From: Heyndrickxia coagulans 36D1
Lineage (GTDB): Bacteria; Bacillota; Bacilli; Bacillales; Bacillaceae_C
Assembly: GCF_000169195.2 (NCBI RefSeq)
Contig: NC_016023.1
Coordinates: forward strand, 2,914,001 to 2,978,000
Length of the DNA: 64,000 bases
Direction of reading: 5' to 3'
Shown piece after piece: positions 1 through 64,000 of the stretch (positions within the stretch are counted from its first letter, which is position 1; every line of letters starts with the position of its first letter). The notes beneath the pieces are model-generated. The model had not been told where the DNA came from, did not search any database, and saw only the letters and a program-made list of their open reading frames with translations. The position numbers were made by a program, and so were the translations under genes.

Positions 1-34
1 AAACAGCCTCCTTTTGGAAAGCAAATAAGCAGCC

Positions 35-66
35 AAAACCCTGATCATTCGGGGTTTTTTCTTTTT
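35..66. terminator. Rho-independent terminator at left edge
   Basis: An AAAACCC arm pairs with GGGGTTTT across a short loop and is followed by a T-rich tract. It probably ends a transcript entering from the left of the window. Confidence 0.7.
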
Positions 67-100
67 GAAAAGCAAAAACGTTTCCAAAAAAGTTTTAGTG

Positions 101-140
101 TAATATAGTTGACAATTGAACTTTGGATATGCAAAGATAG
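101..140 (+). promoter_or_regulatory. Likely promoter/operator of the MarR-efflux operon
   Basis: A perfect TTGACA -35 hexamer lies at 109-114, inside the imperfect palindrome AGTTGACAATTGAACT (107-122). No -10 at standard spacing is obvious. MarR regulators commonly bind palindromes overlapping their own promoter, so autoregulation is plausible; this is inference. Confidence 0.4.
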
Positions 141-209
141 ATAGCGTTAATCATTCGGATGCGAATTATTTCGCAAAGAATCATTTAAGGGCTAAAGGAA
201 GGGGGATAC

Positions 210-650
210 ATGGAGAACGGTTCATATGAATTGTTACAATCGCTTTTCAGGCTGAATAAAGCCATTTTACGTTTGGCCGAAAAAGAGGCGGAACAGCATG
301 GCTTGACCGCGATGCAAATGTTTGCGCTAAAAGCCATCGCGCTTCATCCCAATATGCGATTAAATGAGCTGGCGGAAAGCCTCTATTTAACGAACAGCAC
401 AGTCAGCGGCATTGTTGACCGGCTTGTCCAGCAGGAATTTGTCAACAGGGTATCATCCAAGGATGACCGGAGAGCCGTTGTCCTCTGTCTGACCGAAAAG
501 GGGAAAAGCAGGCTCAAAGCGTTTATGGGCGGCAATACAGTACTGAAACAAAAAATGTACCTGATCACAGAACGTTACGGAGCGGAGTTGGAAAATCTGT
601 TAAGGCTCCACAACGAAATGCTGGAAATTTTAACATCTGAGGAGGAGTAA
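210..650 (+). CDS. MarR-family transcriptional regulator
   Basis: A 146-residue protein of typical MarR length. The winged helix-turn-helix spans about residues 35-100: LNELAESLYLTNSTVSGIVD is the recognition region and the wing contains SKDDRRAVVLCLTEKG, with the DxR signature of the family. A long C-terminal helix for dimerisation follows. It starts at ATG after a strong AAGGAAGGGGG ribosome site. The stop is 7 bases before the HlyD-family gene, and the efflux permease follows, so it most likely represses this three-gene operon and responds to a toxic ligand. The ligand cannot be told from sequence. Confidence 0.9.
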   Translation: MENGSYELLQSLFRLNKAILRLAEKEAEQHGLTAMQMFALKAIALHPNMRLNELAESLYLTNSTVSGIVDRLVQQEFVNRVSSKDDRRAVVLCLTEKGKSRLKAFMGGNTVLKQKMYLITERYGAELENLLRLHNEMLEILTSEEE

Positions 651-657
651 ACTTTTT

Positions 658-1308
658 ATGAGCGCAAGACGGATGATTTTGATCAATATTATTATTCTTG
701 TTATTCTCGTTGGTGGCGGTTTTACCGGATATTATTTTTACAACCGCTCGGTCAGCTATGTCACAACCGATAACGCCTATATTGACGGCCAGTCGGTCAC
801 CATCGCTTCCCCTGCAACCGGCAAACTCGTTTCATGGGACGGTAAGGAAGGCAAGGCATTTACCAAAGGGGATAAAGTCGGTACCGTTGAAGTACAAAAC
901 GGCGCCAATACGGTGAAAATGGATATTAAAGCGCCGGCAGACGGCACGATCGTAAAAAATTCCGCGGTTGCGAATACGTATGTGGCAGCCGGTACAACAC
1001 TTGCACAAAGCTATGATTTGGACGACTTGTATGTCACTGCTGAAGTAAAAGAAACAGATCTTAATGACGTGAAAACCGGCCAGGACGTTGACGTGTATGT
1101 GGATGCCTATCCGAACACCAAACTGACAGGAACCGTCGATTCAATCGGAAAAGCGGCTGCCAGCACGTTCTCTCTTATGCCGACAGACAGAAGCTCAGGC
1201 AATTATACGAAAGAAACACAGGTCATTCCTGTTAAAGTCAAACTTGACAGCTATGGCGGGCTGGACCTGGTTCCGGGCATGAACGTGACTGTGCGCATTC
1301 ATAAGTAG
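658..1308 (+). CDS. HlyD/EmrA-like membrane fusion (adaptor) protein
   Basis: A 216-residue protein with one N-terminal membrane anchor (about residues 6-25). It continues into split biotinyl-lipoyl-like segments (YIDGQSVTIASPATGKL and IKAPADGTIVK) and a beta-barrel region (VTAEVKETDLNDVKTGQDV). It is shorter than Gram-negative EmrA because the long coiled-coil hairpin is nearly absent, as expected for a monoderm adaptor. Its stop TAG is immediately followed by the GTG start of the MFS permease, which indicates translational coupling and a joint efflux system. Substrate unknown. Confidence 0.88.
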   Translation: MSARRMILINIIILVILVGGGFTGYYFYNRSVSYVTTDNAYIDGQSVTIASPATGKLVSWDGKEGKAFTKGDKVGTVEVQNGANTVKMDIKAPADGTIVKNSAVANTYVAAGTTLAQSYDLDDLYVTAEVKETDLNDVKTGQDVDVYVDAYPNTKLTGTVDSIGKAAASTFSLMPTDRSSGNYTKETQVIPVKVKLDSYGGLDLVPGMNVTVRIHK

Positions 1309-3144
1309 GTGAATCCGATGGGAAAATTTATCGCAGGTTATGTTCTTTTATCGGTCATTGTCCTTCTTATCCTGAATCTCATATTAAGGAACAGGGGAAG
1401 AAAGAAAAAGATGGAAAGCCCGCTTCTTGACAAGCGGGCGCCGGAAATGGAAACAATGCCTGCGCCGCCTGAAAAAGCGGAAACGCAGGTGCCGGCAAAA
1501 ACAGATGAAGGATTGGCGGCAGAGCCTGAAAAAATGGAAACGCGCCGCGCTCGTACGGACGACGAAAAACGTCCGGCTGAAGCACCCGGGCGAGCTGCCG
1601 TTCCCCCGGAAGTGGAGGAAGAACACGGCAGGGGGAAAATTGTTTTTGCGATGATGCTCGGGGCATTTGTGGCGATTTTGAACCAAACACTTTTGAATGT
1701 CGCCATTCCGCATATTATGAACGACTTGAATGTGACGGCGAATACGGTGCAATGGCTGTCAACCGGATATATGCTTGTAAACGGGATTCTTGTTCCGGTT
1801 ACGGCATTTATGATCAGTAAATGGGGCACGCGGAAAATGCTGATTACAGCCGTTTCCCTCTTTACGGCCGGATCGGTTTTGTGCGCCATTTCGACAAACT
1901 TCTCGATTCTGATGCTCGGGCGCATTGTCCAGGCTTCCGGTGCCGGGATCATCATGCCGTTGATGATGACGGTGTTCTTAACCATCTTCCCGCCAGAAAA
2001 ACGCGGCAGCGCGATGGGAATGATGGGGGTTGCCATGATTTTCGCCCCGGCGATCGGCCCGACATTGTCAGGGTGGCTGGTCGGCCATTACGACTGGCAT
2101 ATTTTGTTCTGGATTGTCATTCCGTTCGGCGTGATTGATATTTTTGTCACTTTGGCATGGATGAAAGATGTCATGAAAACGACAAACCCGAAAATCGATA
2201 TTCCGGGTATTATCTTCTCCACGCTCGGTTTCGGCTTTTTGCTGTACGGATTCAGTGAAGCCGGGAATGACGGCTGGAGCAGCAAACAAGTTGTCATTTC
2301 CCTGATCATTGCCGTTATCTCGCTTGTTTTGTTCGTATGGCGAGAATTAACGACGGAAAAACCGATGCTTGATTTGCGTGTATTCAAATATGATATCTTT
2401 GCTTTAACGACGATTGTCAGCATGGTAGTGAATATGGCGATGTTTGCCGGGATGATTTTGCTGCCGATTTATTTGCAAAACATCCGCGGGTTTACTGCGC
2501 TTGATTCCGGTTTGCTGATGCTGCCGGGGGCGATCGTCATGGGGATTATGTCGCCGATATCCGGCTGGCTGTTTGACAAGTTGGGGGCAAGACCGCTCGC
2601 TGTCTTCGGCTTGATTATCACCGTCTGGACAACTTACGAATTTACGAAGCTGTCGATGACGACCTCCTACGGCCACTTGTTATTCTTGTATGTTTTGCGC
2701 AGCTTCGGGATGTCTTTCATTATGATGACGATCATGACCGAAGGGATGAACCAGCTGCCGATTCATATGACCAGCCACGGGACGGCTGCGGCCAACACCG
2801 CCCGTACGGTTGCCGGAAGTCTCGGAACGGCATTTCTCGTAACCGTCATGTCCACCCGTGCCGATTTCCATACGGCAAACTACGTCAATGCCTATGCAAA
2901 TATCAACCCGTATGTGTCTGCTAAAATCGCGGCCATCGGGCAGGGCCTGGCCCATGCTTCCGGGCTGCCTTCCCAGTACGGGCAGGTGCTCGGCTCCTCT
3001 ATTGTGTATCAAAAATCGGTTGTGAATGCGACGATCAGCGGCATAAACGATGCCTTTTTCGTCGCGACCGGGATCGCAGCGTTTGCGTTAATTTTGTCGT
3101 TCTTTATCAAACGCGCAATGCCGCAGCCAAATATTAAGAAATAA
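1309..3144 (+). CDS. DHA2-family (EmrB/QacA-type) MFS drug transporter with extra N-terminal segment
   Basis: A 611-residue permease. From about residue 110 it is a 14-helix DHA2 MFS protein: the family motif LNVAIPHIMNDL is in helix 1, the loop 2-3 signature ISKWGTRKMLI is clear, and GAGIIMPLM is in helix 4. The first 105 residues are unusual: an extra hydrophobic helix (about 4-25) followed by a long Lys/Glu/Pro-rich linker, giving roughly 100 residues more than the usual EmrB. Start is GTG 1309, adjacent to the upstream stop, or ATG 1318. Third gene of the marR-hlyD operon. Expected role is proton-driven efflux of hydrophobic toxins; substrate unknown. Confidence 0.92.
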   Translation: MNPMGKFIAGYVLLSVIVLLILNLILRNRGRKKKMESPLLDKRAPEMETMPAPPEKAETQVPAKTDEGLAAEPEKMETRRARTDDEKRPAEAPGRAAVPPEVEEEHGRGKIVFAMMLGAFVAILNQTLLNVAIPHIMNDLNVTANTVQWLSTGYMLVNGILVPVTAFMISKWGTRKMLITAVSLFTAGSVLCAISTNFSILMLGRIVQASGAGIIMPLMMTVFLTIFPPEKRGSAMGMMGVAMIFAPAIGPTLSGWLVGHYDWHILFWIVIPFGVIDIFVTLAWMKDVMKTTNPKIDIPGIIFSTLGFGFLLYGFSEAGNDGWSSKQVVISLIIAVISLVLFVWRELTTEKPMLDLRVFKYDIFALTTIVSMVVNMAMFAGMILLPIYLQNIRGFTALDSGLLMLPGAIVMGIMSPISGWLFDKLGARPLAVFGLIITVWTTYEFTKLSMTTSYGHLLFLYVLRSFGMSFIMMTIMTEGMNQLPIHMTSHGTAAANTARTVAGSLGTAFLVTVMSTRADFHTANYVNAYANINPYVSAKIAAIGQGLAHASGLPSQYGQVLGSSIVYQKSVVNATISGINDAFFVATGIAAFALILSFFIKRAMPQPNIKK

Positions 3145-3174
3145 AAAAATGCCGGGGATGCCCCGGCATTTTCT
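3144..3174. terminator. Bidirectional terminator between efflux permease and amidase
   Basis: An AATGCCGGGG/CCCCGGCATT stem is flanked by A-run and T-run, so it can end both the rightward efflux operon and the leftward amidase gene that converge here. Confidence 0.85.
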
Positions 3175-4637
3175 TACTGAAAATAAGCTTTTAACCCGTT
3201 ATAAATGCCGGCCACTGCCTTCGTTTGAAAAGACTTCTCCACGATATGCTTTTCTTCAGCCGGACTGCTCAAATAACCGAGTTCAAGCAAAATGGCAGGC
3301 TGGGTATTTTCACGGATAACATGGAAATCCCCGAATTTTACGCCCCTGTCAACGGTGCCGAGCCGGCTTGTGATCTGGTTATTGACAAGCCTTGCGAAAT
3401 CATAGTCCTGCGCATGATAATAATACGTCGTATGCCCGCGCGTATGGGAATCTTCAGCGCTGTCAAAATGAATGCTGACAAAAGCATCGGCATGATTTGT
3501 ATTGCTGATGGCGGTTCTTTCCGACAAAGATACGTACGTATCGCTGTTCCGGGTTAAAATGACCCGGGCGCCCGCTTTTTTCAGCTTTTCGTACAGGGCA
3601 TTCGCCGTTTTTAACGTCACCAGTTTTTCGAGCGTGCCGTAAGCGCCGGTTGTGCCGTTATCCGTTCCGCCGTGACCGGGGTCAAGCACAATCGTCTTTC
3701 CCTTGATTCCTTTTTTTACAGCCGTATCACTTTTTTGGGCGGCTTTTGCCGAAATATAGGCTGAAGTGCCGCTTTCCAGCCTGATTTTATACCAGCCGTC
3801 CATTTCTGAAACGATGGGAAACCGGTCTCCGGCCTTGGCGGTTCCCACCGTGTCCGAGCCGGATTGGGGCCTTTTGTAAAGGTTTGTGCCGGAATGGAGG
3901 GTCACTTCTGCTTCACTGCTGCGCTTTGCCTGGCTTTCGCGCGTCACATAGAAGCCTGCGACCCATCCGTGCGTGCCGTCTTCCAGTTCCACTTCATACC
4001 AGCCGTGGTCGGTTCCGGTAATTTCAAGTCTCGTCCCGTACGTTACTGTCGCTACCGTTCCGCTTTGAAGCGAAGGAGACCGGCGGATATTCAGGCTTGT
4101 GGCGGCAACAATTGCGGCGCTTACGTTGTTTTCCGCCGTTTTCCCGGCGTTTTTGTTTTTTTCCGTCTGTACATACTGGCTGTCTGCCCAGCCTGAAACA
4201 TTGCCGCTTTCAATATAAACCCAGCCGCCTTCTGCCCTGGTAACCGTGACTACGGCATTTTTTTCAAGCGTGCCAACGATTGCGGCAGACTGGTCCGGCG
4301 CTTTTCTAATGCGCAGGCGGTCAGCGGTGATTTTTCCTTGTTTTGATTGTTTTGCGGAAGGGGTGCCTGTTTCCACAAGCCAGCCCGCAATCCAGCCTGT
4401 ATTTCCTTGCGGGAGGCGGATTTGAAACCAATCCCCGTCTTTTTGAAGAACCGTGTACGTGTCGTTTTTGGCTGCTTTGCCTGCGATCGGGTAGGACACC
4501 CCGGGCCCGCTGCGGATGTAGACAGCCGCATGCGTCACCGTTACCGTCCCGGCCTCTTCCGCCCCCGCATGGATCACGCCGGGTGCAATCAGAAAAAAGA
4601 GCACCAGGAAAAACAGCCGGAAAAAAAGTTTTTTCAC
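3174..4637 (-). CDS. N-acetylmuramoyl-L-alanine amidase with four SH3b repeats (YrvJ-like)
   Basis: A secreted cell-wall hydrolase of about 487 residues. After a signal peptide ending near GAEEAG come four bacterial SH3 domains (each with a pattern like LNIRRSP...GW), then an Amidase_3 catalytic domain. Zn ligands are seen in VLDPGHGGTDNG, TLEKL and SIHFDSA, and the catalytic Glu in ILLELGYLS. It hydrolyses the amide between muramic acid and the stem peptide; the SH3b repeats should hold it to peptidoglycan. Start GTG 4637 follows GGGGTGGAG closely; ATG 4652 is the alternative. Its place before hisS matches B. subtilis yrvJ. Confidence 0.9.
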   Translation of the reverse strand: MKKLFFRLFFLVLFFLIAPGVIHAGAEEAGTVTVTHAAVYIRSGPGVSYPIAGKAAKNDTYTVLQKDGDWFQIRLPQGNTGWIAGWLVETGTPSAKQSKQGKITADRLRIRKAPDQSAAIVGTLEKNAVVTVTRAEGGWVYIESGNVSGWADSQYVQTEKNKNAGKTAENNVSAAIVAATSLNIRRSPSLQSGTVATVTYGTRLEITGTDHGWYEVELEDGTHGWVAGFYVTRESQAKRSSEAEVTLHSGTNLYKRPQSGSDTVGTAKAGDRFPIVSEMDGWYKIRLESGTSAYISAKAAQKSDTAVKKGIKGKTIVLDPGHGGTDNGTTGAYGTLEKLVTLKTANALYEKLKKAGARVILTRNSDTYVSLSERTAISNTNHADAFVSIHFDSAEDSHTRGHTTYYYHAQDYDFARLVNNQITSRLGTVDRGVKFGDFHVIRENTQPAILLELGYLSSPAEEKHIVEKSFQTKAVAGIYNGLKAYFQ

Positions 4638-4774
4638 ATCTCCACCCCTCATCCCTGTCCGGAAAATTGTCCACTATTTGTTATTCGCGCTCCGTAAAAA
4701 AACTCCTTTTTGCGGGTAAGAAAAAATAAAAAAGGGAAAAATAGAAAGGATGGAACGAGAAGGAGTGAACGGCA

Positions 4775-4951
4775 TTGAGAGCAGCGGATAAAAATAGGAC
4801 AGCCGGTAATGCATTGAATCAAATTTACGGCGTTAATTTCCAGGATCCGGGAAGTGCCGGGCAGGAAGCGTTCAACGCTGAATCAGCGATTGAAACTGGT
4901 CTTTCAAAAGGGGACCTGAAACTTTTGAAAAAGAAACTGGGGCGCTCATAA
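4775..4951 (+). CDS. Small 58-residue protein upstream of hisS (positional counterpart of yrzK)
   Basis: An ORF starting with TTG 9 bases after AGGAG. It reads MRAADKNRTAGNALNQIYG at the start and ends in a Lys-rich helix (LLKKKLGRS). No membrane segment or cysteine is present. A Gly/Ala/Gln/Asn-rich centre (SAGQEAFNAESAIETG) is loosely reminiscent of gamma-type small acid-soluble spore proteins, but I do not recognise the family with certainty. It lies between the amidase gene and hisS, where B. subtilis carries the small gene yrzK. Function unknown. Confidence 0.6.
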   Translation: MRAADKNRTAGNALNQIYGVNFQDPGSAGQEAFNAESAIETGLSKGDLKLLKKKLGRS

Positions 4952-5026
4952 TGAAAGACCCGATCCGCGGAAAACGAACTTTTTCAGGCGCTGAACGCAG
5001 ATCGGGGAAAAACTTTGCCGGCAGCC

Positions 5027-5055
5027 TTGACAACAGCCGGTGCCACGCGTAACAT
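5027..5055 (+). promoter_or_regulatory. Sigma-A promoter of the hisS leader
   Basis: TTGACA (5027-5032), a 17-base spacer, then TAACAT (5050-5055). Transcription would begin about 30 bases before the T-box stem I. Confidence 0.65.
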
Positions 5056-5084
5056 AATAAAAATAGATGGTAAAATTGGCAAAA

Positions 5085-5335
5085 CCGATGACAAAGAAGA
5101 GTAATTAAGATCCGTGTGAAAAGAGAGGAAATGTCCCGGGCTGAAAACATTTCTGCACAACGGCTTAATGAACGAACACTTTGTAGGTTCTGTCCTGAAC
5201 GGAAATCCAGTAGGGACGGGCGTTACAGGCGTTAACTGTAAAAGTGGAAGCAGACGCTTCAATTAGGGTGGCACCACGGGAATTCAACTCTCGTCCCTTG
5301 TTTATAAGACAAGGGACCGGGGGTTTTTTATTTTA
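5085..5335 (+). promoter_or_regulatory. T-box riboswitch leader of hisS-aspS
   Basis: Stem I closes by ACAAAG with CTTTGT and ATTAAG with CTTAAT, with the usual apical element (AGAGAGGAAATG...GGGCTGAAAA). The T-box sequence AGGGTGGCACCACGGG is at 5265-5280. The terminator GTCCCTTGT/ACAAGGGAC (5293-5317) is followed by a T-run and competes with the antiterminator. The specifier side of the stem I loop contains a CAC His triplet (5177-5179). Uncharged tRNA, most likely tRNA-His, should allow read-through into the synthetase genes. Confidence 0.88.
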
Positions 5336-5445
5336 CATAAACATTGATTGAGAAGGAGGATACTCGTCTTCATATCAACATTTTTAGGCATGCAGGATGA
5401 AAATGAAAACCCATCATTTTTCAGCAATAGAAGGAGGAGTACGCC

Positions 5446-6729
5446 ATGACCGTTCAAATTCCGCGCGGCACGCAGGACATCCTGCCCGGCGAGGTGGAAA
5501 AATGGAATTATATTGAGAACACCGCAAAAAAAATATGTGAAAACTATCAGTACCGGGAAATCCGGACACCGATTTTCGAATATACCGAGCTTTTCCAAAA
5601 AGGGGTCGGGGACACGACGGATATTGTCCAAAAAGAGATGTACACATTCGATGACAGGGGCGGGCGCAGCCTGACACTGCGGCCGGAGGGAACAGCGCCG
5701 GTCGTCCGTTCCTTTATCGGGCATAAAATGTTCGGAAACACGGTTCAGCCGGTCAAACTGTATTATAACGGCCCGATGTTCCGTTATGAACGGCCGCAAG
5801 CAGGGCGCTTCCGTCAGTTTGTCCAGTTCGGCGTTGAAGCGCTCGGAAGCGAAGACCCGGCCATCGATGCCGAAGTCATTGCGCTCGCAATGGATATTTA
5901 CAAACAGCTTGGTTTAAAAAATGTCAAACTTGTGATCAACAGCCTCGGCGATAAAGAAAGCCGGCTCAGGCACCGGGAAGCGCTTATTGATCATTTCAAA
6001 CCGCATATCGGGGAGTTTTGCGCGGACTGCCAAAAACGCCTTGAACAAAATCCGCTGCGTATTCTTGACTGCAAAAAAGATCATGACCATCCGCTCATGA
6101 AAACAGCGCCATCCATTTTGGATTATTTAAATGATGCATCAAAAGCTTATTTTGATAAAGTTTTGCAGTTTCTTGGCACGCTCGGCATCCCTTATGAAAT
6201 CGACCCCGGGCTTGTGCGCGGCCTTGATTACTATGTGCATACTTGTTTTGAAATTATGAGCAATGCGGAGGGATTCGGCGCGATCACCACCCTTTGCGGC
6301 GGCGGGCGTTACAACGGCCTTGTTGAGGAAATGGGCGGGCCGGAAACGCCGGGGATCGGGTTTGCCTTAAGCATTGAACGGCTGCTTGCGGCACTGGACG
6401 CGGAAGGCATCGAACTTCCTGTTGGCCACAGGACGGACTGCTATGTGGTCGCGATCGGCGAGGAGACGAAACCGGCTGCTTTTAAATTGCTCCAGGCATT
6501 AAGAAGTGCCGGATTCTCAGCTGACCAGGATTATTTGGGACGCAAAGTGAAGGCACAGTTTAAAGCGGCGGACCGGGTGAAAGCCGCATTTGTTGCGGTC
6601 ATCGGCGAAGAGGAGCTGCGGGCCGGGAAAGCAAGCGTCAGAAATATGGCGACAGGCGAACAAAAAGAACTGCCGCTTGAAGGGTTTATTACAGCTTTTA
6701 AAGATATGGCAAACAGGGGGGAAGCATGA
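5446..6729 (+). CDS. hisS: Histidine--tRNA ligase
   Basis: A 427-residue class II synthetase charging tRNA-His. Motif 2 ([20 protein letters not shown], near residues 111-130), the two histidine-specific motifs ([15 protein letters not shown] near 255-270 and [10 protein letters not shown] near 284-293) and motif 3 ([11 protein letters not shown]) are present. A C-terminal anticodon-binding domain (from about 330) completes the family architecture at normal length. ATG follows GGAGGAG. The stop TGA overlaps the aspS start, so the two synthetases are translationally coupled and share the T-box leader. Confidence 0.98.
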
Positions 6730-8498
6730 TGGAAGGACGTTCTTACTATTGCGGTGATGTGACGGAACAACAGATTGGCGAAAAAGTGGTGCTGAAAGGA
6801 TGGGTGCAGAGAAGGCGCGACTTGGGCGGCCTCATTTTCATCGATTTGCGCGACCGTGCCGGTATCGTCCAAATTGTATTTAATACGGCGGTCTCTGAAG
6901 AAGCTTTTAAACTTGCGGAAAAAGTCCGGAACGAGTATGTGCTCGAAGTAGAGGGGAAAGTCATCGCCCGTTCCGAAAATACGGTAAATCCGAACTTAAA
7001 AACGGGCAAAATTGAAATTCAGGCCGACCGCCTTGCGATCATCAACAATGCAAAAACCCCGCCGTTTATGATTGAAAACGAGACGGGCGTGGCGGAAGAT
7101 GTGCGCCTGAAATACCGTTACCTCGACTTGCGGCGCCCGGTCATGTTTGAAACGATGAAAATGCGCCATGCGATTACAAAATCAATTAGAGGCTTTCTCG
7201 ATGAAGAAGGGTTTATCGATGTTGAAACCCCGGTTTTGACAAAAAGCACCCCGGAAGGCGCCCGCGATTATCTCGTGCCGAGCCGGGTGCATCCTGGCGA
7301 ATTTTACGCCTTGCCGCAGTCGCCGCAATTGTTTAAGCAGCTTTTGATGATCTCCGGTTTTGACCGCTATTACCAGATTGCTCGCTGTTTCCGTGATGAA
7401 GACTTGCGTGCAGACAGGCAGCCGGAATTTACGCAAATTGATATTGAAACGAGTTTCATGAGCCAGGAAGACATTTTGACCATGACAGAAAAAATGATCA
7501 AACGGCTGATGAAAGAAGTGAAAAACATCGATATCGAAACGCCGCTGCCGAGGCTGACCTACGAGGAAGCCGTGAACCGGTACGGATCGGATAAACCGGA
7601 CACCCGCTTTGGCATGGAACTGGTGGACGTCTCCGAAATCGTCCAAAACGCCGGTTTTAAAGTGTTCGCATCTGCCGTTACCTCGGGCGGGCAAGTAAAA
7701 GCGATCAATGCAAAGGGCGCGGCAAGCAAATATTCGAGAAAAGACATCGACGCGCTCGGCGAATTTGCCGCACGTTACGGCGCGAAAGGCCTTGCCTGGC
7801 TGAAAGCGGAAAACGAAGGGTTAAAGGGCCCGATCGCAAAATTTTTTACAGAAGCGGAACAATCGCAATTAGCGGCTGCTACAAATGCAGAAACGGGCGA
7901 TTTGCTGTTGTTTGTGGCGGATAAAAAATCAGTCGTCGCCGATGCGCTCGGGGCGCTAAGAAACAAGCTCGGCAAAGAACTCGGCCTGATTGACGAGTCG
8001 AAATTCAACTTCCTGTGGGTGACGGACTGGCCGCTTTTGGAATATGACGAAGATGCAGGGCGTTATACGGCGGCACATCATCCGTTCACGATGCCGTTTG
8101 AAGAAGATATTGAGAAGCTGGAAACCGACCCGGCAAGCGTAAAGGCGCAGGCCTATGATATTGTATTGAACGGGTATGAACTCGGCGGCGGATCGCTCCG
8201 GATTTATAAACGGGATGTCCAGGAAAAAATGTTTAAGGCGCTCGGCTTTTCAAAAGAGCAGGCACAGTCCCAGTTCGGCTTTTTGCTTGATGCGTTTGAT
8301 TATGGCACGCCGCCGCACGGGGGCATCGCACTCGGCCTTGACCGGATTGTCATGCTCCTTGCCGGCCGCAGCAACTTGCGCGACACGATTGCATTTCCGA
8401 AGACAGCCAGCGCCAGCTGCCTGCTGACGAATGCACCGGGCGCGGTCAGCGAGGCGCAGCTGGATGAGCTGCAATTGAAATTAAAAGCAAAAAAATGA
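6726..8498 (+). CDS. aspS: Aspartate--tRNA(Asp) ligase
   Basis: A 590-residue bacterial-type AspRS. The N-terminal OB-fold binds the anticodon ([20 protein letters not shown]). The class II core carries motif 2 ([20 protein letters not shown]), a bacterial GAD insert (about 290-415) and motif 3 ([15 protein letters not shown]). Length is typical. The start overlaps the hisS stop (ATG 6726, with a second ATG at 6729). The 6S RNA gene lies downstream, the same arrangement as B. subtilis. It charges tRNA-Asp with aspartate in the cytoplasm. Confidence 0.98.
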
Positions 8499-8618
8499 GA
8501 TCAAAACCCGGAAAAAGGCGGCGTAAAATTTTTCCAGCCGCTTCACGAAGAAACGCGTCCGCTGCCGCTATCCCGTAAGAACGGGAAAAATGCGGACCGC
8601 CTGCGAGCCTTTTTTCGT

Positions 8619-8647
8619 TTGAAAACGGGTGAAAAAAATGCTATGAT
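8619..8647 (+). promoter_or_regulatory. Sigma-A promoter of 6S RNA
   Basis: TTGAAA (8619-8624), 17-base spacer, TATGAT (8642-8647). It lies about 15 bases before the predicted 5' end of 6S RNA. Confidence 0.8.
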
Positions 8648-8657
8648 ATAAACAAGT

Positions 8658-8850
8658 TGAATGAGTCCTGGGGTGTTCGTATATGTTCCTATCGTTTTGA
8701 CCGAACACTTCATTATCGGGGGCCCGGAGTCACCAGACGGCGTGCATGCCCTTTGCGGGGACGCATAAAGCCTGGTGCAGGGCACCCACCTGCTCGAGAG
8801 CGGGATCAAAACAGAGGATTGCAAGAACGGCACGTCCGGGGCTCATTCCA
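8658..8850 (+). ncRNA. bsrA: 6S RNA (bsrA/6S-1 type)
   Basis: A region of about 190 bases that folds end to end: GAGTCCTGG near 8662 pairs with TCCGGGGCTC near 8835-8844, with a large central bulge between the arms. The 5' sequence GTCCTGGGGTGTTCG and the position between aspS and tcdA match the 6S-1 RNA of B. subtilis. 6S RNA binds the sigma-A holoenzyme and mimics an open promoter, lowering housekeeping transcription in stationary phase. It has its own promoter and a terminator. Ends are approximate. Confidence 0.85.
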
Positions 8851-8857
8851 CTCCTTT

Positions 8858-8890
8858 CCCTCTTTAGAAAAAGAGGGTTTTTATTTTTTG
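8858..8890 (+). terminator. Terminator of 6S RNA
   Basis: CCCTCTTT and AAAGAGGG form a stem with a 2-base AG loop margin, followed by a long T-rich stretch. Confidence 0.85.
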
Positions 8891-8907
8891 GAAAAGAAGG
8901 AATTTTT

Positions 8908-9888
8908 GTGTGTTTTTCGTTTTTTGATCGCGCAAACCGTTTCCTTGGCAAAATGATGCCGGTTTTTATCCCGGGAAGCTTGATCATCGGGATGGTGCTC
9001 GGGCACCGGTTGACGGGCCTTTTATTTTTAGTGCCGTGGCTGTTTGCTTTTATGACTTTTACAGGGAGCATCGGCTCAACCTTTAAGCAGCTCGGGGCGG
9101 TTGTTCGCCATCCGTTTCCGGTTTTGCTTGCTTTAGGGGTGCTACACCTTTTTATGCCCTTGTTTGCGTACGGAACGGGGCATTTGCTCTTTCCCGGGCA
9201 CCCGCTGACGACAACCGGGTTTTTGCTTTCGGCCGCCATTCCGACAGGTGTGACAAGCTTTGTATGGGTCATGATGCAAAAAGGGAATATCCCGCTTGTT
9301 TTAACGGTCATTTTGATAGATACCCTGCTTTCGCCGGTTGTTGTGCCGCTTACTTTGCTCTTGTTTGTCGGTAAGAATGTACATATTGAGGTTTGGCCGC
9401 TCATGCAAGATCTTTTTACGATGATCGTCATCCCGTCTTTGCTCGGCATCCTGTTCAGCCAGTTTACACAGCTCGAAACCCAGCGGAAGGCTTCTTCAGT
9501 ACTTTCTCCGTTTTCCAAAATCGGCATGTTTCTTGTCGTCATGATCAACGGCGGGGTCGTATCGCCGTACCTCAGGGGAATGGATGCCCATGTGCTGTTT
9601 ATTATCCTGACTGTGCTGTTCATTTCGGCTTGCGGCTATTTATTAAGCTGGCTGATCGGCGCTTTGTTCCATCTTGACCGCGGCATGATCGTGACCTTAA
9701 CATACAGCGGCGGCATGCGCAATATCAGTGCCGGATCTGTCATCGCAGTCACCTTTTTCCCGGCCCAGGTTGTGCTGCCGGTCATCTCCGGCATGCTTTT
9801 TCAGCAGGTGCTGGCCTCTTTTTTCGGAACATTGCTTTCGAGCGTATACAGGGATAAAAAAACGGAAAAGCCGGCGGCAAGCAGCTGA
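8908..9888 (+). CDS. Bile acid:sodium symporter (BASS)-family transporter
   Basis: A polytopic membrane protein of 326 residues with about nine to ten hydrophobic segments. BASS-type features include an inverted-repeat layout, the stretch SAAIPTGVTSFVWVMMQKGN in the first half and the crossover-like YSGGMRNISAGSVIAVTFFP in the second. The GTG start is chosen because AGAAGGA lies 7 bases upstream; longer upstream reading would overlap 6S RNA. Family members move organic anions, keto acids or other metabolites with sodium. Substrate unknown. It is an addition relative to the B. subtilis order, where tcdA follows 6S RNA directly. Confidence 0.82.
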   Translation: MCFSFFDRANRFLGKMMPVFIPGSLIIGMVLGHRLTGLLFLVPWLFAFMTFTGSIGSTFKQLGAVVRHPFPVLLALGVLHLFMPLFAYGTGHLLFPGHPLTTTGFLLSAAIPTGVTSFVWVMMQKGNIPLVLTVILIDTLLSPVVVPLTLLLFVGKNVHIEVWPLMQDLFTMIVIPSLLGILFSQFTQLETQRKASSVLSPFSKIGMFLVVMINGGVVSPYLRGMDAHVLFIILTVLFISACGYLLSWLIGALFHLDRGMIVTLTYSGGMRNISAGSVIAVTFFPAQVVLPVISGMLFQQVLASFFGTLLSSVYRDKKTEKPAASS

Positions 9889-9946
9889 ACATAAAGGTTT
9901 GCTTTCCGGGCCGTTTTTGGATAATCTAGGAAAGAAATGAGTATGT

Positions 9947-10729
9947 TTGGAGATGAGGAAATTGCTGCATCAGTTTTCACGGAATGAATTGGCAATCGGG
10001 CAGGAAGGGCTGCAAAAGCTGAAAAACAGCACCGTTGCTATTCTCGGTGTCGGCGGCGTGGGTTCGTTTGCGGTTGAAGCTTTGGCTCGGTCGGCAATCG
10101 GAAGGTTAATCCTTGTTGACAAAGATGATGTTGACATTACAAATATTAACCGCCAGATTCCGGCGCTGCTTTCCACCGTTGGGCAGGCGAAAGCCGATTT
10201 GATGAAAAAACGGATTGCCGATATCAATCCGGATTGTGACGTGATTTCTTTAAAAATGTTCTATACGGAAGAAACGGCTGAACAGTTTTTCTCTTATAAG
10301 CCGGACTATGTGGTGGATGCAAGTGATACGATTATTTACAAAGTGCATGTAATGAAAGAATGCCTGAAACGGAAGATCAAAATGATATCCAGCATGGGGG
10401 CGGCCAATAAAATGGACCCGACACGCCTCCGCATCGCAGACATTTCCGAAACGCACACCGATCCGATTGCCCGCGTTGTGCGCCTGAAGCTGCGAAAAGA
10501 AGGCATCAAAAAAGGCATTCCGGTCGTGTTTTCCGACGAAAGCCCGATCGTCATCCGCGAAGATGTCCGCAAAGTGGTCGGAAATGATGAAGCCGAAATC
10601 CGTAAAGCACAAATGCCACCTTCATCCAATGCGTTTGTTCCGTCAACCGCAGGGCTGTTTATGGCGAGTTTCGTTGTCCGTGACATTTTGAAAGACATCC
10701 CGGTAAAAAGGGTAAAAGATGAACATTGA
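9947..10729 (+). CDS. tcdA: tRNA threonylcarbamoyladenosine dehydratase
   Basis: A 260-residue E1-like protein (YrvM). An N-terminal LHQFSRNELAIGQEG leads into the ATP-binding motif GVGGVGSFAVEALARS (about residues 34-50), the DVDITNINRQ signature and the DASD acidic site. It uses ATP to cyclise t6A37 of ANN-decoding tRNAs to ct6A. The start is uncertain: TTG 9947, ATG 9953 and TTG 9962 are all possible, and none has ideal ribosome-site spacing. It converges on rarA through a shared terminator. Confidence 0.93.
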   Translation: MEMRKLLHQFSRNELAIGQEGLQKLKNSTVAILGVGGVGSFAVEALARSAIGRLILVDKDDVDITNINRQIPALLSTVGQAKADLMKKRIADINPDCDVISLKMFYTEETAEQFFSYKPDYVVDASDTIIYKVHVMKECLKRKIKMISSMGAANKMDPTRLRIADISETHTDPIARVVRLKLRKEGIKKGIPVVFSDESPIVIREDVRKVVGNDEAEIRKAQMPPSSNAFVPSTAGLFMASFVVRDILKDIPVKRVKDEH

Positions 10730-10730
10730 A

Positions 10731-10763
10731 AAAAAGAAAGCATCACGGATGCTTTCTTTTTTT
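10731..10763. terminator. Bidirectional terminator between tcdA and rarA
   Basis: A perfect AAAGAAAGCATC / GATGCTTTCTTT stem with an A-run on one side and a T-run on the other serves both converging genes. Confidence 0.9.
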
Positions 10764-12039
10764 ACGGCTTATGGTTCTGCTCCATTTTTTCATACACTTG
10801 GGCAAGCGCCCGTTCAAATTTGCCCGTTTTTTTCGGGTCATAATAACGGGCATATTTGAGGGTGTCCGGAAGATATTGCTGTTTGACCCAGCCATTTTCA
10901 AAGTCATGCGGGTATTTGTAACCGATGCCCCGTCCCAGCTGTTTTGCGCTTTTATAATGGGCGTCTTTCAGATGGGCGGGCACTTCGCCGCTTTTTCCGG
11001 CACGGATATCAGAAAGGGCGGCATCAATCGCCATGATCGCGGAATTTGATTTCGGCGACAGGCATAATTCGATGACCGCAGCTGCAAGCGGGATGCGCGC
11101 TTCCGGAAACCCGAGCCTTTCTGCCGCTTCGATGGCGGCAAGGGTGCGCGCGCCGGCCTGCGGGCTTGCAAGGCCGATGTCTTCGTAAGCAATCACAAGG
11201 AGTCTGCGCGCAATGCTCGGCAAGTCCCCGGCTTCGATCAGCCGGCCCAAATAATGGAGGGCGGCATTGGCATCGCTGCCGCGGATCGATTTTTGAAAAG
11301 CGCTCAGCACATCGTAGTGCGCGTCGCCGTCCTTATCATGGGCAAGGCTTTTTTTCTGCAGGCATTCTTCGGCAATGGCAAGCGTAATGTGGATCACGCC
11401 GTCATCATCAGGTTCGCTTGAAATCACGGCCAGCTCCAGCGCATTTAACGCGCTACGCACATCGCCGTTCGATCCTTGCGCAAAATGGTTGAAAGCCGCT
11501 TCCTCTATTTTCACTTTGTATTTGCCAAGGCCCCTGTCCGCATCATCAAGGGCACGGGTAAGCGCCGTCTTGATCTCATCAAGCGATAATGGGAAAAGCT
11601 CAAAAATCTGGCAGCGGCTCCGGATCGCCGGGTTAATGGCATGGTACGGGTTGCTCGTTGTGGCCCCGATCAGGACGATCATGCCGGACTCAAGATACGG
11701 CAGCAAAAAATCCTGTTTTGCTTTGTCGAGCCGGTGGACTTCATCGAGAAGCAAAATGACTTTTCCGCTCATTTTTGCTTCGGCGGCGACAATCTCCATA
11801 TCCTTTTTATTGTTCGTCACGGCATTTAACGTACGGAATGCATATTTGGTGCTTCCCGCAATCGCGCTGGCAATCGACGTTTTCCCAACGCCCGGCGGCC
11901 CGTACAAAATCATGGAAGAAAGCTGGCGTGCTTTGACCATCCGGTATATGATTTTATTTTTGCCGACGAGATGCTCCTGTCCGATCACTTCATCAATCGT
12001 GCGCGGCCGCATCCGGTAGGCAAGCGGTTCGTCTTTCAT
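10762..12039 (-). CDS. rarA: Replication-associated recombination protein A (AAA+ ATPase)
   Basis: A 425-residue RarA/MgsA (YrvN) protein, clamp-loader-like, acting at stalled forks. The N-terminal LAYRMRPRTIDEVIGQEHLVG is diagnostic. Walker A is GPPGVGKTS (near 47-55), Walker B is LLLDEVHRL (near 97-105) and sensor 1 is IGATTSNP. The C-terminal tetramerisation region (FQKSIRGSDANAALHYL through YKYPHDFENGWVKQQYLP) is complete. Convergent with tcdA, as in B. subtilis. Confidence 0.96.
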   Translation of the reverse strand: MKDEPLAYRMRPRTIDEVIGQEHLVGKNKIIYRMVKARQLSSMILYGPPGVGKTSIASAIAGSTKYAFRTLNAVTNNKKDMEIVAAEAKMSGKVILLLDEVHRLDKAKQDFLLPYLESGMIVLIGATTSNPYHAINPAIRSRCQIFELFPLSLDEIKTALTRALDDADRGLGKYKVKIEEAAFNHFAQGSNGDVRSALNALELAVISSEPDDDGVIHITLAIAEECLQKKSLAHDKDGDAHYDVLSAFQKSIRGSDANAALHYLGRLIEAGDLPSIARRLLVIAYEDIGLASPQAGARTLAAIEAAERLGFPEARIPLAAAVIELCLSPKSNSAIMAIDAALSDIRAGKSGEVPAHLKDAHYKSAKQLGRGIGYKYPHDFENGWVKQQYLPDTLKYARYYDPKKTGKFERALAQVYEKMEQNHKP

Positions 12040-12196
12040 TTTAATCGCTCCAAACCTGTTTTCGTATCCTTATCTTAACAGATTTCACGGGCATGCGGGA
12101 AGCAATCAGGTTTTTCGGGCGTAGGCTTAAAAGGAATAGCATTGATGGGGGCTTTTTGTATTTTTCAGTTTTCCCGGCTGTACATTGTTGCTTTTT

Positions 12197-12205
12197 TGAT
12201 ATAAT
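12197..12205 (+). promoter_or_regulatory. Extended -10 promoter upstream of the SDR gene
   Basis: TGATATAAT gives an extended -10 (TGN plus TATAAT at 12200-12205). No convincing -35 was seen. It lies about 100 bases upstream of the SDR start. Confidence 0.5.
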
Positions 12206-12306
12206 GATTGTAGGCTAGGAAAATGGGCGCCATAAACGGCTGCGGAAAAAAATGAGATCCGGCTGTGCATGGTTTTTGTATGATTTGACATAGGAAGGTG
12301 AACGCG

Positions 12307-13050
12307 GTGAGACTGAAAAATAAAGTTGCCGTCATTACAGGCGGCGCTTCCGGAATCGGGGAAGCGACGGCCTGGCTTTTTGCGAACGAGGGTGCGAAAG
12401 TCGTCATCGGGGATGTGGCGGAATCCAAGATGGAAATTGCCGACAAAATCAAAGAAACCGGTGGGGAAGCGCTTTTTGTTCATTGTGATGTTTCCGATTA
12501 TTACAGTGTCAGGCATTTAATGGAGAAGGCGACGGATACTTACGGGAAGCTTGACATTCTGGTTGCGTGTGCCGGGATTCCGGAAAAGCACGGGCCTGTT
12601 CATGAACTCGACCAGGACTACTGGCAAAAAGTATTGGACATTAACTTAACCGGTGTCATGCTTTCCAATAAATATGCGATCCCGTACATGCTGAAAAACG
12701 GAAAAGGCGCGATTGTCAACATGGGCTCTTTTATGGCCCACGTCGGGATTACCAACAGTGCGGCCTATTCCGCCGCCAAAGCTGCGGTTGTGAATTTGAC
12801 GCGGGCGGAAGCTGTTACGTATGCCAAACAGGGCATCCGCGTCAACAGCGTTTCTCCGGGTACAACAGAATCGCCGGCACTGAAATATTTCACAAAAGAA
12901 CAAATTCAGGAAACCATTGACCACAATCCGATGAAAAGACTTGGCAAGCCGGAAGAAGTGGCGAAAGCCGTTTTGTTCCTTGTAAGCGATGACGCATCGT
13001 TTATTACCGGCACGGATCTCCATGTGGACGGGGGTTATACGGCACAATAA
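12307..13050 (+). CDS. SDR-family oxidoreductase (short-chain dehydrogenase)
   Basis: A 247-residue classical SDR: the cofactor motif TGGASGIG lies near residues 12-19, followed by DVSD, then CAGIPEKHG, and the catalytic Ser (GSFMAHVGITNSAAYSAAK) with YSAAK Tyr and Lys. It ends with the usual FLVSDDASFITGTDLHVDGG tail. NAD(P)-dependent oxidation or reduction of an unidentified alcohol or ketone is expected. The GTG at 12307 is preferred because AGGAAGG ends at 12298, overlapping the earlier GTG. It is inserted between rarA and cymR relative to B. subtilis and has its own promoter and terminator. Confidence 0.9.
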   Translation: MRLKNKVAVITGGASGIGEATAWLFANEGAKVVIGDVAESKMEIADKIKETGGEALFVHCDVSDYYSVRHLMEKATDTYGKLDILVACAGIPEKHGPVHELDQDYWQKVLDINLTGVMLSNKYAIPYMLKNGKGAIVNMGSFMAHVGITNSAAYSAAKAAVVNLTRAEAVTYAKQGIRVNSVSPGTTESPALKYFTKEQIQETIDHNPMKRLGKPEEVAKAVLFLVSDDASFITGTDLHVDGGYTAQ

Positions 13051-13087
13051 AAAACACCATCCGGGGAAAACCGGATGGTGTTTTTTC
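13049..13087 (+). terminator. Terminator of the SDR gene
   Basis: A long AAAACACCATCCGG / CCGGATGGTGTTTT stem with a T-run, directly after the stop. Confidence 0.9.
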
Positions 13088-13342
13088 GGATGAAGTTGGT
13101 TTTTTGAAAGAACCAGGCCCCCCTTCAAATTGTCTTAATCCATAATGATTGTCGCCTGATGGCATTTATCAGAAAGGCAAAATGTCGGGACCCATGAACT
13201 TGGACATGCTTTAGGCTTGAAACATCATACGAGCAGTGACATGATGTATAAATACGAAACAGCCAGAATAACATTAAACGCTAATGAAAGCGCATTACAC
13301 TTTGTCGGCTAAAAGAACCTAAAATCAAAGGAGTGATTCAGA

Positions 13343-14011
13343 ATGAGTTTTTCACAGAAAAAAACATTGCTTCCATTGGTGGTCGTTCTGGTATTGATTG
13401 CTGCAATGGCGATAGGGGCTTGCTCTCATCATTCTGCAACCAATAAAACGAGCAAACATCCTAAAAAAGTGCAGATGGACGGTACTTTTTCAATTAATAG
13501 GGATCATCCTGAAGAAACTGTCGGGGACGCCGATTATGTATTTTTAGCACGCGTTGAGGAGAAAACAGGTACGGCATATAAAAATACAACACAAATTGAA
13601 ACAGAAGAGGGTACGAAGGAAATTTCCACACCCTATACCAATTACAAAATAACAGTATTGGAAAATATGAAAGGTGAACTAGAGACTGACAAACCGATTC
13701 CTCTTCAAAAAGCTGGCGGCATTTCGAAAGATGGGAGTTCAATCGTAACATTTGATGATGATGTGCTTCCTGAAGTTGGCCAATCTTATGTATTTTTAGC
13801 ATATGCATAAGATGATGGTTCTTTACTTGTTTCAGGCCCCAACTCAAATACAGAGGTTTCAGGAATTGACGATACGGACACAAGTGACACAATCGAATCC
13901 TCTTCTGTTAATCATTCTTCCGTCATGAAAGCGCATAAAAATGCATTGAAACACCAAGTCAAGTCAGATAGAAAACGAAGTATTTCCAAATATGACAAAA
14001 CCAAAGATTAA
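13343..14011 (+). pseudogene. Lipoprotein gene interrupted by an in-frame TAA
   Basis: The first 155 codons encode a signal peptide with a lipobox-like AIGACS (Cys near residue 28) and a soluble domain (DADYVFLARVEEKTGT, FDDDVLPEVGQSYVFLAYA). A TAA at 13808-13810 is followed in the same frame by 66 more sense codons (DDGSLLVSGPNSNTEVSG... to a Lys-rich end) before TAA 14009. The continuation fits a single domain, so one base change (for example CAA to TAA) probably inactivated or shortened the gene. A good ribosome site (AAAGGAG) precedes ATG. Base composition is more AT-rich than flanking housekeeping genes. Function unknown. Confidence 0.75.
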
Positions 14012-14088
14012 AAGATGATTTTATTATGGAACTTGTGAAAAAAACGCAAAAATTCGCCTTAATCGAACATAGCAAAACACCCTCTATA

Positions 14089-14117
14089 GCCTCTTATGAA
14101 TTAAAGGGGGCTTTTTC
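14089..14117 (+). terminator. Probable terminator after the broken lipoprotein gene
   Basis: GCCTCTT pairs with AAGGGGGC (with G-T pairs), followed by TTTTT. Confidence 0.6.
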
Positions 14118-14274
14118 CTGTTTTCAATGATGTTTTTCAAGTTAAAGCAGCATTCACACGCCGCGTATGTGTAAAATTTTACTCGAAGGGGCAAATGAGT
14201 GGAAAAAAATGGGAAGACGCTCTATCATCTAATTGTACACTTCAAGATGAACATCTAGAGAGAGAGGTCTTCCC

Positions 14275-15690
14275 ATGGATATTATATCAATAATTGCTGG
14301 ATTATTAAAGGATACAAAGAGTCTTATCGAATTTGAAGAACAGCTTAAACTTCTGATGCAGAAGGCTTTTACACAATGGGTTGGGGAAATATTTGAAGAG
14401 TTAGATAAAACAATTAAACAGGAGAAGTTAGAGGAGGGCTGGGTGTACTGCCGGAGTGATAACAGAAACATTCAGTTTCTATTTGGAAGTGTGACCTTTA
14501 AACGCTCATTAATGCATGACAAGAGAGGAAATTCCCATTATCCTCTGGATGAATGGTTAGGGCTGGTACCACACCAACGATACAGCCCGTTAGTGGAATT
14601 AAAGGTGGCAGAGTTGGCAAGTGAGAACACCTATCGGGAAGTAGCTGATATTTTAAAAGAGTGGACAGCAGTGAGTCTTAGTCACACAACTGTAGGGAAC
14701 ATGGTAAAACACGTAGGGAAAACTCAGGCGGAAGCCGATAAGGCACTTGTAGAAGAGCTAGAAATAGCTGTTTCCCTGCCTGAGGGGAAGAAGGTAGACT
14801 ACCTGTTTTCTGAAGCAGATGGTGTATTCGTTCGGGGACTAAAAAAGAAACAGAGTATGGAAGTCCACCACGCCATTCTCTATGAGGGATGGGAAACCAA
14901 TGGTAAAAGGGTCTCCCTGCGTCAGCCCACAGTCATCATGACGACGGAAGACATTCAGACATTTTGGGATGAAGTCCAAGCCACAGCTGCCAACACCTAC
15001 TCCCTCGAAAAAACGCATGTCATTACAAACAGTGATGGAGGTGCTGGGTACACAGCTGAACGGTTTCAAACAGCATTCTCACAGTCGGAATTTCCGGTGC
15101 TCAACCAGCTGGATACCTACCACGTTGCACAAGCCATCATAAGGACATTTGGGGGCGGAAAGAGCGAGATCAAGGAGCAAATTAGAAAAGCGATTAGAAC
15201 GCATGACCTGGACCAATTCACGTTATATTTGGATACGCACGAAAGCACCTTGACGGATAAAAAGGCCCTCAAGAAAATCAAGGAATTCCGTTCGTATATC
15301 TTGAAAAACTGGGACCGCATTTTTGACTGGAGAGACAGGGTGAAAAACGTGCCGGAAGGTGCGAGAGGCCTAGGAGCGATGGAATCGAATCAAAGGCATA
15401 TCTCCTTCAGGATGAAAAAAAGGGGCATGCATTGGAGTGAACTTGGCGCAGAAGCCATGGTGAAAATCAAACAAGGCATACTCAATGGGACATTGAGAGA
15501 AGCCTATCTGAAACACCGTTCAAGAAGCGAGAGAAAGCAACGGAACTTGAAACAATTCATCAGGATGTCTCAACTACTCAAGCAGCCTGTACGCCCGTCA
15601 GTGGGCGTAAAGCACGGATCAGTTGCCCTGCATTCAAGCAGTTCATCGGCAATGGGACATTTAAGCAAAATATTAGAGCTTTCGTTTTAA
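14275..15690 (+). CDS. ISLre2-family (UPF0236) transposase
   Basis: A 471-residue protein typical in length for the family. Recognisable parts include an N-terminal helical region, EGWVYCRSDNRNIQFLFGSV, the SENTYREVADIL segment, the putative catalytic acidic stretches DYLFSEADGVFVR and VITNSDGGAGY, and the C-terminal ESNQRHISFRMKKRGMHWS. The ORF is unbroken and has ATG after an AGAGAGAGG site, so the element may be active. A palindromic repeat begins about 25 bases after its stop. Confidence 0.88.
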   Translation: MDIISIIAGLLKDTKSLIEFEEQLKLLMQKAFTQWVGEIFEELDKTIKQEKLEEGWVYCRSDNRNIQFLFGSVTFKRSLMHDKRGNSHYPLDEWLGLVPHQRYSPLVELKVAELASENTYREVADILKEWTAVSLSHTTVGNMVKHVGKTQAEADKALVEELEIAVSLPEGKKVDYLFSEADGVFVRGLKKKQSMEVHHAILYEGWETNGKRVSLRQPTVIMTTEDIQTFWDEVQATAANTYSLEKTHVITNSDGGAGYTAERFQTAFSQSEFPVLNQLDTYHVAQAIIRTFGGGKSEIKEQIRKAIRTHDLDQFTLYLDTHESTLTDKKALKKIKEFRSYILKNWDRIFDWRDRVKNVPEGARGLGAMESNQRHISFRMKKRGMHWSELGAEAMVKIKQGILNGTLREAYLKHRSRSERKQRNLKQFIRMSQLLKQPVRPSVGVKHGSVALHSSSSSAMGHLSKILELSF

Positions 15691-15713
15691 GCCTGGCTCA
15701 GTGGGGACTGATC

Positions 15714-15840
15714 GTTGAGGCGCGCGAAATTTACGAGACTCCTGCGGGAAAAGCGAGCCAGGAAAGACCCCGCAGCGAGGTACGAGCGAGGAGGCTCGCC
15801 GGCCGCCCGCGGAAAGCGAGTGAATTTCGCGCGCCTCAAC
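15714..15840. repeat. Palindromic intergenic repeat with perfect 18-bp arms
   Basis: GTTGAGGCGCGCGAAATT (15714-15731) is repeated exactly in inverse at 15823-15840. The interior holds smaller GC-rich inverted parts (CTCCTGCGGGAAA, GACCCCGCAGCGAGG, CCCGCGGAAAGCGAG) like those in dispersed palindromic repeats of Bacillaceae. ATC flanks both sides. It lies inside the IS, between transposase and right end, which suggests either cargo of the IS or a nested insertion. Confidence 0.75.
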
Positions 15841-16023
15841 ATCCCCGTTATCCATCTTTATACGGAAATATTACATCTTTTCCGAAAATTACACCGAGCA
15901 AGTAAAGCACGGTAGCCGAAAGTGTACAAAAAGAGTGTCTTGGAATACCCGATATTTAAACCTTGTCGAGAAAAACTTGACACATACACACGCCGCTCTT
16001 GTTTCGCATTAAGCCGATAAATA

Positions 16024-16032
16024 TGCTATAAT
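16024..16032 (+). promoter_or_regulatory. cymR promoter (extended -10)
   Basis: TGCTATAAT gives a perfect TATAAT (16027-16032) with a TGN extension. Possible -35 elements upstream (TTGACA 15977-15982, TTGTTT 15999-16004) are not at ideal spacing. The transcript would have a leader of about 120 bases. Confidence 0.65.
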
Positions 16033-16156
16033 ATGTTAAGTTTGGGACCAGTCTGTTCGTTCATTTATATGAATGGGCTTATTTTTTTACGCGCTCATCT
16101 GCCGTTTTTGGCTTAACAATTTTTTTTCGGGAATAATCGGAAAGAGGTGGAATGAA

Positions 16157-16576
16157 ATGAAAATCTCAACGAAGGGCCGCTATGGGCTGACCATTATGAT
16201 TGAACTGGCAAAGCGGTACGGCATGGGGCCGACTTCCCTGAAATCCATTGCCCAGAGCCAGAATTTGTCTGAACATTATCTGGAGCAGCTGATTTCTCCG
16301 CTCCGTAATGCCGGGTTTGTCAAAAGCATCCGCGGCGCTTACGGCGGCTATGTTTTAACGCGAAAACCTTCGCAAATCACAGCCGGTGATGTGATCCGTG
16401 TGCTGGAGGGACCGATTACACCGGTAGAGGGCATTGAAGACGAAGAACCGGTGAAACGCCAGCTCTGGATCCGGATCCGGGACGCGGTCAAGGACGTTCT
16501 TGACAGCACAACCATTGAAGATCTGGCCAAATACCGGGAAGATACAGAACCGGATGCCTACATGTATTATATCTAA
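16157..16576 (+). CDS. cymR: Rrf2-family regulator of cysteine metabolism CymR
   Basis: A 139-residue Rrf2 protein: MKISTKGRYGLTIMIELA and the winged helix (SLKSIAQSQNLSEHYLEQL...GYVLTRKP) cover residues 1-80. The IscR-type cluster cysteines are absent, as in CymR. In B. subtilis CymR represses sulfur uptake and cysteine genes and is modulated by CysK. ATG 16157 is chosen since AAAGAGGTGG lies 8 bases upstream and family proteins start MKIS. It sits directly before iscS, as in B. subtilis. Confidence 0.93.
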   Translation: MKISTKGRYGLTIMIELAKRYGMGPTSLKSIAQSQNLSEHYLEQLISPLRNAGFVKSIRGAYGGYVLTRKPSQITAGDVIRVLEGPITPVEGIEDEEPVKRQLWIRIRDAVKDVLDSTTIEDLAKYREDTEPDAYMYYI

Positions 16577-16592
16577 TTAAGAGGTGCGAAAA

Positions 16593-17738
16593 GTGGAAAA
16601 AATTTATTTGGACCATGCGGCCACTTCCCCTGTTCTTCCGCAAGTTGCAGAAAAAATGATGCAAGTGCTTACCGGCCATTTCGGGAATCCGTCGAGCATT
16701 CATGCATTCGGCAGGGAAGCGCGCCGCATTTTGGACGAAGCGCGCCAGGTGATTGCAGACAGCATCGGCGCACAGTTTAATGAAATCATTTTTACAAGCG
16801 GCGGAACCGAAGCGGATAATTACGCGATTCTCGGTACGGCAGAAGCAGCCGCTGAAAAGGGAAAACATATTATTTCCACGGCAATCGAACATCATGCCGT
16901 TTTGCATCCGCTGGAATACCTGGAAACAAAAGGGTATGACGTCACGTATTTGCAGCCGGATGAAACAGGGCGGATTAAGGCGGAAGACGTGCAAAAAGCG
17001 CTCCGAGATGATACCATTCTTGTCAGCGTGATGTATGGAAATAATGAAGTCGGAACGATCCAGCCAATCGCCGAAATCGGTGAGCTGCTGAAAAACCATC
17101 CGGCCGTTTTTCATACGGACGCCGTCCAGGCTTACGGAAATGAGAAGATCGACGTAAATGCCCTGAACGTGGACATGCTTTCCGTTTCGGCCCATAAAAT
17201 CGGCGGGCCAAAAGGGATCGGATTTTTATACGTTCGGAACGGAACAAAATTGAAAAACCGCAACTTCGGCGGCGCCCAGGAATTAAAACGCCGCCCCGGG
17301 ACGGAAAATACGGCGTCCATTGCCGGTTTTGCCGAGGCCGTCAAATGGGCGCAGCAGGCGCTTGTGGATAAACCAAAGCAATACAGCGCTTTTAAACAAA
17401 GATTTATGGAAATTTTAAAGCAGGAAAAGGTGGAATTTCAGCTGAACGGCAACGCGGAGGCGGCCCTTCCGCATGTGCTCAACTTAAGTTTTCCGAAAAC
17501 GGATGTGGAATCGATGCTTGTCAATCTGGATCTTGCCGGGATTGCGGCCTCGAGCGGTTCTGCCTGCACAGCCGGGTCGATTGAGCCTTCCCATGTCCTT
17601 GTTGCCATGTTCGGGCGCGATTCGGAACGGCTCCGTACCTCCATCCGTTTCAGTTTCGGGATTGCCAATACGATGGAGCAAGTGGAAGCAGCCGCCCGTA
17701 AAACGGCAGAAATCGTCCGCAAGTTCCAGCAACAATAG
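16593..17738 (+). CDS. iscS: Cysteine desulfurase (IscS/NifS family; YrvO)
   Basis: A 381-residue PLP enzyme taking sulfur from cysteine as a persulfide. Seen: IYLDHAATSP at the N-terminus, TSGGTEADN, the PLP lysine in SVSAHKIGGPKG (near residue 200) and the mobile Cys in SSGSACTAGS (near 325). Start GTG 16593 is chosen because AAGAGGTG lies 7 bases upstream; GTG 16584 would overlap that site. It stands between cymR and mnmA, so it likely feeds sulfur to MnmA for tRNA 2-thiouridine, as YrvO does in B. subtilis. Confidence 0.95.
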   Translation: MEKIYLDHAATSPVLPQVAEKMMQVLTGHFGNPSSIHAFGREARRILDEARQVIADSIGAQFNEIIFTSGGTEADNYAILGTAEAAAEKGKHIISTAIEHHAVLHPLEYLETKGYDVTYLQPDETGRIKAEDVQKALRDDTILVSVMYGNNEVGTIQPIAEIGELLKNHPAVFHTDAVQAYGNEKIDVNALNVDMLSVSAHKIGGPKGIGFLYVRNGTKLKNRNFGGAQELKRRPGTENTASIAGFAEAVKWAQQALVDKPKQYSAFKQRFMEILKQEKVEFQLNGNAEAALPHVLNLSFPKTDVESMLVNLDLAGIAASSGSACTAGSIEPSHVLVAMFGRDSERLRTSIRFSFGIANTMEQVEAAARKTAEIVRKFQQQ

Positions 17739-18869
<1,131 letters not shown>

Positions 18870-18877
18870 TCTTACAG

Positions 18878-18914
18878 GAGCCATGCACACAATTGTGGGC
18901 ATGGCTCTATTTAT
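18878..18914 (+). terminator. Terminator of the cymR-iscS-mnmA operon
   Basis: GAGCCATGC pairs with GCATGGCTC around an inner CACACAATTGTGGG loop-stem; the T-tract is short and interrupted. Confidence 0.7.
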
Positions 18915-19003
18915 GGACAAAACAGTGAAATGTTGACCAGGGGAAACGTGATCGCCGGAAACAAGGAAACGGGGAAGCTCGCCATGATCGCAGTACAGGT
19001 TTT

Positions 19004-19120
19004 TTCATGAAACAGGAAAGGGCAGTACTCCTTCACACAGCGTGAAAAGACCCGCTCCATTTGCATACAGCTGTAAAAATCACCTCATCTTTCACACAGC
19101 CTGCGAAGACGATGATCTGG
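19004..19120. repeat. Degenerate tandem repeat, unit about 28-30 bp
   Basis: TTCACACAGCGTGAAAAGAC (from 19032) and TTCACACAGCCTGCGAAGAC (from 19091) flank the related TTGCATACAGCTGTAAAAAT (from 19061). A weaker copy starts at 19004 (TTCATGAAACAGG). Starts are 28, 29 and 30 bases apart. The 360-base gap between mnmA and the TPR gene otherwise shows only a terminator and a TATAAT near 19200. Confidence 0.45.
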
Positions 19121-19199
19121 ACCGGGTGGGGGAAGTGCAAAAGCATGCCCTCACAAAATGTCGGGGTTCGTTTAAAAAGTGAAGCGATTCATTTTATGT

Positions 19200-19205
19200 T
19201 ATAAT
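19200..19205 (+). promoter_or_regulatory. -10 element upstream of the TPR gene
   Basis: A consensus TATAAT lies 30 bases before the start codon; no matching -35 was found, so the call is weak. Confidence 0.45.
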
Positions 19206-19234
19206 ACTCGTATCATTAATCAGGAGTGTACGAA

Positions 19235-19903
19235 ATGAACAAGCATGAACGCGGTATGAAAGCCTTGCAGAAAAAAAAATATGATGAAGCGCTGAAATGG
19301 TTTAATGAAGTGATCGAAGACAATCCGGACGATCCGGTCGGCTATATCCATTTCGGCGATGTGCTGCTTGCTGCAGGCGAGCGGGAAAAGGCGCAGAATT
19401 TTTACCGGAAAGCGCTGGCATTGAAAGAACTTCCCACCCCCTTTTACAGCCTTGGCACAATCCAATACGAAGAGGGGCATTATGAAGCGGCTGCCGGCTG
19501 TTTTGAAAAAGCAATCCAGCTCGGGCTCAAGGACAAAGATACGTATTTTATGCTCGGCATGTGTTTTATGATGCTCGGCAATCCGCGCTTTGCCATGCCG
19601 TATTTGCAAAGGAGCGTTGAACTGGATGAAGGGGATACGGAAGCGAGATTTCAGTACGCGCTCTCCCTTATCAAATCCAATTTCGCGGACGAAGCGCTGA
19701 AACAATTTCAAAAAGTGCTGGAACAGGACCCAAAACATACGGATGCTTTATACAATACAGGCGCGATTTATATGCAGTTCCTTGGCGACCTGGAGAAAGC
19801 GGCCGGCTACTTCAAAAAAGCGGTGGAGATTCAGCCGGGCCATCTGCTTTCGGGATACGGCTTGAAAATGGTTGAAAAACTGAAAGACATTGAAACGCTG
19901 TAA
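19235..19903 (+). CDS. Tetratricopeptide repeat protein (YrrB-like)
   Basis: A 222-residue soluble protein made almost wholly of about six TPR units, for example YDEALKWFNEVIEDNPDDPVGYI, GHYEAAAGCFEKAIQLG and FADEALKQFQKVLEQDPKHTDALYN. ATG 19235 has AGGAG 8 bases upstream; the in-frame GTG 19226 overlaps that site. It is followed four bases later by recD2, as yrrB precedes yrrC in B. subtilis. TPR folds bind other proteins; the partner is unknown. Confidence 0.88.
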   Translation: MNKHERGMKALQKKKYDEALKWFNEVIEDNPDDPVGYIHFGDVLLAAGEREKAQNFYRKALALKELPTPFYSLGTIQYEEGHYEAAAGCFEKAIQLGLKDKDTYFMLGMCFMMLGNPRFAMPYLQRSVELDEGDTEARFQYALSLIKSNFADEALKQFQKVLEQDPKHTDALYNTGAIYMQFLGDLEKAAGYFKKAVEIQPGHLLSGYGLKMVEKLKDIETL

Positions 19904-19913
19904 GGTGATGAAA

Positions 19914-22337
19914 TTGGAAAAACAGCATGCGATGGATTTATTCCAGGACGAGGAAAATTTTATAAAAGGAAAGCATCTCGCGACCATCTTCCATAACGAG
20001 CAAAATTTGTATTCCGTCATCCGTGTGCGGGTGGAAGAGACCAATACCGGGCTGGAAGATAAGGAAACGGTGATTACCGGCTATTTTCCGCGCATCCATG
20101 AACAGGAAACGTACACCTTTTTTGGAAAAATGCAGGAACACCCGAAATTCGGCCCCCAGTTCCAGGCAAATCGCTTCCAAAAAGACATCCCCAATACAAA
20201 GCAGGGCGTTATTGAGTATCTTTCCAGTGATTTATTTAACGGCATCGGCAAAAAAACGGCGGAGCGGATCGTTGGCGTGCTCGGTGAAAATGCGATCAGC
20301 AAAATATTGGAAAATCCCGCCGCCCTTGACGAAGTACCGAAACTGGCACCGGAAAAAGCGCAGCTGATCCGTGATACGTTAGTTGAACATCAGGGGCTTG
20401 AACGTGTTATGATCGGGCTTGCGCAATACGGTTTCGGGCCGCAGATTGCGATGCGCATTTACCAGGTTTACGAGGATGAGGCGCTCGAAAAAATTGCGCA
20501 AAATCCATACCAGCTCGTTGATGATATTAAAGGCATCGGTTTCGGGCGGGCCGATGAACTCGGCCGGCAGCTCGGCATCAGCGGGACGCATCCGCACCGC
20601 ATCCAGGCCGGCTGCTGTTACATGCTGGAAATGGAAAGCATGCAGCACGGTCATGTGTACGTCCTGAAAGAAGAACTTGCACAGGATGTCAAAGCCCTTT
20701 TGGAAGAATACCAGCATGTTGAAATCCCGATGGACTTGATTGAAAATGAGCTGGTGAAACTTCAGGAAGAGAGCAAAGTCATCATGGAAGAAGACAAAGT
20801 CTATCTTCCGTCCCTCTATTTTTCGGAAAAAGGAATCGTTTCCAATATTGAGCGGATTATGTCGCAAACCGAGTATGCGGAACAGTTCCCGGAATCTGAA
20901 TTCCTGCTTGCTTTAGGCAGTCTTGAGGAACGGATCGGGGTCGAGTATGCCCCGTCGCAAAAGGAAGCCATCCAAAAAGCGCTGATGAGTCCGATGATGA
21001 TTTTAACGGGCGGGCCCGGCACAGGGAAAACAACGGTCATTAAAGGGATTGTGGAACTGTACGGTGAATTGCACGGCGTCTCGCTTGACCCGCAAACCTA
21101 TAAAAAAGATGAGGTATTTCCGATTGTTCTCGCGGCGCCGACAGGGAGGGCCGCGAAAAGAATGGCGGAGTCAACTGGTCTGCCGGCGATGACGATCCAC
21201 CGCCTGCTCGGCATGACCGGCATGGAGGACCTGGACGATTCAGAGGAACGGCAAGTAGAAGGCAAGCTTGTCATCATTGATGAAATGTCGATGGTCGATA
21301 CATGGCTTGCGAACCAGCTGTTAAAGGCGCTGCCGGATGAAATCCAAGTCATCATGGTTGGGGATGAAGACCAGCTGCCGTCCGTCGGTCCAGGCCAGGT
21401 GCTGAAAGATTTATTGAAATCGAACGCCATTCCGGTTGTTAGGCTGACAGACATATACAGGCAGAAAGATGGTTCTTCGATTATTGAACTGGCCCACCAT
21501 GTTAAAAATGGCCGTATTCCGGAAAATATTTTTCAAATGCAGGCAGACCGTTCGTTTATCCGCTGTTCTTCCGGGCAGGTGGCGGAAGCGGTGGAAAAAG
21601 TGGTGAAAAGCGCGAAACGGAAAGGCTATACGGCAAAAGACATTCAGGTGCTGGCGCCGATGTACAGGGGGCCGGCCGGCATTGACCGTCTGAACAGCCT
21701 GTTGCAAAATATTTTTAATCCGAATGAGAACGGGGCCCGCAAAGAGCTGAAGCACGGGGACGCGGTTTACCGGATCGGCGATAAGGTACTGCAGCTTGTC
21801 AACCAGCCGGAACACGGGGTGTATAACGGCGATATCGGCGAGATTGTCTCGCTTTTTACCGCAAAAGAAAATACGGAAAAACAAGATATGCTCATCGTTT
21901 CTTTTGATGGGATTGAAGTGACGTATACGAAGCCAGATTTCAATCAGATTACGCTTGCGTATTGCTGTTCGATCCATAAATCGCAAGGAAGCGAGTTTCC
22001 GGTCGTAATTTTGCCGGTTGTCCGCAGCTATTACCGGATGCTGCGCCGAAACTTGCTGTATACGGCGATTACAAGGAGCAAAAAAATTTTAATTCTGCTT
22101 GGCGAAGAACCGGCTTTCCGGATGGGTGTGGAAAGGGAAGATGACCAAAAGCGGAAGACGACACTGTGTGAAAAACTGGCTGAAGCATTAAAAACGGCAC
22201 AAAAAGAGGCAGGGACGGAGACAGCCCTGTCCTTAACAGAAGAAAATTGGGACCGGGTCGACCCGATGATTGGCATGGCGGGCATTACCCCGTACACGTA
22301 CGCAGAAGAAGGACAGACTGCGTCCCAACCGGATTAA
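19914..22337 (+). CDS. recD2: ATP-dependent RecD2-type DNA helicase
   Basis: A superfamily 1B 5'-3' helicase of about 807 residues (YrrC). It has a long N-terminal domain with helix-hairpin-helix parts (FNGIGKKTAERIV, DIKGIGFGRADELG), then Walker A LTGGPGTGKTTVIKG, motif II VIIDEMSMVD, motif III MVGDEDQLPSVGPG and the C-terminal motif CSIHKSQGSEFPVVILP. The RecB/RecC-independent RecD2 form acts in DNA damage tolerance. The start is probably TTG 19914, seven bases after AAGGTGAT; ATG 19908 abuts the site. Near full family length. Confidence 0.95.
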   Translation: MEKQHAMDLFQDEENFIKGKHLATIFHNEQNLYSVIRVRVEETNTGLEDKETVITGYFPRIHEQETYTFFGKMQEHPKFGPQFQANRFQKDIPNTKQGVIEYLSSDLFNGIGKKTAERIVGVLGENAISKILENPAALDEVPKLAPEKAQLIRDTLVEHQGLERVMIGLAQYGFGPQIAMRIYQVYEDEALEKIAQNPYQLVDDIKGIGFGRADELGRQLGISGTHPHRIQAGCCYMLEMESMQHGHVYVLKEELAQDVKALLEEYQHVEIPMDLIENELVKLQEESKVIMEEDKVYLPSLYFSEKGIVSNIERIMSQTEYAEQFPESEFLLALGSLEERIGVEYAPSQKEAIQKALMSPMMILTGGPGTGKTTVIKGIVELYGELHGVSLDPQTYKKDEVFPIVLAAPTGRAAKRMAESTGLPAMTIHRLLGMTGMEDLDDSEERQVEGKLVIIDEMSMVDTWLANQLLKALPDEIQVIMVGDEDQLPSVGPGQVLKDLLKSNAIPVVRLTDIYRQKDGSSIIELAHHVKNGRIPENIFQMQADRSFIRCSSGQVAEAVEKVVKSAKRKGYTAKDIQVLAPMYRGPAGIDRLNSLLQNIFNPNENGARKELKHGDAVYRIGDKVLQLVNQPEHGVYNGDIGEIVSLFTAKENTEKQDMLIVSFDGIEVTYTKPDFNQITLAYCCSIHKSQGSEFPVVILPVVRSYYRMLRRNLLYTAITRSKKILILLGEEPAFRMGVEREDDQKRKTTLCEKLAEALKTAQKEAGTETALSLTEENWDRVDPMIGMAGITPYTYAEEGQTASQPD

Positions 22338-22340
22338 GCA

Positions 22341-22380
22341 ACCAAAAAGCAGCGGCAGGCCCCGCTGCTTTTTGGTTTGG
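22341..22380 (+). terminator. Terminator of the TPR-recD2 operon
   Basis: ACCAAAAAGCAGCGG pairs with CCGCTGCTTTTTGGT; the T-run is built into the stem. It could work on both strands. Confidence 0.85.
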
Positions 22381-22381
22381 C

Positions 22382-22510
22382 TCAAGGATCAAGTTTTCTG
22401 GCAGGTTGGACCTGGCTGATTTGGACACTTTTATCCCCGGCGTTTTTAAACTTAAAGATGGATATGGCCGTTAATAGGGCTAAAACGATGACACAGGCAA
22501 TCATAAGGAG
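22382..22510 (-). pseudogene. C-terminal tail of a membrane transporter (fragment)
   Basis: On the minus strand a frame reads [20 protein letters not shown] and then a charged tail ending KLDP-stop: one last membrane helix plus a cytoplasmic tail, like the end of a permease. Its start is lost at the same point where the phenylalanine dehydrogenase fragment ends, in a different frame. It is probably half of a deletion junction. The parent family cannot be named. Confidence 0.5.
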
Positions 22511-22848
22511 TCAACAAACTGACCAAAAGCTCTGAACATGGCGGGGGTTTTATCCTTTGACGGGTTGCCGATCAACACTGCTTTTCCTCCGCCAAAATCG
22601 ACATCCGCCGCTGCACATTTATAGGTCATCCCTTTCGATAACTGCAACACATCTTCCAACGCTTCATCCAGCGTCCGGTACGGCTGCATGCGGCAGCCCC
22701 CCAATGCCGGCCCGAGTGTCGTATTATGGATTGCGATAATGGCTTTCAAACCTGTTGCAGGATCATTACAAAAAACAATTTGTTCATGTTCCTGCATTTT
22801 ATCGAGCAATGTTTCCGTTGTTTGCATATACGGTTTGATCACATTCAT
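22501..22848 (-). pseudogene. N-terminal fragment of phenylalanine (Leu/Val-type) dehydrogenase
   Basis: 115 residues matching the start of the Glu/Leu/Phe/Val dehydrogenase family: [31 protein letters not shown] and the catalytic-lysine region [20 protein letters not shown]. It stops after [11 protein letters not shown], where intact enzymes continue for about 250 residues with the NAD domain. The break joins a transporter tail, so the enzyme cannot work. The adjacent divergent Lrp gene is also broken; together they look like a lost aromatic or branched-chain amino acid catabolic module. Confidence 0.85.
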
Positions 22849-23179
22849 TTCAGATTACCTCTATTTGTACTGTGGATATAGTGATAAAAGTGTAAAAGAA
22901 AAGGTTTTCTGCACTTATTTTGACAGCGTTTATATTTCACCGGACCGCCGCCTAAAAATCATTGCAATTGAATACTTTATTGCACCAGAAACGATGCGCT
23001 AGAATAAAAGCGGTAACATCATGTTAAATCTAAAAATTTATAAGATTTTGTGTCGGAATCCATCATAAATGATTGCAAAAAGAAACGAAATAATAAACTG
23101 TATCAATTTCGGGTGTAAACCTTTCTATTTTGAATAAGTTTTCGTATTGCAAACTGCATTTTGCAAAGGGGGCTTTTTC
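22849..23179. other. AT-rich intergenic region between two pseudogenes
   Basis: About 330 bases with no coding signal that I can support. It should hold the old divergent promoters of the dehydrogenase and Lrp genes. I see no clear -35/-10 pair and no strong hairpin. Confidence 0.5.
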
Positions 23180-23641
23180 ATGGATCAGTTGGACATTCGT
23201 CTTCTTGAAATGCTGCAAAAGGATGGGCGCATGACTTTAAGTGATTTATCGAAGAAATTGTCCCTCAGCCGCCCGAGCATTTAGGAACGGTTGAAACGGC
23301 TGCAGGAGAAGGGGATTATCGAAGGATTCAGCGCAAGGGTATCCCCGAAAGCTGTGGGCAGGGAAGTGGTTGCTTACATGCAGGTAAGTGAGATCAAGAT
23401 GTCCACTTATACAGAATTTGAGAAATGGATTGTGCAGGTTCCCGAAATTGTTGAATGCCATCGCTTGACAGGCGCTGTCAGCTATTTGCTGAAAGCTGCC
23501 GTTACCTCTATGGACCATCTGAGCAAGCTGATTGACCGGCTCACCCCTTATGGAAACATCAACACATCGATCGTACTGTCATCACCGGTCGCTTTTCGCT
23601 GTATGACGCCGGTTCCTTTTGAAGAAAAACAAAAAAATTAG
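23180..23641 (+). pseudogene. Lrp/AsnC-family regulator interrupted by amber codon
   Basis: Translation reads MDQLDIRLLEMLQKDGRMT and the HTH LSDLSKKLSLSRPSI, then TAG at 23282-23284, then continues in frame with ERLKRLQEKGIIEGFSARVS and a full RAM ligand-binding domain to residue 153. Homologues carry a sense codon at the TAG position within the recognition helix region. A single change (such as CAG to TAG) explains it. AAAGGGGG precedes ATG by 8 bases. The C-terminal part cannot bind DNA alone, so the regulator is probably dead unless the stop is read through. Confidence 0.85.
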
Positions 23642-23680
23642 GGCTTGCGAAACCCCGGTTTAAACATCCCGGCAAGCCCT
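23638..23680. terminator. Bidirectional terminator between Lrp remnant and yndM-like gene
   Basis: AGGGCTTGC pairs with GCAAGCCCT across a 26-base loop region. T-rich flanks are weak. Confidence 0.55.
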
Positions 23681-24120
23681 TATTGCTGTTTCTTTCCCGT
23701 TTCCGGACGGATTTCCTCTGCGGTTTCCGTGCCGTACCGGAGGGTTTGTGCTTTGCTCCGCCGCGGAACCCCTTTTTGGAGCACATAGTCGGTTAAATAT
23801 TGGTGATAAAAATGTTCGAATACGCTGATGACGACGGCAGCACCGATCGAAACCTGAAGCCCCGGCAAATGGTTGTGGGCGAAAAACCGAGTCATCCCCC
23901 AGATGACAGAAAATGCAAGCCCAAAGTCTAAGATCAGTACAAACCAGTCCGCTGTGCGCGGAAGAAGGCCAAGATCAGCCAAAAAATAAGAAATCACGCT
24001 AAGCAAGAGCGCTGTAAACAGCACACCGAAAAAAGACATGCCGTAAATGAAGCCGAGCACCAAATACAAAAAAATAAAATGCCCGGCGATTTTAATCAAA
24101 AGCGGTTTAATGTTTTGCAT
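23680..24120 (-). CDS. YndM-family (DUF2512) membrane protein
   Basis: A 146-residue protein with four predicted membrane helices (FIFLYLVLGFIYGMSFFGVL, LFTALLLSVISYFLADL, WFVLILDFGLAFSVIWG, VSIGAAVVISVFEHFYH) and a charged C-terminal tail. Such proteins occur in Bacillaceae and have no known function. Start ATG 24120 is taken because AGGAAG lies 9 bases upstream and the preceding 60 codons have no ribosome site. It replaces yrrD of B. subtilis at this place. Confidence 0.8.
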   Translation of the reverse strand: MQNIKPLLIKIAGHFIFLYLVLGFIYGMSFFGVLFTALLLSVISYFLADLGLLPRTADWFVLILDFGLAFSVIWGMTRFFAHNHLPGLQVSIGAAVVISVFEHFYHQYLTDYVLQKGVPRRSKAQTLRYGTETAEEIRPETGKKQQ

Positions 24121-24306
24121 ACATGTCACTTCCTGCTGTTGGTTTCCTATATTTTTTCCGGAATGGACGATCATACGCTGGGAACCGTTTCCTTGCATGC
24201 TGTCAGTCCGCTCCGGCAAACTATATATGCCGGTTTGACGTATGCTTTTTGGAAAAATTGGGCATATTGGTAAGCAAAAATGGACCTTGAAAGCGAGGTG
24301 CTTACC

Positions 24307-24492
24307 ATGCAATGCCCGAATTGCCGAAGCAAGGACATCGGAAAAATCGGCGTGAACCAGTATTACTGCTGGAACTGTTTTATTGAACTATCGGTTGCAA
24401 AAAATACAATCCATACGCATCAGGTGGAAGAAGACGGCACATTGAGCTCTTTGGATGATTTGTTTGAGGAAGAAGCACGCAAACTCAGCTGA
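24307..24492 (+). CDS. Small zinc-ribbon-like protein (positional counterpart of yrzR)
   Basis: A 61-residue protein starting MQCPNCRSKDIGKIGVNQYY followed by CWNCF: two CxxC pairs that could hold one zinc ion. The C-terminal half is acidic (EEDGTLSSLDDLFEEEARKLS). GAGGTG lies 7 bases before ATG. It sits between recD2 and the AI-2E permease, with a DUF3918-like mini-gene directly after it, a layout like B. subtilis yrzR-yrzQ. Function unknown. Confidence 0.75.
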   Translation: MQCPNCRSKDIGKIGVNQYYCWNCFIELSVAKNTIHTHQVEEDGTLSSLDDLFEEEARKLS

Positions 24493-24509
24493 ATGGAGGG
24501 AATGGGGAA

Positions 24510-24641
24510 ATGAACAAAATGATGATGGCTGCAGTCGGTTTTGGTGCGGGAATGGCCGCTGCCCAGATGGCGAAGAATGGCTTCGCGGACAGGCGGCAGA
24601 TGCGGAAAATGGCAAAGCGGGTGCGCAAGGCATTCCGTTAA
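24510..24641 (+). CDS. DUF3918-like 43-residue protein (YrzQ-like)
   Basis: MNKMMMAAVGFGAGMAAAQM starts a short hydrophobic helix, followed by a strongly basic tail (RRQMRKMAKRVRKAFR). Ribosome site GGAGGGAATGGGG precedes ATG. The pattern of an N-terminal Gly/Ala-rich helix and a basic end matches the YrzQ/DUF3918 family from memory. It lies 17 bases after the zinc-ribbon gene and so is probably cotranscribed. Function unknown. Confidence 0.75.
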   Translation: MNKMMMAAVGFGAGMAAAQMAKNGFADRRQMRKMAKRVRKAFR

Positions 24642-24902
24642 AACCGCCTATCCGATAAAAACCCCGGTCTCGTTTCCCTGGCCGGACGCCAACGGACGAA
24701 AGGAAACGCACGGATGCATCTTGCCAAATGGGCGGATATCCCTGTCCCGCTGCATCCCTTTTCACGAAGCCCGGTGTTCTCGTTTATAAGGTTTTGCGTC
24801 CTCCGTATTTCAGTTGTCCCAAAGGTTGCTGCATTGGACCGGTGATAAAAATCCTCATAAACTTCCCTCTTTCGCAAACACTTGAAGGAGGGAGGTTTTT
24901 TT

Positions 24903-25994
24903 ATGCAACGGTTTCGCGGTACATGGCTGTATAAATTGTTTTGGTTGTTATTTATTCTGATTATTTTATATGTGCTGCTTTTACTCAAGCCTTTTTGGGC
25001 GCCCGTATTGCGCGTCGTACTGGCGGTATGCCTGCCGCTTTTAATCGGCGGTTTTATCGCTTACATCCTCCACCCACTTGTTGAATTTCTTTATAAAAAC
25101 GGGCTGCCGAGAGGGCTTGCCATCCTGATTATCTATATTTTGTTTTTTGGCGGCACCGCTTACGGCGTTTACAGAGGGCTGCCGCTTGTGATCGCCCAAA
25201 TGAACGATCTGTCGGAACATCTGCCGCAGTTTGCAGACCAGTACAGGGACGGCGTTGTTTACTTGCAAACATCGATGAAGCACTGGCCGGACGGGCTTCA
25301 GGACCAGATTGACGAGCGCATTGAACGCTTTGAATTATGGCTCTCTGCAAATGTTTCAAATTCAATCAATATGCTGATGCAACTTGTCAATTACGCCATT
25401 GCGCTTGCCGTCATTCCGTTTATTTCATTTTACCTTCTGAAAGATTTTGAACATGTCAAAAAAGCGGCACTGGCATTGACGCCGGAAAAATGGCGGCCGT
25501 CCGCTGCAGCATTTATTCGCGATGTCGACCGGTCGATCGGTGGCTATCTCCGCGGCCAGCTTTTGGACTGCCTGTTGATCGGCTTTCTTTCTTTTGTCGC
25601 ATTTGCCATCCTTGGCATGAAATACCCGATTTTACTCGGTATCATCATCGGGGTCACCAATGTCATTCCGTATTTCGGCCCTGTTTTGGGCGCCATTCCC
25701 GTTTCGGTTATTGCGGCGACCATTTCATTAAAATTTGTCCTTTATGTGGTCATCATTGTGTTCGTCCTGCAATTTATTGAAAGCAATATCCTTTCCCCTT
25801 TTATTGTCGGGAAATCTTTGCATCTTCACCCGCTGTTTATCATCATCGCCTTGATCGCGGGAGAGGAAATCGCGGGGATCGCAGGACTGATTCTCGCTGT
25901 GCCGGCGCTTGCCGTGCTGAAAGTGGCCATCATCCATGCTCGCAAAACTTTGCGCTTTTCAGGCCGCACGAATCAAGTTGACAAACCGGAGTAA
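24903..25994 (+). CDS. AI-2E family transporter (YrrI-like permease)
   Basis: A 363-residue polytopic protein with about eight helices. The family signature is in the second half: RDVDRSIGGYLRGQLLDCL, GMKYPILLGIIIGVTNVIPY and GPVLGAIPVSVIA. ATG 24903 is chosen for the strong GGAGGGAGG 8 bases upstream; an earlier in-frame ATG lacks one. Members export small molecules (AI-2 in E. coli TqsA) or act in ion antiport; the substrate here is unknown. Its last codons carry the -35 element of the alaS promoter. Confidence 0.9.
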   Translation: MQRFRGTWLYKLFWLLFILIILYVLLLLKPFWAPVLRVVLAVCLPLLIGGFIAYILHPLVEFLYKNGLPRGLAILIIYILFFGGTAYGVYRGLPLVIAQMNDLSEHLPQFADQYRDGVVYLQTSMKHWPDGLQDQIDERIERFELWLSANVSNSINMLMQLVNYAIALAVIPFISFYLLKDFEHVKKAALALTPEKWRPSAAAFIRDVDRSIGGYLRGQLLDCLLIGFLSFVAFAILGMKYPILLGIIIGVTNVIPYFGPVLGAIPVSVIAATISLKFVLYVVIIVFVLQFIESNILSPFIVGKSLHLHPLFIIIALIAGEEIAGIAGLILAVPALAVLKVAIIHARKTLRFSGRTNQVDKPE

Positions 25995-26007
25995 ACTTTT
26001 TTATAAT
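25978..26007 (+). promoter_or_regulatory. alaS promoter embedded in the permease 3' end
   Basis: TTGACA (25978-25983) lies inside the final codons of the upstream permease; an 18-base spacer leads to TATAAT (26002-26007). Confidence 0.85.
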
Positions 26008-26119
26008 TTACCCATGAACATACGTGTCCTGTGGGCAAAATAGGCTTCCGGACAGGGATTTTTGTCCGGGCTTGGGAATTGCGCAGCACAGGCCGTTCCT
26101 ATTGATAGAACTGCATATC

Positions 26120-26368
26120 AAAAAACGAAGAAAGATCGAGTATGTTATCGCCCATTTTAAACCGTGATGTACGGCCCAGAGAGGAATTTCCGCGGCTGAA
26201 AGAAATTCCAAAATGAAGGATAACAGAACGCTAATCCGGAGTGCAGCCAAACCCTGCCGTTTTGCCCCGTTACAGGCACCCAAAGAGAAGGGCGTTTTTT
26301 GCCTTTAATCAGGGTGGTACCGCGAGCAAGCCTCTCGTCCCTGTCCGGGATGGGGGCTTTTTTGCGTC
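26120..26368 (+). promoter_or_regulatory. T-box riboswitch leader of alaS
   Basis: Stem I has GTTATC paired with GATAAC and the typical apical part (AGAGAGGAATTTCC...GGCTGAAAGAAATTCC). The specifier loop holds GCT (Ala) at 26230-26232 in AGAACGCTAA. The T-box AGGGTGGTACCGCG is at 26311-26324. The terminator AGCCTCTCGTCCC/GGGATGGGGGCT ends in a T-run near 26360. Uncharged tRNA-Ala should favour antitermination. Confidence 0.93.
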
Positions 26369-26411
26369 CGGGGGGTTCCGGTTTTCATAAATAAACAGAG
26401 GAGGTTTTCTC

Positions 26412-29057
26412 ATGAAGAAAAGATCAAGTGCGGAAATCCGCAGCATGTTTTTGGACTTTTTTAAGGAAAAAGGGCATAAAGTCGAGCCGAGCGCTTCACT
26501 GATCCCGGTCAATGACCCGTCGCTACTTTGGATTAACAGCGGTGTGGCCACTTTAAAAAAATATTTTGACGGCACGGTCATTCCGGAAAACCCGCGCATT
26601 GTCAACGCGCAAAAAGCAATCCGGACAAACGATATTGAAAATGTCGGAAAAACAGCGCGCCACCATACATTTTTTGAAATGCTCGGCAACTTTTCGATTG
26701 GGGATTATTTCCGTGAAGAAGCGATTGCCTGGGCATGGGAGCTGCTGACTTCCGACAAATGGTTCGGCATGCCAAAAGAAAAACTGTATGTCACCGTTTA
26801 TCCCGATGACCTGGATTCGATTGCATGCTGGAAAAAAATCGGGGTGTCCCCGGATCATATTATCCCGCTCGAGGGCAATTTCTGGGAAATCGGCGAAGGG
26901 CCATCCGGGCCGGATACGGAAATTTTCTTCGACCGCGGGGAAAAATACGACCCGGAACGGTTAGGAATCCGGCTCCTTCAGGAAGATATGGAAAACGACC
27001 GCTATATTGAAATCTGGAATATCGTGTTATCCCAGTTTAATGCGATACCAGGGGTTCCGCGCAGCGAGTATCCGGAGCTGCCGAAGAAAAACATTGATAC
27101 CGGAATGGGCCTCGAACGGATGGCATGCGTGCTGCAAGGGGTCGATACCAACTATGACAGCGACTTGTTCATGCCGATTATTCAAGAGGTCGAAAAAATC
27201 TCCGGTAAAAAATACCGTGCCGGAAACAAAGAGGCAGATACGGCATTTAAAGTAATTGCCGACCATATCCGCACCGTTGCCTTTGCGGTTGCGGACGGGG
27301 CACTGCCGTCAAACGAAGGCCGCGGCTATGTTTTACGCAGGCTTTTGCGCCGGGCGGTTCGATACGCCATTCAGCTCGATATTCACGGCGCTTTTATGTA
27401 CAAGCTTGTGCCGACGGTCGGCCGGATTATGAATTCCTATTATCCGGAAGTGGAAAAAAATGCCGATTTTGTGCAAAAAGTGGTTCGTTCCGAAGAAGAA
27501 CGTTTCCAGGAAACGCTGAACGAAGGGCTTTCCATTTTGGAAGAACGGATCAGGGCGGCAAAGAAAAACGGCTTAGAACAGCTGCCGGGTGAAGATATTT
27601 TCATGCTTTACGATACGTACGGCTTCCCTGTTGAACTGACAGAAGAGTATGCGCACGACCAGGGGCTCCGTGCCGACCATGAAGGCTTTGAAAAAGAAAT
27701 GGAGCGGCAGCGTGAACGCGCACGCAACGCCCGCCAGCAGGCAGAATCGATGTCCGTCCAAGGCGGCGTGCTCGGCAATATTACAGTGAAAAGCGAATTT
27801 ATCGGTTATGACCACCTGGAGGGGACGGCACATGTCGCTGTCCTTTTAAAAGACGGTGACATCACGGAGTCGGCTGCCAGCGGAGAGGAAATCCGGTTCA
27901 TTTTAGATCAAACCCCTTTTTACGCGGAAAGCGGCGGCCAGATTGCCGATCATGGCACCTTGACAGCAGAAGGGCTGAAAGTGGAGGTCACAAATGTGCA
28001 GAAAGCGCCGAACGGCCAAAATTTGCATCAGGGCGTTGTCGTATCAGGCACCATCAAAACCGGCCAGGAAGTATTTGCACAGGTGGACGGAGCAAAACGC
28101 CGTGACACGGAAAAGAACCACTCTGCTACCCATCTGTTACACCAGGCATTGAAGGATGTGCTCGGCGTTCATGTCAACCAGGCGGGATCGCTTGTCGAAC
28201 CTGGACGCCTCCGTTTTGACTTCTCGCATTTCGGGCAGGTGACAGAAGAAGAACTCGAAAAAATTGAAACGATCGTCAATGAAAAAATTTGGGCAAGCCT
28301 GCCGGTTACAACGGATTTGAAAAAACTGGACGAAGCGAAAGCGATGGGCGCGATGGCGTTGTTTGGCGAAAAATACGGGGAGATCGTCCGCGTCGTTCAA
28401 ATGGGCGACTACAGCCTGGAACTGTGCGGCGGCTGCCATGTTTCGAACACAGCCCAGATCGGCCTGTTCAAAATTGTTTCCGAATCCGGAATCGGTGCAG
28501 GGACAAGGCGGATTGAAGCGGTAACGGGAAAATATGCTTACGGATTGATGCAGGAACAGCTCCACCTTTTAAAAGAGGCAAGCGCCAAATTAAAAGCAAA
28601 ACCAACAGAATTGCCGGATCGGATCGACGCCCTCCAGCAGGAATTGAAAGAAGCGCAGCGTGAAAATGCATCCCTGGCCGCAAAACTCGCCAATATCGAA
28701 GCCGGATCGCTTGTGGACCGCGTAAAAGTAGTAGACGGCATAAATGTGCTCGCGGCGAAAGTCGAAGCCGGCGACATGAACCAACTGCGCAATATGGCGG
28801 ACGATTTAAAACAAAAACTCGGAAGCGGCATTATTGTCCTCGCTGCGGCGACAGAAGGAAAAGCCAGCTTCATTGCCGGCGTCACCAAAGACCTTGTCGA
28901 AAAAGGGTACCATGCCGGGAAGCTTGTAAAAGAAGTGGCATCGCGCTGCGGCGGCGGTGGCGGCGGCCGTCCGGACATGGCGCAGGCCGGTGGCAAACAG
29001 CCTGAACAAATTGATGCCGCATTACAAATTGTAGAAGAATGGGTAAAATCCGTTTGA
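26412..29057 (+). CDS. alaS: Alanine--tRNA ligase
   Basis: An 881-residue AlaRS. The class II core contains [19 protein letters not shown] and the editing domain carries HxxxH ([12 protein letters not shown]) and CxxxH ([10 protein letters not shown]). A coiled region and the C-Ala domain follow, ending with the [16 protein letters not shown] signature. Length is normal. It attaches alanine to tRNA-Ala and clears mischarged Ser and Gly. Controlled by the T-box leader immediately upstream; ireB (yrzL) follows as in B. subtilis. Confidence 0.98.
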
Positions 29058-29081
29058 TTCAAGCAAAAAGTAGTGTACAAT
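29054..29081 (+). promoter_or_regulatory. Probable promoter of the ireB-ruvX operon
   Basis: TTGATT (29054-29059), 16-base spacer and TACAAT (29076-29081) overlap the alaS stop. GTTTACAC (29097-29104) and GTGTAAAC (29149-29156) form an 8-bp inverted pair in the leader. Confidence 0.55.
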
Positions 29082-29201
29082 GAAACAAAGCTGGTTGTTT
29101 ACACGGATCGTTTTCAGGCAGAAAGCGGAAAATGCACCTTCAAAATTTGTGTAAACCGGAACATCTAAAAAACCAAGCTTTAGTAGAGAGGTGCTGCGAT
29201 A

Positions 29202-29474
29202 ATGAGCTCATTCGATGAAACGATGAGGTTTAATTTTCCGGAAGAACCGACGGAACACGAGGTCAAGGAAGTTTTGCTCCATGTATACAGCGCGCTCGAG
29301 GAAAAGGGCTATAACCCGATTAACCAGATTGTCGGATACCTCCTCTCGGGCGATCCGGCTTATATCCCGCGCCATCAGGATGCCCGGAATATGATTCGCA
29401 AACTGGAACGGGATGAAATTATCGAAGAACTGGTCAAATCGTATTTGAAACAACATCGCGGGGGATCAAATTGA
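29202..29474 (+). CDS. ireB: IreB-family regulatory phosphoprotein (DUF965)
   Basis: A 90-residue protein (YrzL). Family features: [13 protein letters not shown] at the N-terminus with the Thr phosphorylated in Enterococcus IreB, then [20 protein letters not shown] and [20 protein letters not shown]. In Enterococcus IreB is a substrate of the PASTA kinase IreK and tunes cephalosporin resistance; the role in Bacillaceae is less clear. GAGAGGTG lies 8 bases upstream. It overlaps ruvX by four bases in a coupled operon. Confidence 0.93.
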
Positions 29475-29887
29475 AAATTATGGGCCTTGATGTCGGTTCG
29501 AAAACCGTCGGTGTGGCGGTCAGCGATGCCCTGGGCTGGACTGCCCAAGGCATCGAAACGATTGCCATCAATGAAGCAAAGGGCAAATTCGGTTTCGACA
29601 GGGTCGCTGAACTCGCGCAAATCCACGGCGTCGAAAAAATTGTCGTCGGATTCCCGAAAAATATGAACAACACGATCGGCCCACGGGCAGAGGCCTCAAA
29701 GGTTTATGCCGAAGAATTAAAAAAACGGCTCAATCTGCCCGTTATTTTATGGGACGAACGTTTAAGCACGGCACAAGCGGAAAGAATATTACTGGAAGCC
29801 GATGTCAGCCGTAAAAAAAGGAAAAAAGTAATTGATAAAATGGCGGCAAGTGTAATTTTGCAAGGATTCCTTGACAGTCAAACTTAA
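29471..29887 (+). CDS. ruvX: Putative pre-16S rRNA nuclease / Holliday junction resolvase-like YqgF
   Basis: A 138-residue RNase H-fold protein (YrrK). Conserved acidic residues are in [19 protein letters not shown], in the [13 protein letters not shown] strand, in [12 protein letters not shown] and at the end in [13 protein letters not shown]. Family members mature the 5' end of 16S rRNA; some cleave Holliday junctions. The start is TTG 29471, overlapping the ireB stop (TTGA), which matches the MKI start of homologues. Confidence 0.95.
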
Positions 29888-29899
29888 CGGGGTGAAGAA

Positions 29900-30205
29900 A
29901 TGACACATAACCATGAACATGACCACGAAGACCACCAGCATATTACCGTAGTGGACGAAGACGGAAACGAACAATTGTATGAAGTGCTTTTTACGTTTGA
30001 ATCCGAAGATTTCGGAAAATCGTACGTCCTGTATTATCCGATTGGCGCGGAAGAAGACGAGGATGAAAGCATCGAAATCCATGCTTCCGCCTATGTGGAA
30101 AATGAAGACGGCACAGAAGGGGATCTCCAGCCGATTGAAACAGATGAAGAGTGGGAAATGATCGAGGAAATGCTGAATACGTTTCTCGATGAAGAAGAAG
30201 CATAA
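29900..30205 (+). CDS. yrzB: DUF1292 protein (YrzB)
   Basis: A 101-residue, very acidic soluble protein. A His-rich start ([14 protein letters not shown]) could bind metal; the core holds [14 protein letters not shown] and [17 protein letters not shown]. Small acidic proteins of this family always accompany yqgF in Bacillaceae but have no assigned function. Twelve bases separate it from ruvX. A strong terminator follows. Confidence 0.9.
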
Positions 30206-30220
30206 ACGCATCTTGAACAT

Positions 30221-30248
30221 GCACACGGGACAAACCGTGTGCTTTTTC
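30221..30248 (+). terminator. Terminator of ireB-ruvX-yrzB
   Basis: GCACACGG/CCGTGTGC stem, 6-base loop and TTTTT. Confidence 0.88.
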
Positions 30249-30394
30249 CATCTGCCGGAATGGAAGACTTTCCCTTTTGAAAAGAAAATGAAATAAAACT
30301 TGGCGAAATTTGTAGTATAATGGACAGGAAAAAAGTCGAAAATGGCTTTCTGTACTTGTTTTAAGATTTTTCTTATTGAGAGGAAGATTCTGTT

Positions 30395-31495
30395 TTGGCC
30401 GGAAAGAAAAATCCGTTTCAACTGTTGCTTCAAAAAATGAAGCAGAAACCGAAATTATGGATAGCCGCATGCATCATCATGCTGGCTGTTGTTGTTTTTG
30501 GAGGGGCTGCCCTTTTTTACGTGTCGGCGCTGAAACCGGTGGAGCCTGGAAGCCATAAGACAAAACTCGTCACGATTCCGCCCGGCTCCGGGGTAAAAGA
30601 GATCGGGCATATTTTGCAAAAAAACGGGATTATCAAAAATGCCTGGGCTTTTGCAATTTATGCGAAATCCCACCACCAGTCGGGTTTAAAGGCCGGCACC
30701 TATCAAATGTCGCCGTCCATGGATACGAGCGAGATCGTCAGCAGCATGCAAAAAGGCGGCATTGCCATGATCCGCTTTACCGTGCCGGAAGGGGCCGGCC
30801 TTGAGGAAATTGCGGAGATCATCCAAAAACACAGCTCCTTCCGGAAAGAAGAGGTGCTCAAGCGGGCAGATGACCCTGCTTTTGTACAACATTTGATGAA
30901 AAAATATCCGCGCCTTGTGACAAAAGAAGTTTTCAATCAGCAGATCCGGCATCCGCTCGAGGGCTACTTTTTTCCGGCGACCTATTCGTTTTATGATCAG
31001 CATGTGCCGCTTGATGCCGTACTGGAAACGATGGTGGCTAAAACAAATGCGGTTTTTTCCGCTTACGCTGGGAAAAGCACACAGGCCCGTTTAACGCCGC
31101 ACAAACTGCTTACGATGGCTTCACTTATCGAGGAAGAAGCAACTGAAAAAGCGGACAGGGCAAAAATTTCAAGCGTCTTTTACAACAGATTAAAGAAGAA
31201 TATGCCGCTGCAGACGGACCCGACCGTACTGTATGCTTTAAACCGGCATAAAGAAAAAGTGACGTATAAAGATTTGCGGGTGAATTCCCCTTATAACACG
31301 TACAAACATAAAGGCCTGCCGCCGGGCCCGATTGCAAGTCCCGGAGAACAATCGATCAAGGCTGCGCTCAAGCCCGAAAAAACCGATTATCTCTATTTTC
31401 TTGCAAATGTGGATACAGGAAAAGTCTATTTTGCCAAGACATTGAAGGAACATAATGCTTTAAAGGAAAAGTACATTGCGAAGGCGAAACGGTAA
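30395..31495 (+). CDS. mltG: Endolytic murein transglycosylase MltG
   Basis: A 366-residue YceG-like protein (YrrL) with one membrane helix near residues 26-48. A LysM-like subdomain (FTVPEGAGLEEIAEIIQKHS) is followed by the catalytic domain, with the essential Glu in MASLIEEEATEKADR and the ending LYFLANVDTGKVYFAKTLKEHN. It cuts nascent glycan strands and likely sets their length during elongation. TTG start follows GAGAGGAAG. No PBP gene neighbours it here. Confidence 0.95.
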   Translation: MAGKKNPFQLLLQKMKQKPKLWIAACIIMLAVVVFGGAALFYVSALKPVEPGSHKTKLVTIPPGSGVKEIGHILQKNGIIKNAWAFAIYAKSHHQSGLKAGTYQMSPSMDTSEIVSSMQKGGIAMIRFTVPEGAGLEEIAEIIQKHSSFRKEEVLKRADDPAFVQHLMKKYPRLVTKEVFNQQIRHPLEGYFFPATYSFYDQHVPLDAVLETMVAKTNAVFSAYAGKSTQARLTPHKLLTMASLIEEEATEKADRAKISSVFYNRLKKNMPLQTDPTVLYALNRHKEKVTYKDLRVNSPYNTYKHKGLPPGPIASPGEQSIKAALKPEKTDYLYFLANVDTGKVYFAKTLKEHNALKEKYIAKAKR

Positions 31496-31596
31496 ACATT
31501 CGCTTTCCCGTTTGAAATGTGCTACGATAATAAGCGGAATTTTTTTGAGAAGCAGGGAGAAGTTATGGAAATGTGTTTATGCCGGAGGGCCCAGCG

Positions 31597-32238
31597 ATGA
31601 ACGGCCCTGTCGAAGCGTATATAGAACAGTTGATGCAAAAGAAAGATCCGCTTTTTGAAGAAATGGCGTCATTTGCAAAATCAGAGCATATTCCGATTAT
31701 GGATCCGATCGGAGTGGAAACACTCTGCCAGTTGTTAAGGATTCAAAAGCCGGAAAGCGTGCTTGAAATCGGGACGGCGATCGGGTATTCGGCCCTGAAA
31801 ATGGCAGATGCGCTTCCAGATGTAAAAATCGTCACCATTGAACGCGAAGAAGAAAGGGTTGCCCAGGCAAATGCGTATTTTGCCCGCACTCCTTTATCCC
31901 GGCGGATCCGCCTGCTGAAAGGGGATGCACTTTCTTCTGACGTCATCCAAAAGGCCCGGGAACTTGGCCCGTACGATGCGATCTTTATTGATGCGGCAAA
32001 GGGGCAGTACCGGAAATTTTTTGATTCGTTTACGCCGTTGCTGCGGGAAAAGGGATGTGTATACACGGATAACGTGCTATTTAAAGGCCTTGTGGTACAA
32101 GACTTCATCGCAAAGAAACAAGTCAGCAATCTGGTGCGGAAAATCAGAAGCTACAACGAATGGTTAATGCAACATGAGCAATTTATCACCGCGATTTTCC
32201 CAGTCGGAGATGGATTGGCAGTCAGTATGAAGAGGTGA
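31597..32238 (+). CDS. O-methyltransferase family 3 (YrrM; likely tRNA 5-hydroxyuridine methyltransferase TrmR)
   Basis: A 213-residue class I SAM methyltransferase. The SAM motif [17 protein letters not shown] is near residues 55-71, [13 protein letters not shown] is motif II, and metal-binding acidic residues are in [10 protein letters not shown] and TDNVLFKG. YrrM of B. subtilis (TrmR) methylates ho5U34 to mo5U34 in tRNA; assignment here is by similarity and place. ATG 31597 is preferred because GGAGGG lies 8 bases before it. Its stop overlaps the udk ribosome site. Confidence 0.88.
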
Positions 32239-32243
32239 AGAAA

Positions 32244-32879
32244 ATGGAACGAAAGCCGGCTGTGATTGGCGTGGCCGGGGGCTCCGGGTCCGGGAAGACA
32301 AGCGTTACCCGGGCGATTTACGAAAGCTTGAAGGGACACTCCATTCTGGTACTTGAACAGGACTTTTACTACAAAGATCAAAGCCATCTCCCGTTTGAAG
32401 AAAGGCTGAAAACCAATTATGACCACCCGTTTGCATTTGATAATGACCTGTTAATTGAGCATTTGCATAAACTGCTTTCTTATGAGGCAATTGAAAAACC
32501 GGTTTACGATTTTTCCAAACATACGCGCGCTAGCCGCACCATCCATGTGGAACCGAAAGATGTCATTATTTTGGAAGGCATTTTAGTATTGGAAGATGAG
32601 AGATTGCGCAACTTAATGGATATTAAGCTGTATGTCGATACCGATGCCGATTTGCGGATCATCCGGCGGCTTGAACGGGACATCGAAGAGCGCGGCAGGA
32701 CGCTCCAGTCGGTCATCGAGCAGTATATTACGGTGGTCAGGCCGATGCACAACCAGTTCATCGAGCCGACAAAAAGATATGCGGACGTCATTATCCCGGA
32801 AGGCGGGCAAAACCGGGTGGCGATTGATTTGGTCGTGACAAAATTGCAATCCATCCTTGAACAAAAGTCTTTTTTGTAA
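32244..32879 (+). CDS. udk: Uridine kinase
   Basis: A 211-residue P-loop kinase, the same length as B. subtilis Udk. Walker A is [13 protein letters not shown] near residue 8; [20 protein letters not shown] and YDFSKHTR hold substrate residues, and [12 protein letters not shown] is the second acidic strand. It phosphorylates uridine and cytidine to UMP and CMP. AGAGGTG, six bases before ATG 32244, lies within the end of the methyltransferase gene. The two U32 peptidase genes (yrrN, yrrO) found between these in B. subtilis are absent. Confidence 0.95.
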
Positions 32880-32901
32880 TACGATTATTTAGAATACATG
32901 G

Positions 32902-32931
32902 TGAGCGCGCCGGAATCTTTTCGGCGCGCTA
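32902..32931. other. Strong GC-rich hairpin without T-run after udk
   Basis: AGCGCGCCGGAA pairs with TTTCGGCGCGCT around a 3-base loop. No T-tract follows, so it may block exonucleases or be a processing site rather than a standard terminator. Confidence 0.6.
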
Positions 32932-33032
32932 AACAACATGGTGGAAAAAACACAGCCGCTTGCAGAAAGCGTCATCTTGTATGTTGAAACGCATACACAT
33001 TTGATAACTAAGAGATATAGGAGTGAAGGGAT

Positions 33033-33503
33033 TTGGCTCAGGAAAAAGTTTACCCGATGACCCAGGACGGGAAAGAAAAATTGGAACAGGAACTGGAATA
33101 TTTAAAAACGGTCAAACGGAAAGAAGTCGTCGAACGGATAAAAATTGCCAGAAGTTTCGGGGACCTTTCCGAAAATTCCGAGTACGACTCCGCGAAAGAA
33201 GAACAAGCTTTTGTGGAAGGCCGCATTACGACGATTGAAAACATGATCCGCAACGCGAAAATCATTGAAGATGACGGGACAGATACGGTATCGCTCGGAA
33301 AATCCGTTACTTTTGTGGAACTACCGGACGGGGAAGAAGAAACGTACACGATTGTCGGAAGCGCTGAAGCCGATCCGTTTGAAGGAAAAATTTCAAACGA
33401 TTCCCCGATTGCAAAAAGCCTGCTCGGGAAAAGCGTCGGAGAGGAAGTCACGGTTCAGACGCCGGGCGGGGATATGAGAGTCAAAATCATCTCGATTCAA
33501 TAA
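33033..33503 (+). CDS. greA: Transcription elongation factor GreA
   Basis: A 156-residue GreA. The N-terminal coiled coil ([20 protein letters not shown] through [20 protein letters not shown]) includes the [10 protein letters not shown] tip with acidic residues that enter the RNA polymerase secondary channel. The C-terminal FKBP-like domain ends [19 protein letters not shown]. It reactivates backtracked RNA polymerase. TTG start with AGGAG 8 bases upstream. pbpI (yrrR), next to greA in B. subtilis, is missing. Confidence 0.97.
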
Positions 33504-33640
33504 TCCGGAGCGGGTGCGCAGGTGTTCCAAGGTGCAAGTTGTAAAGGATACGGCCTGCTGCAAACGCTTATCACATCCGGATTGCGGTGGGCCATGCCCG
33601 CCGAATTTTCTTTGTGCGCCTTTTCGATTCGGTAAAACCG

Positions 33641-33649
33641 TGGTATGAT
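33641..33649 (+). promoter_or_regulatory. Extended -10 promoter of the yrrS-like gene
   Basis: TGGTATGAT carries the TGN extension and TATGAT (33644-33649); TTTTCG 17 bases upstream is a poor -35. Confidence 0.5.
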
Positions 33650-33674
33650 AAGGCCATGAAATGGAGGGATGACC

Positions 33675-34289
33675 TTGCCTGAATTTTATAGCCGTGAAGA
33701 GCGGAAACAGGCCATGCAGCAGTCAAAACGGCGGAAAACAAACATCATTTTAAATACACTGATTGTGATTGTCATCGCGCTTATTTGTATTGTGGCTTAC
33801 TCCATTTTTTTCGCCGGGAACGACAACTCAAAACCGGCACCGAAAGAAAAGAAAGCGGCCGTAACAAAGACTGCTTCATCCGGCCATGAAACGACATCAT
33901 CTCATACATCCAAAAAAACGGCGGACAAAGACAGCAAAAAATCAACCCGTAAAGTGGAAAAAAGCAATGAACCGAATGTGAAAGAAGTCATTACCGATTC
34001 CAGCTGGAAACCGGTCGGAACCGAACAAACAGGCGGACATGTCTATTCCGCCTCGTCCACTTCCCTTGACTGGAAGGAAAAGCTGAAGGCATTGTCGTAT
34101 GCAACAGGCATACCGGAAGACAATATGACGGTCTGGTTTTTGGAACACGGGGCAACGACCGATGAGGCGATCGGGACGGTTTCCGCGAAAAATGCCGATA
34201 CGACCTACCGTGTTTATTTGACATGGGTGGACGGAAAAGGGTGGAAACCCACAAAGATGTATGAATTGATCGAGAACGATAAAAAATAA
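33675..34289 (+). CDS. yrrS: YrrS-family (DUF1510) membrane-anchored protein
   Basis: A 204-residue protein: short cytoplasmic part, one membrane helix (TLIVIVIALICIVAYSIFFA, near 30-50), a Lys/Ser/Thr-rich linker (about 55-110), then a DUF1510 domain (SSTSLDWKEKLKALSYATGI, VYLTWVDGKGWKPTKMYE). The outer domain is PepSY-like in size. TTG 33675 is favoured as GGAGGG ends 6 bases upstream; ATG 33669 abuts the site. In B. subtilis yrrS is cotranscribed with a PBP gene, lacking here. Function unknown. Confidence 0.88.
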   Translation: MPEFYSREERKQAMQQSKRRKTNIILNTLIVIVIALICIVAYSIFFAGNDNSKPAPKEKKAAVTKTASSGHETTSSHTSKKTADKDSKKSTRKVEKSNEPNVKEVITDSSWKPVGTEQTGGHVYSASSTSLDWKEKLKALSYATGIPEDNMTVWFLEHGATTDEAIGTVSAKNADTTYRVYLTWVDGKGWKPTKMYELIENDKK

Positions 34290-34318
34290 GCGGCCGTCTG
34301 TGCCGCTTATTTTTGTGC
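34284..34318. terminator. Bidirectional terminator between yrrS and yrzA
   Basis: AAAAATAAGCGGC pairs with GCCGCTTATTTTT; it overlaps both converging 3' ends. Confidence 0.88.
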
Positions 34319-34513
34319 CGTAAAATGGACGACCGCGGAATAATGGGGTCTGCCGTCCGCGTCAAACTGCATTTGGTGGGAAACGGACGCCACCCGGAGC
34401 AGCAAGGTTTTATTGGCTTCGATTTGATCATTGATTTTTTTCTCGAGCGCCTCAAGCCGGTCCGCTTCGAAAAATTCAATCTTATCCTCTATCCTGTCAA
34501 GCTCAAATGCCAT
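34307..34513 (-). CDS. yrzA: DUF2536 protein (YrzA)
   Basis: A 68-residue soluble protein: FELDRIEDKIEFFEADRLEA, a helical LEKKINDQIEANKTLLLRV, and SVSHQMQFDADGRPHYSAVVHF at the C-terminus. It matches the small YrzA family of Bacillaceae, oriented against yrrS and mtnN as in B. subtilis. GGAGGTGT lies about 7 bases before ATG on the minus strand. Function unknown. Confidence 0.88.
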   Translation of the reverse strand: MAFELDRIEDKIEFFEADRLEALEKKINDQIEANKTLLLRVASVSHQMQFDADGRPHYSAVVHFTAQK

Positions 34514-34629
34514 TTTCGTACACCTCCATGTTCATCGTATCAGACGTTGTTTTTTTGGCAAGCCGTATCCACTTCTGCTTTTTTGCTATATAATGGGGAT
34601 TGGAACTTTTGGACGAAAGAGGGAGTCAT

Positions 34630-35322
34630 ATGAGAATTGGAATCATCGGCGCAATGGAAGAAGAGGTGTCGATTTTGCGCGGGCAGATCGAGCACCCGCA
34701 AGTTAAAACGATTGCCGGTTATGAATATACGGCGGGAAAAATGAAAGGGAAAGATGTCATCTTGCTTCGATCCGGCATCGGGAAAGTGAATGCTGCGCTT
34801 TCTACCGGCCTTTTGCTGCAAACATACGCGCCGGATTGCTTAATCAATACCGGTTCAGCAGGCGGCGCAAACCCCGCCCTTCACGTCGGCGATGTCGTCA
34901 TTTCAACGGAAGTACGCCACCATGATGTGGACGCGACAGTATTCGGCTATGAATACGGGCAAGTGCCGCAAATGCCGCCCGCTTTTTTGGCGGATGAGAA
35001 ACTTGTCCGGATTGCGGAAAGCTGCGCAGGGAAACTGCCTGGCATTCAGGTTGTGAAAGGACTGATTGCTACCGGGGACTCGTTTATGGATGATCCTGCG
35101 AAAACGGCGGCTGTAAAGGAGCACTTCCCGGAAGTGCAGGCGGTGGAAATGGAAGCCGTTGCCGTCGCACAAGTGGCATGGCAATTTGGCATCCCGTTTG
35201 TGATCATCCGCTCCCTTTCCGATATTGCAGGGCAGGAGTCCGGGATCTCTTTTGATGAATATCTTGAAACGGCGGCCGTGAACTCTGCCCATCTTGTCAC
35301 GGGTATTGTTGAAAATCTGTAG
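34630..35322 (+). CDS. mtnN: 5'-methylthioadenosine/S-adenosylhomocysteine nucleosidase
   Basis: A 230-residue nucleosidase. Family motifs: [15 protein letters not shown] at the N-terminus, [20 protein letters not shown], the substrate-binding [19 protein letters not shown] and the catalytic Asp in [13 protein letters not shown]. It splits MTA and SAH to release adenine, feeding methionine salvage and the SAM cycle. ATG 34630 follows GAGGGAG. In B. subtilis mccA and mccB come next; here yrhC follows directly, so the linked homocysteine-to-cysteine genes are not present at this locus. Confidence 0.96.
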
Positions 35323-35419
35323 ACCCATTTTTTTCCTTCCTTTCCTGTAATTACTTGTCTTTTTTATGTTTCATCTGTGATAGAGTAGGTTTAGCAGATT
35401 GATAGAAAGGGTGAGGCGG

Positions 35420-35689
35420 TTGAAGAAAGCGAAATCGATGTATGTGAAAATGGTGGATTTTAAAATGTACGGCATCGTGCTGCTTGCTGTGACGGGCTTT
35501 TTATATTTGGGTGCGGTGATGCCGATCGAAGGGAAATCCGAACTGGGGACAAAAATTTTACTCGTTGCTTCAAGCGGGTTTGTTGCCGTATCTGTTTTGT
35601 TTTTCTCGATTTCACGTGCTTACCATAAACAGCTTTTAAAAAGCGAAGAAGGCGCACAGCTTTTACAGCGGAATAATCGCAAATCATAA
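35420..35689 (+). CDS. yrhC: YrhC-like small membrane protein
   Basis: An 89-residue protein with two membrane helices (YGIVLLAVTGFLYLGAVMP and ILLVASSGFVAVSVLFFSIS) and basic ends. Size and topology fit YrhC, which closes the mtnN-mccA-mccB-yrhC cluster of B. subtilis. TTG 35420 is chosen for GGGTGAGG just upstream; an earlier TTG 35399 has no site. Function unknown. Confidence 0.8.
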   Translation: MKKAKSMYVKMVDFKMYGIVLLAVTGFLYLGAVMPIEGKSELGTKILLVASSGFVAVSVLFFSISRAYHKQLLKSEEGAQLLQRNNRKS

Positions 35690-35697
35690 TCGAAAAG

Positions 35698-35785
35698 GCA
35701 GGGGCCTTTGTAACGCGGGCGGTGCAGTAACGAAGCACACGGTTGTCCGGCATACAAGGTTTTCGGCCTTTTTTTATTTTTTTGC
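35698..35785 (+). terminator. Terminator after yrhC
   Basis: CCTTTGTA (near 35705) pairs with TACAAGG (near 35753) with further GC pairs inside, and GGCCTTTTTTT follows. It also shields the next small-ORF transcript from read-through. Confidence 0.65.
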
Positions 35786-35795
35786 CAATTTGCGG

Positions 35796-35824
35796 TTTAC
35801 AAACCCGCCGGAATTGGATATACT
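35796..35824 (+). promoter_or_regulatory. Strong sigma-A promoter of the yrzI micro-ORF cluster
   Basis: TTTACA (35796-35801), exactly 17 bases, TATACT (35819-35824). The transcript would begin about 28 bases before the first tiny ORF. Confidence 0.8.
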
Positions 35825-35860
35825 TTCCTATGTAAGCAAATTCAAAGGAGGTTGAAGAAC

Positions 35861-35941
35861 ATGGCATACACAATCCTATTTTCTGCAGTTGCAACTGAAC
35901 ATGTTCTGCATCCGCTCCGTATCGGTTTGAATTTGCGCTGA
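35861..35941 (+). CDS. Tiny ORF 1 of the yrzI cluster (26 aa)
   Basis: ATG stands 9 bases after a near-perfect AAGGAGG ribosome site and behind a strong promoter. The peptide starts MAYTILFSAVATEHVL and ends basic (LRIGLNLR). It is followed by two terminator hairpins before yrzI, so it could be a leader peptide or an independent micropeptide. No known family recognised. Confidence 0.55.
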   Translation: MAYTILFSAVATEHVLHPLRIGLNLR

Positions 35942-35960
35942 TTTTTTAACTTGACGCACA

Positions 35961-36000
35961 AGCCGCAGGATGCATTTGCCTGATCCGTGCGGTTTTTTTC
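35961..36000 (+). terminator. Twin terminator, first copy
   Basis: CCGCAGGAT...ATCCGTGCGG stem followed by seven T. It closely resembles the next hairpin. Confidence 0.8.
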
Positions 36001-36005
36001 CGGAA

Positions 36006-36040
36006 AGCCGCGGGATCATGCCTGTCCTGCGGTTTTTTTG
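36006..36040 (+). terminator. Twin terminator, second copy
   Basis: CCGCGGGA...TCCTGCGG stem followed by seven T, 45 bases after the first. Shared GCCGC-GGAT...GCCTG...TGCGG bases suggest duplication. Confidence 0.75.
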
Positions 36041-36063
36041 CGCCCTTAAGGAGGTGGAAAAAT

Positions 36064-36207
36064 ATGACACTCAATTTAATCTTTATTACCGTCACGATTA
36101 AACGGCTGAAAAAGACGGCAGAACAAAGGCAGCGTGATGAAGAAGTTTTCAGGCTGTACGATGAAATGAATGCAAAGCGTGAGGCATTCCAAGCAAGGCA
36201 TTTTTAA
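36064..36207 (+). CDS. yrzI: YrzI-family small protein (47 aa)
   Basis: MTLNLIFITVTIKRLKKTAE begins a short hydrophobic strand or helix, then a charged helix (RDEEVFRLYDEMNAKREAF) follows. This is the pattern of the YrzI family, described as small proteins found in tandem in Bacillus. Ribosome site AAGGAGGTGG is near perfect. From memory, B. subtilis yrzI mRNA carries further tiny ORFs and is cut by the ribosome-associated nuclease Rae1; overproduced YrzI is harmful. No promoter is seen after the twin terminators, so expression may need read-through. Confidence 0.82.
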   Translation: MTLNLIFITVTIKRLKKTAEQRQRDEEVFRLYDEMNAKREAFQARHF

Positions 36208-36242
36208 GCTGAAAAAACACCTGAAGAAAGGAGCGGTTGACG

Positions 36243-36299
36243 ATGGCCCGTTATCAGAAACGTTTGGACTTTATCTTTATGGAGACAGATTCCACCTAG
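36243..36299 (+). CDS. Tiny ORF 3 of the yrzI cluster (18 aa)
   Basis: MARYQKRLDFIFMETDST, with AAAGGAG 9 bases upstream, 35 bases after yrzI. Its place and size resemble the short ORF next to yrzI in B. subtilis whose translation allows Rae1 cleavage. Identity of the peptide with that ORF cannot be shown here. Confidence 0.5.
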   Translation: MARYQKRLDFIFMETDST

Positions 36300-36324
36300 C
36301 AAAACCGGATCAGGGGATGGCGCT

Positions 36325-36384
36325 ATGTTTTTGCATATTTTGATTTTTACCGCTGTTTTCCACAGGCGGAAAAGAAAAAGCTGA
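36325..36384 (+). CDS. Tiny ORF 4 of the yrzI cluster (19 aa)
   Basis: MFLHILIFTAVFHRRKRKS is one hydrophobic segment followed by a strongly basic tail, a design like membrane-acting micropeptides. An AGGGGATGG site lies 7 bases upstream. A small CCGG-based hairpin and TTTTTT follow (36390-36407). Coding status is inferred only from site, length and composition. Confidence 0.4.
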   Translation: MFLHILIFTAVFHRRKRKS

Positions 36385-36615
36385 TGGCTCCGGCCACCGG
36401 CTTTTTTGACATCTATCTATTGAAAAGCATTCTCAATACTGAAATGGGAGAGCGGCGGTCTCTGGGCGTAAAAAATTTCAATTATCTGCCCTGATTTTCA
36501 ATTACAGAGGTGAAAAAAAGAGGCGGAAACAGCATAAAAAACATAAATATCATGGTTTTATGACTATATCATATAAAATCAGGAAACGATAAAATAGAAA
36601 ACCGGGTGTAATTGC
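36385..36615. other. Intergenic region between micro-ORFs and ahpC
   Basis: It holds a small terminator-like hairpin, a Fur/PerR-like TGAAAAGCATTCTCA at 36421-36435 and otherwise AT-rich DNA without supported coding. Confidence 0.45.
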
Positions 36616-36669
36616 TTGACACGAAATTAATTCCATATAATAATTGGTATTGAATTAAAATGATTATTG
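36616..36669 (+). promoter_or_regulatory. ahpC promoter with PerR-like box
   Basis: TTGACA (36616-36621), 17-base spacer, AATAAT (36639-36644). TTAAAATGATTATTG (36655-36669) matches the PerR consensus TTATAATNATTATAA at 12 of 14 defined positions and would cover the transcription start, suiting peroxide-responsive repression. Confidence 0.7.
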
Positions 36670-36733
36670 TTTGCTGGCCTGGTCAGTGAACCATGATCAT
36701 TTACCACAAATGATTTTAAGGAGGAATTGCACG

Positions 36734-37297
36734 ATGTCCCTTATTGGCAAAAAAATTGAACCATTCAAAGCACAAGCATACCGCAACGGTGAATTTGTCG
36801 AAGTGACGGATGAAAATTTCAATGGAAACTGGAGCATTGTCTGCTTCTATCCTGCTGATTTTACATTTGTCTGCCCTACTGAACTGGAAGATCTTCAGGA
36901 AAATTATGCCGCTTTAAAAGAACTCGGCGTGGAAGTCTATTCGGTTTCAACAGACTCTCATTTTGTGCACAAAGCATGGCATGACCATTCTGAAGCGATC
37001 AGCAAAATCGAATACACCATGATCGGCGACCCGACACAAAAACTTACCCGTATGTTTGATGTATTGCGCGAAGAAGAAGGCGTTGCTGACAGGGGCACTT
37101 TCCTGATCGATCCGGACGGCGTCATCCAAGGGGTTGAAATCAACGCTGACGGCATCGGCCGTGACGCAAGCATATGGATCGACAAAGTCAAAGCCGCACA
37201 ATATGTACGCCAGCATCCAGGTGAAGTATGCCCGGCAAAATGGAAAGAAACGGGTGAAACACTGAAACCAAGCCTTGATCTTGTAGGCAAAATCTGA
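36734..37297 (+). CDS. ahpC: Alkyl hydroperoxide reductase subunit C (peroxiredoxin)
   Basis: A 187-residue typical 2-Cys peroxiredoxin. The peroxidatic Cys47 is in [15 protein letters not shown] and the resolving Cys166 is in [12 protein letters not shown]. It reduces hydrogen peroxide, organic peroxides and peroxynitrite. ATG 36734 follows AAGGAGG; upstream in-frame codons are leader. Cotranscribed with ahpF 14 bases downstream, under a PerR-like box. Confidence 0.98.
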
Positions 37298-37311
37298 GGA
37301 GCTGAACCGAT

Positions 37312-38868
37312 ATGATACTGGATGAAGAGATTAAAGCGCAACTGGCCCAGTATCTGCAAATGATGGAGGGCGACGTTCTGCTGAAAGTGAGCGCGGGATC
37401 CGATGAAACATCACGGAACATGCTCGAACTGGTTGACCAATTGGCTGCCATGTCGCCCCGGATAAAAGTGGAAAACACAAAACTCGACAGAACCCCGAGT
37501 TTCAGTGTAAACCGACCGGGAGAAGATACCGGGATTGTATTCGCAGGCGTACCGCTCGGGCATGAGTTTACATCGCTCGTTTTGGCCCTGTTGCAGGTCA
37601 GCGGCCGCCCTCCTAAAGTGGATCAGAAGGTTATTGACCAGATTCAAAGCATAAAAGGCGAATACCATTTCGAAACCTATGTCAGCCTGACTTGCCAGAA
37701 CTGTCCTGTTGCGGTACAAGCTTTAAACATCATGAGTGTGCTCAATCCGAATATTACGCACACGATGATTGACGGGGCTGCATTTAGAGAGGAAGCGGAA
37801 GGAAAAGGCATTATGGCCGTCCCTTCCATTTACCTGAACGGCGAATTCTTTGAAAGCGGACGGATGGAAGTGGAAGAAATTCTTGCCAAACTCGGCAGCA
37901 CAGCGGATCCGTCCGAGTTTGAAAAGAAAGACCCGTTTGATGTGCTCGTTATCGGCGGGGGCCCGTCCGGCGCAAGTGCAGCCATTTATGCGGCGCGCAA
38001 AGGCATCCGGACAGGGATTGTCGCTGAACGTTTTGGCGGGCAGGTTCTCGATACAGTCGGCATTGAAAACTTAATCGGCACGAAGTATACGGAAGGCCCG
38101 CAACTTGCTGCAAACCTTGAAGAACATGTCAAACAGTATAATGTTGATATTATGAATCTGCAACGTGCAAAACGGGTCGAAAAGAAAGATCTCGTTGAGG
38201 TGGAATTGGAAAACGGGGCTGTATTAAAGAGCAAAACCGTGATCATTTCCACCGGTGCACGCTGGCGCAACATCAACGTGCCGGGCGAAGCAGAATTCAA
38301 AAACAAAGGTGTGGCCTATTGCCCGCACTGTGACGGGCCGTTGTTTGCCGGTAAACATGTCGCCGTAATCGGCGGGGGCAATTCCGGCATTGAAGCGGCC
38401 ATTGACCTTGCCGGTGTAGTCAAACATGTAACCGTCATTGAATTTATGCCTGAATTAAAGGCGGACCGTGTGCTGCTTGAGCGCGTTTACAGCCTTCCAA
38501 ATGTGACGGTTGTAAAAAATGCGCAAACAAAAGAGATTACCGGCACGGATAAAGTGAACGGCATCACATATATTGACCGTGCAACCGGGGAAGAACACCA
38601 TATTGAACTCGAGGGTGTGTTTGTCCAAATCGGCCTTGTCCCGAATACCGAATGGCTTGGTGATACAGTGGAACGCACACCGCGGGGTGAAATTGTGGTG
38701 GATAAGCGCGGCGCGACCAGTGTTCCGGGCGTGTTTGCCGCAGGAGACTGCACCGATAGCGCTTATAAGCAAATCATTATTTCGATGGGGGCCGGCGCGA
38801 CAGCTGCGCTCGGTGCTTTTGATTACATCATCCGGGAAACAAAAACGGATGAAGCTGTACACAATTAA
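37312..38868 (+). CDS. ahpF: Alkyl hydroperoxide reductase subunit F
   Basis: A 518-residue NADH:peroxiredoxin oxidoreductase. An N-terminal double thioredoxin-like domain has CxxC at LTCQNCPVA (near 128-131). The FAD domain begins [21 protein letters not shown], the redox-active CPHC (near 336) sits in [11 protein letters not shown], and [15 protein letters not shown] is the second FAD motif. It passes electrons from NADH to AhpC. A GAGGAG site precedes ATG. A good terminator follows. Confidence 0.97.
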
Positions 38869-38880
38869 GGAATCTTTTCA

Positions 38881-38920
38881 ACCGCATTACAGCGCGCTGT
38901 AATGCGGTTTTTTGATTTTT
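38881..38920 (+). terminator. Terminator of ahpCF
   Basis: ACCGCATTACAGC pairs with GCTGTAATGCGGT, then TTTTTTG. Confidence 0.92.
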
Positions 38921-39031
38921 TAAATGCCGTGCAATATTTACCAGACCGTCTTTTCTTCGGGACAGACACAATTCCGCCTCCTTGTTCATATGTTTGAACT
39001 ATATAGGCTCAAGCCTAATGGAGGTGGAAGG

Positions 39032-39757
39032 ATGTCGGGGATCTTAACAGCGGTAAGCTATATGATGAAAGAGCTTGTTTTTTTGGTTTCCTATGTGAAA
39101 AACAATGCTTTTCCACAACCTCTTTCGGCAAGCGAAGAACGGAAATATTTGAAGCGGATGGCGGAAGGCGACGCGGATGCCCGGAATATTTTAATCGAAC
39201 ATAACCTGCGGCTTGTAGCGCACATCGTCAAAAAATTTGAAAATACCGGTGAAGATACAGAAGACCTTATCTCGATCGGAACAATTGGCCTCATCAAAGC
39301 AATTGAGAGCTATTCGGAAGGGAAGGGGACAAAACTTGCCACTTATGCAGCAAGGTGTATAGAAAACGAAATCCTCATGCATTTAAGAGCTTTAAAGAAA
39401 ACAAAAAAAGATGTTTCGCTGCATGACCCGATCGGCCAAGATAAGGAAGGAAATGAAATTTCGTTAATTGATGTTCTCCAGTCTGAAGCGGAAGACGTAT
39501 TTGACACGATCCAGCTGAATATGGAGCTGGAAAAAGTGAAACAATTCTTTGACATATTGGATGAACGCGAAAAACAGGTGATCATCGGCAGATTCGGCCT
39601 GAATTTAAAAAAGGAAAAAACACAGCGCGAAATTGCGAAGGAGCTCGGCATTTCAAGAAGCTACGTATCCCGTATTGAAAAGCGGGCCCTCATGAAAATG
39701 TTCCACGAATTTTACCGGCTTGAGAAAGAAAAAAGAAAGGAACAAAACGGCGAATAA
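39032..39757 (+). CDS. sigK: RNA polymerase sporulation sigma factor SigK
   Basis: A 241-residue sigma-70 factor. The N-terminal pro-sequence is [21 protein letters not shown], removed during sporulation in B. subtilis. Regions 2 ([40 protein letters not shown]) and 4 ([20 protein letters not shown]) are intact in one reading frame. It directs late mother-cell genes for coat and lysis. There is no skin-type element splitting the gene. Strong GGAGGTGGAAGG site before ATG. Confidence 0.96.
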
Positions 39758-39759
39758 TG

Positions 39760-39800
39760 AAAAAGGCACATTGCAAAATTTGCAGTGCGCCTTTTTCATA
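39760..39800. terminator. Bidirectional terminator between sigK and pssA
   Basis: AAAAGGCACATTGCAAA pairs imperfectly with TTTGCAGTGCGCCTTTTT; both genes converge here. Confidence 0.85.
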
Positions 39801-40335
39801 TTTTTTTTAACTTAAACGGCGCCACCATCAGGACCGACAACAGCACCATCCACACAAACAACCAGAAGTGGGTGACATAAGGAACGGCAAAAAAACCGGC
39901 CGTTACACATAAGCCTGCCACGGGGATCGGAAGCCCGTAAAAAAAGCCCTCTTGCTTGCTGATATTAAACCGGGCGAGCCGGATCATCCCGCAAAGCATA
40001 TAAAAAATGGCGGCCAACATACCCGGAACCCCGTACAGGCAAAACAGCGCTGTATGGATCAGCATGGCAGGCGTGGCGCCAAACGAAAGCAAATCGCAAA
40101 GGGAATCAAGCTGTTTGCCAAGTGCGGATTCCGTTTTTAACTTCCTGGCCAGTTTCCCGTCATAGCGGTCGAACAATACAGCGGCAAAGATCAAGGCTGC
40201 GGAAACCGCCGGCTGATGATTGCCGCAATAAAAAAGCGCTGCAGCACCGCAGCATCCGTTTGCCATTGTCAATCCATTGGCGGCTTGCGATTTGATAAAA
40301 TTCAAGAAAGCATCATACCAATGATCAAAGTCCAC
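39796..40335 (-). CDS. pssA: CDP-diacylglycerol--serine O-phosphatidyltransferase
   Basis: A 179-residue membrane enzyme making phosphatidylserine, precursor of phosphatidylethanolamine. The CDP-alcohol motif is complete: FDRYDGKLARKLKTESALG followed by KQLDSLCD, supplying both metal-binding Asp pairs. About five further hydrophobic helices follow. GTG 40335 is chosen since GGGAGG lies 9 bases before it; ATG 40359 has no ribosome site. No psd gene neighbours it in this window. Confidence 0.86.
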   Translation of the reverse strand: MDFDHWYDAFLNFIKSQAANGLTMANGCCGAAALFYCGNHQPAVSAALIFAAVLFDRYDGKLARKLKTESALGKQLDSLCDLLSFGATPAMLIHTALFCLYGVPGMLAAIFYMLCGMIRLARFNISKQEGFFYGLPIPVAGLCVTAGFFAVPYVTHFWLFVWMVLLSVLMVAPFKLKKI

Positions 40336-40398
40336 CCCCGCAAACCTCCCAACTGCCATTTATTTATATATATATTCAAGAAAAAAGGATTGATCACA

Positions 40399-40432
40399 CA
40401 AAAAAAGCCACATATCAAGCAAAAGTGGCTAG
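40399..40432 (-). terminator. Terminator of sda
   Basis: On the minus strand AGCCAC and GTGGCT form a stem with a 20-base loop region, followed by seven T. Confidence 0.75.
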
Positions 40433-40569
40433 GACGTTGCTTTGATTTTATGGGTCAGGGACCGGCGTTCAATCTCTTTTTCAATCAGCTTCACAAACTC
40501 GGCACTTAATTTCAGCTCTTTTGCTTTATAATAGGACTCGATCAATAGTTCATCAGATAACTTATACAT
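40429..40569 (-). CDS. sda: Sporulation checkpoint protein Sda
   Basis: A 46-residue protein, [20 protein letters not shown] to the end KIKATS, with the Sda pattern (LSDELLIxSYxKA, [15 protein letters not shown]). It forms a helical hairpin that binds sporulation kinases such as KinA and blocks phosphorelay when DNA replication is disturbed. GGAGGTGG lies 6 bases before ATG. Too short for most ORF scans. In B. subtilis sda lies before yqeG; here about 19 kb of accessory genes separate the two. Upstream DNA carries several DnaA-box matches. Confidence 0.92.
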
Positions 40570-40681
40570 TTGTACCACCTCCGAAAATGTTGTTCTTTTT
40601 TTTAAGTAGCCCGCGTATCATAAAGAGAGAGTATTTGTATTCTTACTTTACCAAATTTAGCCTTGCGGAACAAGCGTTCTT

Positions 40682-40780
40682 TTATCCACAGTAAAATGTT
40701 TATATCTTGTGGGTAAATTGTTTATAAACGTGAGAAGGCCTGGTGTTACTTTGTGCAAAATGTGTATAAGAATATCCACA
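40682..40780. promoter_or_regulatory. DnaA-box cluster upstream of sda
   Basis: TTATCCACA (40682-40690) is a consensus box. On the other strand lie TGTGGGTAA (40708-40716), TGTGCAAAA (40752-40760) and TGTGTATAA (40761-40769), and ATATCCACA is at 40772-40780. DnaA is known to control sda in B. subtilis. A possible sda promoter on the minus strand (TTGTTC, 17 bases, TAAAGT) lies between 40630 and 40675. Confidence 0.75.
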
Positions 40781-40825
40781 GCAACGGAGAATGTAGAAAT
40801 CTGTCGAAAAGTTTTGTGCTTTTAA

Positions 40826-40862
40826 AGGGGCAAAAAAAGACTGCGCAGTGGCAGCCTTTTTT
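40826..40862. terminator. Hairpin between sda control region and czcD
   Basis: GACTGC pairs with GCAGCC with A-run and T-run on the two sides; could stop transcription from czcD. Confidence 0.55.
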
Positions 40863-41005
40863 CTTTTGCCGGTACAAAAGGAAAATCCGGGCAAAAGACG
40901 TATTTATGAGGTAAACCGCTTGTTTCCATCGGGGTTTTGCATGCTGGATCCGGCTTCATGTGCCGGCCATGCTTATTGAATTGCCGTAAGTTTTGTTTAT
41001 CCGGT

Positions 41006-41917
41006 TTAAACTTTGTTGTCCGGCGCCAGGCCGCAAACATATGTCCCTTTCTCAATTTGGATGGTAGCGTGTTCGATCCCAAATTTGTCATGCAGTTCTT
41101 TTTCCAGTTTTTCAAGCAGCAGGTCGTTGTCTTCAATTTGCGAACGGACAATATGGACCGTCAATATCGTTTCTGTCGTGCTCATTCCCCAGATATGCAA
41201 ATCATGGACGTTGAGCACGGTCGGAATTTGTTCTAAATAGGTTTTAATCGCATCAGCATCAACGCCTGCAGGCACCGCATCAAGCGAAAGGTCGGCTGCT
41301 TCCCGCAACAGACCCCATGTCCCCGCAAAAATCACAATCGCAATAATGATGCTTGTAACCGGGTCGACCCACTCCCAGCCTGTAAACAGGATAATCGCAC
41401 CTGCGATGACAACGCCGAGAGAGACAAGCGCATCGGCAGCCATATGCAGAAAAGCGCCGCGGATGTTGAGGTCCGTTTTTCTTCCTGACATAAACAGTAA
41501 AGCGGTAATGGTATTAATAACGATCCCGATCACGGCAACGATCATGACCGTTTTGCCTGCGACAGGTTCCGGATGGGCAAAACGCTGGATTGCCCCGAGA
41601 AAAATCGCGCCGATCGCAATCAGCAAAATAATCGCATTTAAAAGCGCAGCCATCACGGATGATTTTTTATAGCCGTATGTGCGCTTTTTTGTCGGCAATT
41701 TTTTGCCAAGCCAGACAGCGGCCCAAGCAATGATGAGCCCGAGCACATCGCTCAGATTATGGCCTGCATCCGCCAACAGCGAAAGGGAATCGGAAAAGAA
41801 ACCGTAAATGGCTTCAACCGCAACAAAAAGAATATTCAGCCCGATGCCGGCGGCGAAAGCTTTTCCGTATTGTGCCGGTTCATGGTGATGGTGTTGGTGT
41901 CCATGGCCGTGTGACAT
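41006..41917 (-). CDS. czcD: CDF-family metal cation efflux protein (CzcD-like)
   Basis: A 303-residue transporter. The His-rich N-terminus (SHGHGHQHHHHEP) is followed by six helices; zinc-site residues are in LLADAGHNLSDVLG (helix 2) and FLHMAADALVSLGV (helix 5), the HxxxD pair pattern of zinc/cobalt CDFs. A cytoplasmic domain follows (VLNVHDLHIWGMSTTE). It exports Zn2+, Co2+ or similar in exchange for protons. AGGAGCC precedes ATG; the leader has an 11-bp perfect inverted repeat. Confidence 0.94.
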   Translation of the reverse strand: MSHGHGHQHHHHEPAQYGKAFAAGIGLNILFVAVEAIYGFFSDSLSLLADAGHNLSDVLGLIIAWAAVWLGKKLPTKKRTYGYKKSSVMAALLNAIILLIAIGAIFLGAIQRFAHPEPVAGKTVMIVAVIGIVINTITALLFMSGRKTDLNIRGAFLHMAADALVSLGVVIAGAIILFTGWEWVDPVTSIIIAIVIFAGTWGLLREAADLSLDAVPAGVDADAIKTYLEQIPTVLNVHDLHIWGMSTTETILTVHIVRSQIEDNDLLLEKLEKELHDKFGIEHATIQIEKGTYVCGLAPDNKV

Positions 41918-41942
41918 TTTATTGGCTCCTTTTACACATGCT

Positions 41943-41972
41943 GTCCAAAAGCCGGGAAACAGGCTTTTGGAC
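41943..41972 (-). repeat. Perfect 11-bp inverted repeat in the czcD leader
   Basis: GTCCAAAAGCC and GGCTTTTGGAC with an 8-base loop, 26 bases upstream of the czcD start. It may be an operator or an RNA hairpin. It does not match the layout of the NiCo riboswitch as I know it. Confidence 0.7.
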
Positions 41973-42119
41973 GGACGTCAGTTGTTAAGTTCATTATATG
42001 CGTATCTCAAAAGTTTGCAAAGAAACTTTTACAAGAAAGTAAACTTTATGTTCATTTTCGCCCATTTCCGGCTTGAAATGCTACAATAAGACCTATAAAG
42101 ACAGAAAGGAAGAGAAGGA

Positions 42120-42818
42120 ATGCCGGAATATGAACATGTTGAGGAACATTTCCAGGCATCTGACACCGTCCGTGATATTGTGATTGGCATGTCAGACGGG
42201 CTGACTGTGCCGTTTGCACTCGCAGCAGGATTATCCGGTGCAGTGGATTCGCCGGTGCTCGTTCTCGCAGCCGGCGCGGCGGAAATTGCGGCTGGTTCCA
42301 TTGCCATGGGGCTTGGCGGATATCTGGCAGCAAAATCGGATGCCGAGCATTATTATAGTGAATTAAAAAGGGAATACCGGGAAGTAGAAGAGGTACCGGA
42401 ACGGGAAAAAGACGAAGTCCGGGATGTATTTAAGGCATATGAGCTGAAACCGGAACAAATCGAGGCAATCGTCGATAAAATGGCGGAAAACCCTGATAAA
42501 TGGGTGGATTTTATGATGAAATTCGAGCTGGGGCTTGAGAAGCCAGAAAAAGGGCGGAGCTTAAAAAGTGCGTTAACGATTGCCTTGTCTTATATTGTGG
42601 GCGGGCTGATCCCGCTTTCCCCTTACTTTTTTGTCACCCGGGCATCACAGGCCTTGCTTGTTTCCGTTCTGGTGACGCTCGTTGTTCTGTTTATTTTCGG
42701 GGCAGTGAAAGGGCGGTTTACCGGTTCCAATGTGTGGAAGAGCGGGCTTGAAACGGTTGTGATTGGCGGTTTGGCCGCTGCCGCTGCGTTTGGGCTGGCA
42801 AGGCTTTTGACAAAATAA
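42120..42818 (+). CDS. VIT1/CCC1-family iron/manganese transporter
   Basis: A 232-residue protein. Helix 1 and 2 carry DIVIGMSDGLTVPFALAAGL and IAAGSIAMGLGGYLAAKSDA, both signatures of the VIT1/CCC1 family. A central Glu-rich cytoplasmic stretch (REYREVEEVPEREKDEVRDV), the metal-binding domain of VIT1, is followed by three helices. Members export Fe2+ or Mn2+ from the cytoplasm. It lies divergent from czcD, so this could be a metal-resistance pair. GGAAGAGAAGG precedes ATG. Confidence 0.9.
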   Translation: MPEYEHVEEHFQASDTVRDIVIGMSDGLTVPFALAAGLSGAVDSPVLVLAAGAAEIAAGSIAMGLGGYLAAKSDAEHYYSELKREYREVEEVPEREKDEVRDVFKAYELKPEQIEAIVDKMAENPDKWVDFMMKFELGLEKPEKGRSLKSALTIALSYIVGGLIPLSPYFFVTRASQALLVSVLVTLVVLFIFGAVKGRFTGSNVWKSGLETVVIGGLAAAAAFGLARLLTK

Positions 42819-42904
42819 AACGCACTTTAAGAACGGCACGGGGAACTCTTTTCACGAAAAAACAGTGGGGGGAGCCCATGCCGCAATGGACTGGAGGGAG
42901 CTGT

Positions 42905-43315
42905 ATGTTATATATTTGGGTCGGGGTTGCCGGTATTTTCGGTGCCTTGGCACGCTATTATTTCGGCATATGGATCGGCATGTACACGCATGCCGTTTTT
43001 CCATACCCGACACTTGCGATCAATCTGGCCGGCTGTTTTCTGCTTGGCTGGCTTACGATGCATATATTTCAGTCTAAAAAGATTCATCCGTATGTTGTAA
43101 CCGCACTTGGCACCGGGTTTGTCGGTTCCTTCACCACATTTTCGACTTTCAGTGTGGAAACGGTGCAGCTGATCCGGCAATCGCATGCGTTTGCCGCGAT
43201 GTTGTATGTTTTCTGCAGTTTATTTGGCGGCTTGTTCATGTCATGGGCCGGCTTTAAACTTGGCGGAATACTGCATTCGCGGGCTAAAGGCAGCGTCGGT
43301 TCAGATACAGCATAA
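42905..43315 (+). CDS. fluC1: Fluoride-specific ion channel FluC/CrcB, first of pair
   Basis: A 136-residue four-helix protein. Conserved parts: GIFGALARYYFGIWIG, INLAGCFLLGW and the GTGFVGSFTTFSTFSVETVQL stretch with its fluoride-pathway Phe and Thr residues. Start ATG 42905 follows GGAGGGAG; the earlier ATG 42878 lacks one. FluC channels let toxic F- leave the cell. A second gene encoding the partner follows after 17 bases, consistent with a heterodimeric channel. No fluoride riboswitch was recognised upstream. Confidence 0.93.
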   Translation: MLYIWVGVAGIFGALARYYFGIWIGMYTHAVFPYPTLAINLAGCFLLGWLTMHIFQSKKIHPYVVTALGTGFVGSFTTFSTFSVETVQLIRQSHAFAAMLYVFCSLFGGLFMSWAGFKLGGILHSRAKGSVGSDTA

Positions 43316-43332
43316 ATAAAGGAGACGGATTC

Positions 43333-43698
43333 ATGGTTTTAAACGGCATCTTTATCGCAATTGGCGCCTTTTTCGGGGCGGTTTCCCGATTTTCTCTTTC
43401 GCGGTGGATCAACCGGGCCTTTCCGGCAAAATTCCCGCTGGCCACATTTTTCATTAACCTTTCGGGCTCATTTATGCTCGGCCTTCTGTTCGGTGCTGGT
43501 GCCGGGAGTTCGTGGCGCCTGCTTCTCGGGACCGGCTTTTTGGGTGCCTTTACAACTTTCTCCACTTTTAAACTTGAGAATATTCAGCTGCAAGCAGACA
43601 AAAAATATCATATTCTTGTCCCGTACCTTGTGTTGAGCTATCTGTTCGGCATTGCCCTGGCATTTTCAGGCATCCTGCTCGGAAAATATTTTACATGA
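43333..43698 (+). CDS. fluC2: Fluoride-specific ion channel FluC/CrcB, second of pair
   Basis: A 121-residue CrcB protein: GAFFGAVSRFSLSRWIN, FINLSGSFMLG and GTGFLGAFTTFSTFKLENIQ. In paired bacterial CrcB genes the two products have opposite membrane orientation and form an antiparallel dimer; the Arg/Lys distribution differs between these two. GGAGACGG precedes ATG. Confidence 0.93.
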   Translation: MVLNGIFIAIGAFFGAVSRFSLSRWINRAFPAKFPLATFFINLSGSFMLGLLFGAGAGSSWRLLLGTGFLGAFTTFSTFKLENIQLQADKKYHILVPYLVLSYLFGIALAFSGILLGKYFT

Positions 43699-43837
43699 AG
43701 CATGAAACTTTTGGGCAGGCACTCCGTATCTTAATGATAGACGGCCGGTACATGTTTTCTTTTTATTTGCCGAGCCTGGTATTTCAATGCTCTTGACAGG
43801 GTATTGGATTTATAAGCATAAATGAGGAGGATTGTAT

Positions 43838-44416
43838 ATGAAGAAGTGGATGCCATGGCTGATTGTGGCCGCCATATTGGTGGTTCTGATCGTCAGCGTT
43901 TTTACAAGTTATAACAGCTTGGTGAATGCGGAAGAAAATGTAAATCAATCTTATTCGCAAATTCAAAACCAGCTGCAACGGCGGACGGATTTGATCCCGA
44001 ATCTTGTGAACACCGTCAAGGGCTATGCTTCCCACGAAAAAGCGGTGATAGATGACGTCTCGAAAGCCCGCGCACAATTGGCCGGGGCGAAAACACCCGG
44101 AGATCAGGCAGCGGCAAACGACCGCCTGGACAGTGCGTTGAGCCGGCTGTTGGTGGTGGTTGAAAAATATCCGGATTTAAAAGCAAACCAACAATACACG
44201 CAGCTGATGGATGAGCTCGCCGGCACGGAAAACCGCCTTGCTGTGGCGCGCCAGGATTACAATAGCGCCGTCGCAACGTATAACAAAAAGGTGAAAAGAA
44301 TGCCCGGCGCACTTATTGCCGGCCTGTTCGGTTTTGAGGAAAAGGAATATTTTAAAGCGGATGAAAGTGCAAAGAAAACCCCGAAAGTTGATTTTGGGGA
44401 CAGCAGTGATCAGTGA
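43838..44416 (+). CDS. LemA-family membrane protein
   Basis: A 192-residue protein with an N-terminal membrane helix (MPWLIVAAILVVLIVSVFTS) and a long four-helix LemA domain (YNSLVNAEENVNQSYSQIQN, RRTDLIPNLVNTVKGYASHE, ENRLAVARQDYNSAVATYN). The family role is unclear; some members are linked to membrane stress sensing. GAGGAGG lies 8 bases before ATG 43838. Its stop overlaps the start of the TPM gene, so the two are coupled. Confidence 0.92.
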   Translation: MKKWMPWLIVAAILVVLIVSVFTSYNSLVNAEENVNQSYSQIQNQLQRRTDLIPNLVNTVKGYASHEKAVIDDVSKARAQLAGAKTPGDQAAANDRLDSALSRLLVVVEKYPDLKANQQYTQLMDELAGTENRLAVARQDYNSAVATYNKKVKRMPGALIAGLFGFEEKEYFKADESAKKTPKVDFGDSSDQ

Positions 44417-45189
44417 TGAAAAGGGCCGCGCTTATTACAGCCGTTTTTCTCGCCTTTCTGTTTGCCGTATGCACGGCCGTTCCCAGTGCGCGTGCTGCAG
44501 CGGGCATTCCGAAACCGGCCGGGGACATCTATGTGCAGGATTTTGCCGGGGTGCTGACAGACAGCCAGAAACAGGAGCTCGTTTCGCTCGGCAGGCAGCT
44601 AGATGAGCAAACAAAAGCGCAAGTCGCGGTATTGACTGTGGACACGACCGGGAAAGACACAAACATTGATGCTTACGCCAACAAAGCTTTCCGCCAGTAC
44701 GGGCTCGGCAATAAAACCATGAACAACGGGGTATTGCTCGTAGTGGCAGTAAAAGACAGGAAAATTAGAATTGAAGTCGGGTACGGCTTGGAGGGGGCGC
44801 TTCCGGACGGAAAAGTAGGACGGATCCTTGATCAGTATGCCATACCGTATTTGAAAGAAAACAAGCCGGATGCGGCGGTTATCAATACGTATAAGAAGCT
44901 TGCCGCCGAAACGGCGAAAGAATACAATGTAAATCTTCAAGCCCATCCAAAGGCGTATGAGTGGCCCTCTTCCGCCCAGGCTTCCCCTTATTCGTTCTGG
45001 AAACAGATTTTGATCGGGCTTGGGATCCTTATCCTGATTTTCATTGATTTCAAGTTTCTCGGCGGGACCATGACGTATTTTCTGCTGAATATCCTGATGA
45101 TGTTCTTTCGCGGCGGCGGTGGCGGCGGGGGAGGCAGCAAAGGCGGCGGCGGTTCTTCCGGAGGCGGCGGCGCAAGCCGGGGATGGTAA
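44416..45189 (+). CDS. TPM-domain (YgcG-family) membrane protein
   Basis: A 257-residue exported protein: signal peptide to about residue 30 (cleavage near SARAAAG), a TPM domain (VQDFAGVLTDSQKQELVSLG, VLTVDTTGKDTNIDAYANKAF, VGYGLEGALPDGKVGRIL), one membrane helix near 200-222 and a Gly-rich tail ending GGGGASRGW. TPM proteins pair with LemA widely; partner function unknown. ATG 44416 overlaps the lemA stop (TGATG). Confidence 0.92.
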   Translation: MKRAALITAVFLAFLFAVCTAVPSARAAAGIPKPAGDIYVQDFAGVLTDSQKQELVSLGRQLDEQTKAQVAVLTVDTTGKDTNIDAYANKAFRQYGLGNKTMNNGVLLVVAVKDRKIRIEVGYGLEGALPDGKVGRILDQYAIPYLKENKPDAAVINTYKKLAAETAKEYNVNLQAHPKAYEWPSSAQASPYSFWKQILIGLGILILIFIDFKFLGGTMTYFLLNILMMFFRGGGGGGGGSKGGGGSSGGGGASRGW

Positions 45190-45616
45190 CGCCAAAGGTT
45201 CTCCTTTTTTGAACGGCCGGGAAGCACGCTTTAAACCGCTCCCCGCATTGGCAAAAGCCCGGCGCAGCCATAGGAGAAATGAAAACGGGTAAAGCAGCAG
45301 GATAAAGCACCCTGCTGCTTTCTTTGCATGGCTGTTGAGATTTCGGGATGCCAGGTTCGTTTTGCCCGAATCGAGCAGGTTGTACAGCTTATAAGTATTT
45401 TAAACCTGCTTGGATGCCCAGCCGATATCGGCCGCATACTGGTTTGTGGCAGCACGTTTTTTGCATTTGCAATACCGGTCGGGTTCCATCTCGTTTTATA
45501 GAGCGTCTCCTGCCCCTTTTGCAAATAATGGTATTATAGCGTTTGCTTCTATTTCATCGTAAAAAAGAATAAAAATGATAGAAAGCACTTTAATACCCGG
45601 AAAGGAGTTGAAGCGG
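45190..45616. other. Intergenic region after the LemA-TPM pair
   Basis: It contains a terminator (AAAGCAGCAGG/CCTGCTGCTTT, 45292-45322). The rest shows no supported gene; a 97-codon minus-strand frame through it has no ribosome site or recognisable motif. The T-rich end leads to the ResA-like gene. Confidence 0.5.
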
Positions 45617-46216
45617 TTGAAAAAAAGAGTGTTTCTGGCTGCCGCCGTGCTTCTGGCCTCAGCCATTTTGCTTATGGCCTTAAAAAAACCGGACGATCCC
45701 GATAAAAATAAAACAGCAGGGGAGAGGCAGGAAACCGCGGTGAAGGCACAACCGCTATCCGGCGGTGCAGAAGCAAAAGAAGGGGAAAAGGCGCCGGATT
45801 TTGCACTGACAAATCTATCGGGGCAAACGGTCAAACTGTCTGATTTTAAAGGGAAAACGGTGATCCTGAATTTTTGGGCTTCCTGGTGCCCGCCGTGTAA
45901 AGCGGAGATGCCGGATATGCAGCGTTTCTATGAAAAAAACCCGGATGTCGCAGTGCTTGCTGTGAATTTAACGAATACCGAAACAAACGAGAATGCGCCG
46001 CTTGACTTTGTGAAGAAAAACGGCCTTGCTTTTCAAATTCTGTTTGACATGGACGGCTCCGTCGGCACCCTTTACAAAACGGTTACCATTCCGACGACTT
46101 ACTTTATTGATGCAGAAGGGACCATCATCCGTAAAGTCATCGGCCCGATGGATGAGAAAACGATGGCCGAATTTGCGCAAGAGTGCAAAAAAAGGGGGGA
46201 AGGGAAGCCCGAATAG
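45617..46216 (+). CDS. ResA/TlpA-like thiol-disulfide oxidoreductase
   Basis: A 199-residue membrane-anchored thioredoxin-like protein: N-terminal helix (residues 5-20), a charged linker, and a redoxin domain with ILNFWASWCPPCKAEMP (Cys91, Cys94) and the cis-Pro loop VTIPTTYFIDAEG. ResA-type proteins reduce extracytoplasmic disulfides, for example in cytochrome c maturation. TTG 45617 is chosen because AAAGGAG lies 9 bases upstream. It precedes a SHOCT-copper-oxidase block, which suggests an extracellular redox role, though no cytochrome genes are close. Confidence 0.88.
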   Translation: MKKRVFLAAAVLLASAILLMALKKPDDPDKNKTAGERQETAVKAQPLSGGAEAKEGEKAPDFALTNLSGQTVKLSDFKGKTVILNFWASWCPPCKAEMPDMQRFYEKNPDVAVLAVNLTNTETNENAPLDFVKKNGLAFQILFDMDGSVGTLYKTVTIPTTYFIDAEGTIIRKVIGPMDEKTMAEFAQECKKRGEGKPE

Positions 46217-46288
46217 ATCAAGGATTTTTTAAAAAAAAAGTGGTACAGTATACAGTAGTAGGGAATGTAAAAAGGAAAGGTGCTGACC

Positions 46289-46525
46289 ATGATGATGTAC
46301 GGTGGCTATGGCATGATGGGCGTATTCAGCCTAATCGGCATGATTGCCCAGCTTGTCATCTTTGTGCTCGTGATTTTTTTGATAGTGGCAGGCATCAAAA
46401 AAGTGAGCGAATTCCGGCCGCATCAAAGGGAAGACAAAAGCCTCGACATTTTGCGGGAACGGTATGCAAAAGGGGAAATCACGGAAGAAGAATTTAAAAA
46501 AATGAAGAAGGATTTGATGGATTAA
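46289..46525 (+). CDS. SHOCT-domain membrane protein, copy 1
   Basis: A 78-residue protein: MMMYGGYGMMGVFSLIGM leads to one membrane helix, followed by a SHOCT motif (LDILRERYAKGEITEEEFKK) at the C-terminus. The Met/Gly/Tyr-rich start could bind metal. A close paralogue with the same ending lies near 49.7 kb. In this block it precedes Hsp20 and a multicopper oxidase. GGAAAGGTGC precedes ATG. Function unknown. Confidence 0.88.
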   Translation: MMMYGGYGMMGVFSLIGMIAQLVIFVLVIFLIVAGIKKVSEFRPHQREDKSLDILRERYAKGEITEEEFKKMKKDLMD

Positions 46526-46551
46526 GGGATTATCCGGCTTCTTTTTTACAC

Positions 46552-46590
46552 AAAAAAGCGGGGGCTTGCATTACAAGCCTCCGCTTCATG
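46552..46590 (-). terminator. Terminator of hsp20 copy 1
   Basis: On the minus strand AAGCGGAGGCTTG pairs with CAAGCCCCCGCTT, followed by TTTTT. Confidence 0.85.
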
Positions 46591-46591
46591 A

Positions 46592-47029
46592 TTACTGGAT
46601 TTGAATCCGTTTTCCGGATGGGCCTTCCTTCGTTTTCTTCGGAATATGAATTTTCAGGACGCCATTATCAAGGGTGGCGCTGATTTCGTCTTCATTAATA
46701 TTATCCACGTAAAACTTCCGGACGAATTCGCCATAGCGGCGTTCCTGCCGGATAACTTTATGTTTTTCATCTTTGCTTTCTTCCATTTGGTCGCGTTTTG
46801 CACGGATGGTCAGCTCATTATTGCGGACATCAATGGTAATGTCCTCTTTTGAGAAGCCCGGCAGTTCGGCCTCCACAAGATAAGCATCTTCTTTTTCCGT
46901 AATGTCGGTACGGAACGAGTTTGCGTTCGCAAAAGGCGCCAACGCATTCGCATCAAACATCTCATTGAAGGTCTTCATCATACGTTCGAAAACATCGTCG
47001 TTTCTTCTGAACGGCATTAAATCAAACAT
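46592..47029 (-). CDS. Hsp20/alpha-crystallin small heat-shock protein, copy 1
   Basis: A 145-residue small heat-shock protein. The alpha-crystallin domain runs from SFRTDITEKEDAYLVEAELP to the end; signatures are LPGFSKEDITIDV and the I-x-I-like tail IQIQ. It holds unfolding proteins in an ATP-independent way. It differs from copy 2 near 53.5 kb at about 14 residues plus one indel. ATG 47029 has GGAGGGATTG upstream. Its promoter region is an exact tandem duplication. Confidence 0.95.
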   Translation of the reverse strand: MFDLMPFRRNDDVFERMMKTFNEMFDANALAPFANANSFRTDITEKEDAYLVEAELPGFSKEDITIDVRNNELTIRAKRDQMEESKDEKHKVIRQERRYGEFVRKFYVDNINEDEISATLDNGVLKIHIPKKTKEGPSGKRIQIQ

Positions 47030-47051
47030 ATTCAATCCCTCCTTTTCACTA

Positions 47052-47123
47052 TTATTATACCCCACTGTAAAAAAGTTGAAAACAAAGTTATTATACCCCA
47101 CTGTAAAAAAGTTGAAAACAAAG
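47052..47123 (-). repeat. Exact 36-bp tandem duplication carrying the hsp20 promoter
   Basis: 47052-47087 and 47088-47123 are identical 36-mers starting TTATTATACCCCACTG. Read on the minus strand each copy holds GTGGGGTATAAT, a consensus -10, so the hsp20 gene has two stacked promoters. The second hsp20 gene has only one related copy (GCAGGGTATAAT). Confidence 0.92.
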
Positions 47124-47235
47124 ATGCCAATGCACAACAGATGTTCACAAAATCGTCAATCTATAACGATGGATTTCCGGTGTTAAAAACCATTACAATG
47201 GTACTGAACATCAAAAAAGAAAAAGCAGGGGTAGG

Positions 47236-48456
47236 ATGAACAAGACAAAGTTAGGGGCTCTGATTTTAATCGTGGCCATTGTGGGTATTGGCGGTGTTTT
47301 CTTTTATAATGGCTATGTGAAAATCAGCACAAATCATAAAGCGGCACAGCATCCGGATCTGCCCATTCCAGCCGTTTTAAAAGATACGAACCCGGATCCC
47401 AACGTGGCGGAGTATACTTTAACCGCACAGCAGGGGAAAAAGGCGTTTATTTCCGGGAAAACAACAGCAACGTACGGATATAACGGCGACTATTTGGGGC
47501 CGGTCATCCGGTTGAAAACGGGCGAAAAAGTGAATATCACCGTAAAAAATAAATTGCCGGAAGCAACGACGGTCCATTGGCACGGCCTCATTGTCCCGGG
47601 TTCGGCTGACGGCGGCCCGCATGCTGCCATCCAGCCGGGCAAAACATGGAAAGCAAAGTTTACGGTGAGCCAGCAGGCTGCCACGCTCTGGTACCATCCC
47701 CATCCGATGGGAAAAACAGGCGAACAGGTATACAAAGGCCTGGCCGGTCTGATTTATGTCGATGACAAACATGCGGAAAGCCTTGATATTCCGAAAGACT
47801 ACGGCAAAAATGATTTTCCGCTTGTGCTGCAGGACCGCCGCTTTAACAAAAACGGCCAGCTCGTGTACAAATTAAATATGACAGATGAAATGTACGGCTT
47901 CCAGGGCACAACCGAACTGGTAAACGGCGCGGTGAAGCCGCAGTTAACGGTCAGGCGCGGCCTCGTCCGTTTCCGGATTTTAAACGGGGCAAACGGCAGG
48001 ACGTACAATCTTCATCTGAGCGGCAACAGGACATTTGTGCAAATTGCATCCGACGGGGGATTTCTCAAGACGCCTGTGCAAATGAAAAAATTAACGCTTT
48101 CTCCCGGGGAACGTGCAGAAATTTTGGTTGATTTTTCAAAAATGAAAAACGGCAGCACGCTCCGGCTCCAAAATGGGAAAGAAACGCTCATGTATTTTAA
48201 AGTAAAAGGAAAGTCCGACCAGACCTACAAAGTTCCACAAAAACTGGCTGTGATCGAAAAAATGCCGGTGCAAGAAGCGGTGAAAACGCGGAAATTTGTC
48301 ATGTCCGGCATGGGCCCGAACGTCAGCATTAACGGCAGGCAAATGAACATGGACCGGATAGATGAGGCGGTTAAATTAAATACGATGGAGAGCTCACCTA
48401 AACTTACACCGTTCCATTTTCTTTTATGGTCATTGCGTGCTATCCACACTTTGTAG
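47236..48456 (+). pseudogene. Multicopper oxidase copy 1, 3'-truncated
   Basis: About 386 residues match the intact oxidase near 54 kb from the N-terminal anchor onward, with copper motifs TTVHWHGLIVPG and LWYHPHPMGKTGEQ. Similarity ends at EAVKLNTME near base 48394; the last 20 or so codons are antisense of an unrelated truncated gene. The C-terminal copper ligands (HPFHVHG and HCHILEHEDLGM in the paralogue) are lost, so it cannot form the full T1/T2/T3 copper centres. AAAGCAGGGGTAGG precedes ATG as in the paralogue. Confidence 0.88.
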
Positions 48457-49247
48457 CCTAAAGCCCGCCCTAATTTGGCAAGATCATATTGCATTTCTGA
48501 ATGGGAGTTTTCCTCCGCCATATCTTTCTCTACTTCTTTATGTCGGCGTGCAATTGCTTTTACCTGCTTATCCAGTTCATTTTGTAATACAAGTTTTGCA
48601 TTTTCATCGATGACTAAACGGTTCGATCCGATTTCAAAGAGAAGGCCGGCGAAAGCGCCCAAATCTTTGGACAGCATGTTACGGTATTCCTGATTTTTAA
48701 AGAGAATAATCTCCCTCATTTTTAAATACTCAGGCCAGGAGCCGAGTTTAATTTTTTGGCTGAACAGCAAATTAAAGCCTTTCACAATGGCTGTATTAAA
48801 CGGAGGAAATAAAGTCGGATGCAAAAAATAGATTATATTTGCAACAGCCGGTCCTAGCCCTTTTATGTTGTATCCATTCAATTCACGTATTTCATCCAAA
48901 ACTTGTTTTTCATTTGTTGCATTCAGGCACGCTTTCAAAAACCGCCCGAACGCTTTTTTGTTTGCCTCATTTTCGTAAATATCCGGGATACGCAGTTTTG
49001 GTTTCCAAAAAAATGCATGGGCGGCGCCTTCAAATATTTGTTTCTGTTCTGATATCGCCGTCACTACCGTTTCTAAACTGGAACCTTTAAAATCATTTCC
49101 AAACTTGCCTTCTTCAATTTCATCTATAACCTTTGCCAGGCTTTTTCTAATGGACCGGAAAGCTTTTAATCTATCATCATTATTTAAGAACCAAGTGTGG
49201 TATACGGACTCGGGGTCATTTTTATAGGTGTTGATGATGTCTTCCAT
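48225..49247 (-). pseudogene. Truncated gene of unknown function, possibly nuclease-related
   Basis: The real part is about bases 48398-49247 (near 283 residues); the remaining frame is antisense of the oxidase. It begins MEDIINTYKNDPESVYHTWF and is mostly helical. An ELNGYNIKGLGPAVANIIY segment resembles a helix-hairpin-helix, and the last native part YDLAKLGRALGYKVWIARND recalls domains seen in some proteins annotated as restriction-endonuclease-like. The family is not firmly recognised. AGGAGT precedes ATG. The region is AT-rich, suggesting transfer. Its C-terminus was lost at the same junction that cut the oxidase. Confidence 0.65.
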
Positions 49248-49254
49248 TGATAAA

Positions 49255-49660
49255 ACTCCTTTTTAAAAATGGCAATTTTACTAAATTATACTAATATTAT
49301 ATCTAAAAAATAGAGGCGGGGAACGAGTGGTAAAGAAAAAATTTGTTACAGAGACAATTGATGATAAAAAATGAAGTAATCCACACTGTCTAATTATGAG
49401 ATAAAAAATCTTTTTGGGTCCACAACCCCTTATACCCCACTCCCCAAACGGTGATCAAAGTATGATATACCGAAAACCGGCATTTCTCAGCTTGTTCTGG
49501 ACGTTGCGGATATTCCTCGAAAAACAAAGAATTAGTTGGAAGCCATTACAGGCCAATATAAGCATGTTTAAGGAATTTTTTAGAAAAAGGTGATACATTA
49601 AGTATGAAGATCGAAATATAATTTGGAGAGCGAAAATTAAAAATGAAAGGATGCTTGTCT
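49255..49660. other. AT-rich intergenic region with decayed sequence
   Basis: About 400 bases. TTATACCCCACT near 49430 echoes the hsp20 promoter copies. Bases 49460-49580 give a protein-like frame (GISQLVLDVADIPRKTKN) soon broken by stops, so it may be a gene remnant that I cannot identify. No intact gene is supported. Confidence 0.45.
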
Positions 49661-49915
49661 ATGCATATGTGGTACAATGAGTACGGTGGATACGGCATGA
49701 TGGGCGTTTTCGGGATGATTGGCATGATCGTCCAGCTGTTGATTTTCATATTAATTATTTATTTGATTGTAATTGGCATTAAAAAAGTAAGCGAAAAAGA
49801 TTTCGGGGTTCATCCGAAAGAAGACCGTAGCCTGGAAATATTGCGGGAACGGTATGCAAAAGGCGAGATCACGGAAGAAGAATTTAAGAAAATGAAGAAA
49901 GACTTGGCGGAATAA
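49661..49915 (+). CDS. SHOCT-domain membrane protein, copy 2
   Basis: An 84-residue paralogue of the protein at 46.3 kb: MHMWYNEYGGYGMMGVFGMI, one membrane helix and the same SHOCT end (ILRERYAKGEITEEEFKKMK). ATG 49661 is chosen by alignment with copy 1 and an AAAGGA 10 bases upstream; ATG 49643 is possible. It stands before the persulfide operon, which separates it from its Hsp20 and oxidase partners. Function unknown. Confidence 0.87.
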   Translation: MHMWYNEYGGYGMMGVFGMIGMIVQLLIFILIIYLIVIGIKKVSEKDFGVHPKEDRSLEILRERYAKGEITEEEFKKMKKDLAE

Positions 49916-49950
49916 GGGGCTGCAATTGGCTCCTTTTTCGTTAAATTTTA

Positions 49951-50049
49951 TTGACAATATACCTATAGGGGTATAAAATGAGTTTTGTAAATACCAAGTT
50001 AAATAAAAATCAAATTATTTTTTGGTTTCCAATATACCTATATGGGTAT
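49951..50049 (+). promoter_or_regulatory. Promoter with two CsoR/CstR-type operators
   Basis: TTGACA (49951-49956), 17-base spacer, TAAAAT (49974-49979). ATACCTATAGGGGTAT (49959-49974) fills the spacer and ATACCTATATGGGTAT (50034-50049) lies just before the ribosome site. Both follow the ATACC-N6-GGTAT pattern used by the copper sensor CsoR and the persulfide sensor CstR. The genes downstream favour CstR. The regulator gene is not in the window. Confidence 0.78.
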
Positions 50050-50077
50050 TTAGACAGATCATTAGGAGGTAAATATC

Positions 50078-52018
50078 ATGGCTGTAAGGAAAGTGATCAT
50101 CGTAGGAGGTGTAGCCGGCGGGGCAACCGCTGCCGCCAGACTCAGAAGGCTGAGTGAAGACATCCAAATCGTTCTTGTGGAACGCGGTGAATACATCTCT
50201 TTCGCAAACTGTGGATTGCCGTACTATATCGGCGAAACGATCAAGGACCGCAGCAATCTTCTTGTGCAGACGGTTGAGGGCATGTCGAAACGGTTCAATA
50301 TAGATATCCGCACTTTAAGCGAAGTAACAAAAATTGATCCGGAGAAGAAGGCTGTCACCATACAAAACTTGCGGACCAATGAAGTGTACGAAGAAACGTA
50401 CGACAAGCTGCTCTTGTCCCCGGGTGCACGCCCGATTGTGCCGCCTGTTCCGGGGCTGGGAGAAAACAAAACGCTCTTTACGCTTCGCAATATCCCGGAT
50501 ACGGATCGCATCAAAAACTTTGTGGATCAGGAAAAACCGGAACGTGCAGTGATTATTGGCGGCGGTTTTATCGGCCTTGAAATGTCGGAAAACCTTGCAC
50601 ATCGCGGGATTCAAGTGACAATCGTAGAGATGGCAAACCAAGTGATGGCGCCAATCGATTATGAAATGGCGAGCCTTGTACACAACCATTTGAAAGAAAA
50701 AGGCGTCCGCCTTGTGTTGGAAAACGGGCTTCAAGCTTTTGCAAATGAAGGAAAAAAAGTGATTTTATCAGACGGGACAGAAATTGAAACGGATATGACG
50801 ATTTTGGCGATCGGCGTCCGTCCGGAAAACCAATTGGCAAAGGATACGGGCCTTGCTTTGGGCGGGCGCGGCGGCATTGTTGTTAACGAATACTTGCAAA
50901 CTTCAAATGAAGATATTTACGCAGTCGGTGATGCGGTAGAAGTTGTGGATTACATCAACGGAAACAAGACAATGATCCCGCTTGCGGGACCGGCAAACCG
51001 GCAAGGGCGCATTGCCGCCAATAACATCATGGGCAAAAAGGAAAAATACGAGGGGACGCTCGGCACTTCGATTGCAAAAGTATTTGACCTCTCTGTTGCG
51101 GTAACCGGCAATAACGAAAAAACGCTGAAACGGCTTGGCGTGTCATACGAAGTCGTCCATATTCATCCGAGTTCGCATGCCGGCTATTATCCGGGCGCCA
51201 CGCCGATTTCCTTGAAACTGATTTTTGACAAAGATACTGGAAAAATTTTCGGAGCACAGGCGGTCGGTACGGACGGCGCTGATAAACGGATCGATGTCAT
51301 TGCGACGGCCATTAAAGGCGGCTTAACTGTTGAAGATTTGACGAACCTGGAACTTTCCTATGCTCCGCCATATTCTTCTGCGAAAGACCCGGTCAACATG
51401 GCTGGCTATGTCGCTACCAATCTCATGAACGGGGAACTCGAACATGTCCAGTGGCATGAAATTGACAAGATCATTGAAGATGACGGGATTTTGATAGACG
51501 TCCGGGAACCGATAGAACGCGAATTCGGCCATATCAAAGGATCGATCAATATTCCGCTGAACGAATTAAGGGACAGGCTCGATGAAATTCCGAAAGACAA
51601 AACCGTTTATGTCAGCTGCCAGGTTGGTTTGCGCGGCTATTTGGCTACGAGGATTCTGAAAAACAACGGTTTTGACGTGAAAAACGTGGACGGTGGATGG
51701 AAAACATACTCCGGCGTGTTTGGAAGCAACATTGAAAATGACAGCAAAACGACTGTGAATGACAGAGGCGAAACGGAAGTTACAGGTGAAGTACAGGCGG
51801 ATAAAGTACTGGATGTGAGCGGTCTGGTTTGCCCGATGCCGGTGATCCGCTTGAAAAAAGGCATCGAAACAATTAAAAGCGGCGAAGTGCTTGAACTGCA
51901 TGCAACAGACAGAGGCGCGCTCAATGATCTTCCGGCATGGTCAAGAAATGCAGGCCATCAAATTTTGAAAACCGAACAAGACGGACCAACGATTAAATTC
52001 TGGATTCAGAAAAAATAA
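50078..52018 (+). CDS. CoA-disulfide reductase fused to rhodanese and TusA-like domains
   Basis: A 646-residue three-part enzyme. Residues 1-450: FAD/NAD(P)H CoA-disulfide or CoA-persulfide reductase with VGGVAGGATAAARLRRL, the active Cys45 in SFANCGLPYYIGE and YAVGDAVEV. Residues 460-550: rhodanese domain with ILIDVREPIEREFGHIKGS and Cys514 in VSCQVGLRG. Residues 575-646: TusA/SirA domain with SGLVCPMPVIRLKKG (Cys585). All three carry their sulfur cysteines, so sulfur may pass between them. GGAGG precedes ATG. First gene of the putative persulfide operon. Confidence 0.94.
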   Translation: MAVRKVIIVGGVAGGATAAARLRRLSEDIQIVLVERGEYISFANCGLPYYIGETIKDRSNLLVQTVEGMSKRFNIDIRTLSEVTKIDPEKKAVTIQNLRTNEVYEETYDKLLLSPGARPIVPPVPGLGENKTLFTLRNIPDTDRIKNFVDQEKPERAVIIGGGFIGLEMSENLAHRGIQVTIVEMANQVMAPIDYEMASLVHNHLKEKGVRLVLENGLQAFANEGKKVILSDGTEIETDMTILAIGVRPENQLAKDTGLALGGRGGIVVNEYLQTSNEDIYAVGDAVEVVDYINGNKTMIPLAGPANRQGRIAANNIMGKKEKYEGTLGTSIAKVFDLSVAVTGNNEKTLKRLGVSYEVVHIHPSSHAGYYPGATPISLKLIFDKDTGKIFGAQAVGTDGADKRIDVIATAIKGGLTVEDLTNLELSYAPPYSSAKDPVNMAGYVATNLMNGELEHVQWHEIDKIIEDDGILIDVREPIEREFGHIKGSINIPLNELRDRLDEIPKDKTVYVSCQVGLRGYLATRILKNNGFDVKNVDGGWKTYSGVFGSNIENDSKTTVNDRGETEVTGEVQADKVLDVSGLVCPMPVIRLKKGIETIKSGEVLELHATDRGALNDLPAWSRNAGHQILKTEQDGPTIKFWIQKK

Positions 52019-52033
52019 TAGCGGAGGCGCAAT

Positions 52034-52393
52034 ATGACGATCTTAAATATTGTCATCCTGGTATTGATCGTGCTGCTTGTGATTCCCCGCCTGATCCCGG
52101 CAAAAGGGGTCAGGCAGATCACCACAGCAACGTTAAAGAATGAATTAAAAGATAAAGGGAAGCAATTTATTGATGTGCGAACGCCTGCAGATTTCAAAGG
52201 GAACCACATCAAAGAATTTAAAAACATCCCTTTGCACCAGCTGGCCGAAAAATCCGCACAGCTTTCGAAAGACAAAGAAGTGGTGGTCATCTGCCGAAGC
52301 GGGATGAGAAGCAGCAAAGCATGCAAAATTTTAAAGAAACAGGGATTTAAGCAGATCACAAATGTAAAAGGCGGCATGTCAGCGTGGAGATAG
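52034..52393 (+). CDS. Membrane-anchored rhodanese-domain protein
   Basis: A 119-residue protein: N-terminal membrane helix (LNIVILVLIVLLVIPRLIPA) followed by a rhodanese domain with FIDVRTPADFKGNHI and the catalytic Cys87 in VVICRSGMRSSKA. It would move sulfane sulfur at the inner membrane face. Sixteen bases after the fused reductase gene, with a GGAGGCG site. A 190-base gap with phased repeats follows. Confidence 0.92.
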   Translation: MTILNIVILVLIVLLVIPRLIPAKGVRQITTATLKNELKDKGKQFIDVRTPADFKGNHIKEFKNIPLHQLAEKSAQLSKDKEVVVICRSGMRSSKACKILKKQGFKQITNVKGGMSAWR

Positions 52394-52437
52394 CTTGGGA
52401 TGCCAGATACCCCTCCCTGTATAATTCGGGCAGTCCA

Positions 52438-52526
52438 CTGATAAATAGGTAAGAAGTGCTGATATGTATTGAATTTCCGCTGATATTTTCCAAAAACCGC
52501 TGATAAAAGCATGAGAACCGCTGATT
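52438..52526. repeat. Five CTGAT motifs at 20-21 bp spacing
   Basis: CTGAT begins at 52438, 52459, 52480, 52500 and 52521; most copies extend to CCGCTGATA or GCTGATA. Spacing of about two DNA turns puts all copies on one helix face. The array lies between the rhodanese and glutaredoxin genes. Sequence between motifs is not conserved. Confidence 0.8.
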
Positions 52527-52581
52527 TTTTATGAAACAGCATCGGAGATACCCCTTGTAAAACAAAAAGGAGAGAAGACAG

Positions 52582-52815
52582 ATGAACAATGTAACAGTTT
52601 ATACTACGACGCATTGCCCGTTTTGCGCGATGCTAAAAAACTTTTTAAACGGACAGAACATTCCTTACAGAGAAGTAAATGTGGAAAGGGTCCCTGCGAT
52701 GATGCGGAAACTTGTCGCAACAACCGGGCAGATTGGCGTTCCACAAACCGAAATCAACGGCAAATGGGTGATCGGTTTTGACCCGGAAGGCATTATGCAG
52801 GCATTACAAAATTGA
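52582..52815 (+). CDS. Glutaredoxin-family protein
   Basis: A 77-residue thioredoxin-fold protein. The redox site TTHCPFCAMLKNFL holds Cys12 and Cys15 and the cis-Pro region is GVPQTEINGKWVIGFDP. It can reduce mixed disulfides or persulfides on partner proteins. GGAGAGAAG precedes ATG. It sits inside the sulfur operon, 13 bases before the DsrE gene. Confidence 0.92.
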   Translation: MNNVTVYTTTHCPFCAMLKNFLNGQNIPYREVNVERVPAMMRKLVATTGQIGVPQTEINGKWVIGFDPEGIMQALQN

Positions 52816-52828
52816 GGAGAGATGAAAC

Positions 52829-53221
52829 ATGGGAAAAGTAGCGATCATTGCAAGCAACGGCGGATTGTTTGATGCCTATAAAGTATTTAACATTGCAACG
52901 GCAGGGGCAGCGTCCGACATGGAGGTGGCCATCTTTTTCACATTTGAAGGATTGAACCTCATCCATAAAGAAGTGCATAAAAATTTGCCGATGCCGGAAG
53001 GAAAAGAAAACTATGCGGAAGGTTTTGCGAAAAGCAACACCCCTTCTATTCCTGAACTCGTTGAAATAGCAAAAGACCTGGGTGTAAAATTCATCGCCTG
53101 CCAGATGACAATGGATGTCATGGGCCTGAAGAAAGAAGATTTTATCGACGGCACTGAAGTCGGCGGCGCTGTCACTTTTCTCGAATACGCAAAAGATGCG
53201 GATGTAACGCTGGCGTTTTGA
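52829..53221 (+). CDS. DsrE/DsrF-like (DsrE2-type) sulfur-carrier protein
   Basis: A 130-residue protein with the DsrE fold: VAIIASNGGLFDAYKVFNIA, MEVAIFFTFEGLNLI, and one cysteine, Cys91 in KFIACQMTMDVMGL, the place of the persulfide-carrying Cys in DsrE2 proteins. It likely exchanges sulfur with the TusA and rhodanese domains of the operon. GAGGAGAG precedes ATG. A strong terminator follows. Confidence 0.9.
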   Translation: MGKVAIIASNGGLFDAYKVFNIATAGAASDMEVAIFFTFEGLNLIHKEVHKNLPMPEGKENYAEGFAKSNTPSIPELVEIAKDLGVKFIACQMTMDVMGLKKEDFIDGTEVGGAVTFLEYAKDADVTLAF

Positions 53222-53262
53222 AAAAGAGCGGAGACTCTCCCTCGAGTCCCCGCTCTTTTTTA
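53222..53262. terminator. Bidirectional terminator between dsrE-like and hsp20 copy 2
   Basis: AAAAAGAGCGG-GACTC pairs with GAGTC-CCGCTCTTTTT; both genes converge here. Confidence 0.92.
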
Positions 53263-53700
53263 TTGAATTTCAATCCTTTTTCCGGATGAACCTTCTTTCG
53301 TTTTCTTCGGGATGTTGATTTTCAGGACGCCGTTATCAAGGGTGGCGCTGATTTCGTCTTCTTTAATATTGTCGACATAGAACTGCCGGACGAATTCGCC
53401 GTAGCGGCGTTCCTGCCGAATGACTTTATTTTTTTCGTCTTTGCTTTCTTCCATTTGGTCGCGTTTTGCGCGGATCGTTAAATAGTTATTGTTCACATCA
53501 ATCGTAATGTCTTCTTTGGAAAAGCCAGGCAATTCCGCTTCAACGAGATAAGCATCTTCTTTTTCAGTAATATCTGTCCGGAACGAGTTGGCATTACCGT
53601 TGAACGGTGTTAAAGCATTTGTGTCAAACATATCATTGAAGGTCTTAAGCATACGTTCGAAAACATCTTCATTCCTTCTGAATGGCATTAAATCAAACAT
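53260..53700 (-). CDS. Hsp20/alpha-crystallin small heat-shock protein, copy 2
   Basis: A 146-residue paralogue of the protein at 46.6 kb, nearly identical in the alpha-crystallin core (SFRTDITEKEDAYLVEAELP, GFSKEDITIDV) and ending IEIQ. ATG has GGAGGGATTTTG upstream and a GGGTATAAT -10 further out. The divergent multicopper oxidase follows on the other strand, as in copy 1. Function as holdase chaperone. Confidence 0.95.
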   Translation of the reverse strand: MFDLMPFRRNEDVFERMLKTFNDMFDTNALTPFNGNANSFRTDITEKEDAYLVEAELPGFSKEDITIDVNNNYLTIRAKRDQMEESKDEKNKVIRQERRYGEFVRQFYVDNIKEDEISATLDNGVLKINIPKKTKEGSSGKRIEIQ

Positions 53701-53877
53701 CTCAAAATCCCTCCTTCTACTTACACTATCATTATACCCTGCTGAAATCGGTTTAAAACAAAGATACTATTCAAAATAAATTTGTTCACAAAAGCGTCAA
53801 AACTTATTAATAGAACTCCTGCACAAAAAAACGTTAAGATGATACCGAACATAAAAATAACAAAAAGCAGGGGTAAT

Positions 53878-55302
53878 ATGAAAAAGAGAGTATGGATAAC
53901 AGCCATTATCCTATTGGCTATCGTGATCATCGGGGGTGCCGTTTTTTACAGTTGGCACGTGAAAAAGAGCGCGGAGCAAAAAGACGCGCAGCATCCTGCA
54001 CTGCCGATTCCGGCGGTGCTTAAAGACACCAATCCGGATCCGGATGTGGCGGATTTCACTTTAACCGCACAGCATGGCAAAAAAGAATTTATAGCTGGAA
54101 AAACGTCAACGACATACGGGTATAACGGCAATTATTTAGGTCCTGTGATCAGGGTGAGAAAAGGCGAAAAGGTCAATATGACAGTAAAAAACGACTTAAA
54201 AGAAGTGACAACGGTACACTGGCATGGCCTTCTGGTACCGGGTTCCGCAGACGGAGGCCCACATAATACGATTTTGCCGGGCAAAACGTGGAAAGTCAGC
54301 TTTACCGTAAGCCAGCAGGCAGCCACGCTTTGGTACCATCCGCACCCGATGGGAAAGACGGGTGAACAGGTTTATAAAGGCCTGGCCGGGCTGATTTATG
54401 TCGATGATCAAAATTCGGAGAAACTAGATATCCCGAAAGACTACGGAAAAAACGATTTTCCGCTCGTGCTGCAGGACCGCCGTTTTACGAAAAACGGGCA
54501 ATTGTCCTATAAATTGGACATGAACGACCAAGTATTCGGCTTTCAGGGCACGACCGAACTCGTCAACGGCGTAATCCAGCCGCAATTGACAGTCAAACGC
54601 GGTCTTGTCCGCCTCCGGATTTTAAACGGCTCAAACGGCAGGACGTATAATCTGCACCTAAGCGGCAACCAAACATTTACGCAAATTGCATCTGACGGCG
54701 GGTTCCTTGCATCGCCGGTGAAAATGAAAAAACTGACACTTTCAGCCGGAGAGCGCGCGGAAATCCTTGTTGATTTTTCCAAGCTAAGAGACGGCGGTAT
54801 GCTCCAGTTGAAAAACGGAAAAGAAACGCTGATGTATTTTAAAGTTAAAGGCAAATACACAAAATCTTACAGCGTCCCAAGGAAACTTGCAACCATTAAG
54901 AAAATCCCGGATTCAAAAGCGGTCAAAACCCGCAAATTTGTGATGAGCGGCATGGGCCCGAATGTCAGCATCAACGGCAAGCAAATGGATATGAACCACA
55001 TTGATGAAACAGTGAAACTGCATTCCATCGAAATTTGGGAAATCAAAAACGCTTCAACTTCCATGGGGACGAAAAAAATGGTGCACCCGTTCCATGTCCA
55101 CGGTGTCCAGTTCCAGATTTTGAGCATAAACGGCAAAACGCCGCCTGCAAATGAGCAGGGCTGGAAAGATACAGTGCTCGTCAATCCGGGAGATACGGTG
55201 AAAGTGATAATGCGGTTCCCGTTTAAAGGCATTTATATGTATCACTGCCATATCCTCGAACATGAAGACCTTGGCATGATGGGGCAGTTTGAAGTGAAAT
55301 AA
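53878..55302 (+). CDS. Multicopper oxidase (laccase/CotA-like), intact copy
   Basis: A 474-residue three-cupredoxin enzyme. An N-terminal helix (VWITAIILLAIVIIGGAVFY) probably anchors it outside the membrane. All four copper motifs are present: VHWHGLLVPG, LWYHPHPMGKTGEQ, HPFHVHGVQFQIL and YMYHCHILEHEDLGMMG. It could oxidise Cu(I) or phenols with O2. Start ATG 53878 is chosen by the GCAGGGGTAAT site shared with copy 1; earlier frame codons are leader. CotA itself lacks such an anchor, so a vegetative copper or iron role is more likely. Confidence 0.93.
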   Translation: MKKRVWITAIILLAIVIIGGAVFYSWHVKKSAEQKDAQHPALPIPAVLKDTNPDPDVADFTLTAQHGKKEFIAGKTSTTYGYNGNYLGPVIRVRKGEKVNMTVKNDLKEVTTVHWHGLLVPGSADGGPHNTILPGKTWKVSFTVSQQAATLWYHPHPMGKTGEQVYKGLAGLIYVDDQNSEKLDIPKDYGKNDFPLVLQDRRFTKNGQLSYKLDMNDQVFGFQGTTELVNGVIQPQLTVKRGLVRLRILNGSNGRTYNLHLSGNQTFTQIASDGGFLASPVKMKKLTLSAGERAEILVDFSKLRDGGMLQLKNGKETLMYFKVKGKYTKSYSVPRKLATIKKIPDSKAVKTRKFVMSGMGPNVSINGKQMDMNHIDETVKLHSIEIWEIKNASTSMGTKKMVHPFHVHGVQFQILSINGKTPPANEQGWKDTVLVNPGDTVKVIMRFPFKGIYMYHCHILEHEDLGMMGQFEVK

Positions 55303-55334
55303 GCCAGAAAGGGAGTTCTCGCAAAAGTCCTTTT

Positions 55335-55390
55335 TAAACAAGAAAACCCGTTGAGAAATTACTTTTTCTCAAAGGGTTTTCTTGTTTAGA
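55335..55390 (+). terminator. Long-stem terminator of the multicopper oxidase
   Basis: AAACAAGAAAACCC pairs exactly with GGGTTTTCTTGTTT; inner TTGAGAAA/TTTCTCAA extends the stem. Confidence 0.85.
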
Positions 55391-55539
55391 GCAAAATTTT
55401 CCCGAGGAAACGGTTCAGAGAAGCTTTGTCAGGATCATTAGAGCAAAAATCTCTGGAGAAACGGCTTTGAGAAGCTGTGTCACGACCGTTAGAGCAAAAT
55501 TCCTACTTAAATGGGGCTTTTGGGACAGCTCCGTTACGC
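55386..55539. repeat. Three tandem imperfect repeats of about 51 bp
   Basis: TTAGAGCAAAA begins at 55386, 55438 and 55489. Copies 1 and 2 also share GAGGAAACGG/GAGAAACGG, GAGAAGCT and TGTCA; copy 3 has diverged after the first 12 bases. The array fills the gap between the oxidase terminator and the cdaR-like stop. Confidence 0.8.
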
Positions 55540-55556
55540 TTTCAGTGAAAAATCTT

Positions 55557-56642
55557 CTACTCCGCCAAATGTACCGCCAAATAAAACAGTGCAATGCCTT
55601 CCGCTGTTTTCGGATCAATGCCCGTGACTTCGGTGATTTGCTTCAGCCTGTAATGGAGCGTATTAATATGCACATGGAGCTGTGCGGCTGTTTCTTTCAG
55701 CGACAGGTTGTTTGCAAGATAGGCTTGCAATGTTTCTGCGAGGCCCGCATGTTCCTGCAGTTTCGCGATTGTTTTTTGCAAATACTCCTGGCGCGCCTCT
55801 TCCGACACTTCTTCTATCAGCAGATCAAGGAGCAGGTCTTCATAAAACACAATACCGCCATTTTTTCCGGCAACTTTCAAAGCTTTCTGTGCTTCTTTGA
55901 ACGACTGGCGGATCACATATGTACCGGCTGTTTTTCCGACCCCGACTGCGCAATTTGGCGCAAATCGCCGCTTAAAATCTTCCAATTGCCCATAAAACCG
56001 TTCTTTTGAAAACGGCGCTTCCACGCTTTTCAGCAGCAAAAACAACCCCGGACTCCAGTGCACAATCATGTCGCGGTCCGTTTCAATATAGGATTGCAGC
56101 CGTTCAAATATTTCTGTTTCCCCCGATGGCGGCACCGCCATTTTTAAAAAACAGCAGATGTGAGGCACCTGCATCGGAATCCCAAGCATCAGTCCCCGTT
56201 CAACGAAATGCTGGTCATACGCCTTTACTGTCGCCCATTCGTAGAAATATGCCTCGAGCCCCCTCGTTTTGGACCGTGCTTGTTCAGCATGGACGGTTTC
56301 CTGAATAATAAGCTCCGTCAGCCGGCGGATCAGCTCCGCATAATGTTCGACTTCTTTCGGATTGCCGGTGACGCCGATAACGCCAATCGTCCTCCCTTCG
56401 AACCGGATCGGCATATTGATCCCCATCCGCACCCCTTCCATTTGCGCCGCCATTTCTTCATCAATATACAATTTTTTGTTCGTTTGAAAAACTTTCTGTG
56501 CCCCCATATGGAAGTTTCCAATCCGGTCTTTTTGCGTCGAGGCCATGATCACCCCGTTTTCGTCCACAACAATAATATCCTCATCCATCACCGACTGCAC
56601 TTCATTCACGATTTTTCCGGCAATTTTTGGAAACAACAGCAT
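55557..56642 (-). CDS. CdaR-family sugar diacid/glycolate-type transcriptional regulator
   Basis: A 361-residue regulator. The N-terminal sugar-diacid recognition domain (AGKIVNEVQSVMDEDIIVVD, INMPIRFEGRTIGVIGVTG) is followed by a GGDEF-like middle region and the PucR-type C-terminal HTH (NNLSLKETAAQLHVHINTLHYRLKQI). ATG 56642 follows AAAGGTGG; GTG 56651 is the alternative. It is divergent from glcDF, so it probably activates glycolate or glycerate use. Confidence 0.92.
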   Translation of the reverse strand: MLLFPKIAGKIVNEVQSVMDEDIIVVDENGVIMASTQKDRIGNFHMGAQKVFQTNKKLYIDEEMAAQMEGVRMGINMPIRFEGRTIGVIGVTGNPKEVEHYAELIRRLTELIIQETVHAEQARSKTRGLEAYFYEWATVKAYDQHFVERGLMLGIPMQVPHICCFLKMAVPPSGETEIFERLQSYIETDRDMIVHWSPGLFLLLKSVEAPFSKERFYGQLEDFKRRFAPNCAVGVGKTAGTYVIRQSFKEAQKALKVAGKNGGIVFYEDLLLDLLIEEVSEEARQEYLQKTIAKLQEHAGLAETLQAYLANNLSLKETAAQLHVHINTLHYRLKQITEVTGIDPKTAEGIALFYLAVHLAE

Positions 56643-56809
56643 GTTGACCACCTTTGTATATAAATTTAAAAATCAACCAATAGTAACCGCTAAACTTTGT
56701 ATTTTTATCTATATCATTCTTGCACTTTTAGCTTTATCATAAAATGAAGCACAAAACAATATTTTTCTCGTTAAAATATTGAAAATTTGCAGAACGGGGG
56801 GAAGGTTTG

Positions 56810-58219
56810 ATGATTCAAGCCGATATAAAAGAAAAACTGCAGCAAATTGTTGGCCCGGAAAATTACGATGATTCGAAGGCGGGCAGGCTTGTGTATTCGT
56901 ATGATGCAAGCCCGCAGTTTCAGTCAATGCCGGATGCGGTCGTGGCGCCGCGCAATAAAGAAGAAGTGCAGAAAATCGTAAAAATTTGCAACAAACACCG
57001 GATTCCTATTGTGCCGCGCGGGTCGGGCTCCAACCTTTGTGCCGGCACATGCCCGATAGAAGGCGGCATCGTGCTGTTGTTTAAGCATATGAACAAGATT
57101 TTGGAAATTGATGAAGAAAATCTGACGGTGACGGTTGAGCCCGGCGTGATCACGCTCGATATGATCAAAGCGGTGGAAGCAAAGGGGCTGTTTTATCCGC
57201 CGGACCCGAGTTCGATGAAGATTTCGACCATTGGCGGCAATATCAACGAAAATTCCGGCGGGCTGCGCGGTTTGAAATACGGGGTGACCCGCGACTATGT
57301 GCTGGCACTTGAAGCCGTGCTTGCAAGCGGTGAGGTCATCCGCACCGGCGGAAAACTGGCGAAAGATGTAGCCGGCTACGATTTGACGCGGCTTTTGGTC
57401 GGTTCGGAAGGGACGCTCGCCGTCATTACGGAAGCGACGCTGAAACTTTTGCCGATGCCGGAAGCAAAAAAGACGATGCTGGCGCTTTACCAGGATATTG
57501 AAGCGTGTGCGCAAACGGTTTCCGACATTATTGCGAACCGGATCATCCCGGCGACGCTGGAATTTCTGGACCAGCCGACACTGCAGGCGGTGGAAGCTTT
57601 TGCGCATATCGGCCTACCGACCAATGTGAAGGCAGTGCTTTTGATCGAGCAGGACGGCCCGCAGGAAGTGGTGGAACGCGATATTGAAAAGATCGCGGAA
57701 ATTTGCCGCAAGCAACATGCAGTCGATGTAAAGGTGGCAGCTTCCCCGGAGCATGCGGAAGCGCTCATGACGGCAAGACGGAGCGCATTAAGCGCACTCG
57801 CCCGTCTGAAGCCGACAACAATTTTGGAAGATGCGACCGTGCCGCGTTCTGAAGTCGCAAAGATGGTAGTGGCGATCAATGAAATCGCTGAAAAATACGG
57901 GCTTCATATCGGAACATTCGGCCATGCGGGGGACGGGAATCTGCACCCGACCTGTCTTGCTGATATCCGCGATCAGGACGAAATGGAGCGGGTTGAAAAA
58001 GCGTTTGCGGAAATTTTTCAAAAAGCGATTGAACTGGGCGGCACGATTACCGGCGAACATGGCGTCGGGATGGCTAAAGCGCCGTACCTTGAATGGAAAC
58101 TCGGGAAACCGGGCATTAGCGTCATGAATGCGATCAAAAATGCGCTGGACCCGAACCATATTTTAAATCCCGGCAAAGTCTTTGCCAAAGAAACGGATCG
58201 AGTGGTGATGGAAAAATGA
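56810..58219 (+). CDS. glcD: Glycolate oxidase subunit GlcD (FAD-linked)
   Basis: A 469-residue FAD-binding PCMH-type oxidoreductase: IPIVPRGSGSNLCAGTCPIE, GGNINENSGGLRGLKYGVTR and a C-terminal GTFGHAGDGNLHPT plus ITGEHGVGMAKAPYL. It oxidises glycolate or D-lactate, passing electrons to GlcF. GGGGGAAGG precedes ATG 56810. The stop overlaps glcF by four bases, showing coupling. No glcE gene is present. Confidence 0.92.
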   Translation: MIQADIKEKLQQIVGPENYDDSKAGRLVYSYDASPQFQSMPDAVVAPRNKEEVQKIVKICNKHRIPIVPRGSGSNLCAGTCPIEGGIVLLFKHMNKILEIDEENLTVTVEPGVITLDMIKAVEAKGLFYPPDPSSMKISTIGGNINENSGGLRGLKYGVTRDYVLALEAVLASGEVIRTGGKLAKDVAGYDLTRLLVGSEGTLAVITEATLKLLPMPEAKKTMLALYQDIEACAQTVSDIIANRIIPATLEFLDQPTLQAVEAFAHIGLPTNVKAVLLIEQDGPQEVVERDIEKIAEICRKQHAVDVKVAASPEHAEALMTARRSALSALARLKPTTILEDATVPRSEVAKMVVAINEIAEKYGLHIGTFGHAGDGNLHPTCLADIRDQDEMERVEKAFAEIFQKAIELGGTITGEHGVGMAKAPYLEWKLGKPGISVMNAIKNALDPNHILNPGKVFAKETDRVVMEK

Positions 58220-59556
58220 TAACACAAGAACAGCAAAAAGAAATCCAGCAGAAATTCAGGGATAGAATGGACGAAGACCAGCTTTTAAACTGCATGCGCT
58301 GCGGCTTTTGCTTACCGTCTTGCCCGACCTATATTGAATCGGGGTTCAAAGAATCGCACTCGCCGCGCGGCCGGATTGCATTAATGAAAGCCGTTGTGGA
58401 CGGCGTTATCGAACCGGATGAAGATGTGGAGCGCTCTTTGGACCTGTGCCTCGGTTGCCGGGCTTGCGAAGCGGTATGCCCGCCCGGCGTCCAATACGGG
58501 CATCTTTTGGAAGAAGCGCGCGATATTATCCAGCAATCGAAGAAAAAGAAGCAGTCTCTGCCGGTAAAAGTGATCCGAAAAGCGGTCTTTGAAGAATTGT
58601 TTCCCCACCAGAACCGGATGCGTGCTTTAACAGGCCTGATCGGCTTTTACCAGCGAAGCGGCTTGCAAAAAGCGGCGCATGCGACAGGCGCTTTAAAACT
58701 TTTGCCAAAAAATCTATCGTCTATGGAAAAAGTGCTGCCAAACATCCCAAAATGGAAGGAAATGAAACAGCGCCCGGAACATCTGATGCCAAAAGCAGAA
58801 GTAAAAAAACGCGTTGCCTTTTTTACCGGCTGCCTGATGGATACGATGTTCATGGAGACCAATGATGCGACAATGAAACTATTGCAGCTTGCCGGTTGTG
58901 AGGTTGTCATTCCGCAGGACCAGGTATGCTGCGGGGCGCTGCACGGCCACGGCGGCGAAAAAGAGATGGCAAAAGACCTTGCCCGCCGCAATATCAAGGC
59001 TTTTGAAGATTTGCACGCCGATTATATTATTACGAATGCCGGTGGTTGCGGCGCCTATTTAATCGATTATGGCCATTTGTTAAAAGACGATCCGGAATGG
59101 GCGGAACGGGCCGCGGCATTTTCAAGCAAAATAAAAGATATCTCTGCTATCCTCGTAGAACTAGGCTTCCATAAACGGAAACTCAGCCTCCCGGAACAAG
59201 TGGTGACGTACCAGGATTCATGCCATTTGCGCAATGTGATGAAGACCTCTTCTGCCCCGCGCCTGCTCCTTGACGCGATCGAAAATGTGGAATTCCGGGA
59301 AATGAAGGAAGCGGACCATTGCTGCGGGTCGGCCGGCATTTACAATATTGTCGAGTCGGAGATGTCCATGCAAATTTTGGATCATAAAATGGAAAACGCA
59401 AAAGCAACACATGCCACAACCATTGTGACCGCCAATCCGGGCTGCCTGCTGCAAATGAAACTCGGGATCGAACGGGCTGGTTTAAGCGGAAAAGTCCGCG
59501 CTGTCCATATCGCCGACTTGCTGATCGAAGCGATTGGGGAAAAAGTGCCGGTATAA
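58216..59556 (+). CDS. glcF: Glycolate oxidase iron-sulfur subunit GlcF
   Basis: A 446-residue protein with two 4Fe-4S motifs (CMRCGFCLPSCP and CLGCRACEAVCPPG) and two CCG domains (VCCGALHGHGGE and DHCCGSAGIYNI). It carries electrons from GlcD to the membrane quinone pool. ATG overlaps the glcD stop. Normal length; a terminator lies about 80 bases downstream. Confidence 0.95.
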   Translation: MITQEQQKEIQQKFRDRMDEDQLLNCMRCGFCLPSCPTYIESGFKESHSPRGRIALMKAVVDGVIEPDEDVERSLDLCLGCRACEAVCPPGVQYGHLLEEARDIIQQSKKKKQSLPVKVIRKAVFEELFPHQNRMRALTGLIGFYQRSGLQKAAHATGALKLLPKNLSSMEKVLPNIPKWKEMKQRPEHLMPKAEVKKRVAFFTGCLMDTMFMETNDATMKLLQLAGCEVVIPQDQVCCGALHGHGGEKEMAKDLARRNIKAFEDLHADYIITNAGGCGAYLIDYGHLLKDDPEWAERAAAFSSKIKDISAILVELGFHKRKLSLPEQVVTYQDSCHLRNVMKTSSAPRLLLDAIENVEFREMKEADHCCGSAGIYNIVESEMSMQILDHKMENAKATHATTIVTANPGCLLQMKLGIERAGLSGKVRAVHIADLLIEAIGEKVPV

Positions 59557-59635
59557 AGCGCAAAGTTTTTTAGCGGACCGGGCATAGCGACCTTGCGATT
59601 TACCCATGGAGTCGAACCGAACTGTTAGAAAGCAA

Positions 59636-59675
59636 TCAAAACCGCTGAGCGTACCCTGCCCGGCGGTTTTTCCTG
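59636..59675 (+). terminator. Terminator of glcDF
   Basis: AAAACCGC pairs with GCGGTTTTT around an inner GC-rich loop, followed by CCTGTTTTT. Confidence 0.75.
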
Positions 59676-59712
59676 TTTTTCCGGCTTTCGGGGAACTGGG
59701 TATTGCTATCAG

Positions 59713-59740
59713 TTGAATCTTTTGCAAAAATTGTTATGAT
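59713..59740 (+). promoter_or_regulatory. Promoter of the yqeG cluster
   Basis: TTGAAT (59713-59718), 16-base spacer, TATGAT (59735-59740) with a TGT extension just before it. Confidence 0.75.
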
Positions 59741-59843
59741 AAAAGAAACTTGAATGAAGCATATTCGGGACAATATACGCATAAACGGGCGGATAAGCTT
59801 GCATCTTGTGGACAGAACGGTAAAATGAATGGAGTGTCACGGA

Positions 59844-60362
59844 TTGATCTTGAAAAATTTTTTGCCGGACCGACAAGTGAAATCGGTGTTGTCAATCAGG
59901 CCGGAAGAATTAAAAAAGCATGGCATTAAAGCTATCATCACCGATTTGGACAATACATTGGTCGAATGGGACAGGCCGATTGCGCCGCCAAAACTGGTCC
60001 AATGGTTCCAAGATATGCAGGAACATCATATCAAAATCACGATTGTTTCCAATAATAATGAAATGCGGGTCAAAACATTCGCGGACCCGCTTGGCATCCC
60101 GTTTCTTTTCAGAGCGAGAAAACCGCTTGGCAAAGCGTTTCGTAAGGCGCTTGCCATCATGAACGTGAAAAAGGAAGAAACCGTCGTGATCGGCGACCAG
60201 CTTTTGACCGATGTGCTCGGCGGTAACAGAAGCGGTTTTTATACGATTCTCGTCGTCCCGGTTGCGCAATCAGACGGCTTTGCGACGAAACTCAACCGGA
60301 TGATTGAACGCCGGATTATGGGCTGGTTCAGGAAAAAAGGTTATTTGACTTGGGAGGATTGA
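59844..60362 (+). CDS. yqeG: YqeG family HAD IIIA-type phosphatase
   Basis: A 172-residue HAD hydrolase. Motif I is AIITDLDNTLVEWD, motif II ITIVSNNNE, and motifs III/IV are in KPLGKAF and VVIGDQLLTDVLGGNRSG. Related plant and bacterial enzymes dephosphorylate phosphatidylglycerol phosphate or small phosphates; the B. subtilis substrate is not settled. TTG 59844 is chosen since GGAG is 9 bases upstream and length equals that of B. subtilis YqeG. Its stop overlaps the yqeH ribosome site. Confidence 0.93.
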   Translation: MILKNFLPDRQVKSVLSIRPEELKKHGIKAIITDLDNTLVEWDRPIAPPKLVQWFQDMQEHHIKITIVSNNNEMRVKTFADPLGIPFLFRARKPLGKAFRKALAIMNVKKEETVVIGDQLLTDVLGGNRSGFYTILVVPVAQSDGFATKLNRMIERRIMGWFRKKGYLTWED

Positions 60363-60364
60363 AT

Positions 60365-61471
60365 TTGGAAAAACAAGCTGTCCATTGTATCGGCTGCGGG
60401 GCACTCATCCAGACGGAAGATCCGGATGAGGCAGGTTACGCGCCAAAATCTGCGCTGGAAAAAGAGCAGGTCATTTGCCAGCGCTGTTTCAGATTGAAAC
60501 ATTACAATGAAGTGCAGGACGTGCCGCTTACAGACGATGATTTTTTAAAAATTTTAAACCGGCTTGGGCAAGTGGATGCGCTCGTTGTAAAAATTGTCGA
60601 TATTTTTGATTTCAACGGGTCCTGGCTGCCGGGATTCCACCGTTTCGCGGGCAAAAACCCGGTTCTTTTAATCGGCAATAAAGAGGATCTCCTGCCAAAA
60701 TCGGTGAAAAGAGCGAAAATGGCCAACTGGATGAAGCAGCAGGCGAAAGAACTCGGGCTCCGTCCGGTCGATGTGTTGCTTGTGAGCGCAGCAAAGGGGC
60801 ACGGCATGGATGAAGCGATGGCTGCCATCGAACAGTACCGGAACGGGAAAGATGTGTATGTTGCCGGCTGCACGAATGTTGGGAAATCCACTTTTATCAA
60901 TCGCATTATACGGCAGGCAACAGGGGAAAAAGAGGTCATCACTACATCCTATTTTCCGGGGACGACGCTGGATATGATCGGTATCCCGCTTGATGACGGG
61001 ACATCTCTTTATGACACGCCGGGGATCATCAACCACCACCAGATGGCGCATTTTGTCGGGAAAAACGAATTAAAGGTGATTACGCCGAAAAAAGAAATCA
61101 AGCCGACCGTATTTCAGCTGAACGAGCAGCAGACGCTGTTTTTCGGCGGTCTTGCGCGGCTTGATTATATAAAAGGCGGCAGACGTTCATTTGTCTGCTA
61201 TGTTTCAAATGCTTTAAAGATTCACCGTACAAAACTTGAAAATGCGGATGATTTGTATGCGCGCCAGCTCGGGGAACTGCTCCAGCCGCCGGGAAAAGCG
61301 GAAGCCGCGGATTTCCCGGCGCTTGTCCGCCATGAATTTTCCATTAAAGAAGGAAAGACGGATATTGTCTTTTCCGGGCTTGGCTGGGTGACGGTCAACG
61401 AACCGGGTGCCGTTGTCGCGGCCTATGTGCCAAAGGGCGTTCAGGTCATGCTGCGCCAGTCGTTGATCTAA
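60365..61471 (+). CDS. yqeH: Ribosome biogenesis GTPase YqeH
   Basis: A 368-residue circularly permuted GTPase. The N-terminal zinc finger (CIGCGALIQ...CQRCF) is followed by G4 (NKEDLLPK), G5 (SAAKGHG), G1 (GCTNVGKSTFIN), G2/G3 (SYFPGTTLD, LYDTPGI) in permuted order and a C-terminal RNA-binding domain. It is needed for 30S assembly. TTG 60365 follows GGGAGG by 7 bases. Confidence 0.96.
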   Translation: MEKQAVHCIGCGALIQTEDPDEAGYAPKSALEKEQVICQRCFRLKHYNEVQDVPLTDDDFLKILNRLGQVDALVVKIVDIFDFNGSWLPGFHRFAGKNPVLLIGNKEDLLPKSVKRAKMANWMKQQAKELGLRPVDVLLVSAAKGHGMDEAMAAIEQYRNGKDVYVAGCTNVGKSTFINRIIRQATGEKEVITTSYFPGTTLDMIGIPLDDGTSLYDTPGIINHHQMAHFVGKNELKVITPKKEIKPTVFQLNEQQTLFFGGLARLDYIKGGRRSFVCYVSNALKIHRTKLENADDLYARQLGELLQPPGKAEAADFPALVRHEFSIKEGKTDIVFSGLGWVTVNEPGAVVAAYVPKGVQVMLRQSLI

Positions 61472-61502
61472 AAAGGTTCTGTTTTAACGGGGAGTGAGGA
61501 AT

Positions 61503-62345
61503 GTGCGCGATTTATATGGGGTGATCGGTGACCCGATTGCCCATTCGCTGTCGCCTGCGATGCACAATGAAGCATTCCGGGCACTTGGGATTGATGCAGA
61601 CTATCATGCTTTCCATGTCACACCGGAAAATCTGGAAGCCGCCGTAAACGGCATGAAAGCAATCGGCGTGGCCGGATTTAATGTGACCATTCCGCATAAG
61701 CAGGCGATCATGCCCTATTTGGATGAGATTGACTTGCTTGCGGAAACGATCGGTGCGGTGAATACCGTTGTCCGCACCCCACACGGATGGGCCGGGTATA
61801 ATACAGACGGCCCGGGGTTTATGCAGGCGCTGAAAGAAGAAAGCGGCCGGGTGATTTCCGGGGAAAAAGTGCTTGTCATCGGCGCGGGCGGTGCGGCAAG
61901 AGCGATTTATTATACGCTATGCCGGGAAGGGGCAGTCACCGTTGATCTGTGCAACCGCACGGTAAAAAAAGCGGAAGAAATGCGGGACGAAAGCCCTTTT
62001 CCGTGCCCGTCAAAGGTGCTTACGCTTAAAGAAGCGGAAGAACAGCTGGGAGAATATACGCTGATTGTGCAGACGACATCGATCGGCATGCATCCAAATA
62101 CAGACGCACAGCCGCTTTCCGTCCGCAATTTAAATCCAGATGCGTTTGTATCTGATATTATATACAATCCGTTTGAAACGAAATTTTTAAAAGAAGCAAA
62201 AAAACGCGGCGCCCGGGTGCAAAACGGCCTCGGCATGTTTATTTACCAGGGGGCTATTGCGTTTGAAAAATGGACCGGCGTAAAGCCGGATACCAGGAAA
62301 ATGAAAAACGTCGTTGAAAGCATTTTAGGAGGAAACTCATGTTAA
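61503..62345 (+). CDS. aroE: Shikimate dehydrogenase (NADP+)
   Basis: A 280-residue enzyme. Substrate part: GVIGDPIAHSLSPAMHNEAF and NVTIPHKQAIMPYLD with its catalytic Lys; NADP part: VIGAGGAARAIYYTL and CNRTVKKAEEM. The ending QNGLGMFIYQGAIAFEKWTG is typical. It makes shikimate from 3-dehydroshikimate. GTG 61503 is chosen by GGGGAG 8 bases upstream and family length. It overlaps yhbY. Confidence 0.96.
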   Translation: MRDLYGVIGDPIAHSLSPAMHNEAFRALGIDADYHAFHVTPENLEAAVNGMKAIGVAGFNVTIPHKQAIMPYLDEIDLLAETIGAVNTVVRTPHGWAGYNTDGPGFMQALKEESGRVISGEKVLVIGAGGAARAIYYTLCREGAVTVDLCNRTVKKAEEMRDESPFPCPSKVLTLKEAEEQLGEYTLIVQTTSIGMHPNTDAQPLSVRNLNPDAFVSDIIYNPFETKFLKEAKKRGARVQNGLGMFIYQGAIAFEKWTGVKPDTRKMKNVVESILGGNSC

Positions 62346-62629
62346 CAGGTAAACAAAAACGGTTTTTGCGGGCAAAAGCCCACCATTTGAGCCCGATTTT
62401 TCAGGTCGGAAAAGGCGGGGTCAATGAAAATATGGTCAAACAGGTGCAGGAGGCGCTTGAAGCGCGGGAACTGATCAAAATCAGCGTCCTGCAAAACTGC
62501 GAAGAAGATAAAGATACTGTTGCCGCAGCGCTTGCAGAAGGGGCGCGTGCGGAACTCGTGCAAATCATCGGCAATACGATTGTCCTTTATAAAGAATCAA
62601 AAAACCATAAAGAGATTGTTTTGCCTTAA
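62339..62629 (+). CDS. yhbY: CRM-domain RNA-binding protein YhbY (YqeI)
   Basis: A 96-residue protein: LTGKQKRFLRAKAHHLSPIF, VGKGGVNENMVKQVQEALEA and the GNTIVLYKESKNHKEIVLP end form the CRM/KH-like fold. It binds rRNA precursors in 50S assembly. ATG overlaps the aroE end and AGGAGG lies 9 bases upstream. Confidence 0.95.
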   Translation: MLTGKQKRFLRAKAHHLSPIFQVGKGGVNENMVKQVQEALEARELIKISVLQNCEEDKDTVAAALAEGARAELVQIIGNTIVLYKESKNHKEIVLP

Positions 62630-62640
62630 GGGTGGGCGGC

Positions 62641-63210
62641 ATGAAAAGAGTGGGTATTTTAGGGGGGACGTTCGACCCTCCGCATATCGGTCATTTGATT
62701 ATCGCGAACGAAATTTTGCAGGATCTGAAACTTGACGAAGTCCGTTTTATGCCAAACCAGGACCCACCCCATAAAGAAAAAACGGCTGGCATCACTGGCC
62801 ATGACCGGATCAAAATGCTCATGCTTGCCATTTCGGGGCAGCCGGCATTTTCGATTGAGGGGATAGAGATGGAGAGGCCCGGCCGCTCCTACACATATGA
62901 AACCATGGTGCTGCTTAAAAAGCGGGAACCTGATACGGACTTTTATTTTATCATTGGTGCGGATATGATCGAATATTTGCCGAAATGGCGGAATATCGAT
63001 CAACTCGTCCGGCTCGTCCGCTTTGTCGGCGTCAACCGGCCGTCATATTCGCACCAGACCAAGTATCCTGTCCAATTTGTTGAAATTCCGGAAATTCATA
63101 TTTCCTCGTCACTGATCCGTGAACGTCTGCAAAAAAATCGGTCGGTAAAATATTTAATTCCGGATGCAGTGTGGGAATATATAAAGGAGCATCATTTATA
63201 TGGAACGTGA
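62641..63210 (+). CDS. nadD: Nicotinate-nucleotide adenylyltransferase
   Basis: A 189-residue nucleotidyltransferase: GILGGTFDPPHIGHLIIANE at the N-terminus and ISSSLIRERLQKNRSVKYLI at the C-terminus are the ATP motifs. It makes deamido-NAD from nicotinate mononucleotide. ATG 62641 after AAGGGTGG; an earlier GTG 62632 is possible. It overlaps yqeK by 11 bases. Confidence 0.96.
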   Translation: MKRVGILGGTFDPPHIGHLIIANEILQDLKLDEVRFMPNQDPPHKEKTAGITGHDRIKMLMLAISGQPAFSIEGIEMERPGRSYTYETMVLLKKREPDTDFYFIIGADMIEYLPKWRNIDQLVRLVRFVGVNRPSYSHQTKYPVQFVEIPEIHISSSLIRERLQKNRSVKYLIPDAVWEYIKEHHLYGT

Positions 63211-63769
63211 GAAAGCATTGGAACTTGTCAAAGCCCAGCTGACGGAGCGCCGTTACATCCATACGCTCGGTGTTGCTGAAAGCGCCGTCCGGCTGGCGAA
63301 AAAATATCATGCTGATCAGAAAAAAGCCGAACTTGCGGCGATTTTTCATGATTATGCAAAATTCCGCCCGAAAGAGGAAATGAAACAAATCATCCTCGAC
63401 CAGAAAATGGACGAACGGCTGCTTTCTTTTCATCATGAATTATGGCATGCCCCTGTTGGCGCTTATTTGGTGGAAAAAGAAGCCGGCGTCACGGACCGGG
63501 AAGTGCTCGATGCCATCAAATACCATACATCAGGCAGGGCTGGAATGGCGTTGCTTGAAAAAATTGTATATTTGGCTGATTATATTGAACCCGGCCGGAA
63601 TTTTCCGGGTGTCGAAGAAGCAAGGCGGCTTGCGGGCAAGGATCTCGATGAAGCGGTGTTGTATGCAGCCGGGCATACCATTACATTTTTAATTGGCCGG
63701 AATCAGCCCGTTTTTCCGGATACGATTGCGTTATACAATGATTTAGTGATGAAGAAAGAAGGGGAGTAA
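63200..63769 (+). CDS. yqeK: HD-domain hydrolase YqeK (Ap4A hydrolase-type)
   Basis: A 189-residue HD protein: RRYIHTLGVAESAVRLAKKY, AAIFHDYAKFRPKEEM with the HD pair, and LWHAPVGAYLVEKEAGV. YqeK enzymes split diadenosine tetraphosphate into two ADP. AAGGAG lies inside nadD. Its stop TAA abuts the rsfS start. Confidence 0.94.
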   Translation: MEREKALELVKAQLTERRYIHTLGVAESAVRLAKKYHADQKKAELAAIFHDYAKFRPKEEMKQIILDQKMDERLLSFHHELWHAPVGAYLVEKEAGVTDREVLDAIKYHTSGRAGMALLEKIVYLADYIEPGRNFPGVEEARRLAGKDLDEAVLYAAGHTITFLIGRNQPVFPDTIALYNDLVMKKEGE

Positions 63770-64000
63770 ATGGACAATCAGACGTTATTAAAAACAGTCG
63801 TAAAAGCTTGCGATGATAAACGTGCGGAAGACATCGTCGTCCTCGATATGCGCGGGATTTCATTAATTGCGGATTATTTCCTGATCTGTAATGGGAACTC
63901 CGATAAACAAATTCAGGCGATCGCCCGTGAAGTGAAAGAAAAAGCGGAAGAAGCAGGAACTGCGGTCAGGCGCATGGAAGGGTTTGAAGAGGGAAAATGG
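63770..64000 (+). CDS. rsfS: Ribosome silencing factor RsfS, cut by window end
   Basis: The first 77 codons of a 3'-open frame: MDNQTLLKTVVKACDDKRAE, then EDIVVLDMRGISLIADYFLI and NGNSDKQIQAIAREVKEKAE, the start of RsfS (YqeL). RsfS binds L14 (uL14) and blocks joining of 30S and 50S when nutrients are low. GGGGAG precedes ATG. The rest lies beyond the window. Confidence 0.94.
   Translation, partial: MDNQTLLKTVVKACDDKRAEDIVVLDMRGISLIADYFLICNGNSDKQIQAIAREVKEKAEEAGTAVRRMEGFEEGKW

Follow-up and report, generated by a model that had tools for sequence, protein, structure and literature searches.

In Bacillus subtilis, the upstream promoter region of yrzI serves as a reporter for the inhibition of protein synthesis (PMC7604286), and yrzI fusions have been in use as a marker for protein-synthesis inhibitors since 2004 (Hutter et al., as cited in PMC7604286). 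Erythromycin is the positive control for a PyrzI-lux fusion (PMC12837462), and the level of yrzI mRNA is raised when tRNA maturases are depleted (PMC10100781) and, jointly with bmrBCD, in a whiA mutant (PMC10714963). The bmrB leader is a proven ribosome-mediated attenuator in the same organism (PMC4191407). Moreover, the candidate direct targets of Rae1 in B. subtilis include S1025, S1024, S1026, and yrzI (PMC10632193), a 234-nt RNA encoded between yrzI and yrhG is associated with Hfq (PMC3574147), and RNA-seq of B. licheniformis gave yrzI a 5' UTR of 301 nt and a 3' UTR of 541 nt (PMC3871023). The yrzI operon and its link to Rae1 are already known in B. subtilis, and the mechanism of its leader is apparently undescribed; no mechanism for the response of the yrzI fusions was found in the accessible literature, nor any description of the yrzI leader or its mechanism in Rfam or the openly accessible literature.

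Layout of the yrzI locus

We analysed a stretch of 64,000 nucleotides from Heyndrickxia coagulans 36D1 (hereafter designated the window, whose numbering is used throughout), in which the yrzI locus has the following features.

35796-35824, + strand: SigA-type promoter, TTTACA (35796-35801), 17 nt, TATACT (35819-35824); from the sequence and homologues
35836-35863, + strand: segment 1, the 5' UTR GCAAATTCAAAGGAG, SD1, and the start-codon region AGAACATG; 5' strand of pairing P1
35845-35851, + strand: SD1, AAGGAGG, the Shine-Dalgarno (SD) of ORF1
35861-35941, + strand: ORF1, leader ORF of 26 codons, MAYTILFSAVATEHVLHPLRIGLNLR; open in homologues, peptide not conserved
35900-35936, + strand: segment 2, the anti-SD region at the 3' end of ORF1 and 3' strand of P1, with the pieces CATGTTCT (35900-35907), CTCC (35915-35918), and TTTGAATTTGC (35926-35936)
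35907-35913, + strand: x element for pairing P2, TGCATCC, inside segment 2
35962-35999, + strand: terminator T1, segments 3 and 4, arms 35962-35971 and 35983-35992, then a T run; from folding and comparison
35968-35974, + strand: GGATGCA, loop and upper 5' arm of T1, the P2 partner of x
36007-36039, + strand: terminator T2, arms 36007-36015 and 36025-36033, then a T run; from folding and comparison
36048-36054, + strand: Shine-Dalgarno of yrzI, directly 3' of T2
36064-36207, + strand: yrzI, 47 aa, YrzI family (TIGR02413, under the curated cut-off)
36243-36299, + strand: ORF3, 18 aa, MARYQKRLDFIFMETDST, S1025-type, with Glu-Thr in place of the conserved Glu-Lys
36325-36384, + strand: ORF4, 19 aa, MFLHILIFTAVFHRRKRKS, hydrophobic-basic, with only a weak SD
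36375-36407, + strand: operon terminator T3, overlapping the end of ORF4

The promoter, the 26-codon ORF, yrzI, and the 18- and 19-codon ORFs described in the first-pass annotation of this DNA are thus all in place, as are its two look-alike terminators, T1 and T2, which lie 45 nt apart and are backed by both folding and comparative data; they are missing from the output of a simple terminator scan. No independent yrzI promoter, which would have spoken against that annotation, was found between T2 and yrzI. None of the Rfam covariance models matched the leader over its gathering score; elsewhere in the window are a T-box leader at 5079-5301 (RF00230) and a 6S RNA at 8662-8846 (RF00013). ORF4 runs at its end into the 5' arm of T3 (36325-36407), so that a ribosome finishing ORF4 could affect termination there.

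Assignment of the window YrzI to TIGR02413 was made at 26.6 bits (E 5e-6, residues 1-38), under the curated cut-off of 47.05 bits, which YrzI also missed in the genome search; membership is nevertheless little in doubt from synteny and alignment. Indeed, the 47 residues align at 52-98% identity within the genus (98% with YrzI of H. coagulans DSM 1), homology is detectable across the family, and homologous loci have the same leader and downstream ORFs.

Each of the five genomes of the genus keeps the whole layout, which is also widespread across the order (Bacillales); this argues that it did not arise by chance. Of 397 genomes of the order, 171 contain TIGR02413, and the promoter, SD1, and ORF1 were parsed automatically in 109 of 138 non-redundant yrzI loci, part of the remainder (e.g. 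L059) having been missed through the pattern alone. The recurrent order is promoter, leader ORF, terminators, one to five yrzI copies, an S1025-type ORF, and a further small ORF, with two predicted terminators in 75 and three in 22 of the 109 leaders. Typical spacings are 26 nt from the -10 hexamer to SD1, 54 nt from the ATG to the anti-SD, 18-19 nt from there to the ORF1 stop, 26 nt on to T1, and then 14 nt to T2, which is followed by yrzI at a median distance of 48 nt. A B. subtilis-like locus, its group being inferred, has about 233 nt from promoter to T1, which fits the 234-nt RNA between yrzI and yrhG (PMC3574147). When the genomes were searched with the leader pattern, 30 of 31 matches preceded yrzI operons and the other was a chance match in a coding gene. 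Tandem yrzI copies (2-5) stand behind a single leader in many genera (L011, L012, L013, L016, L053, L123, and others).

Across homologues the promoter keeps an extended -10, TGGATATAMT, together with an upstream A-tract and a TTACCANTGTAA-like initial sequence. The bases from -10 to about +10 (35819-35840) are unusually conserved in yrzI promoters (TATAMTTACCANTGTAAG, with the inverted repeat TTAC-N3/4-GTAA); this stretch and the A-tract could serve as an operator or be held by a constraint on the 5' end of the RNA.

An open leader ORF without a conserved peptide

From the start codon to the anti-SD, the ORF1 frame was open in all 107 unique loci, the +1 and +2 frames being open in 16 and 33, a count biased by the requirement of at least 15 codons for ORF1 candidates, shorter ones having been left out. 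The ORF1 stop lies 14-26 nt past the anti-SD (10th-90th percentile), against 6-146 nt for the other frames. Conservation at the peptide level was considered and rejected: dN/dS in 14 Rossellomorea loci was about 1.9 for ORF1, 0.10 for yrzI, and 0.13 for ORF3, and the anti-SD motif is read in three frames, as Y-S-T, I-R-P, and F-D-L in 55, 19, and 17 of 91 loci, respectively. No common codon run, arrest motif, or peptide motif was found in ORF1 across the homologues. Since the frame is kept open and the peptide is not kept, it is the translation of ORF1 that appears to matter, and not its product.

In the B. subtilis-like loci L049, L050, L065, L068, L070, and L148, ORF1 is longer and contains a conserved stretch, GGAAGAGTCCGTGTCC (FSLWKSSCPS), that may be a partner of T1 if the register is shifted.

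Competing pairings in the leader

Pairing P1 joins the SD1 region (consensus GGAGGUCGAAU) to the complementary UUCGACC near the 3' end of ORF1. Both sides have changed together in B. subtilis-like loci (GGCUGAAU:AUUCAGCC), in L048 (GGUUGAAC:GUUCAACC), and in L133 (GCUGAACGAAA:UUUCGUUCGGU). In the window P1 is long, consisting of GCAAAUUCAAA:UUUGAAUUUGC, GGAG:CUCC, and AGAACAUG:CAUGUUCU, with a predicted energy of -27.5 kcal/mol, and as a bare fold it is unexceptional relative to shuffles (z -1.0).

Pairing P2 is formed by an element that overlaps or adjoins the anti-SD, and by the loop and upper stem of T1. Its versions include CUAUUCG:CGAAUAG in many Bacillus, CAUUC:GAAUG in Rossellomorea, ACACAAA:UUUGUGU in L138, and CGUUCAACC:GGUUGAACG in L048; the window lineage has the compensated UGCAUCC:GGAUGCA where the sister species Weizmannia acidilactici (L003/L008) has UCAACAUU:AAUGUUGA. 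P1 and P2 share at least 3 nt of segment 2 in 93 of 96 loci, and P2 takes up at least two bases of the T1 stem in 100 of 104. The window x element sits between two P1 helices, not over the anti-SD core, which makes the mutual exclusion of P1 and P2 less strict in the window. No P2 was found at the standard place in the B. subtilis-like group, for which a shifted partner, CCGUGUC:GACAUGG, is only suggestive.

Within a species the stem of T1 resembles that of T2, and the two vary in concert (core G/G in 40 loci, A/A in 24, mixed in 6); consequently the 3' arm of T1 can pair with the 5' arm of T2; their likeness could come from duplication. In the window this cross pairing (T1 3' arm, 35983-35992) is the predicted optimum at -21.2 kcal/mol, compared with -16.0 for T1 and -20.5 for T2, and the optimum fold of the twin region includes it in 52 of 92 loci.

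Each locus's own segments were compared with segments from other loci in 10,000 permutations, which ignore phylogeny and so inflate the z-scores of all three pairings: P1, -15.3 kcal/mol for own versus -13.4 for cross-locus segments (n = 101, z = -9.3); P2, -7.4 versus -5.4 (n = 92, z = -9.9; n = 68 and z = -7.0 without the majority motif); and T1 3' arm:T2 5' arm (n = 84, z = -7.8), with 0 of 10,000 permutations as low in any of the three, and with z = -8.7 for P1 and -8.2 for P2 in 57 divergent representatives (below 72% yrzI identity) used to limit the effect of kinship. The control pairing x:T2 loop gave no signal (z = 0.2), nor, as expected, did SD1:T1 loop. Despite the relatedness of the loci, the many different compensated versions argue that the pairings are real. 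At the level of sequence, it may be concluded that ORF1 is kept open and that P1, P2, and the cross-complementarity of T1 and T2 are conserved.

A probable ribosome-mediated attenuator

The leader has two features of an attenuator, namely, an apparently translated ORF with its own SD before intrinsic terminators and a covarying alternative pairing that competes with a terminator; a third, greater read-through when translation of the leader is slow, would fit, indirectly, the response of the yrzI reporter to protein-synthesis inhibitors in B. subtilis. We regard 35831-36060 as probably a ribosome-mediated transcription attenuator of the yrzI operon, in which the leader's own ribosome-binding site is segment 1. 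P1 would form between segment 1 (5' UTR, SD1, and start codon) and segment 2, which lies at the 3' end of ORF1; segment 2 could alternatively pair with segment 3 (T1 loop and upper 5' arm) to form P2; segment 3 would otherwise close T1 (3:4), whose 3' arm may also pair with the 5' arm of T2. Under prompt translation, the ribosome would cross ORF1 and mask segment 2, T1 would form, and transcription would end. Without initiation, P1 would close, with T1 again forming and transcription ending. A ribosome held early in ORF1 would cover segment 1 and leave segment 2 free, so that P2 would form and weaken T1; the 3' arm of T1, thus freed, would then join the 5' arm of T2, with both terminators failing and yrzI, ORF3, and ORF4 being made.

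We infer that P2 lowers termination because it overlaps the T1 stem, and in view of the published yrzI reporter and expression data; the three-state logic, the direction of the switch (stall to read-through), and the roles of the peptides are presumptive as well. With the initiation region as segment 1 and no conservation of the ORF1 peptide, the leader would sense slow elongation itself, and not an amino acid or an arrest peptide. The chances seem to us evenly balanced that it is a Bacillales-wide, peptide-independent sensor of ribosome transit, in which the leader SD and the terminator loop compete for one 3' element and two coupled terminators are switched off only by a ribosome that is detained during initiation or immediately afterwards. 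The first-pass annotation's proposal of attenuation tied to leader translation is strongly supported, by the covariation and, for the link to translation, by the published B. subtilis reporter data; its "stalling in ORF 1" should not be taken to mean a specific arrest peptide, since the ORF1 peptide is without purifying selection.

The pairings P1 and P2 could instead mainly govern the translation of ORF1, or that of a terminated leader RNA which is stable and works as a small RNA or mini-mRNA, as in type I toxin mRNAs, where a distant 3' element masks the SD; T1 and T2 would then be plain terminators. The sequestration of SD1 is indeed the most conserved of the pairings, the 234-nt RNA of the locus is Hfq-associated in B. 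subtilis (PMC3574147), and some loci have a T1 loop similar to part of SD1, as a decoy would be. A peptide that is neither conserved nor under purifying selection is, however, unlikely to matter as a product, and the restriction of the element to yrzI operons (30 of 31 matches), and its nearness to yrzI (T2 to yrzI, median 48 nt), fit control in cis; we therefore consider these explanations unlikely.

Somewhat less probable still is that the tandem terminators insulate or lower yrzI, that ORF1 is spurious or decaying, and that antibiotics act at the promoter or through mRNA decay by Rae1. The conserved TTACCANTGTAA-like sequence beside the -10, a possible operator, and the standing of yrzI mRNA as a Rae1 target in B. 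subtilis (PMC10632193) would agree with it, but it provides no reason for the covariation of P1 and P2, and ORF1 is open in 107 of 107 loci with a fixed stop position. As for a specific arrest peptide or an amino-acid-sensing leader like ermC, bmrB, or trpL, the position, the general layout, and the bmrB precedent in B. subtilis (PMC4191407) bring it to mind; the homologues have no common codon run or peptide motif, though, the conserved element is read in three frames, and dN/dS is about 1.9 in Rossellomorea, which make it very improbable. Translation-dependent attenuation thus remains the preferred reading, and it would offer a direct cause for the response of yrzI fusions to protein-synthesis inhibitors; the reporter fragments may contain responsive elements besides the leader.

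Rae1 and the downstream ORFs

ORF3 (MARYQKRLDFIFMETDST) stands at the position of S1025, whose homologue in a B. subtilis-like locus is the 17-residue MFKMELLMHYTMEKDQV. Its homologues, in 93 loci, end in VEKDST-stop or similar, and the window ORF follows their pattern, (V/M)EKD(S/T)x-stop, apart from a Thr in place of the Lys: Glu-Lys codons are present in 72 of the 93, and the site reads GAG-ACA (Glu-Thr) in the window and in H. coagulans. In work of 2017 by Leroy, Rae1 is said to cut S1025 at a Glu-Lys pair, and cleavage in B. subtilis is reportedly in S1025, the third ORF, and not in yrzI itself. Rae1 targeting in the present organism is not supported: Rae1 is encoded by the host (PF05991, 203 bits, G000:C1:1273468-1273956), but Glu-Thr at the Glu-Lys site makes cleavage doubtful, and it may have been lost in this lineage. 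The variant (36243-36299) is a natural case for the codon specificity of Rae1. For the toxicity that the first-pass annotation ascribes to YrzI, no source was found in the accessible literature.

The Rae1-site codons (36279-36299 and, among homologues, e.g. L021 and L054) could fold into a hairpin, GGTGGA-loop-TCCACC, that would carry the cut site in its loop; it is present in many loci and inseparable there from codon conservation. A small ORF with an SD occupies the place of ORF4 in 65 of the 93 loci with ORF3. The micropeptide operon may be under double translation control, exerted through an attenuator in front and, in the third ORF, a site of the Rae1 type.

Comparison with known systems

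The closest counterpart is the B. subtilis yrzI operon (S1024-S1026, a target of Rae1/YacP), which has the same YrzI family, S1025-type ORF, promoter, leader ORF, and tandem terminators; it differs in that ORF3 of the window has Glu-Thr, whereas the B. subtilis-like and most other loci have Glu-Lys. The bmrB leader of bmrCD likewise combines a leader ORF, a terminator, and a response to protein-synthesis inhibitors, and is also a Rae1 target. The bmrB terminator, however, lies inside its own coding region and rare codons matter to it, whereas the first pairing segment of the yrzI leader is its own SD, and its terminators are downstream and doubled. With the E. coli trp attenuator (1:2, 2:3, 3:4) the leader shares three competing pairings and, as proposed here, would share a choice dependent on translation and an off state without translation. 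Unlike trp, it is without regulatory codons, its segment 1 is the initiation region, its segment 3 is mainly the terminator loop, and a second terminator is coupled through look-alike arms; the yrzI leader thus suggests an attenuator design needing neither a regulatory codon nor an arrest peptide. Finally, as in the translational attenuators of ermC and cat-86, a leader ORF would sense drug-slowed ribosomes, but there a stall within the leader frees a downstream SD, whereas the output of the yrzI leader would be its transcription terminators.
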